Shown here: positions 1 to 39,806 of the stretch, piece after piece
Layout of the letters: every line of letters begins with the position of its first letter
How positions within the stretch are numbered: position 1 is the first letter of the stretch
Assembly (NCBI GenBank): GCA_034659915.1
Contig: JAYEID010000022.1
Coordinates: forward strand, 1-39,806
DNA from: Patescibacteria group bacterium
GTDB lineage: Bacteria > Patescibacteriota > WWE3 > JAUXAW01 > JAYEID01
DNA: 39,806 nucleotides
Reading direction: 5' to 3'
Notes under the pieces: generated by a model
Databases searched by the model: none
What the model was told of the DNA's origin: nothing
What the model saw: only the letters and a program-made list of their open reading frames with translations
Program-made: the position numbers and the translations under genes

Positions 1-597
1 TCTAATATATACTTCGCCATGGACTACTAGGTTATTTGGAATTTCCTTGTTACTGTTTTTGATTAATCTTAAAGGAACCTCACTAACAGTTTTTATGTTT
101 TCTGTAACATTATCTCCTTGCTCACCATTACCACGAGTTGCAGCCCTCACAAGATGCCCGTTTTTGTAAATGATTTCTATTGCTAATCCGTCGTATTTTG
201 GTTCTGCTGTGTAGTTAATTTTCTTTTTTTCTAGTTCTCTGCGGCAAGTTTTATCAAAATTGTGGATATCATCACTCTTGCGGGTAGCTTTTAGACTTAA
301 CATAGGGTAAGGGTGCCTTACTGTTTCTAGCTCGTTTACTGGCGCGCCTCCTACTTTTTTGGTCGGTGAAGTTGGGCTTTGCAGCTTGGGCCACTTTTCC
401 TCTAATTCCTGCAACGTTTTGAGAAGTTTGTCATACTCAGAATCAGAAATAACAGGGTCGTTTTTTATATAGTAACGGTAATTGTGGTAACGGATAGCAT
501 GCCGGAGCTTTTGTATTGCTGATTTAGCTTTTCTTTCTGTTTGAATCGCGCTCACATTGATTTTTGGTTTTAGTTCTAGATTTTTTGGTTTTTCCAT
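1..597 (-). CDS. ligA: NAD-dependent DNA ligase LigA, N-terminal part (cut by window start)
   Basis: NAD-dependent DNA ligase seals nicks during replication and repair. The gene reads leftward from an ATG at 597 and stays open to base 1, giving 199 residues of a protein that normally has about 670. The N-terminal Ia-domain signature (YHNYRYYIKNDPVISDSEYD, about residues 37-56) binds NMN. The SPT and VGG motifs follow near 74-84. The adenylation motif EPKYDGLA lies at 132-139, with K134 as the expected AMP-accepting lysine. TRGNGEQGDNVTENIKT follows and fits the adenylation fold. The OB, zinc, HhH and BRCT domains would lie outside the window. The start is only 3 bases after the PolX stop, so the two repair genes are probably co-transcribed. 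I am confident of the family; the gene is partial only because of the window edge. Confidence 0.95.
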   Translation of the reverse strand, partial: MEKPKNLELKPKINVSAIQTERKAKSAIQKLRHAIRYHNYRYYIKNDPVISDSEYDKLLKTLQELEEKWPKLQSPTSPTKKVGGAPVNELETVRHPYPMLSLKATRKSDDIHNFDKTCRRELEKKKINYTAEPKYDGLAIEIIYKNGHLVRAATRGNGEQGDNVTENIKTVSEVPLRLIKNSNKEIPNNLVVHGEVYIR

Positions 598-600
598 AGT

Positions 601-2325
601 TTAGCCTTCTTTTTGCAGTAGGTTTTGAAGTTCTGTTAGAGGGTAGGTATTTAAAACATCGTGGGGTTCTAACCAACCGCGACGGGCTTGATTGATCCCG
701 TATTTTAGGAAATCTAGTTCTTCTAAGCTATGTGCATCACTAGAAATAGTCATTTTGACCCCTAGTTCTTTAGCCATTTTTGCATAAGCATCATCTAAAT
801 CTAGCCGGTCTGGTTGGGCGTTTATTTCTAGAAAACAGTTTTTTTCCTTTGCCTTTTTGAAAACCTTTTCCATATCATATTCATAACCACTCCTGCCACC
901 AATTACTCTTCCTGTTGGGTGACCGAAAATATGAAAGTAAGGGTTATCCATAGCATTTAAAATTCTTTGAGTTTGCTCTTTGGGAGGTAAGTTGAATTTA
1001 GAGTGGATAGAGCAAGTTACAATGTCCAGTTTTTTTAAAGTGTTGTTTGGTAAATCTAGGGAACCATCTTCCATAATATCTACTTCAATGCTGGAAAGAA
1101 TGGTAATACCGTCGAGTTTTTTGTTTATTTTTTTAATCTGTTTAATCTGCTCTTCTACTCCTTCTTTATCTAGTCCTTGGGTTATTCCCATGTACGCAGA
1201 GTGGTCGGTGATAGCAATGTACTCGTACCCTAATTTTTTGCACTTCTTGACCATGGTTTCTATAGGTTCTTCTCCATCACTGTTTTTGGTATGTATCTGG
1301 AGATCGCCGCGTATATCATCTAGCTTGACCAGGTTAGGGAGGTTTCCTTCCTTTGCTGCTTCTACTTCCCCGCGGTCTTCTCGTATTTCAGGAGGAATGT
1401 AGGGAAGGTTAAACAGTTTGTAGATTTCTTCTTCTGTTTCTCCGGCAACACTTTCTTCTCCTCTAAAAACTCCGTATTCATTAAGCTTTAGTCTTTCTTT
1501 TAATGCTAGGTTCCTTAATTTTATATTATGAGCTTTGGAACCAGTAAAGTACATGAGTGCTGCGCCATAACTTTCTTCTGCCACTACTCGCAAATCGACC
1601 TGTATCCCTGTGCGAAGTTTTACAGTAGATTTGGTTTCTCCCTCGGAAACTATTTCGCCAATATCTTCAAATTCTGTAAAGCGGTGGATAATTCCTTCTC
1701 CTTTTTTACCTGTGGTAAGTATGTCAATATCCCCTACCGTTTCTTTCTTTCTGCGGTAACTACCGGCAACTACCACGTCTTTTGTGTTGGGATCTTTTTT
1801 GAGATATTGGACAAGGGGTTCTACATATTGTTCAGCAACTTTTAGTTTTGTTCTCTTTTCTTCTCCTGGTCCCTCTTCCAGTGCTTTTTTGATTTTGGCA
1901 GTTATTTTTTCGCCAAAGCCGTGGAGCTCTTGCACCTTCCCTTCTTCTAGTGCTTTTTCAAGGTCTTTGGTAGTTTCGATTCCTAACTCTTGGTGCAAGT
2001 CCCCTACTCTTTCTGGACCCAAACCCTCGATGCTAAGTAGTGTAGTTAAAGCTTCGGGGAACTCTCCTTTTAATTCTTCCAGCTGTTTCAGCTTGCCGGT
2101 TCTTGCAATTTCTTCCAGCTTATTGGCCATATCTTTCCCTACTCCTTCAATTTCCGTTAGATCTTTTCCCTTATTAACCATATCTTCCAAGCTACGGGAA
2201 AGATTACGTACTTTTCGGGCCGCGTTGCGGTATGCTCGGATCCGAAACTGGTTGGCTCCTTGGATGTCCAAAATGTCTGCAACTTCTTCTAAGATATTTG
2301 CAACTTCACTGTTATACACTGGCAT
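601..2325 (-). CDS. polX: DNA polymerase X family protein with PHP domain (PolX)
   Basis: Bacterial PolX fills short gaps in base excision repair and often carries 3'-5' exonuclease activity in its PHP domain. The 574 residues match the usual length of about 570. An N-terminal 8-kDa-like helical region with HhH segments (IEGVGKD near 59-65, IEGLGPERVG near 99-108, HGFGEKITAK near 135-144) is followed by the nucleotidyltransferase core: G188-S189, D199-x-D201 and a third acidic residue D244. A C-terminal PHP domain begins near 339 (RGDLQIHTKNSDG) and keeps H345, D374-H375, E414, H441, H469 and D530-x-H532. The first His of the PHP H-x-H pair is Gln343, a substitution I recall from other bacterial PolX proteins. 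It lies directly upstream of ligA in the same direction, which fits a gap-filling and nick-sealing pair. No strong Shine-Dalgarno is visible before the ATG. Confidence 0.93.
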   Translation of the reverse strand: MPVYNSEVANILEEVADILDIQGANQFRIRAYRNAARKVRNLSRSLEDMVNKGKDLTEIEGVGKDMANKLEEIARTGKLKQLEELKGEFPEALTTLLSIEGLGPERVGDLHQELGIETTKDLEKALEEGKVQELHGFGEKITAKIKKALEEGPGEEKRTKLKVAEQYVEPLVQYLKKDPNTKDVVVAGSYRRKKETVGDIDILTTGKKGEGIIHRFTEFEDIGEIVSEGETKSTVKLRTGIQVDLRVVAEESYGAALMYFTGSKAHNIKLRNLALKERLKLNEYGVFRGEESVAGETEEEIYKLFNLPYIPPEIREDRGEVEAAKEGNLPNLVKLDDIRGDLQIHTKNSDGEEPIETMVKKCKKLGYEYIAITDHSAYMGITQGLDKEGVEEQIKQIKKINKKLDGITILSSIEVDIMEDGSLDLPNNTLKKLDIVTCSIHSKFNLPPKEQTQRILNAMDNPYFHIFGHPTGRVIGGRSGYEYDMEKVFKKAKEKNCFLEINAQPDRLDLDDAYAKMAKELGVKMTISSDAHSLEELDFLKYGINQARRGWLEPHDVLNTYPLTELQNLLQKEG

Positions 2326-2438
2326 TGGTTATTTATATGTTAGCAAGAGTTAAAAAAGTATTCTACTGAGAAGGGGTTTGAAAGAGAAAGTTCCCCCTTT
2401 AAAAATTGCACTATAACCTGTTTGACCTCATCACACCA

Positions 2439-2459
2439 TTGTGTAATGACTTTACACAA
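2439..2459. promoter_or_regulatory. Inverted repeat, 8-bp arms (possible operator)
   Basis: TTGTGTAA at 2439-2446 and TTACACAA at 2452-2459 are perfect inverted arms around a 5-base spacer. It lies in the gap upstream of polX and downstream of the aldo/keto reductase. The short symmetric arms without a T-tract look more like a protein-binding site than a terminator, but that is inference. Confidence 0.4.
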
Positions 2460-2490
2460 CCTCATTATTAATTATCAGAATGGTACCTCG

Positions 2491-2507
2491 CAAAGGTAAT
2501 ACCTTTG
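2491..2507. promoter_or_regulatory. Perfect 17-bp palindrome (possible operator)
   Basis: CAAAGGTAATACCTTTG is a perfect palindrome with 8-bp arms and a single central base. It sits 32 bases from the neighbouring inverted repeat at 2439-2459, on the polX side of the gap. No flanking T-tract suggests termination. Confidence 0.4.
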
Positions 2508-2547
2508 ATAGCTTGGTAGCTTTTGTAAAAGAAATGAATGATTATGC

Positions 2548-2573
2548 ATATCAACGTACTAGTACGTTAATAT
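2548..2573. promoter_or_regulatory. 26-bp near-perfect palindrome (possible operator)
   Basis: The core AACGTACTAGTACGTT (2553-2568) is a perfect 16-bp palindrome. The symmetry extends to 2548-2573 with only one mismatched pair (2552/2569). It is the third palindrome within 135 bases. Confidence 0.4.
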
Positions 2574-2605
2574 AAGAGGTATTCCGAGACCAGTGGGTTT
2601 AGAGT

Positions 2606-3427
2606 TTATTCAAAGAATTCGTGGAATGGTGGGGCAATTAGTCTTCTCCCCCTTGGGATTTGATTTATTTTCTCAATATCTTTTCTTTCAAGCTCAAAGT
2701 TTAAACTTTCAATATTTTCTCGAAGATGGTCGGGTTCTGCTGAGCGGGGAATGACTACTCTCCCCTCTTGAATATGCCAGTTTGTAATAATTTGGGCTGG
2801 AGTTTGCTTATATTTTTTCGCTAGGTCTTGTATAACTTGAATTCTTAGGTCTTGTCCCTGACCAAGGGGAGAATAGGCGGTAATTATTATGTTGTGCTCC
2901 TCGCAGAAAGTTTGGAGTTCTTGCTGAGTGAAGGAGGGGTGATATTCTACCTGGTTATTGGTGATTTTTATACCTGTTTTCAGCGCTTCCTTTAAGTGGG
3001 AAATTGTAAAATTGGACACTCCAATTGCGCGCACTTTCCTCTGCACTTTTAAAGTTTGCATACCGTTTAACGTTTCTTCAATGGGAATGGTGCTGTTCGG
3101 CCAGTGAATAAGGAGAAGGTCTAAGTAGTCTGTATTTAGCTCTTTTAAGGTTCTGTTTCCTGCTTTGACAACAGCAGTTTTTTCTAGGTCTGTTCGCCAT
3201 ATTTTGGATGTTATAAAAAGCTGTTCTCTTTTAATGCTACTTTTATTAATTACATCGGAAATTACTTGGTGGTTGTTGTAAGCGTCTGCTGTATCGACGT
3301 GCTTGTAGCCAAGTTGAAGTGCTGCTTCTACTGCTCTTTTGCCCCTATCTTTTCTTAATTTCCAAGTACCTAGGCCTAGCATTGGTATTTCTGTCTTAGG
3401 ATTAAGTTTTTTTGTTGGTATTTCCAT
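2606..3427 (-). CDS. Aldo/keto reductase
   Basis: A predicted NADPH-dependent carbonyl reductase of the AKR superfamily with a TIM-barrel fold. The 273 residues match the family length. The catalytic tetrad is visible: D45 and Y50 in VDTADAYNN, K75 in ITSKIW and H108 in LLIHWP. The AKR signature IGVSNF occurs mid-protein and the NADP-binding segment VIPRSA near the C-terminus. The N-terminal motif PMLGLGTWKL is typical of the prokaryotic AKR5-like subgroup. The substrate cannot be read from sequence. The gene stands alone: 73 bases separate it from the Fpg gene upstream and about 280 bases with three palindromes lie downstream of it, before polX. Confidence 0.9.
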   Translation of the reverse strand: MEIPTKKLNPKTEIPMLGLGTWKLRKDRGKRAVEAALQLGYKHVDTADAYNNHQVISDVINKSSIKREQLFITSKIWRTDLEKTAVVKAGNRTLKELNTDYLDLLLIHWPNSTIPIEETLNGMQTLKVQRKVRAIGVSNFTISHLKEALKTGIKITNNQVEYHPSFTQQELQTFCEEHNIIITAYSPLGQGQDLRIQVIQDLAKKYKQTPAQIITNWHIQEGRVVIPRSAEPDHLRENIESLNFELERKDIEKINQIPRGRRLIAPPFHEFFE

Positions 3428-3500
3428 AGTGAATTTAGTATATTTATAAGAAGTTAAAAATGTATGAAAGTAATGTAAGAAAAAAGTAATGTAAGCGTAC

Positions 3501-4277
3501 CTAATTTAATGTGCGGTTTTGACAAGAGGGGCAAAAGTAGGTTCCTCTGCTTCCAATAACAATTCTTTTTACCTTGCCTCGGCATTGGGGGCATTCTGCA
3601 TCGTCCTCACGGTGTTGTGCGAGCCAGGAGCTATCAATTTTGTTAGTTATACCCTTTTGCAAAGTATGTTGCATAGTCTCGTAGATTTTTTTCCACTCCT
3701 CCTGACCAAATTTAGTTACTTTGGTTTTGGGATGTAACTTTAAGCGGTAACATATTTCGTCCGCATAAACATTTCCTATTCCGGAAATTATGTGCTGATT
3801 CATAAAAATTGATTTAATCATTGCAGTGCGATCTTTTACTTTGTTGTAAAAGCTTTCAAAGTCAGTGTGCAAAGCATCGGGTCCAAACCCCCTTTCTTGT
3901 ATATACTGATCTGGATCATTTGTAATTGAGAACTCGCCCAATTTTCTTATCGATGTGAGAGCTGTTGCTGAATGAGGAAAATAAAATATAAGTTTTGCGT
4001 ATTTTGGCAGCTTTTTATCTTTTTTGAAATGTACTACATTACCTGTCATTCCAAAATGGGCTACCAACCATGTATCTTTTGAGGTTTTGCAAAAAAGGAA
4101 TTTTCCGTAGCGCCTTGTATTTACAAAATGCGATCCTTCCAATTGATGTTGTAGATCCTTGAAAGAAATGTTTTTGAGCATTTGTTTACCTTTAACCTCC
4201 ACTTTTTGGATAGTTTTATCTAGGGAAGTTTCTTCGAACTTGCGCCGAAAATGTTCAACATCGGGTAATTCTGGCAT
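3501..4277 (-). CDS. mutM: Formamidopyrimidine-DNA glycosylase (Fpg/MutM)
   Basis: Excises oxidised purines such as 8-oxoguanine and cuts the abasic strand (beta/delta elimination). I chose the ATG at 4277 because it gives MPELPDVE: after Met removal, Pro2 is the catalytic nucleophile and Glu3 the acid, so nothing can precede it. An in-frame TTG at 4286 would add three residues and block this. K59 (RYGKFLF) matches the conserved beta-hairpin lysine. The helix-two-turn-helix GIGNVYADEICYRLKLHP is present. The C-terminal zinc finger has CPQC and CPSC pairs around an arginine-bearing loop. At 258 residues it is of normal to slightly short length. Only one base separates it from the stop of the DUF72 gene, so they form a tight operon. 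Confidence 0.94.
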   Translation of the reverse strand: MPELPDVEHFRRKFEETSLDKTIQKVEVKGKQMLKNISFKDLQHQLEGSHFVNTRRYGKFLFCKTSKDTWLVAHFGMTGNVVHFKKDKKLPKYAKLIFYFPHSATALTSIRKLGEFSITNDPDQYIQERGFGPDALHTDFESFYNKVKDRTAMIKSIFMNQHIISGIGNVYADEICYRLKLHPKTKVTKFGQEEWKKIYETMQHTLQKGITNKIDSSWLAQHREDDAECPQCRGKVKRIVIGSRGTYFCPSCQNRTLN

Positions 4278-4278
4278 T

Positions 4279-4995
4279 TTAATCAAGTAGGGTTTTTAAA
4301 GTTTTAGCATTTTCTATAGCGTAGGCGTGTGCATCATTGTTAAAGTATGCATATACATCTAGGTCTGTTGCATCCCAGTTTTTTATGCGTCTGCTCCATT
4401 TGTTTAAGGTGCTTGTCTTGTACTTGCTTCTATAGAAGCCATCCGGTCCGTGAAAGCGGATGTAGACAAAATCACTAGTAATCTTTGTTGGAGAGGGTGC
4501 GTCGCGGTGATCGTGAATGCAAAAAGCAAGCCCCCCTTTTTCTAGCAAATCGTATATTTCATTTTGGTACCAACTTTTGTCTCGGAACTCGAATGCGAAG
4601 CTGTATTTGCTTGGTAGAACTTTAATGAATTTTTCTAGGCGTTCTTTGTCTACATGCCATTGTGGTGGTAGTTGAAAAAGAATTGGTCCTAGCTTATCTT
4701 CTAGTAATTTAATATTTTCAAGCATGTTAGAAACAGTTTTTTCCGGTTCTAGAAGATTCTTCATATGGGTAATATAACGGTTAGCTTTTATGGAAAAGAG
4801 GAAATCGGGAGGAGAACTTCCTTTCCAGCTTCTGACTATTTTTTTGGGGGAAAGGTTATAGAAAGTATTGTTAACTTCTACTGAGTCAAAGTGACTAGCG
4901 TAATAAGGGAGGTAATTTTTTTCTTTTATGCTTTTGGGATAAAAAGAACCCCTCCAGTGGCTATAAAGCCACCCTGATGTTCCAACTTTAATCAT
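4279..4995 (-). CDS. DUF72 family protein (YecE-like)
   Basis: A 238-residue protein with the DUF72 TIM-barrel signature. It has GTSGWLYSHWRGSFYP at the N-terminus, then YYASHFDSVEVNNTFY, FLFSIKANRYITH, PILFQLPPQWH, FAFEFRDKSWY, FVYIRFHGPDGFY and DVYAYFNNDAHAYAIENA. The family is widespread but has no firmly established reaction. It shares an operon with mutM (one-base gap downstream) and follows the small membrane protein gene by about 10 bases. The link with base-excision repair is positional only. Start ATG at 4995. Confidence 0.9.
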   Translation of the reverse strand: MIKVGTSGWLYSHWRGSFYPKSIKEKNYLPYYASHFDSVEVNNTFYNLSPKKIVRSWKGSSPPDFLFSIKANRYITHMKNLLEPEKTVSNMLENIKLLEDKLGPILFQLPPQWHVDKERLEKFIKVLPSKYSFAFEFRDKSWYQNEIYDLLEKGGLAFCIHDHRDAPSPTKITSDFVYIRFHGPDGFYRSKYKTSTLNKWSRRIKNWDATDLDVYAYFNNDAHAYAIENAKTLKTLLD

Positions 4996-5005
4996 GGGTT
5001 AATGG

Positions 5006-5404
5006 TTACGCTTGGAATTTATTCTTACTCCACTCGACAATGTTTTTTGCATCATCCTCAAGTGCTTTCCCAAATGATATTCCCAAGGCCAATGCAATAG
5101 TTAGAGATAATCCTTGTGCTATTGCGCCTACAACTTGGCTTGCAATTTGCAAGTAATCCATAATTACTAGAATAAGAATAAACTTTCCCAGCGGCTTTAC
5201 TATTTGGATAGCGAAATCAATGATTTTACTATCCCAGGAAGTACCCCTTATATTAATTTTCTTAATTATGCGGGCAAGTAGATTGATTGCGTACGAACCA
5301 ATAAGCCAAATTATTATTGCAACTAAGATTTTTGGCACAATAATGCCTAATTGGGAAACAAACTGCTGTGATGCGCTCACAAATGGGTTTACTAGTGCTG
5401 ACAT
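5006..5404 (-). CDS. Small membrane protein, conserved TM-helix (MscS-associated) type
   Basis: A 132-residue protein with hydrophobic segments around 20-46 (IIVPKILVAIIIWLIGSYAI), 70-88 (PLGKFILILVIMDYL) and 92-112 (VVGAIAQGLSLTIALALGIS). The pattern, including the GxSFGKAL motif and the short basic C-terminus, matches the 'conserved TM helix' repeats found in mechanosensitive-channel-related proteins. It lacks the MscS beta-domain, so channel activity is not shown. A very strong Shine-Dalgarno (AAAGGGGGTG, about 8 bases before the ATG at 5404) predicts high translation. It probably heads the operon running into the DUF72 and mutM genes. Confidence 0.75.
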   Translation of the reverse strand: MSALVNPFVSASQQFVSQLGIIVPKILVAIIIWLIGSYAINLLARIIKKINIRGTSWDSKIIDFAIQIVKPLGKFILILVIMDYLQIASQVVGAIAQGLSLTIALALGISFGKALEDDAKNIVEWSKNKFQA

Positions 5405-5508
5405 TTAATTCACCCCCTTTCTGGATTTAGTTTTACTAGATGCTAAATTTGACACTATCAGGGTGCTTTCAAAGTAATTTTAAGACTAGGTAAGAAAAAT
5501 GTAAAAGC

Positions 5509-6177
5509 TTATTCTTTTATTTTATACCCAAACCCACGAATAGTGTGAATCAGTTTTTTGTCAAAACCCTTATCAATTTTATCTCTTAAATAGCCAACGT
5601 AAACATCGACTACCCTGCTTTCCACATCTTGTGGATAAGACCAGATACGATTGAGTATAAACTCACGGCTTAGAACTTGTTCTTCGTGTTCCATTAATAA
5701 TTGAAGTAACTTAAATTCTCGTGGTGTAAGCTCTATTTCTTTTTCACCTCTTTTTACCTCATGTGTCTTTTTGTCTAAGGTAAGATTTCCTACTTGCAGT
5801 TTTCCTGTAATTGTTTCTTGTGGTGTAAGCCTTGCATTGATTCGAAGCAGTAAGTCCTTTGTGTTTATTGGTTTGAGGACAAAGTCGTTAGCACCACATT
5901 TGAACTTTTCAATTATTTTTTCGGCTTCTTGCTCCTTAAGAATAAGGATTATAGGTAAGTCTGGTTTTTTTCTTTTTATACTTAGGCAGACTTCTTCACC
6001 CTTAATGTCGTCTAGCTCAAGATCAATGAGTACTAAATCTGGTTGTTGGTTTTCAATTTGGTTAAGAGCTTCACTTCCTTGTTTTGCTACCTGCACTTGA
6101 TACCCATTCTCAGAGAGAACGTCACTTAGATATTCTTGTAAGTCTTTGTCTTTTTCAATAAGAAAAACTTTGGTCAT
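5509..6177 (-). CDS. OmpR/PhoB-type response regulator (orphan)
   Basis: A two-component response regulator of 222 residues. The receiver domain (1-115) has an acidic pocket at D10/D12, phospho-acceptor D52 (LVLIDLEL) and the conserved K102 (FVLKPI). The C-terminal winged helix (about 125-222) has TPREFKLLQLLMEH, RVVDVYVGYLRDKI and IHTIRGFGYKI, the DNA-binding signature of the PhoB family. The residue after ILIL, where the switch Thr/Ser normally sits, is K81, so phosphorylation-coupled switching may be altered. No histidine kinase gene is in the window. It could autoregulate, but no obvious direct-repeat box is visible. Confidence 0.9.
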   Translation of the reverse strand: MTKVFLIEKDKDLQEYLSDVLSENGYQVQVAKQGSEALNQIENQQPDLVLIDLELDDIKGEEVCLSIKRKKPDLPIILILKEQEAEKIIEKFKCGANDFVLKPINTKDLLLRINARLTPQETITGKLQVGNLTLDKKTHEVKRGEKEIELTPREFKLLQLLMEHEEQVLSREFILNRIWSYPQDVESRVVDVYVGYLRDKIDKGFDKKLIHTIRGFGYKIKE

Positions 6178-6627
6178 TTTTATTTAAGGGCGCTGTAATT
6201 TGAATTGGGGTTAGGGTAGCAATTTGGCATTGTAGGAAGTTCTAGATCCAGCCTATACATAGTTGTAAAGAATTATACCACAGGGTCTTGTTTAAAAGCT
6301 TTAAGAAGTTTTGGCGAAGGAAAGCTTGCTCCGCAAAGCTCCGCCAGCTGGTGGGAGCGAAGTGGGGTGGTTGGTGCGCTCAGCGCACCTAAATGTTGCA
6401 AGCTGCCCTAAACCACATGGGATTTAGGGCATGAACCATGTAAGGGTTATGGCTACGCCACACGAGGTGGCTTGCTACGAACTTCGATGAGTGTCATGGC
6501 AGAACGTGGTTCATGGTTGAGCAGATTGGTCTAGAACCTATTTTACCCTCTGGGGCGAAACGAGACAAATGAGACAGTATAAAAAAGGGAGTCCTAAAAT
6601 TACCTGATGTAGTTTGGTACACCCTAT
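6178..6627. other. 450-base gap with a GC-richer, highly self-complementary segment (candidate structured RNA or relic element)
   Basis: No convincing protein gene is present. From about 6310 to 6540 the base composition is richer in G+C than the flanking genes and many arms pair. Examples are GGTGCGC/GCGCACC with a 3-base loop (GGTGCGCTCAGCGCACC), CCCTAAA/TTTAGGG near 6412-6430, GCCAC/GTGGC near 6457-6471, and CATGAACCA pairing with TGGTTCATG about 75 bases later. GTTCTAGA (6239-6246) and TCTAGAAC (6530-6537) could close the whole domain. No tRNA, rRNA, RNase P or tmRNA signature was recognised. On the right lies a short repeat GAGACAAATGAGACA. The strand is undetermined. Confidence 0.45.
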
Positions 6628-7539
6628 CTACCGGAAAACACCAGAGTGAAACCCTTCAAAAAAATTAGGGATTATAGTATCGGTTTTATCGAAACTCTCG
6701 TAAAATTTATAGTACGTGACCAAAGCTTCTAGCCAATCCCTGCGTGGGCTAGCAACGAATCTTTCCGCTCTTTCGATAATTGCCATATTAAACTCCATTG
6801 CTAGTTCTGGCGGAAATCCTTGATCAATTGGGGGATTCGTATTGACAAGTAGCACCTCGCCCGAAACTGGAAAAACAAACTCTTTTAGACATTTAAGAGG
6901 GTCGCGGTCGTCGATACCTCTGGTTACTATTGGGTTATCACCCACAATGTACCAGCTCTTACCGTCCGCGGGATAAAGGAAACGCCATCTTCCGATACTG
7001 TCATCCCAAGAATTGTCTCCATAAAATGGCGCAAAGGGTAGTACGAGTTTCAACGATTTTTTGAAAGCTTGGGAATTTTTTATTGCACTCAAGATCTCTT
7101 CAGGTGCCTTTTTACCATTTTTGTTAACTACAGAAAAGTAGTTAAGCGTATGGTCCTTATTAAAAGCGATGCTTGAAAGATTTTCTACAGCTCCAATATT
7201 GGTCGGTAATCTCCAATGTAGGCAGAGTATAAAGAAGAAAAGGCTCATCTTGTCCAAGAGGTCGATTTCGGTAATGCTGGATGACTTCCTGATTTTGTCG
7301 AACGTGGCCCACGACTCACTTTCAACATGTGTATATGCACTTTCCAAAAAGTCTGACTTTTTTCCTCCGGGAAAACTTACAGTATTGAGGTTATTTTCAA
7401 AGAATACAGCATCAGGAGTAGTTTCGAAAATACTCCTATTTCGCTTATCGTAAACAAAGAAAGTACCACCGCTATTAGTAAAGCCTTTGAGGTAATGTCG
7501 GGGGAGATAGTGATGTTTTTTGCTGGGTTTGTTCGTCAT
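6628..7539 (-). CDS. DUF4238 domain protein
   Basis: A 303-residue protein starting MTNKPSKKHHYLPRHYLKGF. The KHHYLPRHYLKGF opening followed by an FFVYDK strand is the hallmark of DUF4238. The middle has an LHWRLPTN segment and the C-terminal half contains WYIVGDNPIV and a FPVSGEVLLVNT strand, also typical of the family. The biochemical function is not established. The conserved His cluster could be catalytic or metal-binding (inference). It is the last gene of a minus-strand run of accessory genes, 46 bases after the HEPN-motif gene. The company of nuclease-fold proteins makes a role in defence or toxin-type activity plausible but unproven. Confidence 0.75.
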   Translation of the reverse strand: MTNKPSKKHHYLPRHYLKGFTNSGGTFFVYDKRNRSIFETTPDAVFFENNLNTVSFPGGKKSDFLESAYTHVESESWATFDKIRKSSSITEIDLLDKMSLFFFILCLHWRLPTNIGAVENLSSIAFNKDHTLNYFSVVNKNGKKAPEEILSAIKNSQAFKKSLKLVLPFAPFYGDNSWDDSIGRWRFLYPADGKSWYIVGDNPIVTRGIDDRDPLKCLKEFVFPVSGEVLLVNTNPPIDQGFPPELAMEFNMAIIERAERFVASPRRDWLEALVTYYKFYESFDKTDTIIPNFFEGFHSGVFR

Positions 7540-7585
7540 GAATAACTAACCCCTTATTCCTGATAGATTAAATTGCTTCATTCTT

Positions 7586-8233
7586 TTATTCTTCCGGAGC
7601 AGATGAAGGACTTGGAACGACTTCATCACTAAACACAAATCCTTTCTTTTTCAAACTTTCTATTAAATCAGGTAAGTTTGCCATTTCTCCTTTTAGCAGT
7701 TCAGCTAATCTTCTATGAACATCATCAATATCTTTCTTAATATATTCTTCCCTAAAAATCTTTTGAGCTTTTATAAAATCATCCGCAAACTGCAAGGCGT
7801 GTATAAAAACCCGCTCTTTACTAGTTGGATTAATCCTGACATACAGATGTTTATCTTGAAAATCAACTCCGGAGTAAGCTTCAACTCCTTTTTTGAAAAT
7901 CGCTTGATGAACAGCTCCACACCTAACCGCGCCGTAAATAACTTTAGCCACCCATTGTTCTCCGTACAATGTATTAACTCTCCCCATCCAGTTTTTTATA
8001 AAGGACCTCGATCTCTCTGAGCTATTGCCTATTTTTTCACCTCTTTTATTAATTTTATAAAAACCTTTTTCTAAGCCGCCGAGAAAGTCTATACCCGCAC
8101 TTACCAAAAGAATATACGGTATAGTAAAGCACAAATCACTTCCCCTCATCTTTTTTAGGTCCTCAAGAATCATTTCGTCGAAGTATGTCTTTAAGTAATT
8201 CTCTATATAAATCAGCTTTTCCTGTTTACACAT
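7586..8233 (-). CDS. Unknown protein with R-x4-H (HEPN-like) motif
   Basis: A 215-residue, largely helical protein that I do not recognise as a named family. The segment VIYGAVRCGAVHQAI places R104-x4-H109 in a predicted helix. This is the catalytic motif spacing of HEPN RNases, and the surrounding 'RCGxVHQ' wording recurs in small hypothetical proteins as I remember them. The C-terminal 40 residues are charged and end in a Pro/Ser-rich tail. GGAG about 8 bases before the ATG at 8233 serves as ribosome site. It lies 12 bases after the zinc-ribbon gene, so it is very likely co-transcribed. RNase activity is inference from one motif. Confidence 0.55.
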   Translation of the reverse strand: MCKQEKLIYIENYLKTYFDEMILEDLKKMRGSDLCFTIPYILLVSAGIDFLGGLEKGFYKINKRGEKIGNSSERSRSFIKNWMGRVNTLYGEQWVAKVIYGAVRCGAVHQAIFKKGVEAYSGVDFQDKHLYVRINPTSKERVFIHALQFADDFIKAQKIFREEYIKKDIDDVHRRLAELLKGEMANLPDLIESLKKKGFVFSDEVVPSPSSAPEE

Positions 8234-8245
8234 ATTTTGTCTCCG

Positions 8246-9337
8246 TCACTTTACGATTTTTACTAAATCTTCTTCTGTTTCATAACACCTCAACCGCCCG
8301 CTCAAATACCCAACCCTGTAAGACACTCCGTCACTCATTAATTTCCAATTCGTACCATCTAGGGTTATTTTAACAAGCTTTTTCAGCTGATTTCTACTAT
8401 CATACTCCTCGCGATTGGGATTAGCCTCCTGGGCAGTGAAGGGAACAACGACGTATTTTCCTATTTCTGGTCTTTCGAGTTGGAGGTTAATAAACTGCTC
8501 TTTGGCCAGAGCTTTACCAAGAAGTTCATGTAATTCGACAACTGTTAGCTTTTCGAGTTGTTTTGCTTTTTGGTAAGCGGGATCTGCTTCTTTCTTCTCT
8601 TGTTCTTTAACGCTTTCCATGAAATTCGCAACTTGCGTCATGTGCACAACTGCTTCGTTCCCTTCTTCCTCTGTAAAGCAAAACTCTGATCTGTATTTTG
8701 CAAGTAATTCTTTACCTCTCTTCTCCTCTTGTTCCCGTTCTGCTTGCCATTTGTGGTGATCTTCAACCTCGGATTTATTGTAATCACAACCGCTACACGC
8801 GTACTTCCAAATCGTTTTATCTTCTTTTTCATCTGTCGTGATACTTACTTTTATTTCGTTCTCGCATTTTTCACAGATTTCTGGTGTGCTTTCGTACTTC
8901 TGGCCATTATCAAAATAACCTTCTCGGTAATTGCATTTAGGACATTCGTGGAGAAATAGTACTTTTAGGGGTTTGTTTGCAAGGTCCTGAAGTGTTTTGA
9001 GCGTCGGCTTCATCAGAACATCGCACTCAGGGCAGTAGAGTTCGGCGGGGGTAGCATTATCAAAATGATCCTGTTTGGCCTTATCTTCCGAAATCCAAAG
9101 ATCCAGTGTTTCTTGCCTGTTCTTAAACCTTTCCAACTTTACGGAGTGGATAACTAAGTTAGTCATTCTGGACCAATCTGTTTCCAGCTTATCTTTTTTA
9201 ATATCCTGACTTGTTGATTCTTCTTTCAGTTCGGAAAGCTTTTCTTGGAGGGTTTGTACCCATTGAATACAAATTTCTATGGTTTGAAGATCGTATTTAT
9301 CTTCGTAATGTTGTGGCAATTTTAAATATTTTTCCAT
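8246..9337 (-). CDS. Unknown zinc-ribbon protein (four CxxC pairs)
   Basis: A 363-residue protein of unknown function. The N-terminal third is helical and charged (possible coiled coil, about 30-60). Four CxxC knuckles follow at C102/C105, C132/C135, C155/C158 and C181/C184, enough for two zinc ribbons. A Lys/Glu-rich helix spans roughly 190-260. The C-terminal 90 residues resemble a small beta-rich domain (IGKYVVVPFTAQEA, WKLMSDGVSYRVGYLSGRLR). It sits between a PD-(D/E)xK gene (17 bases upstream) and the HEPN-motif gene (12 bases downstream). Zinc ribbons in such contexts often bind nucleic acid, which is an inference here. No homologue is recognised. Confidence 0.6.
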   Translation of the reverse strand: MEKYLKLPQHYEDKYDLQTIEICIQWVQTLQEKLSELKEESTSQDIKKDKLETDWSRMTNLVIHSVKLERFKNRQETLDLWISEDKAKQDHFDNATPAELYCPECDVLMKPTLKTLQDLANKPLKVLFLHECPKCNYREGYFDNGQKYESTPEICEKCENEIKVSITTDEKEDKTIWKYACSGCDYNKSEVEDHHKWQAEREQEEKRGKELLAKYRSEFCFTEEEGNEAVVHMTQVANFMESVKEQEKKEADPAYQKAKQLEKLTVVELHELLGKALAKEQFINLQLERPEIGKYVVVPFTAQEANPNREEYDSRNQLKKLVKITLDGTNWKLMSDGVSYRVGYLSGRLRCYETEEDLVKIVK

Positions 9338-9354
9338 CTGTGTGGGAAAATAAT

Positions 9355-10434
9355 TTAGTTTTCAATATAGGTAATATTTTCAAGTAGCACTTTAAATTTA
9401 TCTGTTGAGTAGTCGGATAGAGGTGTTTTCGTTACTTTTCCATACGATGTTTGTAAATCATCAAGAACCTCGGTATTAGAAAACTTATCTTTAATTAACT
9501 TTTTAATTTTCTGTTCCAATTCCTTACTGCACCAACACTGCAACCCGCCACCTTCATAATCCGGCTCGATTCCTAAATTAAATTGCACTTTGTTTTCCGA
9601 CTCAAATTCAAATTGAAAATAGACAAACTTAGGGGTCTTCTTGACTTCCAGTTGATCAATTATACATTTGCCTGATGCTAATTGGTTGTAAAGGGCCAGA
9701 AGATCTTTAACTTTTCCTTGTTCCGAGCGACCCTTGTAGGCAGTAATAAACTCGTCATCGCTTGGGATCTTTGTATGGCGGCGAGATTTACCGATGTCCT
9801 TTTTTACCTCACTTCCAAAAAGTTTGGGGATAATAATTTCAAACTCTTCATGTTTGTAATATTCCAATTCCACGGCGTAAATAGTAAATTCGCTATTCTG
9901 ATTGACAAACAAAATAAGGTCCTTTAACCGATTGTCTAATGCATCCATCAAAACAACAAATCGATAGTTCCCATCTATAATATTCTGTCCCACAGTGTCC
10001 AAAACCGTAGTTGTATCCTCCTCAGAAAGTCCGTAGAAATTACGAATACGAGTGTGAAGAGGTTCATTCAAGTCCTTTGTAACGTGATTTGCAAGTTCGT
10101 TCAGGAAATCCTCGCGATTTCGGAAGTGAGCCCAAAGAGCAGCTCCGTAATCAAGTACTTGCGCAACTACTTTGCGCTTATCGGTATTTTTATAAAGTTT
10201 TGTTTCAATTAAATAAATCTCGCCTTCTTTATCAATACCTACAGCATCAATTGGACCGCTAGTGGTATTAAACTCCCTAGCAAGAATCAATAGACGAATA
10301 TCTTCTTTTATTTCGTACAAAGGAATACTTTCGGGATTTTCATAAATATATTCCTGCAATTTGCTTTCTTTGCCAAAACTTTTACTTTCAGTAATTACAG
10401 CGTTTTTTCCGTTCTTAGTTATAACAATAGACAT
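9355..10434 (-). CDS. PD-(D/E)xK nuclease-fold protein (NucS/DUF91-like N-terminus)
   Basis: From the ATG at 10434 the protein has 359 residues. The first 110 carry a PD-(D/E)xK core: D63 (SGPIDAVGID), then E77-T-K79 (IYLIETKLYKN), then a helix with KVVAQVLDYGAALW that resembles the Q-x3-Y motif of NucS/RecB-like nucleases. The remainder has no recognised domain. It is a paralogue of the protein encoded at 11605-12695; both share the 'ELQEIIYE-P-IPIHEI' type opening. A GTG at 10446 would add four residues and overlap the upstream gene. I prefer the ATG, one base after the upstream stop. The tight spacing indicates one transcript with the neighbouring nuclease-fold gene. Confidence 0.75.
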   Translation of the reverse strand: MSIVITKNGKNAVITESKSFGKESKLQEYIYENPESIPLYEIKEDIRLLILAREFNTTSGPIDAVGIDKEGEIYLIETKLYKNTDKRKVVAQVLDYGAALWAHFRNREDFLNELANHVTKDLNEPLHTRIRNFYGLSEEDTTTVLDTVGQNIIDGNYRFVVLMDALDNRLKDLILFVNQNSEFTIYAVELEYYKHEEFEIIIPKLFGSEVKKDIGKSRRHTKIPSDDEFITAYKGRSEQGKVKDLLALYNQLASGKCIIDQLEVKKTPKFVYFQFEFESENKVQFNLGIEPDYEGGGLQCWCSKELEQKIKKLIKDKFSNTEVLDDLQTSYGKVTKTPLSDYSTDKFKVLLENITYIEN

Positions 10435-10435
10435 T

Positions 10436-11560
10436 TTATAGTTCACTAAAGCAATTTAGAATTAGTTTTTCTAGCTCTTTAGCTTGCTCTATATTCTCAA
10501 TAGTCCTTGAAAAGTCGTCGAGTTTTTTTATTGTTCCCTCATTTAATCCCAGTTTTTCAAAATTAACAAAACCAAAAGCAATGTGCGCGCCCTCCGGATA
10601 TATTCCAAACAGGCCAAGCTTTTTAGGTCTTGGGTTACTGGTATCTAAATATTCTATCCCGAGTTCTTTGCTCCGGTATCTAACGTAAAGATTATTGTAT
10701 TTCTTTGCGAGATCTTTAATAAATGCTTTGAGATAGAGCAAGGCTTCTCTTACGTTATCGTCGTGGTTATGTGCCAATTTATCGAATTCCTTCTCTGTTA
10801 TTCTGTAGGTTTTAGTTACGCTTTTATAATTGTCAGTGGCGGTTTGGAATTTTCCCCACGCTGTTTTTAAATTAGTCCCAATACGATTAGCACTAATTTT
10901 TTCCAGCTTATTAGAGCTATTGTTTAGATTTTCCTTGGACAAAAGACTCTCTAACTCTTTAAGAATTTCTCTTCCCCTTTGGGATTCTAATTCATTGAAG
11001 TTAAACTGAATTAAGGGTTTAGTTTTTTTCAAATCTTTGGGATTAATAAGTGCAGAATAAAGTTTGGAAGTTCGGCCAGAGGTAATTAATACCCAAGGGG
11101 TTTCAAGCTTCAACGTATATTCCAGACATTGATCTAAGTATTTCTCGACGGGCTCCTCCCAGGATTTTACTTCTACAATTAAGAGGGGTTTACTATCCTT
11201 TCCCAAGACCACAACATCAGCCTGGTTGAGCTCAAAAAAGAGATCTTTTGAAGTGTCGTAGCCTAAGAATCTTAATAGCGGTAAAACAAACTTAATCTTT
11301 ACATTCTCTTCCGATCCGCGCTGAGCGGTAACAATGTCTTGGCTCACTTTAAGGTTGCGTAAATATTCAATTAGATCTGCTCCCTTGTTGAGATTCGCTT
11401 CTGCCTGTGTAATTAATTTCTGATGCTCTTGTGGCAATTCTGAAAATTTACTGGCGTTCGCAACAGAATCAACAAAGTCTTTTCTACTTTCCATGCCAAG
11501 ACCAAGAATAGGCTCGACCATCATTAATTTTCCAACTCTGCGGCTTAATTCAGGCTTCAT
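10436..11560 (-). CDS. PD-(D/E)xK nuclease-fold protein (HsdR N-terminal-like)
   Basis: A 374-residue protein. Residues about 80-190 match the N-terminal nuclease domain of type I restriction HsdR and related proteins. ENVKIKFVLPLLRFLGYD is followed by D115 (QADVVVLG), E130-V-K132 (LLIVEVKSW), a helix with EKYLDQCLEYTLKL, and WVLITSGRTSKLY. The rest is helical with no motor domain, so it is a stand-alone nuclease domain rather than an HsdR. It is followed after one base by the NucS-like gene. Other in-frame ATGs exist within the first 23 codons and no clear ribosome site decides between them, so the start is uncertain. Confidence 0.75.
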   Translation of the reverse strand: MKPELSRRVGKLMMVEPILGLGMESRKDFVDSVANASKFSELPQEHQKLITQAEANLNKGADLIEYLRNLKVSQDIVTAQRGSEENVKIKFVLPLLRFLGYDTSKDLFFELNQADVVVLGKDSKPLLIVEVKSWEEPVEKYLDQCLEYTLKLETPWVLITSGRTSKLYSALINPKDLKKTKPLIQFNFNELESQRGREILKELESLLSKENLNNSSNKLEKISANRIGTNLKTAWGKFQTATDNYKSVTKTYRITEKEFDKLAHNHDDNVREALLYLKAFIKDLAKKYNNLYVRYRSKELGIEYLDTSNPRPKKLGLFGIYPEGAHIAFGFVNFEKLGLNEGTIKKLDDFSRTIENIEQAKELEKLILNCFSEL

Positions 11561-11604
11561 TTTAGATTTTGAACTTTCTGACCGTGGGGCTTAGAACTTA
11601 TGTA

Positions 11605-12695
11605 TTAAATTAGTTCTTTTTTTATTTCTTGGTATAGACAAATCAAAGTCTCAATATCCTCCTCTTTTAAGGTCTCAATATCTACATTGACGTAATCCCA
11701 ACTTTTGCTTTGTTTAAACTCCGCGGTTTTAATTTTATCTAACACCTTCCGGCCATATTTTTGGCCAAATTAGATAAGTTGTCATCGTAATAAAAATAAC
11801 CGCTTACGGCTTCGACTCTTCCATCCGACCACCCGTGCATAATTGTTACTAAATCATCTTTATACGGGAACTTTAGTGTGTAAGAACCAGTCACTGCTCC
11901 CGTACCAAAGCTTATTTCACCCAGGCTTTCCACGCCTTTAAACAACTTCTTTGATAAAGAAAAAGCATCTGAATTAATATTTTTTGCTAGTTCGTTAAAG
12001 AAGCTATCCTTATCCCATTTTTTCCTTTTCGAGGGTTGTTCTTCACGCGCTTCTGTTTGTTTAATGTTTACGCCATGAATTTGAGGAACTAAAAATTCGC
12101 TATCTTCTGAATCTTTAAAATATCGTGCGGCAAGGGCATAGATTTGAGGTCCAGAGAAACTACTGGAATTTATGAATTCCAATATTCTTTTTAGGCTGTC
12201 ATCTACATCGTCTACCAGAATGAAAAGTGAGAAATCACCGTTATATAAATTATTACCAATCGCTTTGCGGAATTCTTCCTCGGACCACTCTTCATCTTCT
12301 ATTAAATCCGCCATTAAGTCCAAGAGTGGGTTCCCTTTCTTTTCTTCAACCATAGCGTCAAATTGCTCATAAGTTTTTTTCCAAAGAAAAGCTGCGTAAT
12401 CTAGAATTTGCCCAATTACTTTTCTTCTTATTTCGGCGTTAGCGGCGAGTTTAGCTTCAATTATTGTTATTTTTCCATCCTCATCAATACCAATAATATC
12501 CGAGGAACCCGCTCCCGGTAGACCAAATTCTTTAATTGCAACTTTTATTTCCTTTCTATCCTCACTTATTTCGTGAATGGGAATAATACTAGGGTCTTCG
12601 TAAATTATTTCTTGCAATTCAGCCTCGTTCCTGTATCCACGCTGGTTGTAAGCTTCCCATTTTTTGTTATTCTTTTCGCGTTTGAGTATTTTCAT
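11605..12695 (-). pseudogene. PD-(D/E)xK nuclease-fold protein with C-terminal frameshift
   Basis: From ATG 12695 the reading frame runs 318 codons to a TAG at 11739. It has a NucS/DUF91-like PD-(D/E)xK core: D66 (GSSDIIGID), E80-A-K82 (ITIIEAKL) and the helix KVIGQILDYAAFLW. It is a paralogue of the 9355-10434 protein. Just before the stop, a five-A run (plus-strand T at 11758-11762) marks a probable frameshift. Slipping back one base there turns AKNMAGRC-stop into AKKYGRKVLDKIK and opens 45-50 further codons ending at TAA 11605, with sensible protein sequence (TAEFKQSKSWDYVNVDIETL). The natural product was probably about 362 residues. A lost base, an assembly error or a programmed -1 shift cannot be told apart here. 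The nuclease core itself is intact. Confidence 0.7.
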
Positions 12696-12865
12696 TTTGA
12701 TTATAAACTAAGTTTCCAAAGCGCCCTTTAAGCTTCGCTTTTCTGCTGCCTTTGTTATAAAACGGGAGCCCTACCAATTAGATTGTGTAATCTCTAAGTT
12801 ACTAACGGGCTAGCAATTACATCCTAGCTTACAGAACAACAATTGTAAAGCAAATACTTACTACC

Positions 12866-12886
12866 TGTGCGTTTTACTATTGTGCG
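12866..12886. promoter_or_regulatory. Direct repeat TGTGCG in the promoter region of the XRE gene
   Basis: TGTGCG occurs at 12866-12871 and 12881-12886, 15 bases apart, just upstream of the XRE-type regulator gene. The spacing of about one and a half helical turns and the position suggest an autoregulatory site, but this is inference from one gene. Confidence 0.25.
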
Positions 12887-12906
12887 AATTAGCTAACAAT
12901 AAAATT

Positions 12907-13131
12907 ATGCTTAGCAAGAAAAGATTCACACAGATTGTAGGTGATAATATTAGGGAATTGAGGCAGGAAAGAGGCTTGACTCAGGATGAGCTCTCGCATA
13001 AGTGCGGTTTCTACAGAACTTACATTAACTTAATTGAAACTGCCAAGAGAACTCCATCCTCCTACACACTATTTAAAGTAGCAAAAGGTTTGGAAGTTGA
13101 GGTTGATAAGCTTTATCCTTCTACCGTTTAA
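12907..13131 (+). CDS. XRE-family HTH regulator (C-protein-like)
   Basis: A small DNA-binding regulator of 74 residues from the ATG at 12907; a TTG at 12880 would add nine. The HTH spans IRELRQERGLTQDELSHKCGFYRTYINLIETAKR, the XRE/Cro fold. The ending (GLEVEVDKLYPSTV) is that of single-domain controllers found with restriction-modification systems. It is the only plus-strand gene within the 6.6-24.8 kb island. It points away from the nuclease genes whose transcript begins near 12695, so it could control that divergent operon and itself. TGTGCG direct repeats lie just upstream of it. Confidence 0.85.
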   Translation: MLSKKRFTQIVGDNIRELRQERGLTQDELSHKCGFYRTYINLIETAKRTPSSYTLFKVAKGLEVEVDKLYPSTV

Positions 13132-13135
13132 GTCT

Positions 13136-14128
13136 CTAATTCGTAGTTTCTTCAATCGAGAAGTCGCCTGGAAGTTTATCTGGCCATGCTTTTAGAATAA
13201 CTAAATCGTTGTTTTCTGCATAATTATAAGCTTCCTGATATAAACTGCGAGCTTCTTTGTGTAACCTATCCTGTTCTTCTCCAAAGGTTTCCCGGTTTGT
13301 TTTTGACCAGGCAAACATTCCTTCTTCAATACCAGATTTTTGTTCCAGAAGGGATTCTAAGATTTCCATATGCTCATCAGTTTTGCTTTGGATTTTCTCC
13401 GGATCCGCTTCTTTCAAATCGGCAATAATTGTGTCCAGCGTCAGAAGGTTTTCCTTGTTTTCTTTTATTTTCTGGAACAATTCTTCCTCGTAAGTTCCGT
13501 TGTTGTATAAAACTTCAATAGTATTGAACTGCGTAATCAAATTAGCGCGCGTCATTGCGTAGGAAGCAAATTTTTCGGATATAGTTTCCACAGGTCCGCC
13601 ACCAACAATAGCTAACAAATTACTCATAAGCTCAGCTCGAATATTAAAAAACTTGAAGATCTCCATCATTCCCCGGAATGTTGGCTCCATACCGTTTCTG
13701 TAGGCTTGGAAAGCTTCGTAATCCTTTTCGTCGGCTCTTTTCCGCCGTTCAAGGAATTCGGAGTATTCTTTTGCCAGTTTGAGTTTTTTCTGCTCTTTAC
13801 CGATTCTTAGCATCTCTTTGTATGCCGAGTTTCTTTCATCCATATGGGTAATAAAATCATCTATATATCCTTGCACTTCCGTAAGGTTCTGTAATTTGCT
13901 GACCATATTTACAATTGCAAAATCAGCATCCTGTGAAGCTTCCTCCGCGCCAATGTAATTTTTGCGGTACTTCTTTTCTAGATGCAATGCACCCGCTTTT
14001 GGATTTATATTTTCGTAATAGATAGTATCTACTAGAAAGCTCTTTAAACTCTCCCGAAACAAAAACCCGCCGACAACGGCGGGAATAATTAGAGAGATTA
14101 AGAATATTTTCTTTGTTGTTAATTCCAT
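13136..14128 (-). CDS. Membrane-anchored helical protein, unknown
   Basis: A 330-residue protein with one hydrophobic segment at about 6-24 (KKIFLISLIIPAVVGGFLF), which acts as a signal anchor or uncleaved signal. A long, charged, mainly helical region rich in Glu, Lys and Leu follows; coiled coil is likely around 90-140 and 195-275. No domain is recognised. It converges on the XRE gene (4-base gap) and lies 94 bases downstream of the Mrr-helical gene, so it may be the last gene of the minus-strand defence transcript. Its topology suggests a body outside the membrane. Function unknown. Confidence 0.6.
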   Translation of the reverse strand: MELTTKKIFLISLIIPAVVGGFLFRESLKSFLVDTIYYENINPKAGALHLEKKYRKNYIGAEEASQDADFAIVNMVSKLQNLTEVQGYIDDFITHMDERNSAYKEMLRIGKEQKKLKLAKEYSEFLERRKRADEKDYEAFQAYRNGMEPTFRGMMEIFKFFNIRAELMSNLLAIVGGGPVETISEKFASYAMTRANLITQFNTIEVLYNNGTYEEELFQKIKENKENLLTLDTIIADLKEADPEKIQSKTDEHMEILESLLEQKSGIEEGMFAWSKTNRETFGEEQDRLHKEARSLYQEAYNYAENNDLVILKAWPDKLPGDFSIEETTN

Positions 14129-14222
14129 TAAAACTATTCTATCACACAGAATTCTGGGGCGGCTTGAGAACGTTTTAAGAAGTTACTGCGGGATTTTGCT
14201 CATTGCCCTTAGAATAATAAGA

Positions 14223-17200
14223 TTACAAATTATTATAATTACTTGTATTCTCTGCGGTTCCGTACCAGAAATCTTCGTATTCAAAATATAGCGAATAAAA
14301 TTCATCCCAACCACGTTCTAAACCTTTATCAAATATATTTATTAAATATTCTCTGGAGACGGTGTCCAAATCGCTTTCCATTAGCTTTTCTACTATATTG
14401 GCTATCTTTTTAGCTATCAGGGAATCGCTTAGCAATGGTTCTACTTCCGCTACCTGGTTGTTAAGTATTTCGAGGCATCGTTCTTTTTCAACATCAACTT
14501 CAATACATCTTGAAAAATAATTTATTAAATGAGATTGTGCAGGCACGTTCTTTGTGTTCTTAATTAATTGTGCAACTAATCCATTTTCGTCTAAGAACTT
14601 AAAGTGCTTTGGTTTAATTTCATCTCTTTCAAACAGAAAAGAAGCCCGTTCAACAACTTCAAAGCTATTTTGAGGTTTAAGGAGCTCTTTGAGATATCGC
14701 GCAACCTTAGTTCCTTTATCGTCCTTTATCATACTTGGTAATTGCGATTCAAAAACAAATGCCAAAGAGTGTTGTGTAGTCTGGGTTCCTTTTCTTCCTC
14801 CTACAACTTCGTCAACCAAGTCCTGTATTTCACAGCAACTAGCATATTTGTACGCTATTAACTCACCAAGATTTTCGTTAATTTTCTCATCTTCGTTCTC
14901 AAACAAGGACTTTATAAAACTTTGTTGTTCAATAAACTTCTTACAGTCTAAGTTGGCGAAGAACTGAATAAGAGGGAAATCGATCTCTGCAATTCTAGCA
15001 TCTTTAAAATTATTAATAATTCTTTTGCATAGAGAGTAATCTTTACCAATTAAGTATTTAAGGTTATAAATAAGAGTCGCCTTTACAGCGTTTGTAGTAT
15101 CTTTTGCTAATTCCTCCAACCTTGCGGCAATTTCGCTATCCTCAGGGAAATAATGGTAAAAAGCAACAAGGGCCTCGGTTGCCTTACCTCGAACGGAATT
15201 AATCCCTTTAATTATAGCATCGTCTGGTCGATAACCATTAGATTGTATTGCTCTATCGTGTACTGGGTCGGAATCTTTAGATAAACTAAGTAGGGATTCT
15301 TTGATTTTTCCGAGCGTAGCATCTTCATAATCTTGTATATCTGGTTTCTGGCAAATACCGTCAAAATGTCTAGCGAGTTCCATCCTTGCCCATATGTCTT
15401 CTGATGATAATAATGGTAATAATCCACTGATTCCGGTAATATCCTTCGGTTTTTCTTGTATGTACGCTTTTACCATTCCGCTTGCAAAATGTGGATCAAT
15501 TTTTTTACCTCTCATCTCTGAAAGTAATTCTTTAAGTCTGTTTGGGTCTTGAGTTATTAAATCGGCAAAGGCTGAGCTTAAATCGTAAGGTTCGGATACT
15601 TCTCCTGATGTATGGTCAATCATCCGTTGTACCAGTTCACTATTGCACTCGCTTTGTAACTCCTTGACGGTCGGTTTCGACGTTGGTTCCTCCCACGAAG
15701 ACGCTACAATAGGAGGTCTTTCGACTTTTTCTTTTAACTCGAGTTCTTTGGAGATTATATCTAAATCTGATCTTGTATCGCTATTAAGCTTTAGTGTGTG
15801 CTTTTGTAAAGTTCTAAAAGAGATCAAGTAAAAGACTTCATAATTTGCATTAAGTAATTTTTCAATAATTTGGGAAGCTCGCTTCTTATTTGATTTAGAA
15901 AGCTTATCTAATGCTTTTTCAATCTCCAGTGCTATTCGTTCTTTTCTGTTGTGATTGTATTCTAAATTTTCAAATGATTTATCAGCAAGCCAGATATAAG
16001 AATAATCGCGAATTATTCTAAGCTCATCAGAATGATTACCATATTCTGATTCCAGGGCCATTAGCTCTACCTCGATTGCTAAGTCGATTGCTTTATCAGC
16101 GTATGCGGAGTTATTCAACAACTCGCTTAAAGCCTTTATTGTTTCTTCAAAAACCCAATTTTCATTGTCTCTGCCTTGAAAGGTTAAAGCGAGGGTAGGA
16201 CCACCCTGAGTAACATCCTGCTGAGGTGGCGCATAGAGAAATACTTTTTTAAGTATCTCTAAGACTTTGGCGATATTCACATCAACAAAGGTTAGTACAG
16301 CTTTTGGAACTTCCCGCCTAACCCAAGGATGTTGGTGCTCCGCCACACGTGAAAAAATCTCCCATAGCAATTCGATATTTTGCTTGTCCTTAGGTTGCAT
16401 CTTGCCAAGCGATTTGACTAAACTGGATAAGATGTTGTAGTTCTTTGTATTTTTTTCGAGTTCTACGATAAGAGGCAAAATCTCGTCTGAATATTCGGGC
16501 GCGCATGTTTCAAAGTAGTTAAGAAGCTGGAATTTAACAGTACCATCTTCATCTTGCTCCACAATCGATCTAATCACATTCTCCTTTATTCTTGGAAACC
16601 ATTCTGCCTTGTTTAGCTTCGATAAATTTCTCAGAAAATGCCAAGCTAGTTTTCTATCATCTTTAATGATGTGTAAGGTTATCTTTTTCTCTTTCTTGCT
16701 AACGACTCCACCTTTATTCTTAATAAACTTGAGTAAAAATGAGAGTTTCTCATGAAAGAAAACGTTTTTGTCTGTCAAAATATGACGTGGTTGCCCAAGG
16801 ACTCCTATGGGAGCTGTTGGTAGTTGTCCTCCCGCAAGTAACTGCTCGAAATCATATTTAACAGCCGTATATTGATCTAGTAGGCTATTAATCTTTGAGA
16901 AATCCCAAACTCTGATTCGCGGAATGTGAGGTGTGTAATTTTCTAATATGTTTTCATGGTACCACTCAGTCCAATCCTTGCCGCTTAATTCAACAGGTGT
17001 GATTAGGATGTAGTTTTTAGGCAAAGGTTTCTTTTTGATAACCCCATCTAATTCTTTTAATAATTCACTTTTAAACTTGCTCTTGAGTTTATTATTGTCG
17101 TTTCTCCCATGATCTCTGTATTTAAACTGAAACCACCAAATCCCCTCCCAATCGTATTTATTTTCACCTGCTATCAAAAAAGCATCGCACTTATTATCCC

Positions 17201-17339
17201 TTCCTACTTTATTAGTAGGTTGAACGTCAGGTGATATCTCAGAACGTAGGAGGCGTAAACACAATCGATTAAAATCCTCCTCCCCTAGTTCGCTAAATTT
17301 GAGAAAACTCCATTGCTTACCTAAATAGTATTTATTCAT
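14223..17339 (-). CDS. Mrr-like nuclease fused to a long HEAT-like helical protein
   Basis: A 1038-residue protein. The N-terminal 110 residues look like an Mrr-type restriction domain: FNRLCLRLL helix, GRDNKCDAFLIAG with D52, and WWFQFKYRD supplying Q71-x-K73, followed by a YILITPVELS strand. From about 190 to the end the sequence is repeated alpha-helical pairs (for example EQDEDGTVKFQLLNYFE, LSSLVKSLGKM, HPWVRREVPKAVLTF, RGKATEALVAFYHYFPED) that read as HEAT/armadillo repeats. This is a nuclease on a solenoid scaffold, as in several anti-phage proteins where the solenoid senses a partner. It lies downstream of the methyltransferase-helicase set with a methyltransferase relic between. The target and the trigger are unknown. 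Confidence 0.7.
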   Translation of the reverse strand: MNKYYLGKQWSFLKFSELGEEDFNRLCLRLLRSEISPDVQPTNKVGRDNKCDAFLIAGENKYDWEGIWWFQFKYRDHGRNDNNKLKSKFKSELLKELDGVIKKKPLPKNYILITPVELSGKDWTEWYHENILENYTPHIPRIRVWDFSKINSLLDQYTAVKYDFEQLLAGGQLPTAPIGVLGQPRHILTDKNVFFHEKLSFLLKFIKNKGGVVSKKEKKITLHIIKDDRKLAWHFLRNLSKLNKAEWFPRIKENVIRSIVEQDEDGTVKFQLLNYFETCAPEYSDEILPLIVELEKNTKNYNILSSLVKSLGKMQPKDKQNIELLWEIFSRVAEHQHPWVRREVPKAVLTFVDVNIAKVLEILKKVFLYAPPQQDVTQGGPTLALTFQGRDNENWVFEETIKALSELLNNSAYADKAIDLAIEVELMALESEYGNHSDELRIIRDYSYIWLADKSFENLEYNHNRKERIALEIEKALDKLSKSNKKRASQIIEKLLNANYEVFYLISFRTLQKHTLKLNSDTRSDLDIISKELELKEKVERPPIVASSWEEPTSKPTVKELQSECNSELVQRMIDHTSGEVSEPYDLSSAFADLITQDPNRLKELLSEMRGKKIDPHFASGMVKAYIQEKPKDITGISGLLPLLSSEDIWARMELARHFDGICQKPDIQDYEDATLGKIKESLLSLSKDSDPVHDRAIQSNGYRPDDAIIKGINSVRGKATEALVAFYHYFPEDSEIAARLEELAKDTTNAVKATLIYNLKYLIGKDYSLCKRIINNFKDARIAEIDFPLIQFFANLDCKKFIEQQSFIKSLFENEDEKINENLGELIAYKYASCCEIQDLVDEVVGGRKGTQTTQHSLAFVFESQLPSMIKDDKGTKVARYLKELLKPQNSFEVVERASFLFERDEIKPKHFKFLDENGLVAQLIKNTKNVPAQSHLINYFSRCIEVDVEKERCLEILNNQVAEVEPLLSDSLIAKKIANIVEKLMESDLDTVSREYLINIFDKGLERGWDEFYSLYFEYEDFWYGTAENTSNYNNL

Positions 17340-17340
17340 C

Positions 17341-17425
17341 TTTGCTGCTCTCTATAATCTTAATTTCCTCCGGTGAGAGGTTGTATAGTTTGTAAATTAA
17401 TTAATCGATTTGTTCTTCGTGTTTT
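17341..17425 (-). pseudogene. Relic of an Eco57I-type methyltransferase C-terminus
   Basis: On the minus strand this stretch reads GKHEEQID-stop-LIYKLYNLSPEEIKIIESS, nearly the same as the end of the intact methyltransferase (QIDQLVYKLYNLTPEEIGIVEGS). At DNA level 17362-17412 matches 18135-18185 at 43 of 51 positions. The Gln codon CAA has become TAA and there is no upstream open frame. It is therefore the tail of a lost or duplicated methyltransferase, lying on the other side of the 222-residue gene. Confidence 0.7.
17362..17412. repeat. 51-bp imperfect direct repeat, copy 1 (copy 2 at 18135-18185)
   Basis: It shares AATTTCCTCCGGTG, AGGTTGTA and AGTTTGTAAA with 18135-18185, 43 of 51 identical by direct reading. 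Together the two copies bracket the 222-residue gene, which fits a duplication or a cassette exchange at methyltransferase tails. Confidence 0.7.
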
Positions 17426-17442
17426 CCCATCTAATAAATCTT

Positions 17443-18111
17443 CTACAAAGTTGTTACTCCAAGTTGTATTAATCGGATTGCTATAATATCTTGTATCGCG
17501 TAGGCCAATCTCCGGGTTAAATCGATCAAGTGGCTGAAATCGTTTTTCTGAAGGGCGTTTTCTTGCTCACCCGTGGTTTGGTTGTTGAGATACTCAAAAA
17601 ATCTTTTATTTTTTTCACTATGCATTAACGGTTGTAAACCTCCGTCTACTTCGTAAATAAGAAAACCATGTTTGAGTACATAGTAGAGAGGGGATAAATT
17701 TTCGTTTGGTTCTACCAAATCTTTGCAGGTTTTGATTATATTATTAATTCCTTTCTCGATTCTTTCCTTTTCCGGTTTTTCTAACTCTGTCGGGAACTGA
17801 ATACCTAAATCTTCCGCTTTGGATATTCTTGCCGTATCTTGTTCTGGATTAAACTTCGTGTTTATAAGCGTGCTCAAGTAATTCTTTCCATCTGCAGCGG
17901 ATTTAGTCGCTTTTAGAAATTTGTAAAGTGTTTCCTGTTGCATAAAGAAGGCTTCTATTGCGAGAAGGTACAGTAGCGCCCTTTCGTTACAGGGTTCCAT
18001 ATCTACTGCCTTATCCCACAGGGCCTCTAACTCTAGTATCCTTGCTTTAGGGGATAATTTAACGTAGCCTTTAAGGAATTCGATTTCTTCCTGTTTAGTA
18101 AAATTGGTCAA
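17443..18111 (-). CDS. Unknown protein coupled to the methyltransferase
   Basis: A 222-residue, mainly helical protein without a recognised domain. Its TTG start at 18111 overlaps the methyltransferase stop (TTGA), and an AAGGGAG ribosome site lies about 7 bases upstream, so it is translationally coupled. Notable segments are LLYLLAIEAFFMQQETLYKFLK, LSPLYYVLKHGFLIYEVDGG and a C-terminal helix DLTRRLAYAIQDIIAIRLIQLG. The strict coupling points to a stoichiometric partner of the methyltransferase or helicase, possibly a specificity, inhibitor or toxin-like subunit (inference). It lies between two direct repeats that both derive from methyltransferase C-termini, so it may be an exchangeable module. 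Confidence 0.65.
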   Translation of the reverse strand: MTNFTKQEEIEFLKGYVKLSPKARILELEALWDKAVDMEPCNERALLYLLAIEAFFMQQETLYKFLKATKSAADGKNYLSTLINTKFNPEQDTARISKAEDLGIQFPTELEKPEKERIEKGINNIIKTCKDLVEPNENLSPLYYVLKHGFLIYEVDGGLQPLMHSEKNKRFFEYLNNQTTGEQENALQKNDFSHLIDLTRRLAYAIQDIIAIRLIQLGVTTL

Positions 18112-21100
18112 TTTGTACTCCCTTCCACAATTCCAATTTCCTCCGGTGTTAGGTTGTAGAGTTTGTAAACTAACTGGTCAATTTGAGTTTCTAAATCTTT
18201 AGTATTTGAGTTGGAGTTTTGTTTTTTCTTTTTGATAATTTTGTCAACCAAAGGTTCAATTTTTTTTGCGGTCTGTCTATCTAATTGTGGCAAGGGAAAA
18301 GGCTCAAGGTATTTTGATGAGAAAGTATAGTACCCCCCTCTAAGAACGTACCCAGTGGTCTTAATAAAGAACCAGAGGAGTTTGGAATTGAGAATCCCTA
18401 ATAATCCAAGATAACTATGTTGGATATTATTCTTCTTGACTAGGCTATAACACTTTGTGTTGTGATAATATTTGCCTTTGGAATCGAAAGACATACTAGT
18501 TCCCAAAGATATTTCCGGTGTTATTATTTTTGGACGTTCTATATCCGTGATACCCTGCTTTCTACTATAGAGAAACCACTCTTTGTTATTATCAAATCGT
18601 CTATTCTCTCTCGCTCGTAGTACTGTTTCGTTTTTTTTCAAGTAGGAATAGCCTAACGGAAATCTTGTTTTTAAAAACTTTTCAGTTACCCCCCTCGTTT
18701 TACCCTTTTCAAAATGATATGGAAAGATAGTATAGTGAGAGGCTTCCAACGGCTTGTATTTGTCGACATCTTTTCCTTTCAAAATAGGTTTTAGTAGTGC
18801 TCTTTCGATTGTCACTCTTGACTGTAATTCCGCAGAAAATCCTGTAGTTTCTTGGTTTTTAACTGTACAGTCTTCCAAGAAGAATACCGATTCTTTACCG
18901 GATGCAATTCCCTGAGAAACTCTGGCGAATACAGCACCTACACTCAAGGGTTGTATATTAATTTTTTTTATTACTTTTATTGCATCTTTCCCTGTGAGTA
19001 TCCAGGCTTCCTTTTTTAGCCATTTATTATCAATAACAGAAAACTGATTCTCCTTCAGATTGTTAAGGGCCTTTCCTATATTTTCAGCTTTAGGTAGAGC
19101 TTCCTTAATCTCTTTGTATTTGATTTCTTCAAAGGGTTTTGGAGAAATCCAAATTAGAGAGGTATAATTTGAAACGTTGAAAACTTGATTGGAACCAAAC
19201 GAAATAAGCTTTTTGACGGAACCTTCTCGAAGTGTAAATTCCCTTAGGCCTCTTCCAAACCGAGAGTTAATCCATTTGTGGGGCATTATGTAGTTTAATA
19301 CACCTTGTCTATTGAGTAGCATAAAACCTTTTTCTGTAAATAATACATATAAATCATAAGAACCAGTCGCTGTTTCATATTTGTTTTTGTATATATCTGT
19401 CAATTCGGGTGTCGATTTTTTAATACCTTGAATTCGCAGGTAAGGTGGGTTACCAATGACAATATCGAACCCACCCCGGTCTTCAAAAACTTCAGAAAAG
19501 TTGATGTGCCAGAGAAAGAATGGTCTAGTGTTGGATTTTTTGAATTCTTTTATCTCTTCCAACTTGTTTTCTTTCCCTTTTTCTTTGAGCGCTGTTTCTA
19601 TCAAGTCCCAGGTTAAATCCTCAATTTGTTTTTTTAGCTTGTCCTTTTCAGATTTGTGTTTTGCTTTGAAGAACTTATTTCTTAGCTCTTGCAATCGGTC
19701 AGTTAATTTTTCCGTTTCTGTTTTTACCACTTCAAATTTTCCTTGTTCTGGTTCGTCCTCACCATCAATATCGAGCTTAACCCCCTCGTACTCACTAAGA
19801 AGACTATTGCCCTGCATGATTTTGTAGTCCAAATTAGGAAGAGCGCGGATATTGTGACGGCTTTCTTCATCTACAATTAGGGAAAGCCAAAGACGGAGTT
19901 TGGCAATTTCTACTGCACCAGGGTCAATATCCACACCGTAAAGGGAGTTTTGGATTGCATGTCGTTTAAATTCGTAGGTAGTGCGGTCTCCATCATCAAT
20001 AAAAGGAGTGAGGGCACGGCGGGCGCTAACAATTTCCTTCATCATACCTACAGGAAAAGCACCGGAACCAACAGCAGGGTCACACACTTTTATCTCTGCT
20101 AACTTTTCGTCAATGAAATCTGCATTTTCCTTAACGAGTTTTGGCATTTTGGAGGTATAGGTTTCCGTTTCTTCGTTCTGCTTTTCCACCTGTTTTTCGT
20201 GCTCTATCAATGATTCTCCGTGTTCCACCAACACGCGAACAGCTTCTTTTAGTTCGTCCTCTTTAACGCTTCCCAATTCTTCGGCAAGTTCCGTTGCCAA
20301 GTAGTTGATTAAGCTTTCTTGGCACATATAGTGAACAATTTCCCGCGGGGTGTAGTAAGTTCCTTTAGATTTTCTATCCTCCACTTCTAACAGATTTTCA
20401 AATACTTTCCCCAACATTTCGGGGTCAATTGCTACTTCCTTTTCTAGAGGCTCGTCTTCTTTAACTGTAAAGTTATAACGGTCAAAGATATCTAAAATCC
20501 CTGTGCCTATATCTCCTTCTTTTGTTTCCTCTTTGTTGGAAAATAACTCGTTGGATAAATTTATATCGGTGTGCACCCAATCATAATCAAAAATAGGGTC
20601 AAACAAACCTCCGTTCAGGAAAGGAATTTTGCAGTTAAAGCGGCTGTAGTAATCATCCGGCCGTTCCACAGCTAGGGCTTCGTAGAAGAGCGGTTCCAAT
20701 ATATCGTTAAAAAAGTTATCGTAATCGGCGAGCTTACCCTCAAATAAACGGCGGAGGAAATCTTTTGGTCCCGTACCCCAATCTGCATCACGGGATACTC
20801 CAAACCAACCCTTCTTTTGTAGAAAGTAAAGGAAAACAATTTGGCCAAGCAACTTTTTGGCGAAATCTACCGTATCTACATTTTTATCTTCAAAGTCTTT
20901 TTTTACCGCCTCATTTTCTTTTGAAACTTTGTCTAAAGCATCTTTAACCTTATGGTAAAGTTTGCGGTATTTTTCAAAGAATTCCTTGGTAACAACTTCA
21001 ATGTCAAAAGCGTCTTCCAAGTCTGTAAGGCTAGGTTTTTCTTCGCTTGTTAGGAGAGGCAGAAGTTGTTTTCTAGCAGTATGTGTATTTTCGTGTTCGC

Positions 21101-21572
21101 CAACCAGAAAAGACCACCGCCTTGCCGGAGTTAGCTCCTTTTTTATTTTAACGTTACCTTCGCTAGTTTGATCCAAATCGTACTCCATTTTAACTAAAGA
21201 AAAACGCCAATCTTCTTGGTTCGGAGCAACGAAAGCAACCACTGCCGCGTCTTTGGCATAACTACGACTGCTGCTAAGGTACCAAGCAACAAAGTTACGT
21301 TGCATTGTCCGCGCTCTTTCTAGTGAAGTTTCTTTTTGCAGTTGTACAATAAGGATATCTAGTTTGTTGCCTTTTGGATCGGGGTACTTACCAACTCTGG
21401 TTAAAGTTTTGATGTATTCCTGATAGGATTTGCGGATAGTGTTTCCGCGATAGGTAAAAGTAGCAGGATCAATGGACTTGAAGAGGTTTTTAATAAAATA
21501 GGTGAATTTCTCCTTTTCAAAGGAGCTGTCGAAGGTTTCTGTTACTAATTGTTTTGCTGATTCTTTTTTCAT
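18108..21572 (-). CDS. Eco57I-type adenine DNA methyltransferase (large, restriction-modification or defence type)
   Basis: A 1154-residue protein. The SAM-binding motif DPAVGSGAFPVGMM lies near residue 497 and the catalytic DIVIGNPPYLRIQG (NPPY, N6-adenine class) near 706. The N-terminal 350 residues resemble the helical and possibly nuclease-like front part of type IIG/PglX-type enzymes (SARTMQRNFVAWYL-like segment, FYFLQKKGW-like segment). KSKGTYYTPREIVHYM introduces the methylase domain. The C-terminal 400 residues carry the target-recognition/TaqI-like end (IFPYHFEKGKTRGV, LGILNSKLLWFFIK, YLEPFPLPQ). It overlaps the helicase gene by 4 bases (ATGA) and the 222-residue gene by 4 bases (TTGA). 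It resembles the large methylase of DISARM class 1 or BREX-like loci, but the other core genes of those systems are missing here. Confidence 0.88.
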   Translation of the reverse strand: MKKESAKQLVTETFDSSFEKEKFTYFIKNLFKSIDPATFTYRGNTIRKSYQEYIKTLTRVGKYPDPKGNKLDILIVQLQKETSLERARTMQRNFVAWYLSSSRSYAKDAAVVAFVAPNQEDWRFSLVKMEYDLDQTSEGNVKIKKELTPARRWSFLVGEHENTHTARKQLLPLLTSEEKPSLTDLEDAFDIEVVTKEFFEKYRKLYHKVKDALDKVSKENEAVKKDFEDKNVDTVDFAKKLLGQIVFLYFLQKKGWFGVSRDADWGTGPKDFLRRLFEGKLADYDNFFNDILEPLFYEALAVERPDDYYSRFNCKIPFLNGGLFDPIFDYDWVHTDINLSNELFSNKEETKEGDIGTGILDIFDRYNFTVKEDEPLEKEVAIDPEMLGKVFENLLEVEDRKSKGTYYTPREIVHYMCQESLINYLATELAEELGSVKEDELKEAVRVLVEHGESLIEHEKQVEKQNEETETYTSKMPKLVKENADFIDEKLAEIKVCDPAVGSGAFPVGMMKEIVSARRALTPFIDDGDRTTYEFKRHAIQNSLYGVDIDPGAVEIAKLRLWLSLIVDEESRHNIRALPNLDYKIMQGNSLLSEYEGVKLDIDGEDEPEQGKFEVVKTETEKLTDRLQELRNKFFKAKHKSEKDKLKKQIEDLTWDLIETALKEKGKENKLEEIKEFKKSNTRPFFLWHINFSEVFEDRGGFDIVIGNPPYLRIQGIKKSTPELTDIYKNKYETATGSYDLYVLFTEKGFMLLNRQGVLNYIMPHKWINSRFGRGLREFTLREGSVKKLISFGSNQVFNVSNYTSLIWISPKPFEEIKYKEIKEALPKAENIGKALNNLKENQFSVIDNKWLKKEAWILTGKDAIKVIKKINIQPLSVGAVFARVSQGIASGKESVFFLEDCTVKNQETTGFSAELQSRVTIERALLKPILKGKDVDKYKPLEASHYTIFPYHFEKGKTRGVTEKFLKTRFPLGYSYLKKNETVLRARENRRFDNNKEWFLYSRKQGITDIERPKIITPEISLGTSMSFDSKGKYYHNTKCYSLVKKNNIQHSYLGLLGILNSKLLWFFIKTTGYVLRGGYYTFSSKYLEPFPLPQLDRQTAKKIEPLVDKIIKKKKQNSNSNTKDLETQIDQLVYKLYNLTPEEIGIVEGSTN

Positions 21573-24500
21573 TCACTACTAACTAAATATTCGGAAAGGA
21601 TTACTTCCCGCGGCCCGGCTGTTTGGGCGCTGCTTTCGGCTAAAGTTTCTTTAAAGAATTCGGGGGCAATGTTTTTTCTTAGCACTGCCAAAAGTTTCAA
21701 AGGATCAATACCACTATTTTTTAGCTCTTCGTCAAGTTCTCTAGCCAATGTTTTTGTGGTCTGTTTGGGCAAGCCGCCTTCTTGCAAAAGACGGACCGTA
21801 TCACGAATGTATTGTTCATCTTCCTCTGTAAAACCTTTGTACTGCTTTATTGGTTTGGAGCTTAGAATTTGCATGACTTTGGTTGCGCTGTCTCTTCCAC
21901 CTTTTTTCTTAGCTAACTCTATTGCTTCTTCTGTTGTCGCAAACCGGAATTCCTCTTTATTCCGAGCTAGGTAGTCATAATAATGCTCACCAACATTTTC
22001 TCGCGGTGTTTTAGGATCAATTTCCAATATATTGGCGGCTTGGAAGAAATCCAATTCTTGGGTTTCTGCTTGGTCTGTTAAATAGAACTTCTCTAAGCGA
22101 CCTTTGCGCATAAAAGATAGAAGTGCGTCTATCTCTCTTGTTTCCATTTTCCTTGCTGTCCTTGCTTTTTTAGGCAACCGCTTTACCTTTTCAAAGAGAT
22201 CGGGGTCATCATCGCGAATATCACGGATTGTTTCTAGATATTTTAATTCGCTTTCCTCTTCTTGGTCTTCACCGGTAATAGTTTCCTTGCGGCTCAACTG
22301 CTCAAATAGGTCGTGGGATTTTATTTCCTCCCCTTCGGTTAACAGGCGCGCATCGTTACCAAGCATCTCAATAAACATTTGGATTTTGTACTCAGCGGCT
22401 TCTTTTAGCTTAATTTCTGTGTTTGCCTGGCTGGTGGGAAAGAAACTGTAAGTATAAATCTTTTCAAACGTTGTATCGACGCGGTTAATGCGCCCGGCCC
22501 TCTGCATTAGGCGGGTGGGGTTCCAAGGAATATCGTAATTTATAACTACATTGGAACGGTGTAGGTTCACACCTTCAGAGAGAACTTCGGTACTGATTAA
22601 AATCCGGTAATTGTCTTTAGGATAGCGGGCACGGGCATCAAAATTTTCAATAACTTTTTCCCGAACACTGGCGCTGGAACCCCCAGTAAAAAGCAGAACT
22701 TTTTCTGGGAATACTTGGCTAAGGTTCTTTTCCAGGTACTCTGCTGTTTCTTTGGATTCCGAGAAGACAATTAGTTTGTTTTCACTAAGCAATTGATTAG
22801 ATTTAAGTAATTCAATAAACTCTTCTAGTTTGGGATCACGGTTTACCTTTCGCCACATGGTTTGGATTTGGTTTAGAATTTCCAAATCTGCTTCCAATTT
22901 TTCTTTTAGAGCCGGGTCAAAATCCTTACTGCTATATCTTTTGGCTTTGTCTTTGTCAATAAGCCTTTGTATTTCTGCATCGTCGTCATTTTCCAGAAGC
23001 TCAAAAATTTTATTGATATATTTTTTGCTAACGTAAACTTCACCATCCTTATAAGCTTCTAAGAATTGCTCATAGGAATAAATAAATCGCTCAAGAGACT
23101 TCCGAAATGCATAGAAACTGCTCTCTAGTCTTTTAATGAGAAGTATTTTCATAAACCGGCCCATGTTTTTTTGACCCTGCTCCTCGAAATCCTTGTCCTC
23201 TCCCTCGTAATAAAGCATTGGCATGTAGCGAGCGTAATTAAATTCTTGAGCAATTAATTCCACGGTTCTACTGAATATTTTGTCCTCTTGACTGTTTAGC
23301 TGGTAGAAGATCTGTTCTGGCTCCGCTACATCCGGAAATTTGAAATTTTGTTTCTCTAAGTCTTCGCCGTAATATTTTTGTACCTCATGACGAGTACGCC
23401 GCACCATTAAATATTTAAGTACTCTTTCCCGAATTTCACGCCCGTTTTGTTGGACAGTATCAATATATTTCTCGTAATCTTCTTTGCGATCCAAACCTTT
23501 AAGGCGACCTTCTAGGCTTGAGAAAAATCTTACCAAATTTGGTGTCCCGGGAATGGTGCTTTTACGTGATTTTTGAAAAAGTTTAATCTGGCTAAGAATA
23601 TCCTGCGGTCTGTTGTTAAGCGGTGTTGCGGTCACAAGAATTACTCTTTTTCCCCGGCAAATCTGAGCTAGATATTCGTAGGTTTGTGTGCTTTCGTTTC
23701 GGAAACGGTGCGATTCGTCAATGAAAACGTTTTTGTATTCACCTGTACCTTTAAGGGCTAGCCTTTCCAGTTTGCCAATTGATTTGAAAGTTGCTGCCTC
23801 GTTGAAATCTTTAAAAACATTTTTCCACGAACCAGGATTTGCTTCTTTTAGAAGTGTTGGAGGCGCTAAAACAAGGTTTCTACCTTCTAGTTGCTGGGCG
23901 AGCATTGCTGCAACATATGTCTTGCCAAGCCCAACAACATCGGCAATAAAAACCCCGCCGTAGGAGTCTAGGATCTTTTTTGCATTCAACACTGCTTGTT
24001 TTTGGTACTCCAGTTTTTTGAAGTCTGGAGGTGTGTACTTAAAGAATAAATCTTCCTGTTGACTAAGATCGCTCTTGAAGTATTCGTAAAGAAACTTTAG
24101 GTAAAGCTCGTAAGGTTTAATTGTATTGTTAAGCCATGTACGTTTTTGTATCGTCTCGACATACTTATCACTTACATCGACAGCGTGTTTCCAAAGCTCC
24201 TCAAATTTATCTTTTGCAAAATTGTAATCACTTGATTTTTTTAGCTCCACATTGAACTCCAAGTTGTCAGCAAAACCACTTTTTGTGAAGTTGCTTGATC
24301 CTGTGATTACCCGCCCCACATCACGATCGCCCTTCTTGAATGTCATTATATAAAGCTTAGCGTGAAGATTTTCTGTTGGGTAGGCTTTAATTTCTAGTTT
24401 GCCCTTCGCTGCCCATTCAATGAATTTACGGACACCTTCTTCTATTTCTGGGTCATCCGGAGATTGCTCCATTTCCTGGGCAAGAAGATTAGAGAAGTGT

Positions 24501-24787
24501 TTTTTGGCTTCGGGATGGGAATATTGAAATTCAAGTTGTGAGGCTTCCTGGATGAGCAGCGCAGTTTCGGGGTTAGTACTAATACCGATGAGAATGCGGA
24601 TCTTTTCTGTGTCTTCCAAGGATTTGTAAATTGCGTGGAACCCGCTAGTATAGAAATACCCAACCAAAACATCAAAAAACTCTGTATCTTTAATGAGGAC
24701 TTTAAATCTTTCTAGCAGATTCCTCTCGCCCTCGTTGGTTATAAATGTTAGGTCTGTGTTTTTACCAGTGTTGGAAGGCTTCGCCAC
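21569..24787 (-). CDS. SNF2-type helicase with N-terminal PLD-like nuclease domain
   Basis: A 1072-residue protein. The N-terminal 200 residues contain a phospholipase-D-like H-x-K motif (ENLHAKLYIM, H142 and K144) followed by GSSN at 163-166, the hallmark of PLD-type nucleases found with helicases. The SNF2 motor follows: Walker A GLGKT (286-290), DESH box (357-360), motif III VTATPLNN, and the C-lobe with STEVLSEGVNLH and QRAGRINRVD. The last 250 residues are helical and charged. The start is GTG 24787 (MAKPSNTGKN). A promoter with TTGTTA and TAAAAT, 17 bases apart, lies just upstream, so the message may be almost leaderless. It is the first gene of the coupled helicase, methyltransferase and 222-residue protein set. 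It most likely translocates on invading DNA, with cleavage by PLD or another member. Confidence 0.88.
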   Translation of the reverse strand: MAKPSNTGKNTDLTFITNEGERNLLERFKVLIKDTEFFDVLVGYFYTSGFHAIYKSLEDTEKIRILIGISTNPETALLIQEASQLEFQYSHPEAKKHFSNLLAQEMEQSPDDPEIEEGVRKFIEWAAKGKLEIKAYPTENLHAKLYIMTFKKGDRDVGRVITGSSNFTKSGFADNLEFNVELKKSSDYNFAKDKFEELWKHAVDVSDKYVETIQKRTWLNNTIKPYELYLKFLYEYFKSDLSQQEDLFFKYTPPDFKKLEYQKQAVLNAKKILDSYGGVFIADVVGLGKTYVAAMLAQQLEGRNLVLAPPTLLKEANPGSWKNVFKDFNEAATFKSIGKLERLALKGTGEYKNVFIDESHRFRNESTQTYEYLAQICRGKRVILVTATPLNNRPQDILSQIKLFQKSRKSTIPGTPNLVRFFSSLEGRLKGLDRKEDYEKYIDTVQQNGREIRERVLKYLMVRRTRHEVQKYYGEDLEKQNFKFPDVAEPEQIFYQLNSQEDKIFSRTVELIAQEFNYARYMPMLYYEGEDKDFEEQGQKNMGRFMKILLIKRLESSFYAFRKSLERFIYSYEQFLEAYKDGEVYVSKKYINKIFELLENDDDAEIQRLIDKDKAKRYSSKDFDPALKEKLEADLEILNQIQTMWRKVNRDPKLEEFIELLKSNQLLSENKLIVFSESKETAEYLEKNLSQVFPEKVLLFTGGSSASVREKVIENFDARARYPKDNYRILISTEVLSEGVNLHRSNVVINYDIPWNPTRLMQRAGRINRVDTTFEKIYTYSFFPTSQANTEIKLKEAAEYKIQMFIEMLGNDARLLTEGEEIKSHDLFEQLSRKETITGEDQEEESELKYLETIRDIRDDDPDLFEKVKRLPKKARTARKMETREIDALLSFMRKGRLEKFYLTDQAETQELDFFQAANILEIDPKTPRENVGEHYYDYLARNKEEFRFATTEEAIELAKKKGGRDSATKVMQILSSKPIKQYKGFTEEDEQYIRDTVRLLQEGGLPKQTTKTLARELDEELKNSGIDPLKLLAVLRKNIAPEFFKETLAESSAQTAGPREVILSEYLVSSE

Positions 24788-24796
24788 AATAGATAC

Positions 24797-24825
24797 ATTT
24801 TACTATAAATATAAGGTTTTAACAA
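24797..24825 (-). promoter_or_regulatory. Predicted sigma70-type promoter for the helicase-methyltransferase operon
   Basis: On the minus strand a -35 TTGTTA (24820-24825) and a -10 TAAAAT (24797-24802) are separated by exactly 17 bases. Transcription would start close to the GTG at 24787, giving a very short leader. Confidence 0.5.
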
Positions 24826-24842
24826 AGTCCTTTAAGTTTCCT

Positions 24843-24851
24843 TAGGCGAAT
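24843..24851. repeat. 9-bp target-site duplication, left copy
   Basis: TAGGCGAAT directly abuts the left terminal inverted repeat; an identical TAGGCGAAT at 25152-25160 abuts the right one. Confidence 0.75.
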
Positions 24852-25151
24852 GGCTCTCCTGCAAAAAGTGTGGTTAAATCCTGAATTATTACTTTGGTTA
24901 CGGGTTGCGACTTAAAAATAACATCCTGAGAGTCTCGAAGATAAATCTATTTCCCTTTTCGAGCCCTGAACCACTTGTGGTTCAGGGGGAGAAATCAAAA
25001 TAGAAATTTTCCGCTTCTTTTGGTTTCTCATCCCGATACCGCTAGGAAGCGAATCGGGATTCGAAACAGAACTCTAACATGTTTATAGATATCTTCAAGC
25101 CCTAATCACAACCAAAAGCTCGAAAATAACCACATTAAACGCAGGAGAGCC
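24852..25151. mobile_element. 300-bp MITE-like non-autonomous transposable element
   Basis: The ends are GGCTCTCCTGC (24852-24862) and its exact inverse GCAGGAGAGCC (25141-25151). The similarity continues inward to about 25 bases, with TGTGGTTA shared by both termini after a short divergent gap. Nine-base direct repeats TAGGCGAAT flank it on both sides. It contains no gene but two hairpins: an 11-bp perfect stem at 24964-24987 (CCCTGAACCAC/GTGGTTCAGGG) and TCCCGAT/ATCGGGA at 25031-25059. Termini, duplication size, length and lack of coding capacity fit a MITE mobilised by a transposase encoded elsewhere. It sits between the outward promoters of the defence and phage-like operons. Confidence 0.75.
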
Positions 25152-25160
25152 TAGGCGAAT
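25152..25160. repeat. 9-bp target-site duplication, right copy
   Basis: TAGGCGAAT, identical to 24843-24851, directly follows the right inverted terminus of the 300-bp element and immediately precedes a -35 box. Confidence 0.75.
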
Positions 25161-25189
25161 TTGACAGGTGTAGGGGGATCGTGTATTAT
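25161..25189 (+). promoter_or_regulatory. Near-consensus sigma70 promoter for the ParB-methyltransferase operon
   Basis: TTGACA (25161-25166, perfect -35) and TATTAT (25184-25189) are 17 bases apart, the optimal spacing. The expected start is near 25196. The -35 box directly follows the target-site duplication of the 300-bp element. Confidence 0.7.
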
Positions 25190-25195
25190 AGAGTC

Positions 25196-25326
25196 ACTGC
25201 CGAGTAGTATGTGTGCGAACGCAGTAACTAATTAACCAATTACCTAAAATTTAATAATACTTTGTAACTTGTAACAGGAAATTTTTGAGCGCAAGCTCAG
25301 TTTCCTGTTTTTTTTATAGGTAAACC
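25196..25326 (+). ncRNA. Leader RNA or small RNA ahead of the ParB-methyltransferase gene
   Basis: Between the predicted start near 25196 and the intrinsic terminator at 25273-25315 lie about 120 bases. The 5' part can form ACTGC/GCAGT (near 25197-25228) around a GTGTGCGAAC segment. No short peptide frame with a clear ribosome site is seen. It could be an attenuator leader or a stand-alone small RNA. Confidence 0.4.
25273..25315 (+). terminator. Intrinsic terminator or attenuator with GNRA-capped inner stem
   Basis: AACAGGAAA (25273-25281) pairs with TTTCCTGTT (25301-25309). Inside, TGAGC and GCTCA close a GCAA tetraloop. A run of eight T follows (25308-25315). It ends only 11 bases before the ATG of the methyltransferase gene, so it would block most transcription from the promoter at 25161 unless overridden. 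Confidence 0.75.
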
Positions 25327-26628
25327 ATGATCGATAAGACAAATCTTAAAGTTGAATACGTTCCAGCAGAAGAGCTTAACCCGGCTGAGTATAACCCGCG
25401 GCAGTGGGAGGATTCAGCAGTAGCGCACCTTACTGAAAGTATTGAAAGGTTTGGGCTGGTAGATCCATTAATCGTTAACTCCGCACCAAACCGGGAAAAT
25501 GTGGTTATTGGTGGCCACTTTAGGCTTCATATAGCAAAGGAGCTGGATATAAAGGAGGTTCCCGTTGTTTATCTTAATATCCCTGATGTTGAGCGGGAAA
25601 AAGAGCTTAATCTACGTCTTAACAGGAATACCGGAGATTGGGACTTGGAACTTCTAAAGGAATTTGACATTGGCGCTCTTTTGGATGTTGGTTTTGATGA
25701 CGCTGATCTTAGTGATATTTGGGACGACGTTTTGGAAATTGAGGACGATTATTTTGATACGGAAAAAGAGTTGGAAGAGCTTGGGGAACCGGAAACTAAA
25801 CCAGGACAGCTTTTCCAGCTGGGAAAGCACAAACTGTTTTGTGGCGATGCAACTAATGCAAAGCACGTTGCGAAACTCGTTGCAGATAACCAGGTAGATA
25901 TGATTTACAACGACCCGCCATATAACATTTCTCTTGATTATAACAAAGGTATTGGCACCAGCGGTAAATACGGAGGAACCAAAACTAAGGATGATAAAAC
26001 AAGGGAGGAATATACAGAGTTCATTCGCCGGGCATTGCAGAACTCGCTTAGCGTTGCCAAAGAAGATACTCATATCTTTACCTGGTGCGATGAGAATTAC
26101 ATCGGTTTAATTCAGGAGTTATATGCCCAGCTTGGAATAAGCTTGAAAAGAGTATGCCTTTGGATCAAAAATAATCAAAATGTAACTCCGCAAATTGCCT
26201 TTAACAAGGCCTATGAACCTTGTGTTTACGGAACAATTGGTTCACCTTTTCTTTCGGAGAAAATCAGAAACCTGACTGAAGTTCTAAACAAAGAAGTAGG
26301 TTCCGGAAACAGGTTATTGGACGACATTGAGGATTATTTAAATATTTGGCTCACAAAAAGACTACCCGCGCAAGATTACGAGCATCCAACAGAAAAGCCT
26401 CCAACACTACACGAAAAGCCTCCAACACTACACGAAAAGCCTCTCAGGCGTTGTACAAAGCCGGGGGACGTTATCCTGGACCTTTTTGGCGGTTCGGGGT
26501 CAACCCTAATCGCTTGTGAACAACTTAAAAGAACAGCTTATTTGATGGAGATTGAACCAATATTTTGCGATTTGATAATTCGCAGATTTGAAAGGATTTC
26601 TAATGAAAAAGCAAGACTTATCAATTAA
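25327..26628 (+). CDS. ParB-domain DNA methyltransferase (N4/N6, beta class), phage-type
   Basis: A 433-residue modification enzyme. The N-terminal ParB/sulfiredoxin-like domain has NPAEYNPRQW, RFGLVDPLIV and IGGHFRLHIAKE (about 18-75). An N4/N6 methylase follows with DMIYNDPPYN (DPPY at 196-199) and, after a target-recognition insert, the SAM motif DLFGGSGSTLIACE (about 384-397). The order DPPY before FGGSGS is the beta class. Just before the SAM motif, the 7-residue unit PPTLHEK occurs twice (358-371), from a 21-bp tandem duplication. Such ParB-methylase fusions are typical of prophages and usually precede terminase genes, as here. Promoter and attenuator-like terminator lie upstream; the next gene overlaps its end. 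Confidence 0.9.
   Translation: MIDKTNLKVEYVPAEELNPAEYNPRQWEDSAVAHLTESIERFGLVDPLIVNSAPNRENVVIGGHFRLHIAKELDIKEVPVVYLNIPDVEREKELNLRLNRNTGDWDLELLKEFDIGALLDVGFDDADLSDIWDDVLEIEDDYFDTEKELEELGEPETKPGQLFQLGKHKLFCGDATNAKHVAKLVADNQVDMIYNDPPYNISLDYNKGIGTSGKYGGTKTKDDKTREEYTEFIRRALQNSLSVAKEDTHIFTWCDENYIGLIQELYAQLGISLKRVCLWIKNNQNVTPQIAFNKAYEPCVYGTIGSPFLSEKIRNLTEVLNKEVGSGNRLLDDIEDYLNIWLTKRLPAQDYEHPTEKPPTLHEKPPTLHEKPLRRCTKPGDVILDLFGGSGSTLIACEQLKRTAYLMEIEPIFCDLIIRRFERISNEKARLIN
26397..26438. repeat. 21-bp tandem duplication inside the methyltransferase gene
   Basis: Two identical 21-base units, 26397-26417 and 26418-26438 (GCCTCCAACACTACACGAAA then one more A), are followed by a partial third GCCTC. The frame is kept, adding one extra PPTLHEK. 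Confidence 0.85.
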
Positions 26629-27388
26629 AACCGGAGACATTTTTAAACTTGGTGAGCACCGTTTGTTATGCGGGGATGCTTTGGAAGTTGATCAAATAAA
26701 AAAGTTTCTGAAAGGAAAAAAGATTCAATTGATTCTTACCGATCCGCCCTACGGAGTTTCCTATGTAAAAAGCAAAAACGCTATTGGCCGGAAACCTTGT
26801 GTTAGCAGAAAAATTAAGAACGACGCAATAGATACACCGCAAGAATATCAAAACTTTACCAAAAAATGGCTAGAGGCCGCAGTTCCTTACCTAAAAAGAA
26901 AGAACGCTTATTACATTTTTAATTCCGACAAAATGATTTTCTCCTTGCACGACGGCCTTATTGGTGCAGGATTCAAGTTCGGACAACTTCTAATTTGGAT
27001 TAAGAGTCAGCCTGTTATTGGAAGGAAAGATTACCTTCCTCAACACGAGCTAATTGCCTACGGTTGGTACGGAGTGCACAAATTCATGAAATCTAAGGAC
27101 AAAAGTTTGCTTTTCCACCCCAAACCAGCGAAAAGCAAATTGCACCCAACTATGAAACCTGTTTCTTTGCTAAGGCGCTTGATTCTTAACAGCACAGAAA
27201 TTGGTGAGGCTGTGTATGATCCTTTTGGTGGATCAGGCTCAACTTTGATTGCTTGCGAGCATACCGAAAGAAGCTGTTTGATGGTGGAAATGGATCCTGC
27301 TTATTGCGCAACGATTATTAAGCGTTGGGAAAAGTTAACCGGAGCGAAAGCAGAGAAACTAAAGGAGGTAACCAATGATAAAAGATAA
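26603..27388 (+). CDS. Second N4/N6 DNA methyltransferase, beta class
   Basis: A 261-residue methylase without ParB domain. LILTDPPYGVSY places DPPY at 47-50, and DPFGGSGSTLIACEHTERSCLMVEMDPAYC gives the SAM motif and the following strand near the C-terminus. The opening KTGDIFKLGEHRLLCGDA repeats the wording of the upstream protein's linker (PGQLFQLGKHKLFCGDA), so the two methylases are related. I chose ATG 26603 with GAAAGGA about 8 bases upstream over an in-frame TTG at 26588. The gene overlaps the upstream stop by 26 bases and the small terminase start by 14, which suggests coupled translation. Its likely role is protecting packaged or element DNA by modification. Confidence 0.88.
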   Translation: MKKQDLSIKTGDIFKLGEHRLLCGDALEVDQIKKFLKGKKIQLILTDPPYGVSYVKSKNAIGRKPCVSRKIKNDAIDTPQEYQNFTKKWLEAAVPYLKRKNAYYIFNSDKMIFSLHDGLIGAGFKFGQLLIWIKSQPVIGRKDYLPQHELIAYGWYGVHKFMKSKDKSLLFHPKPAKSKLHPTMKPVSLLRRLILNSTEIGEAVYDPFGGSGSTLIACEHTERSCLMVEMDPAYCATIIKRWEKLTGAKAEKLKEVTNDKR

Positions 27389-27812
27389 AGAACTAACAAC
27401 TGTAGAAGCGAGAATTATCAAAAATAAGAAATTGCTTCTAGAGCAACTCAAAAAAACTCCCATAATCCAAGTGGCTACGGAGAAGGTGGGCATTAGCCGG
27501 GCAACTTATTACCGTTGGCGTAAAGAGGACAAGAACTTTGCTGAAGAAGCGGAAGAAGCAAAACGGGAAGGTATTCAGTTGGTAAACGACATGGCGGAGT
27601 CGCAACTTTTGGCTGCAATTCGAGATAGAAATATGACCGCCATAATTTACTGGCTTAAGCATCACCACGTAGATTATTCCACGCGTATTGAAATAGCTGG
27701 AAAAATAAGACACGAACACTACGAATTAACAGCTGAGCAAAAAGACTTAATGAAAAAAGCAATTAGATTAGCATTGCCAGAAGCAGAGGAGGATAACACG
27801 CATGAAAAGTAA
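27375..27812 (+). CDS. Phage terminase small subunit-like protein
   Basis: A 145-residue protein. An N-terminal HTH (IIQVATEKVGISRATYYRWRKED, about 33-55) recognises DNA, followed by a helical middle (AESQLLAAIRDRNMTAIIYWLKHHH) and a charged C-terminus, the usual layout of small terminase subunits of the type found with this kind of TerL. A near-perfect ribosome site (AAAGGAGGT) lies 6 bases before the ATG. It overlaps the methyltransferase end by 14 bases and the large terminase start by 11. The assignment rests on fold wording and position; sequence conservation of TerS proteins is low. Confidence 0.75.
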   Translation: MIKDKELTTVEARIIKNKKLLLEQLKKTPIIQVATEKVGISRATYYRWRKEDKNFAEEAEEAKREGIQLVNDMAESQLLAAIRDRNMTAIIYWLKHHHVDYSTRIEIAGKIRHEHYELTAEQKDLMKKAIRLALPEAEEDNTHEK

Positions 27813-29346
27813 TCCATTAAAAATTACAGAAAAAGAGTTTAAAGAACTAGAAGAGCTAATAGAAAAGGACGCGCAGTTTAGAAAGCAACTAGCTAAGGAA
27901 AGCCATTTTTGGTTTTTCTACACCTACTTTTCTCACTACATTACGTATAAACCTGCGCATTTCCACAAAGAAATGTTTGCACTGACTGAAGATGACGATG
28001 TGCGTTTAGCTGTGATTGTTGCTTTCAGAGGCTCTGGTAAATCAACTATTATGTCCCTCAGTTACCCAATTTGGGCAATATTGGGCAAACAACAGCGTAA
28101 GTATCCGCTCTTGGTTGCACAAACACAGCCGCAAGCTCGACAGCTATTAGGTAATATAAAATCAGAATTTGAAAACAATAAGCTCTTGATTAGCGATTTT
28201 GGACCTTTTGAAGAATTTGCGGACGAATGGCGTTCGGAAACACTAGTGTTACCAAAATACGGAGCTAGAATTTCAGCCATTTCTAGTGGCGAAAATGTGC
28301 GCGGGATTCGGCATAAACAAACTAGACCTGACCTTATTGTTTGTGATGATGTTGAAGACTCTAATTCTGTTAGATTTAGAGAAAATAGAGACAGAACTTA
28401 TAACTGGTTTGTTGGTGACATCATTCCTGCTGGCGACTTAAAAACAAAAATCGTAGTTGTTGGAAATTTACTGCATGAGGATGCGCTAATAAATAGACTT
28501 CAAAGCGATATTGTTAATAACGAGAGGACTGGAGAATTCAAAGCATATCCGCTAGTGGACGCTGGGGGAAAAACTCTTTGGCCGGATAAATTCCAAAACA
28601 AAGATGCAATTGAAAAAGAAAAAGCAGTGGTTGGAGAATCTGCATTGTGGGAAAGAGAATATTTACTGAGAATTGTTCCTACCGCAGATGTGTTAGTGCG
28701 AAGAGACTGGATACGGAAATACAACTCTTTACCAAATAAAAGCGAAGAATTACCTCATTTAGCAATTGCAGCTGTTGATTTGGCTATATCACAAAAAGAC
28801 TCAGCGGATTTTACCGCTATGGTTTCTGCTTATATTTACGGATTTGGTGAGGACATGCGTGTTTACTTATTACCTCATATGGTTAACAAACGGTTACAGT
28901 TTCCGGATACTTGTAAAGAGGTTCAGAACTTGGCAAAGCAGATCCAAATTGGCAGCAGACGGCCATTGATTTTGGTTGAACATGCCGGTTACCAGGAAGC
29001 TTTAACGCATCAGTTAAAATTAAAGGGCTTGCGCGTAGAGGGAAGAAAAGTGGCCGGAAGAGATAAACGAGAACGCTTGTCGCTTGTCACGGACTACATC
29101 CAGTCTGGAAAAGTGCTGTTCCCTAAACGAGGTGCTGATTTGTTGATCCAGCAATTAACTGGTTTTGGGATTGAGCGTCATGATGATCTTGCAGATGCAT
29201 TTTCTATCTTGATGAACAAAATAATTGAATCGGATAGTAATAGCAGTGGGGGCCTAATTATTGGATTACGTAATCCGATTTTTAATCCGAGAGAACTAGG
29301 AGAGGGTCCGGTCGGATTTGGGAATATTAGGGACAAAGTATTCTAA
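27802..29346 (+). CDS. Phage terminase large subunit
   Basis: The packaging motor, 514 residues. Walker A is FRGSGKST (75-82) and Walker B VCDDVE (180-185), with a coupling-like segment VVVGNLLHEDAL. The C-terminal RNase-H-like nuclease keeps AAVDLAIS (D326) and an acidic HDDLADAF near the end. The length is normal and the frame is intact. Ribosome site GGAGG precedes the ATG at 27802. No portal, protease, capsid or tail gene follows; instead a recombinase gene starts 62 bases downstream. So the terminase belongs to a reduced prophage or a satellite-like element that would need structural proteins from elsewhere (inference). Confidence 0.93.
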   Translation: MKSNPLKITEKEFKELEELIEKDAQFRKQLAKESHFWFFYTYFSHYITYKPAHFHKEMFALTEDDDVRLAVIVAFRGSGKSTIMSLSYPIWAILGKQQRKYPLLVAQTQPQARQLLGNIKSEFENNKLLISDFGPFEEFADEWRSETLVLPKYGARISAISSGENVRGIRHKQTRPDLIVCDDVEDSNSVRFRENRDRTYNWFVGDIIPAGDLKTKIVVVGNLLHEDALINRLQSDIVNNERTGEFKAYPLVDAGGKTLWPDKFQNKDAIEKEKAVVGESALWEREYLLRIVPTADVLVRRDWIRKYNSLPNKSEELPHLAIAAVDLAISQKDSADFTAMVSAYIYGFGEDMRVYLLPHMVNKRLQFPDTCKEVQNLAKQIQIGSRRPLILVEHAGYQEALTHQLKLKGLRVEGRKVAGRDKRERLSLVTDYIQSGKVLFPKRGADLLIQQLTGFGIERHDDLADAFSILMNKIIESDSNSSGGLIIGLRNPIFNPRELGEGPVGFGNIRDKVF

Positions 29347-29408
29347 TTTCTCCCAGACTACATAAAGCTCTGGATATTTAGAACCTTAGCGGTATCATTA
29401 CCCCTGCA

Positions 29409-30671
29409 ATGGAAACTGGCGAGCAAAAAGAAGTTGAATATTGCCTCTACGCAAGGAAATCAAGCGAATCCGACGAGCGGCAGGCAATGTCAATAGATTC
29501 TCAAATTAAAGAAATGGGAGAGCTGGCAGAAAAGAATAGCTTGAACGTGAAAGAGATTAGAAGGGAAAGCCACTCGGCAAAAGTTTCCGGGCAGAGGCCT
29601 GTTTTTAACGGGATTCTCGAAGATTTAACAAACAAAACCTTTAATGGTATATTAACTTGGTCACCGGACAGATTGAGCCGAAATGCGGGGGATTTGGGAA
29701 GGTTAGTTGACTTAATGGACGGTGGGGCACTTAGACAGATACGAACATTTTCACAAAGCTTTGGCAACAATCCCAACGAAAAGTTCTTGTTGATGATCCT
29801 CTGTAGTCAAGCAAAGCTGGAAAATGATAATCGTGCCTTGAGCATTAAGAGAGGAATCCGAGCAAAGTGTGAAATGGGTTGGCGGCCGGGCGTAGCACCA
29901 CTCGGCTACTACAACCGATCTTTTGGTGGAGTGAAAGATATTGTTGTGGACCCCGAACGTGCGCCAATTATCAAAGAAATGTTTAAGCGGGTAGCGAAAT
30001 ACGAGCACAGCGGAAGAACTATAAAGAGGTGGCTCGACAAAATTGGATTTACATCTCGCAATGGAAATGAAATCGCGCTTAGCTATGTATATACAATGCT
30101 TAAAAACCCCTTTTACTACGGGGAATTCGAATACGGTGGTAATTGGTATGAAGGAGCACATGAACCTTTAGTTTCAGAAGAGCTATTCGATCAGGTGCAG
30201 GACCAACTGAAAACACCTCGAAAGACAAAATGGGGAAGTAAGAAATTTGCGTTCAAAGGTTTGTTTACTTGTGCTGGGTGTGACGGGGGTGTTATTGGGG
30301 AGGAACAATTTAAGGAGCTTAAGGATGGAACGCTGAACAGACACGTTTATTACCATTGCAGTCGGTCGCGGGATTACGATTGTAAAGAACCCTACATTAA
30401 CGAGAAAGATTTAATAAAAGAACTAATCGACCTTGTTGAATCTTTAGGAAAAGAAAATTTGGAACCAAAAGAAGCTTTACGTGCCAAGTTTTTAGAATAC
30501 AAAAAGATTGCCAACGGGGTTCTAGACAAAGAAGATGCAAATTGCGATATAAGCTTCGCTGATTTTGCAAAATATGTGCTTACCAAAGGCACTCTCCAGG
30601 AAAAACGGAAGCTAGTTAAAGGCCTCAACCTCAATTTAGTCCTCCAGAACCGAAAAATCAAAATTAAATAA
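29409..30671 (+). CDS. Serine recombinase (resolvase/invertase family, site-specific integrase type)
   Basis: A 420-residue recombinase. The catalytic domain begins YCLYARKSSESDERQAMSID with nucleophile S18 (S19 is the alternative). The typical WSPDRLSRNAGD and KLENDNRALSIKRGIRAK helix follow, then the Recombinase domain (WRPGVAPLGYYN, IIKEMFKRVAKYEHSGRTIKRWLDKIGF, YVYTMLKNPFYYGEFEYGG). A zinc-ribbon (FTCAGCDGG with later HC and DC residues) comes next. The C-terminus is short with no long coiled coil. It is the last gene of the phage-like cassette and lies 90 bases from the tRNA-Gln gene, whose duplicated half nearby may mark an integration site. Confidence 0.92.
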   Translation: METGEQKEVEYCLYARKSSESDERQAMSIDSQIKEMGELAEKNSLNVKEIRRESHSAKVSGQRPVFNGILEDLTNKTFNGILTWSPDRLSRNAGDLGRLVDLMDGGALRQIRTFSQSFGNNPNEKFLLMILCSQAKLENDNRALSIKRGIRAKCEMGWRPGVAPLGYYNRSFGGVKDIVVDPERAPIIKEMFKRVAKYEHSGRTIKRWLDKIGFTSRNGNEIALSYVYTMLKNPFYYGEFEYGGNWYEGAHEPLVSEELFDQVQDQLKTPRKTKWGSKKFAFKGLFTCAGCDGGVIGEEQFKELKDGTLNRHVYYHCSRSRDYDCKEPYINEKDLIKELIDLVESLGKENLEPKEALRAKFLEYKKIANGVLDKEDANCDISFADFAKYVLTKGTLQEKRKLVKGLNLNLVLQNRKIKIK

Positions 30672-30715
30672 GAAGTTAATAAGATAACAAAGGGGTTTCT
30701 TTGGTTCGGGGTGCT

Positions 30716-30753
30716 CAATCCTCATGGGGAGGATTGGTCTTTCGGCGCGAAAG
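30716..30753. other. Two hairpins between recombinase and tRNA-Gln
   Basis: CAATCCTC (30716-30723) pairs with GAGGATTG (30729-30736), and CTTTCG (30739-30744) with CGAAAG (30748-30753) around a 3-base loop. They lie just 3' of the tRNA on the minus strand and just after the recombinase on the plus strand. Without a T-tract, termination is uncertain; they may help tRNA 3' processing or belong to an attachment site. Confidence 0.4.
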
Positions 30754-30760
30754 CACAGGA

Positions 30761-30834
30761 TGGTTGCGGGGCGTGGATTTGAACCACGATCGACGGCTTC
30801 AGAGGCCGCTGTCCTACCGTTAGACGACCCCGCA
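30761..30834 (-). tRNA. tRNA-Gln (anticodon CTG), CCA encoded
   Basis: Folding by eye gives a complete cloverleaf on the minus strand: acceptor TGCGGGG/CCCCGCA (7 pairs, with the U1-A72 pair typical of tRNA-Gln), D-arm GTCT...GGAC, anticodon stem GCGGC/GCCGT around the loop CTCTGAA (anticodon CTG), a 4-base variable loop, T-arm CGTGG TTCAAAT CCACG, discriminator A and an encoded CCA (30761-30763). It reads CAG codons. Its first base directly follows the stop codon of the GIY-YIG gene. Confidence 0.93.
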
Positions 30835-31089
30835 TTATGATTTCAAGGTCTCTCTTAAAATTAATCTCAAACCCTTTCTCCCTTTAGTTGTTTTTAGATA
30901 TTGCTCTCGTCTTCTAGCATCTTTTTCCGATACAAACATCTCAGCGTATATTAATTTTAATTTTTCAAGATTATATCTTTTTGTGGTATGAACTTTTCCC
31001 CGTTTGTGATCTTTAAGACGTTGTTCCAAATCTGCAGTAAAACCAATATAAAACTTTTGCTTGTCGTAAAGAACATAAACGTAGAACAT
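30835..31089 (-). CDS. Single-domain GIY-YIG nuclease
   Basis: An 84-residue GIY-YIG domain: MFYVYVLYDKQKFYIGFTAD holds the (Y)VY...YIG core, followed by the arginine helix DLEQRLKDHKRG, then KLIYAEMF with the metal-binding Glu region, DARRREQYLKTTKGRKGLR and a short tail. This stand-alone UPF0213/YhbQ-like form is very common in Patescibacteria genomes; its cellular task is not settled. The TAA stop (30835-30837) touches the first base of tRNA-Gln at 30834, and two perfect hairpins plus a duplicated tRNA half lie upstream. This raises the possibility that the gene is a mobile, homing-type unit in the tRNA locus. Confidence 0.9.
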   Translation of the reverse strand: MFYVYVLYDKQKFYIGFTADLEQRLKDHKRGKVHTTKRYNLEKLKLIYAEMFVSEKDARRREQYLKTTKGRKGLRLILRETLKS

Positions 31090-31108
31090 AACTTGGTTAA
31101 GAGAGCTT

Positions 31109-31143
31109 CAGTCCAGAACCAGAATAAATTCGGTTCTGGACTG
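31109..31143. repeat. Perfect hairpin A (12-bp stem) upstream of the GIY-YIG gene
   Basis: CAGTCCAGAACC (31109-31120) is the exact inverse of GGTTCTGGACTG (31132-31143). Inside, GAAT and ATTC pair around AA, leaving one bulged A. It shares its last three bases (CTG) with hairpin B. Confidence 0.8.
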
Positions 31144-31176
31144 CCCAGTACCGATCTTTGATCTGGTACTGGGCAG
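31141..31176. repeat. Perfect hairpin B (12-bp stem) next to the tRNA half
   Basis: CTGCCCAGTACC (31141-31152) is the exact inverse of GGTACTGGGCAG (31165-31176), with inner GATC/GATC around TTT and one bulged T. Its layout (12-bp stem, single-base bulge, 4-bp inner stem) copies hairpin A. Its right end overlaps the CTG anticodon of the tRNA half. Confidence 0.8.
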
Positions 31177-31208
31177 AGGCCGCTGTCCTACCATTAGACG
31201 ACCCAGCA
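31174..31208 (-). pseudogene. Duplicated 5' half of tRNA-Gln (CTG)
   Basis: On the minus strand these 35 bases match tRNA-Gln positions 1-36 at 33 of 35 positions: TGCTGGGTC instead of TGCGGGGTC, and TAATGG instead of TAACGG. The match stops exactly after the anticodon CTG. The next four tRNA bases AAGC reappear at 31108-31105 after the two hairpins (65 bases removed). There is no 3' half, so it is not a working tRNA gene. Confidence 0.85.
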
Positions 31209-31319
31209 ACGTATAATAATTATAACGTATTTAGGCGCTTTTGTGGAGTTTTTTGTTTTTCAAAACATAACTTTTCTTGACTTCTTTTCTTTTCTGTGCA
31301 ACTATTTTTACAGTTATCT

Positions 31320-32294
31320 ATGAATTTAAAACAGGCTTTTCTTCTGGGTCTAACATTTGGAATCTTTCCTTTTTTGATTTTTGGTGCGGGCAGAGTTAAT
31401 GCTGCTTTGGTTATTGATAATTTTGGCAATCTTATTTATCAGGTGGAAGGAGATGTATTGGCACAGCCTTTTGAGACACCTCCTGGATTAGATAGGGCAG
31501 ATTCTGCAGAGGAAGATCTAGAGGAGGATGAGGATGGAGAAACCTCGGATTCCGCCGAGTCTGCACCGGGTCAGCAAAAGAGTACGCCTAGAGAGCGAAT
31601 AATTTTGCGGGAAGCACCTCCGGGTTTGGGAAGTGAATCTACTTCTTCGGCTAGGTCTAATATTATCAAGCTTCAACATGCTAAGGATAATCGTCTTAAA
31701 GTTCAGGAAATAGGTGGATCAGAAGAAAGTACTTCTAGTGCGGAATTAGAAGTGGAAGATCACTGGTTGCGGGGTAGGACTACGATAAGGTCAGATGGGG
31801 TTTCATATGAGATTATTCGCAATAGGACTGCTGCAAAAACTCACTTTCCACTTTCTGTTAATCTGAATTCAAATGAATTAATTGTAACTACGCCCTCCGG
31901 TGAAAAAGTAGTTACTGTTCTTCCTGATGAAGCTGTTGAAAACATGTTAGCAGCTAATGTTTTGGATCAGATTGGTGGTAAAGGTGCTTTAAATTGGTTA
32001 GAAACTACGCTAGAGTCAACTCCGACAGCAGAAGAGTCTACACCAGCTAGTTCTCTTGAAGCTACTGAGCCTGGTGTTTTAACAGAAGGAGCAGGAGAAA
32101 GTGAGATTGAGCTGACCCAAACAAGCGAGGGTGTGTTAGCTTACGAAATACCAGGAATAAAGCAAAAGAAACTATTTGGTCTTTTTGATGTTACCTTAGA
32201 TCGGGTTGTAGTTGTTTCTGCTGAAACTGGGGAACTGTTAGGAGTTAGGGAAAGCCTTATTCAGCGTTTGGTCAGTATCCTCTCCGTTGGCTAA
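31320..32294 (+). CDS. Secreted or membrane-associated protein, unknown
   Basis: A 324-residue protein from ATG 31320; an ATG 24 bases upstream (31296) is less likely because it precedes the signal peptide by eight non-signal residues. MNLKQAFLLGLTFGIFPFLIFGAGRVNAALV is a signal peptide with a probable cleavage after VNA. An acidic, Ser/Glu-rich low-complexity stretch (about 50-85) follows. A beta-rich part comes next (YEIIRNRTAAKTHFPLSVNLNSNELIVTTPSGEKVVTVLPDEAV), then a Thr/Glu/Ser linker and a second globular piece (GIKQKKLFGLFDVTLDRVVVVSAETGELLGV). It ends 10 bases from the stop of trxB on the other strand. The family is not recognised. An envelope role is likely. Confidence 0.65.
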   Translation: MNLKQAFLLGLTFGIFPFLIFGAGRVNAALVIDNFGNLIYQVEGDVLAQPFETPPGLDRADSAEEDLEEDEDGETSDSAESAPGQQKSTPRERIILREAPPGLGSESTSSARSNIIKLQHAKDNRLKVQEIGGSEESTSSAELEVEDHWLRGRTTIRSDGVSYEIIRNRTAAKTHFPLSVNLNSNELIVTTPSGEKVVTVLPDEAVENMLAANVLDQIGGKGALNWLETTLESTPTAEESTPASSLEATEPGVLTEGAGESEIELTQTSEGVLAYEIPGIKQKKLFGLFDVTLDRVVVVSAETGELLGVRESLIQRLVSILSVG

Positions 32295-32304
32295 TAATCT
32301 TCTC

Positions 32305-33261
32305 TTATTTAGATCTATCTTTTGAGGTTTTTAAATATTTGTAAATACTGTTTGCAGCAACAGCACCCTCTCCGCATGCTGTAATTGCTTGCCTAAATTT
32401 ATTTGAGCCTGTGGTTATATCTCCAGCAGCGTAGATTCCGTTAATGTTTGTTGATTGGTTTGAGTTTATTTTAATATAATCGCTACTATCCTTGGCTAAG
32501 TTTAAACTTTGGTCCAAAGTGGTTTCTGGTTCAGATCCAATTTCAATAAACAATCCCGCTACTTCTAAGTTATTTTTTTCTTGGTAAGGCTTATCAAGGT
32601 TTATTTTTTCTAATCTGTTTTTTCCTTGTAGCCCTGTTACATTAGTATTATAGATTACCTCTATTTTTGGATTATTTTTTACCTGTTCAACCCACGCTGT
32701 TGTACCTCGTAGCTGGTCTCTGCGATATATTTGGAAAACCTTTTTTGCTACGTCAGCTAGTACTAAAGAAGCGGTATGTGCTGCGTCCGATCCTCCTACT
32801 ACTGCAACTCTTTTATTTCTGAAAAACATTGCATCACAAGTTGCGCAGTAGGAAACACCCTTTCCCAGAAAGTCTTCTTCTCTGGGTAAGCCAAGTTTTC
32901 TTCTTTTAGTCCCAGTAGCAATAAGGACAGTTTTTGTTTGGTAATCCGTTCCCTGCGATGTTTTTATTTTGAAAAATGAATTGTTTTTTTCTATTTTTTC
33001 TACTCTGTCTTGAATTACAGTACCACCTTCTTCTTCTAGATGCTCTTTCATTTGTTTAGCTAATTCGCTACCCCCGATTTCTCTTCTTGTTGGAAAATTA
33101 CATATTTTGTGTGCATCTGTAATTAAGCCACCAAGGCTTTTACCAATAACGAGATTTTTGATCCGGTAACGCGTGGCATAAATTCCAGCTGTGTATCCCG
33201 CAGGACCAGCGCCAATAATAATTAGGTCATAGAGGTTTTCTTGAGGTGTAGCGTTATTCAT
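32305..33261 (-). CDS. trxB: Thioredoxin reductase (TrxB)
   Basis: A flavoenzyme passing electrons from NAD(P)H to thioredoxin. It has 318 residues from ATG 33261; an upstream in-frame ATG (33309) would add 16 residues without conserved content. FAD site LIIIGAGPAG is at 13-22, redox pair C139-A-T-C142 in SYCATCD, NAD(P)-binding VVGGSDAAHTASL at about 154-166, and the C-terminal FAD motif GIYAAGDIT. Length and order are those of low-molecular-weight bacterial TrxB. The NADPH-phosphate motif reads YRRDQLR with Tyr instead of the usual first His, a minor variation that may relax cofactor choice. No thioredoxin gene is nearby in the window. Confidence 0.94.
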   Translation of the reverse strand: MNNATPQENLYDLIIIGAGPAGYTAGIYATRYRIKNLVIGKSLGGLITDAHKICNFPTRREIGGSELAKQMKEHLEEEGGTVIQDRVEKIEKNNSFFKIKTSQGTDYQTKTVLIATGTKRRKLGLPREEDFLGKGVSYCATCDAMFFRNKRVAVVGGSDAAHTASLVLADVAKKVFQIYRRDQLRGTTAWVEQVKNNPKIEVIYNTNVTGLQGKNRLEKINLDKPYQEKNNLEVAGLFIEIGSEPETTLDQSLNLAKDSSDYIKINSNQSTNINGIYAAGDITTGSNKFRQAITACGEGAVAANSIYKYLKTSKDRSK

Positions 33262-33356
33262 TTTATTTGTATATTTAACTATACCATAATGTTTTTTAGG
33301 AAAGAACAAAGTTCTTGTAAGTTAATAATGCAGTACCCTTTTGAAAAAATTAGGGT

Positions 33357-34004
33357 ATGTGTTACCATTATCCCGTGGTTGATTTTAGGCAAGTTAAGAA
33401 CAGCTTAAAAAAGAAGATATTGGAACTTCCTCCAATTGTTCCTTTAGCATTAGTTCCCATTGTATTGATTGCTGCTTTGTACTTCCGTTTTCGCGGTGAT
33501 ATTGTCGCAGCTAGAGTTAATGGCGAAGCTATTTCTCGATTAGCCTTAATTCGTGAGTTGGAAAGATCTTATGGACAGCAAGCTTTGGACAATCTAGTAA
33601 CTAGGAAGTTGGTAGAGCAGGCAGCTGAGGAAGAAGATATTTCCCTTAATTCTGTTGATGTAAGTTTGGAGCTAGCAGAGATTGAGAAAACTGCAGAGCA
33701 ACAGGGCCAAGATTTGGATCAGGTTTTGGGTCAGCAGGGTTTTAATCGTGAAGATTTGATAAAAGAGCTGAGGTTTCAAAAGGTTATTGAGGAGTTAGCT
33801 AGTTCTGATGTCTCAGTTTCCCAGGATGAGGTAGATCAATATTGGCAGGAGAACCAGTCGTTATTTGGTGAGGATGCAGAAAAAGTAGAGGTAGAGCCTC
33901 AGATTAGAGAAATGATCAAAAATCAGAAGGCAAACGAGCAAATTCAACAGTGGCTTTCTGGTTTGCGGAATGAAGCAAATATTAAGTACTTCTTAGACTT
34001 CTAA
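33357..34004 (+). CDS. Membrane-anchored SurA-N-like chaperone domain protein
   Basis: A 215-residue protein. An N-terminal hydrophobic segment (about 24-43, IVPLALVPIVLIAALYF) anchors it. VNGEAISRLALIRELERSYGQQALDNLVTRKLVEQAAEEEDISLN matches the SurA/PrsA N-terminal helical domain. A PPIase domain is absent, and the C-terminal helices (VSQDEVDQYWQEN, EPQIREMIKNQKANEQIQQWLSGLRNEANIKYF) close the fold. It probably helps fold exported proteins outside the membrane (inference). The ATG at 33357 has weak ribosome-site support; a GTG at 33375 is the alternative. It starts about 95 bases from the divergent trxB and ends 16 bases from convergent truB. Confidence 0.8.
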   Translation: MCYHYPVVDFRQVKNSLKKKILELPPIVPLALVPIVLIAALYFRFRGDIVAARVNGEAISRLALIRELERSYGQQALDNLVTRKLVEQAAEEEDISLNSVDVSLELAEIEKTAEQQGQDLDQVLGQQGFNREDLIKELRFQKVIEELASSDVSVSQDEVDQYWQENQSLFGEDAEKVEVEPQIREMIKNQKANEQIQQWLSGLRNEANIKYFLDF

Positions 34005-34020
34005 CCATATATTTTTTTAG

Positions 34021-34800
34021 CTACAGTTTTTGCGCATTTTTAATTTTGTACTTCCCTACTCTGGTTCTTTTTATATGTAAGCTTAATGCGCCTGTACTTG
34101 TTAACTTTCCTAGGTTGTTTGCGATTCCTCGAATATAAGTTCCACTAGAGCATGTTATTTTGAACTGCATTACGGGAAATTCTTCTACCCTACTTTTTCT
34201 GAAATAATTTTTCCATCTTTTGATAATCTCTTTTTGTCGAAACTTGCCTTCTACTTTTGAAATGCAACTAATAGCAAGATTTCTTAGTTTCTCTGCTTCT
34301 AATTTATAGCTTTTTAAAAAGTGGCTTTCGAAAATGATAATCTCTTTTTCTGGAATTTTTATTTCGTTTATCTTGCCCTCTTTTGCCCACTGGAATAACG
34401 GTTTTCCATCTATGCGGTAGGAGGAAAACGGGGGGTACTTTTGTTTTCTTTTTCCAACTAGATTTTTAATGTAGTCTTTGACTAATTCTTTATTTATTGA
34501 AACTTGAGCATTTTCGGAAGTTCTGGGTTCATTTTTCACCATGCCTAGAAGATCGTACGTATCTGTTTCTAGTCCAAACAATACTTTAAATTTATACTCT
34601 TTATCTAGGCTTTGGTATTCTTCGCGTTTTTTATTTTCCTTATCTATTAAGAGGATTAAAACCCCTTCCGCCATGGGGTCCAGCCGCCCGGCATAACTAA
34701 TTGTGCTTTCGGCGTATTCTGTCCGTTCTTCTTTTAACTTTTTCACTATCTGATACGGAGTTGTCCCCATTGGCTTGTAGATGTTCAGAGCTTTATACAT
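34021..34800 (-). CDS. truB: tRNA pseudouridine(55) synthase TruB
   Basis: It makes pseudouridine 55 in the T-loop of tRNAs. 259 residues, somewhat short for the family and lacking a PUA domain. The opening LNIYKPMGTTPYQIVKKLK is the usual one. The catalytic motif is SYAGRLDPMAEGVL with D41 as nucleophile. YKFKVLFGLETDTYDLLG, KQKYPPFSSYRIDGKPLFQWA and SCSGTYIRGIANNLG follow as in TruB. The C-terminal 15 residues are short (ALSLHIKRTRVGKYKIKNAQ). It ends with TAG, which matters for the amber codon discussed at 38316. It converges with the SurA-like gene. Confidence 0.92.
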   Translation of the reverse strand: MYKALNIYKPMGTTPYQIVKKLKEERTEYAESTISYAGRLDPMAEGVLILLIDKENKKREEYQSLDKEYKFKVLFGLETDTYDLLGMVKNEPRTSENAQVSINKELVKDYIKNLVGKRKQKYPPFSSYRIDGKPLFQWAKEGKINEIKIPEKEIIIFESHFLKSYKLEAEKLRNLAISCISKVEGKFRQKEIIKRWKNYFRKSRVEEFPVMQFKITCSSGTYIRGIANNLGKLTSTGALSLHIKRTRVGKYKIKNAQKL

Positions 34801-34862
34801 ATTTGTATTTTAACATTTAGTTGTACCTTGGGGCGATATTGAAAGTTATAGTTGTTTTGTTG

Positions 34863-34871
34863 TGCTATAAT
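34863..34871 (+). promoter_or_regulatory. Extended -10 promoter upstream of the 188-residue gene
   Basis: TGCTATAAT at 34863-34871 combines a perfect -10 hexamer (34866-34871) with the TGn extension. A recognisable -35 is weak, as usual for extended -10 promoters. A matching TGTTATAAT lies upstream of the cold-shock gene at 36763. Confidence 0.55.
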
Positions 34872-34921
34872 ATATTTAGGCTGGTAATCGAATAACTACT
34901 TCACAGTAAAGGGGGTGCACG

Positions 34922-35488
34922 GTGGCTAGAGGATTAGGTTTTTTGGAACGTGATGCGGAGATAACACTAGCCTTTTCAGGGAGATATGTTGGTATCTTGG
35001 AGGGGAGTATTGGCCCCACAATGGAGAACGACGGGTTTCTCGACATTGAGTTGAAAGAGTGTGCCTGTGCTGATTTTTTTAAGTTTCTATCAGTATTGGC
35101 AGGCCCGGTTGGTTCTTTGTTTTCGAGAGAACTCGCAAGGAATATGCGGATGGAGCAGGGTCGTGTGATGAAAGCTCTGTTGTCCTGTATCGAAGAGGTG
35201 GGGGCACCTCAAGGTACTTTGTCACTACTGTGTTTGCGCTCATATAGGCAAGCAATAGCTAGTACCCCTATGAAGGTAGAATTAGTGGGTACTTATAATG
35301 GTGCACCTGAACGATCCCTGAGCGATTTTCTGGAATTTATTACTCAGGATATTGCTAGTGGGATCTTGGACCGATTTTCCTTACGGTTGGCTCAGGAACT
35401 GGGGATTGAAGGCTCAGAGGTACGCAGGGCTTTTAATGCTTTGTGTTGGGAATACGGTATAAAAAACCAACCGAAGTCAAGTTGTTAG
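34922..35488 (+). CDS. Internally duplicated protein, unknown
   Basis: A 188-residue protein not recognised as a family. It contains two copies of a module of about 75 residues: the first with ITLAFSGRYVG...ADFFKFL...LFSRELARNMRMEQGRVMKALLSCIEEVG, the second with MKVELVGTYNG...SDFLEFI...DRFSLRLAQELGIEGSEVRRAFNALCWEYG. The shared helix-turn pattern LA(Q/R)xxxxEGSEVxRA hints at a small helical binding unit, perhaps nucleic-acid-binding (inference). Start GTG 34922 has the strong ribosome site AAAGGGGGTG. An extended -10 promoter precedes it and a strong intrinsic terminator follows, so it is a single-gene unit, probably well expressed. It ends with TAG. Confidence 0.65.
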   Translation: MARGLGFLERDAEITLAFSGRYVGILEGSIGPTMENDGFLDIELKECACADFFKFLSVLAGPVGSLFSRELARNMRMEQGRVMKALLSCIEEVGAPQGTLSLLCLRSYRQAIASTPMKVELVGTYNGAPERSLSDFLEFITQDIASGILDRFSLRLAQELGIEGSEVRRAFNALCWEYGIKNQPKSSC

Positions 35489-35501
35489 TAAAAGAATAAT
35501 G

Positions 35502-35558
35502 AACCGTTGGCTTGTGGTTTCAAGTTACTACCACCCGTAAGCCAGCGGTTTTTTTTTT
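35502..35558 (+). terminator. Intrinsic terminator after the 188-residue gene
   Basis: AACCGTTGGCTT pairs with AAGCCAGCGGTT (12 pairs, one G-U), with an inner GTGGT/ACCAC stem, followed by about ten T residues ending at 35558. Confidence 0.9.
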
Positions 35559-35856
35559 ATCTTGTTTTATAGTATTTTTCCAACCCTGGGTTGGAATAGC
35601 AACTTAGTTGGGTTACAGTTGTTGTGTCAGCGTGTTGGTATTTTAGTACATCAGAGGCTTTTCTGAGGTTGTTCTATGCAAGTGGTTTGACTAGAACAAA
35701 GCCTTGGTTCTCATACGAAAATGAAGGCTTTAATTTTGTTGAGAATTTAAAAAAGATCTACCTATTAGGACAACGATATTTAGTCCTAAGGACTAAATAT
35801 TCCTGTAAGGATAGGGCTTTCGTGGTTTAGGGGTACAAGGTGGTACAATATGGGAA
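35559..35856. other. Non-coding stretch with one perfect hairpin
   Basis: About 300 bases between the terminator and the hydrolase gene. An open frame at 35624-35830 has no ribosome site and unnatural composition, so I do not call it. ATATTTAGTCC (35776-35786) and GGACTAAATAT (35790-35800) form a perfect 11-bp hairpin with a TAA loop. Nothing else clear is seen. Confidence 0.6.
35776..35800. promoter_or_regulatory. Perfect 11-bp hairpin or operator upstream of the hydrolase
   Basis: ATATTTAGTCC-TAA-GGACTAAATAT lies 56 bases before the hydrolase start. It has no following T-run, so an operator or mRNA leader hairpin is more likely than a terminator. Confidence 0.45.
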
Positions 35857-36609
35857 GTGGAGTTTGAGAAATCTATTTTCGAATATGCTGGCGTAAAAAC
35901 TGTTTATTATACTGTGGGGGAAGGGACTCCCCTACTCTTTTTTCATGGTGGTGGGGGCTGGGCATTGGTTTATAAAGATACGCTGGAAGAATTAGCGAAA
36001 GATTTTTTAGTTGTTGCACCTGATTTGCCTTGTTTTGGAGAATCAGACACTCCACCAGAGCCGTGGGATTTTTCTGACTATGCTTCTTATTTTTCTCAAA
36101 TTCTTAAAAGTTTAGATCTTAGTAATGTTTTGGTGGTTGGTCATTCTTTTGGTGGTGGGGTTGCCTTACATTTGGCAAGTAAGAGCACACGTGTAAAAAA
36201 AATGGTACTTATTGACTCTTTAGGTATACCTCTAGATTGTACTTTTCGCGAACTTTTAGTTCGCGTTGTTCAAGATTTTGCTAAAAGTTACGAGAGTGTT
36301 TTGGAAAGAGAGCAAACATCAGATTTACTTAGGGCGTGGTTTAGGAAGAACGCCCCAGACATTTTTGAGAAGATGAAGACAGCTAAAAAGTGTGTGGAAA
36401 GCATGCACCCAGACTTTGGAAATTTTGAAAAACCAACTTTGGTTATATGGGGAAAAGAAGATGATGTATTACCTCTAAGCTACGGAAAAAAGCTTGCAGC
36501 AAGTATTCCAACTGCTGAGTTAAGAGTAGTTTCTGGTAAACATAAGAATTGCCTTTTTGAGCCACAAAAGTTTGCATCACATATCCGAGAGTTTTCTTCT
36601 GAAACTTGA
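35857..36609 (+). CDS. Alpha/beta-fold hydrolase
   Basis: A 250-residue hydrolase of the lipase/esterase/haloperoxidase type. Oxyanion-hole motif FFHGGGGW (about 28-35), nucleophile elbow GHSFGG with S97, an acid at D202 or D203 (WGKEDDVLPL) and H229 (SGKHKNC) form the catalytic triad. The cap region lies about 125-185. The substrate is unknown. Start GTG 35857 is the only in-frame choice near; AAGGTGG at 35837 is rather far upstream for a ribosome site. A perfect 25-base hairpin at 35776-35800 may regulate it. The final codons run to a TGA at 36607-36609, confirming that TGA is a stop here. Confidence 0.87.
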   Translation: MEFEKSIFEYAGVKTVYYTVGEGTPLLFFHGGGGWALVYKDTLEELAKDFLVVAPDLPCFGESDTPPEPWDFSDYASYFSQILKSLDLSNVLVVGHSFGGGVALHLASKSTRVKKMVLIDSLGIPLDCTFRELLVRVVQDFAKSYESVLEREQTSDLLRAWFRKNAPDIFEKMKTAKKCVESMHPDFGNFEKPTLVIWGKEDDVLPLSYGKKLAASIPTAELRVVSGKHKNCLFEPQKFASHIREFSSET

Positions 36610-37226
36610 ATTATTGATCTAACTAAAATGTACTATCCTCGAATGGTTAGAATTAAAAGCAAGTTTTTCATTTATTAAAAGTAAAGTATAGGTTTGTAAG
36701 ACTATTAAAAGTAGGTTTATCTACAGTTAAGTACTAGAGCATGTGAAGACTTATAATAATTGTGTTATAATATTGGACACAGGTGTAGTTATGGGGCATG
36801 CGCTCTTAATTGCCTTTTCTTGCTCGAGAAGGTAAGAAAAGGGTTTAATAAAAATCTAGCGCACTTGGAGAGAACAATTAAAAGACTAGTTGAAGAAAGT
36901 TCTGCTTTGGAAAGTTAGTTTAACTTTTTGAAGCAGAGCTTTTTGTATAGCAAGGCACTTTAATAATCTGTTCTTATTTGGAAATGATTAAGTCAGCCTT
37001 TGACAAGGCTTTGTATAGAGAAGGAGTGTATATGGAGGTAAGGTCCCCTATCCATAGGGACAGACCCCTAGATGTTTGGGGAATGGATGAGTGGAAAAAT
37101 GCCCGACCTAACGGGGACTCTGACGCTACAATAGTGAAAGCTATTGTGGAACCCACACTGGGATTAGGAACTGTATTTACATTACTTTGCCATGGTTGGC
37201 AAAGAAATTACCCCGGAGGTATAAGA
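36610..37226 (+). promoter_or_regulatory. Promoter and long structured leader of the cold-shock-domain gene
   Basis: An extended -10 TGTTATAAT (36763-36771) predicts a start near 36778. About 450 bases of leader follow. CCTTTTCTT/AAGAAAAGG (near 36812-36841) pairs perfectly. A terminator-like hairpin spans about 36898-36947 (AGTTCTGCTT/AAGCAGAGCT with inner AAAGTTA/TAACTTT, then TTTTT). GTCCC/GGGAC lies near 37044-37062 and CTTTGCCA/TGGCAAAG at 37185-37204, just before the ribosome site GGAGGT (37215-37220). Upstream (36610-36760) the element TATTAAAAGTA occurs twice. A weaker start with AAGGAG at ATG 37032 is in frame with the gene, so part of this leader could be translated. Confidence 0.5.
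36898..36947 (+). terminator. Attenuator-like hairpin in the leader of the cold-shock gene
   Basis: AGTTCTGCTT pairs with AAGCAGAGCT (one G-U), enclosing AAAGTTA/TAACTTT, and is followed by TTTTT. It lies between the predicted promoter and the gene, so it would act as an attenuator rather than a gene-end terminator. Confidence 0.55.
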
Positions 37227-38318
37227 ATGGCTAAGATGCTTGTTGAAGTGCTTGAGGACCGGATCGGTTCTCATGTGGCAGGCCTGGTGGTTGATAATGG
37301 CTTGGAAACAATTGACGATGTTTTGGAAGCCTGCAATCAAGGAGAATTGCAGGAGATCAACGGAATCGGCTCCAAGCGCGCTGCAAAGGTGGAAGCCTAT
37401 GCTGCTAGGGCTAAGATTCGTTCGGTCCTCGAAGCGTTGCCTGCTGGCTATGCTTCGGCCTGGACAGTGGCGGCGCAAGAGGCTTTGAGCGAGGCAGAAG
37501 AGGTACTGGATGAGAGTCCAGAGGTTGCACTCATTGCCCTGGGAGAAGGGCTAAAAGCTCTCGAGGAAGACGAGAAAGCCTTGGGAGTTAAGCAGGAGGG
37601 TGTGGATTCTGCGGTAGAGTCCGCAGAAAGTGAGGTCGAAGAGACGGAAGCTGTAGAACGCTGCCCGCGCTGCGGGTGGGACGGCAACGGCGAGCCTGAG
37701 AGGGCTATTGAATGGAAGGTTACCCTTCCTGAAACAGAGAAAAGCATGCAGGTTTGCCGTAAATGCGCCCAGTCTATGGTCCAGCTGTCAGGCTATGTGT
37801 GTGAAGGACTTGATCTTCACCTCTGTGCCTGCGGTGAGCCAGTAGATCGGCTTGCTGAGAGCGGAATGGCTCGCAAGTTGGGACACTTGGCTGGCACTTG
37901 TCAGTTATGCAAGGCGAAGAGCCTTGCCAAAGAGGGGGCCGACGTTACCTATAAGCAAGACGTTCCCGCCAGAGTGATCTGGTTTGATGGGGACGAGAAG
38001 CCGTACGGATTCCTTTCCTGTGTCGGCATTCGTGACCAGGTTTTTGTACACGAGAATCAAGTGTGCACCGACTTGGTGGCTGGGCAGAAGGTCCATGCTG
38101 GGCGAGTCGTAGTGACCCTGCAGGGGCTTCAAGCGCAGGATGTGCGCACAGTGCGCATGTCGGGCACTGTTAAGTGGTTTGACCATAGCAAAAACTATGG
38201 TTGGATCGCTACTGATGAGGAGGACTTGTTTGTTCACGCGTCTCAGGTTAGCGGTGCCTCCCTTTGGCGCGGTGACAAGGTCGAATTCGGCCTTGCTCAA
38301 AGCGAGAAGGGTTGGTAG
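37227..38318 (+). CDS. HhH, zinc and cold-shock domain protein, part before an in-frame amber codon
   Basis: From ATG 37227, chosen for GGAGGT six bases upstream (ATG 37032 with AAGGAG is the alternative), 363 codons run to TAG 38316-38318. An HhH motif LQEINGIGSKRAAKV is at 41-55, followed by an acidic helical linker (75-143). Cysteine pairs follow: C146/C149, C177/C180, C200/C202 and C225/C228, probably two zinc sites. Cold-shock domain 1 is at about 247-309 (ARVIWFDGDEKPYGFLSC...FVHENQV...LQGLQAQDV) and domain 2 from 312 (SGTVKWFDHSKNYGWIATDEEDLFVHASQV...EKGW). The amber cuts domain 2 where KGxQA is expected; the same frame continues without other stops to 39662. It is GC-richer with CGC/CGT-type codons, unlike its neighbours. 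Likely an RNA- or DNA-binding protein. Confidence 0.8.
   Translation: MAKMLVEVLEDRIGSHVAGLVVDNGLETIDDVLEACNQGELQEINGIGSKRAAKVEAYAARAKIRSVLEALPAGYASAWTVAAQEALSEAEEVLDESPEVALIALGEGLKALEEDEKALGVKQEGVDSAVESAESEVEETEAVERCPRCGWDGNGEPERAIEWKVTLPETEKSMQVCRKCAQSMVQLSGYVCEGLDLHLCACGEPVDRLAESGMARKLGHLAGTCQLCKAKSLAKEGADVTYKQDVPARVIWFDGDEKPYGFLSCVGIRDQVFVHENQVCTDLVAGQKVHAGRVVVTLQGLQAQDVRTVRMSGTVKWFDHSKNYGWIATDEEDLFVHASQVSGASLWRGDKVEFGLAQSEKGW
38316..38318 (+). other. In-frame amber codon at a conserved Gln position
   Basis: AAG GGT TGG TAG GCT GTC CAG gives KGW-stop-AVQ. The sister domains have GLQAQDV (CAA) and GKPQARDV (CAG) here. One C-to-T change from CAG would create it. Confidence 0.85.
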
Positions 38319-38327
38319 GCTGTCCAG

Positions 38328-39662
38328 GTGGTTATTCTGGAGAAGTCTGCTCAGCAAGCTGAAGAGTCATCGGAAGCTGCTGAAGAGCCTGAAGGCACTT
38401 TGGCCAGGGGCAAGCTCAAGTGGTTCGACAGCACGAAGGGTTTCGGTTTCGTTAAGCGCGACAGCGTGGTTTGCGAAGCTGGCGAACCCATTGGTGAGGT
38501 GCAGGAGGGGGAGAACGATGTGTTCTTCACCCGTCAGCACTTGGCGGATAGTGACCTTGAGTTTGAAGAGGGCACGCCTGTTTCGTTCCAGCTAGTTTGG
38601 AGCGAAGACGGAAAGCCTCAGGCCCGTGACGTTCGGGAGCTTGACGTGGAGGAGGAATCCAAAGCCGAAGAGCCCGAGCCAGAGCCCTTTAACATATGCG
38701 GGTTTGTAGCTCGTGCGTGGGAAGAAGGTCAGCTGGATTGGGATGCGCGGGCAAGGATTCTTATTGTCCAGGCAGAAGCTATTGCTCCAGACTCGAAGGA
38801 GCTTGCTGAGGCTCGAGACTTTGTGTCCAAAGAGCCTCCCCGACCGCTAAGTGCCGCTAAAGCAGCCGCAGAGGCAGTGGTGACGGAAGTCATTGCTACA
38901 GCGGCGGCTGAAGTCGTTTCTTCGGGTTACGTTGAAAGCCCAGGGGCTTTTGCTGAACCTATGCAGGTAGCGAAACGCCTGAGCCTTGCGCATGATCAGC
39001 CTGAGGAGGCTGTTCATGAGGCTCAGAAACAGGCTATTCAAATGCTCGACATTGCTTCGGAAGAGCGCAAGGTTTCTTACGAGAGACTTCGCGAGCTTTT
39101 CGAGGCTTTGGAGGAGGCCCGTAGGCAGGCCGAGGAGGAAATCCTCGCCGGTGACGCGCCTTCGGAGCAGGAGGAGCCTGTGACTGAGCAGGAGCAAGGC
39201 GAGCAATCTCTTGTTTCTGAGTACGTTGCCCCTGATTATGAGGAGCAGATGGCTTTTGGGCCGGATGACGGAGACTCGATTTCTGAAGATGAGGAACAAA
39301 TCTCTGAAGAAATCGAGGATCCCGAACCCTCTGTGGGCGAGCAACTCTGTGAGCTGCTCGTAGAGCTTTCCAAAAGGTCGTTCCGCTGTTGTCCGGAGCT
39401 CCATGAAGACTATGTGGTACTCGCGCAAGAGATAGACGCGCGTGCGCGTGGTAGAAACTTGTCTTCTGAGGAACTCCCCGACTTTTTGGAACGGGCACGC
39501 CTCATCAATGAACGACTTAATGAAGCTGAAGCTGCGGAGATGGAGGAGCTTGTTTCCCAGGTAGCGCAGCGAGAGGGAATCCCGCGCTATGTTGCAGAAG
39601 GGAACGGCAAAGTTCCCATTCAGAAAAACCAGCGTCCCGAAATGATGCTGGAACTTGCATAA
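38328..39662 (+). CDS. Continuation of the same frame: third cold-shock domain and acidic helical tail
   Basis: The frame is identical to that before the amber. Domain 2 ends with AVQVVILEK, then an acidic linker. Cold-shock domain 3 reads GKLKWFDSTKGFGFVKRDS...DVFFTRQHLADSDLEFEEGTPVSFQLVWSEDGKPQARDVREL, with a loop insertion. Then come about 330 residues of Glu/Ala-rich helix (coiled-coil-like, for example ERLRELFEALEEARRQAEEEI) ending in a basic tail. No ribosome site is seen near the GTG at 38328, and starting there would split domain 2, so independent translation is unlikely. I read it as the second half of one protein of about 811 residues, either an interrupted gene or one needing readthrough. 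Confidence 0.75.
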   Translation: MVILEKSAQQAEESSEAAEEPEGTLARGKLKWFDSTKGFGFVKRDSVVCEAGEPIGEVQEGENDVFFTRQHLADSDLEFEEGTPVSFQLVWSEDGKPQARDVRELDVEEESKAEEPEPEPFNICGFVARAWEEGQLDWDARARILIVQAEAIAPDSKELAEARDFVSKEPPRPLSAAKAAAEAVVTEVIATAAAEVVSSGYVESPGAFAEPMQVAKRLSLAHDQPEEAVHEAQKQAIQMLDIASEERKVSYERLRELFEALEEARRQAEEEILAGDAPSEQEEPVTEQEQGEQSLVSEYVAPDYEEQMAFGPDDGDSISEDEEQISEEIEDPEPSVGEQLCELLVELSKRSFRCCPELHEDYVVLAQEIDARARGRNLSSEELPDFLERARLINERLNEAEAAEMEELVSQVAQREGIPRYVAEGNGKVPIQKNQRPEMMLELA

Positions 39663-39806
39663 GAAAGTAACAGGCTGTCACTCCAGCCTAGTTCAAAAAC
39701 ATTTTTTACCAGATCGTTTGGTAGAAAGTGGTGAGTGACACTAAGAGCTGAGAGCGAGCAAACCAATTCGTTACGGTTAATCCGTATGGTTTGTGAGCAA
39801 TCAGCT
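39663..39806. other. Downstream region with inverted repeats (window end)
   Basis: AGGCTG/CAGCCT (near 39670-39687) is a 6-bp hairpin just after the stop, though its T-run (ATTTTTT) is about 14 bases away. GTCACTC (39675-39681) and GAGTGAC (39733-39739) pair over a distance, TACCA/TGGTA lies between, and AAACCA...ACGG...CCGT...TGGTTT forms a further symmetrical structure near 39759-39791. A terminator is possible but not typical. Confidence 0.35.

Follow-up and report, generated by a model that had tools for sequence, protein, structure and literature searches.

Mobile ORFs of the Allomyces atp6 type, known from fungal mitochondria, insert in a gene and bring with them a replacement for part of it. 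The locus analysed here is organized along similar lines, with an endonuclease ORF in an essential gene, a duplicated part that keeps the gene intact, and a displaced part that persists as a remnant, but it differs in being bacterial, in concerning tRNA genes, in its double hairpins and 84-aa Slx1-like GIY-YIG protein, and in that the duplicated part looks local. A second parallel is offered by RAYTs, which are Y1 transposases: as in RAYT/REPIN systems, paired palindromes accompany a nuclease-type gene and also stand alone elsewhere, although here the protein is of the GIY-YIG type instead of a Y1 transposase and a tRNA duplication is involved. The double-hairpin elements and GC clusters of mitochondria have, to our knowledge, no gene of their own. 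Double-hairpin elements are found in fungal mitochondrial DNA (PMC10085805, PMC4618339), yeast mitochondrial GC clusters show a 2-nt AG duplication (PMC4478555), and the agent of double-hairpin mobility in mitochondria is still debated (PMC4478555). The present unit shares with these elements its adjacent palindromes, its 2-nt target duplication (as in GC clusters) and its scattered mobile distribution, yet it is bacterial and not non-coding organelle DNA, has a GIY-YIG gene attached, and targets tRNA genes. rRNA insertion sequences with LAGLIDADG or GIY-YIG ORFs have been described in CPR bacteria (PMC11270868). They have in common with our unit the host group, a location at the tops or bases of stem-loops of structured RNA genes, and a GIY-YIG protein that is sometimes encoded, but they are introns or insertions inside rRNA, and tRNA is absent from the main text of that paper. 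Unlike tRNA-targeted integrative elements of the integrase/att type, the unit has no integrase gene within its tRNA repeats. We think it likely that the locus contains a minimal mobile hairpin/GIY-YIG element, ~340 bp in size and composed of a double hairpin and one Slx1/UPF0213-like GIY-YIG gene, which entered tRNA-Gln(CTG) with local duplication of the tRNA 5′ part and survival of an intact tRNA.

The window, by which we mean the whole stretch of DNA analysed, is the 39,806-nt contig JAYEID010000022.1 (GCA_034659915.1) of a Patescibacteria group bacterium of WWE3; the locus lies at 30761-31208 and is read on the (-) strand. In that direction it comprises a promoter-like site, a tRNA-Gln 5′ half, two hairpins, a GIY-YIG gene and a complete tRNA-Gln(CTG). 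The promoter-like site, TCCACA-17-TATAAT (31219-31247, (-)), has 10 of 12 consensus matches, with its TATAAT ~10 nt upstream of the broken half. One such site was found and 1.7 were expected by chance, so that the match is weak evidence alone and merely consistent with a native tRNA-Gln promoter that presumably stayed with the broken copy. The broken copy itself (31174-31208, (-)) is a 35-nt 5′ half that ends after the CTG anticodon and is identical at 33 of 35 positions to its counterpart in the intact gene (30800-30834). Hairpin 1, TG CCCAGTACC...GGTACTGGG CA, is located within the anticodon loop (31142-31175, (-)) and is followed by hairpin 2, CA GTCCAGAACC...GGTTCTGGAC TG (31109-31143, (-)); both hairpins with their flanks fold at -54 kcal/mol (z=-5.3), a value equalled by 0 of 200 shuffles. 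Past the hairpins the broken tRNA resumes as the duplicated TG and continues for 4 nt, AAGC (31105-31110, (-)). The GIY-YIG nuclease gene (30835-31089, (-)) encodes 84 aa and matches PF01541 at E=7.3e-16, and the complete tRNA-Gln(CTG) (30761-30834, (-)) has its first base directly after the stop codon. The repeat, the coordinates, the PF01541 match and the fold confirm the order that a preliminary description of this DNA had reported: a tRNA-Gln half (33/35) ending after CTG, hairpins, a GIY-YIG gene, and an intact tRNA flush against it.

The GIY-YIG gene is the only gene inside the unit, which contains no Y1 (HUH) transposase; there is no recombinase between the tRNA repeats, and a serine recombinase lies outside the unit. 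No tRNA-Gln(CTG) gene other than the intact copy was found in the genome (806 kb), whose second tRNA-Gln is TTG, on contig C13. A prophage or hybrid model for the locus would need a displaced tRNA 3′ half; none with the matching acceptor ACCCAGCA was found in the window or the whole genome.

The encoded protein has a homing-type nuclease domain with its conserved core residues, as judged by the PF01541 match, the fold, and a GIY-YIG core common to six homologues in which G16, R24, H28 and E62 are invariant. Its nearest sequences are 1zg2 and 1ywl. In an AlphaFold model (pLDDT 82.5), the best structural match is UPF0213 (1zg2) and the next are Slx1 structures (6seh, 4xlg), which makes the UPF0213 and Slx1 proteins its closest relatives in both sequence and fold. 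Slx1 acts with Slx4 and cuts branched DNA, and by inference from this activity it is plausible that the GIY-YIG protein recognizes a hairpin or cruciform.

To place the locus in a wider setting we used relatives selected on protein similarity alone, without regard to tRNA proximity. The window protein was matched in 151 of 380 genomes of the phylum, and 108 homologous GIY-YIG ORFs, mostly from Patescibacteria, were collected; these are ORF records and not strictly independent events, as a few loci overlap or are duplicated (e.g., L105 and L186). Of the 108 ORFs, 40 have a tRNA no more than 300 bp upstream and 41 have one at that distance downstream, on the same strand in 81/81 cases, where an estimate based on ~45 tRNA genes per 0.9-Mb genome predicts ~1 neighbour per side by chance. 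About one third of the ORFs have no close tRNA, and none was seen at the seven UvrC-type GIY-YIG loci (L115-L121). When the downstream tRNA was aligned, with one insertion allowed, to the region before the GIY-YIG gene at 43 loci, a fragment of the same tRNA was recovered at 26, each scoring above all 172 controls that used a mismatched tRNA of another amino acid (0/172). The usual layout consists of a leader and tRNA 5′ part with one or two hairpins within it, 5-19 nt of resuming tRNA, a short leader in which a TATAAT-like box is often present, the GIY-YIG ORF, and an intact tRNA located at -48 to +22 nt from the stop codon in most loci, some ORFs overrunning the tRNA. The search that had been suggested for other half/hairpin/GIY-YIG/intact-tRNA arrangements in Patescibacteria has thus yielded tens of loci in many isoacceptors, and the preliminary description, largely right in its reading, understated the scale.

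Two adjacent palindromes and a short target duplication are features of the window unit and recur within the family. Folding gave z<-2 in 23 of 26 inserts, and in all ten double-hairpin inserts that share a pyrimidine-purine (YR) dinucleotide, each end bears a copy of the dinucleotide and the hairpins are separated by its complement (TG-CA-TG, CA-TG-CA, TA-TA-TA or CG-CG-CG). A 2-nt staggered cut is known for several GIY-YIG enzymes, and cleavage of this kind would fit the 2-nt duplication, although this is an inference. For five tRNA-Gln elements, drawn from both Patescibacteria and Omnitrophota, 93% of hairpin cells are paired and 10 pairs have changed on both sides, compared with at most 50% paired and at most two such pairs in a slid control for the same hairpins. 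The 26 insertion sites fall in the D-arm (16), the anticodon loop (5) and the T-loop (5). Unpaired tRNA positions are hit in 22 of 26 cases against 17.8 expected; since this strict loop-versus-stem test was only weakly significant (P=0.04), we state loop targeting with caution. At one locus (L184) three tandem copies of a single hairpin unit precede the GIY-YIG gene, inserted in a tRNA-Pro fragment at its D-loop.

Evidence for movement comes from comparisons within and between lineages. A DNA search of relatives identified hairpins 93% identical to those of the window over 72 nt in a genome of another family of the same phylum (G056), where they are flanked by a decayed tRNA-Gln(CTG) 5′ part and an intact tRNA-Gln(CTG) and are followed by the final third of a GIY-YIG gene; the hairpins of the two genomes agree at 60 of 65 positions, the tRNA-Gln genes at only 61 of 74. 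In Omnitrophota, two loci (L072 and L073) encode full GIY-YIG relatives (67% and 58%). An intact tRNA-Gln(CTG) directly follows each gene, and a tRNA 5′ copy interrupted by hairpins comes before it; the intact tRNA of L073 contains two unread bases and was recognized by eye and not by ARAGORN. These proteins are the closest relatives of that of the window and form with it a clade (SH-aLRT 96) that spans two phyla and is found in tRNA-Gln(CTG) throughout. Over a tree of 61 GIY-YIG proteins the insertion-site class changes 14 times, compared with 27.3 after shuffling (0/200 as low), with the caveats that the alignment has few columns, that site classes were assigned by the author, and that near relatives add to the clustering. 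No phage relative was found by a pattern search of IMG/VR or in 50,697 phage records.

Within genus g180, one genome (G240) has elements at tRNA-Met and tRNA-Asp, a second (G309) has only the Asp element, with a broken GIY-YIG frame, and lacks the Met element, and two others (G316 and G324) have a single intact tRNA at both sites; the spacer before tRNA-Asp measures ~55-125 nt in the empty genomes instead of ~555. The prediction that empty sites with a single intact tRNA should exist is therefore met in congeners of a filled genome. It is not met at the locus in the window itself, where there was no close relative of the species to compare and a search by trxB synteny found trxB in relatives with no tRNA nearby; the present/absent polymorphism is demonstrated only for the Met and Asp sites of g180. 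Together with the recurrence of the arrangement, these filled and empty sites support the earlier proposal that a GIY-YIG unit was inserted in the tRNA gene and that an intact tRNA was restored. That proposal had left undecided whether the 5′ half was carried in or copied. Broken copies are on average 96% identical to their own intact tRNA, whereas their best matches among same-isotype tRNAs of other loci average 78%, and the own copy is better in 18 of 20. From this preference for the own locus we infer that the tRNA part is duplicated locally while the hairpins and the GIY-YIG gene travel. Import of the 5′ half is not supported, and an element carrying a foreign tRNA part of its own was rejected for most loci, the broken copy being nearest to its own intact copy. 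At the level of sequence, comparison establishes that the unit is discrete, that it recurs in many tRNA genes, that it is present or absent among congeners, and that its site class follows GIY-YIG phylogeny. Mobility and choice of target have their support from comparisons of this kind.

How such a unit might move can be outlined only by inference. We suppose that the GIY-YIG protein most likely picks a tRNA gene and cuts it where the structure is looped, and that the hairpins would enter at a pyrimidine-purine step, here in the anticodon loop, duplicating 2 bp of the target. Host repair or copying would then insert the hairpins and the gene and duplicate the resident tRNA 5′ part locally, leaving a broken 5′ part, hairpins, the GIY-YIG gene and an intact tRNA, so that a functional tRNA is kept. 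The intact tRNA would have to be reached by read-through from a promoter upstream of the broken half, or from that of the nuclease gene. As the tRNA gene is essential, only events that spare an intact tRNA would survive. Inference alone supports cleavage of DNA by the protein with a 2-nt stagger, the repair or copying route, and selection for an intact tRNA, as well as homing in the strict sense of cleavage followed by gene conversion. Several points count against the model, among them the weak significance of the preference for unpaired positions, the lack of an empty site for the window's own species, and the third or so of the ORFs that have no tRNA close to them. The intact tRNA beside the element still holds the presumed target, which insertion neither destroys nor masks, and a classical homing nuclease should cut it unless its specificity lies elsewhere. 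The position of the GIY-YIG gene, after a few bases of resumed tRNA, is also left unexplained.

A passive route, in which REP-like hairpins are moved by another agent, tRNAs are tandemly duplicated and the GIY-YIG gene is a hitch-hiking house-keeping gene, appears unlikely to us. It draws some support from hairpins that occur without GIY-YIG beside tRNAs, as in the tRNA-Thr 5′ half with a 66-nt hairpin region in the same genome, and alone elsewhere, but it does not account for the constant position and strand of the GIY-YIG gene, which across tens of loci mostly lies between -48 and +22 nt from the intact tRNA, nor for an insertion-site class that tracks the GIY-YIG tree. GIY-YIG presence moreover varies among congeners together with the broken tRNA, and the UvrC GIY-YIG loci L115-L121 lack a tRNA. 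Simple decay of a tandem tRNA, named at the outset as a possible refutation, likewise fails in view of the hairpins within tRNA arms, the 96% mean identity and the constant GIY-YIG gene in between. It would be very surprising if the arrangement were instead a leader or decoy RNA, with the hairpin-interrupted tRNA fragment serving GIY-YIG expression or tRNA surveillance and kept for its benefit to the host: the hairpin structures are conserved with paired changes and the strict same-strand arrangement suggests co-transcription, but the scattered distribution, empty sites and truncated remnant look selfish, and the cut position varies among broken copies.

We see hardly any room for a prophage attachment scar, a reading under which phage integration at tRNA-Gln by the serine recombinase (29409-30671) would have left the half behind as an att remnant. 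Genes for a large serine recombinase and for terminase do directly adjoin the tRNA 3′ side; the tRNA repeat, however, encloses hairpins and GIY-YIG only and no phage, the same hairpin/GIY-YIG unit is present in G056, where no recombinase was noted among the ORFs read in a 9-kb flank, and in L072, two cases in which the unit appears without the phage, and no relative was found in the 50,697 phage records. Equally improbable is a group I intron, now decayed, that once occupied the anticodon loop and encoded a homing endonuclease. Patescibacteria do provide one example of a group I intron near a GIY-YIG gene, at a tRNA-Asn (L131; RF00028, 53.7 bits), where it lies between the tRNA halves (1927-2201, (-)) with the GIY-YIG gene downstream, but no RF00028 match was obtained in 30600-31300 of the window, even at E<=10; the insertions are short paired hairpins that occupy D-, anticodon and T-arms without distinction, and instead of splicing there is a second, intact copy of the tRNA. 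A mobile hairpin/GIY-YIG element remains our preferred reading of the locus.

The suggestion had been that this may be a previously undescribed minimal homing element. In the open-access literature on GIY-YIG, tRNA, CPR, REPIN and UPF0213 topics we found no published description of a tRNA-gene hairpin/GIY-YIG element, nor, in the same literature, one of a tRNA-gene element for UPF0213 or Slx1 proteins, but the unit is not an isolated element, since it is one member of a large family. It is quite possible, although somewhat less likely than not, that the family constitutes an undescribed class of bacterial mobile element in which one small Slx1-like GIY-YIG nuclease mobilizes double hairpins into tRNA genes, with local partial tRNA duplication sparing the host; by its hairpin/2-nt target signature it would then be a bacterial counterpart, enzyme included, of the orphan mitochondrial double-hairpin elements. 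In Patescibacteria, small GIY-YIG genes are frequent (the 151 of 380 genomes above) and mostly unexplained, and tRNA-invading elements would give many of them a role; one class of sequences in these genomes, comprising tRNA fragments and REP-like hairpins, would likewise be accounted for. The family would further yield a very compact nuclease able to select sites in tRNA genes and, for double-hairpin mobility, an enzyme candidate open to testing.

Variants of the arrangement were also encountered. The 40 ORFs that lie 3′ of an intact tRNA present a mirror image, in which a hairpin often begins at the CCA end, and in 5 of the 40 (L109, L110, L130, L142 and, with 10 nt, L182) a copy of the tRNA 3′ end (10-18 nt) follows the GIY-YIG gene; a 15-nt T-arm match in L133 was left out of this count. 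GIY-YIG genes of the same family are situated just downstream of tmRNA at two loci (L164, 1900-2303, (-); L170, 1855-2225, (-)), which suggests tmRNA, through its tRNA-like end, as another target. In the window's own genome (contig C10; L086, 2782-2955), a tRNA-Thr(TGT) 5′ half ending in the anticodon and the 66-nt hairpin region precede an intact tRNA without any GIY-YIG gene, and a similar, more divergent tRNA-Trp arrangement, also lacking GIY-YIG, is seen in L004 (~1380-1562); both are possibly non-autonomous versions. In genome G240, tRNA-Met(2) is preceded by a 5′ copy that hairpins interrupt and that lacks GIY-YIG, and is followed by a copy of its 3′ half (L149, 1000-1260), a case of layered insertions at one tRNA cluster. 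Contig C1 of the window's genome has two degenerate tRNA-like genes with incomplete anticodons (L091, 3709-4164).

The surroundings of the locus deserve brief comment. Positions 25327-30671 of the window hold phage-like genes (ParB/methyltransferases, small and large terminase subunits) and end in the large serine recombinase, whose 3′ end is 90 bp from the tRNA-Gln 3′ end; this region is possibly a prophage or island integrated at the same tRNA-Gln, the contig ending before the other border. Near these genes, at 18108-24787, is a large restriction-modification-like pair: an Eco57I-type methylase of 1154 aa, with a TaqI-like specificity domain, and a 1072-aa PLD/helicase protein similar to NgoFVII.
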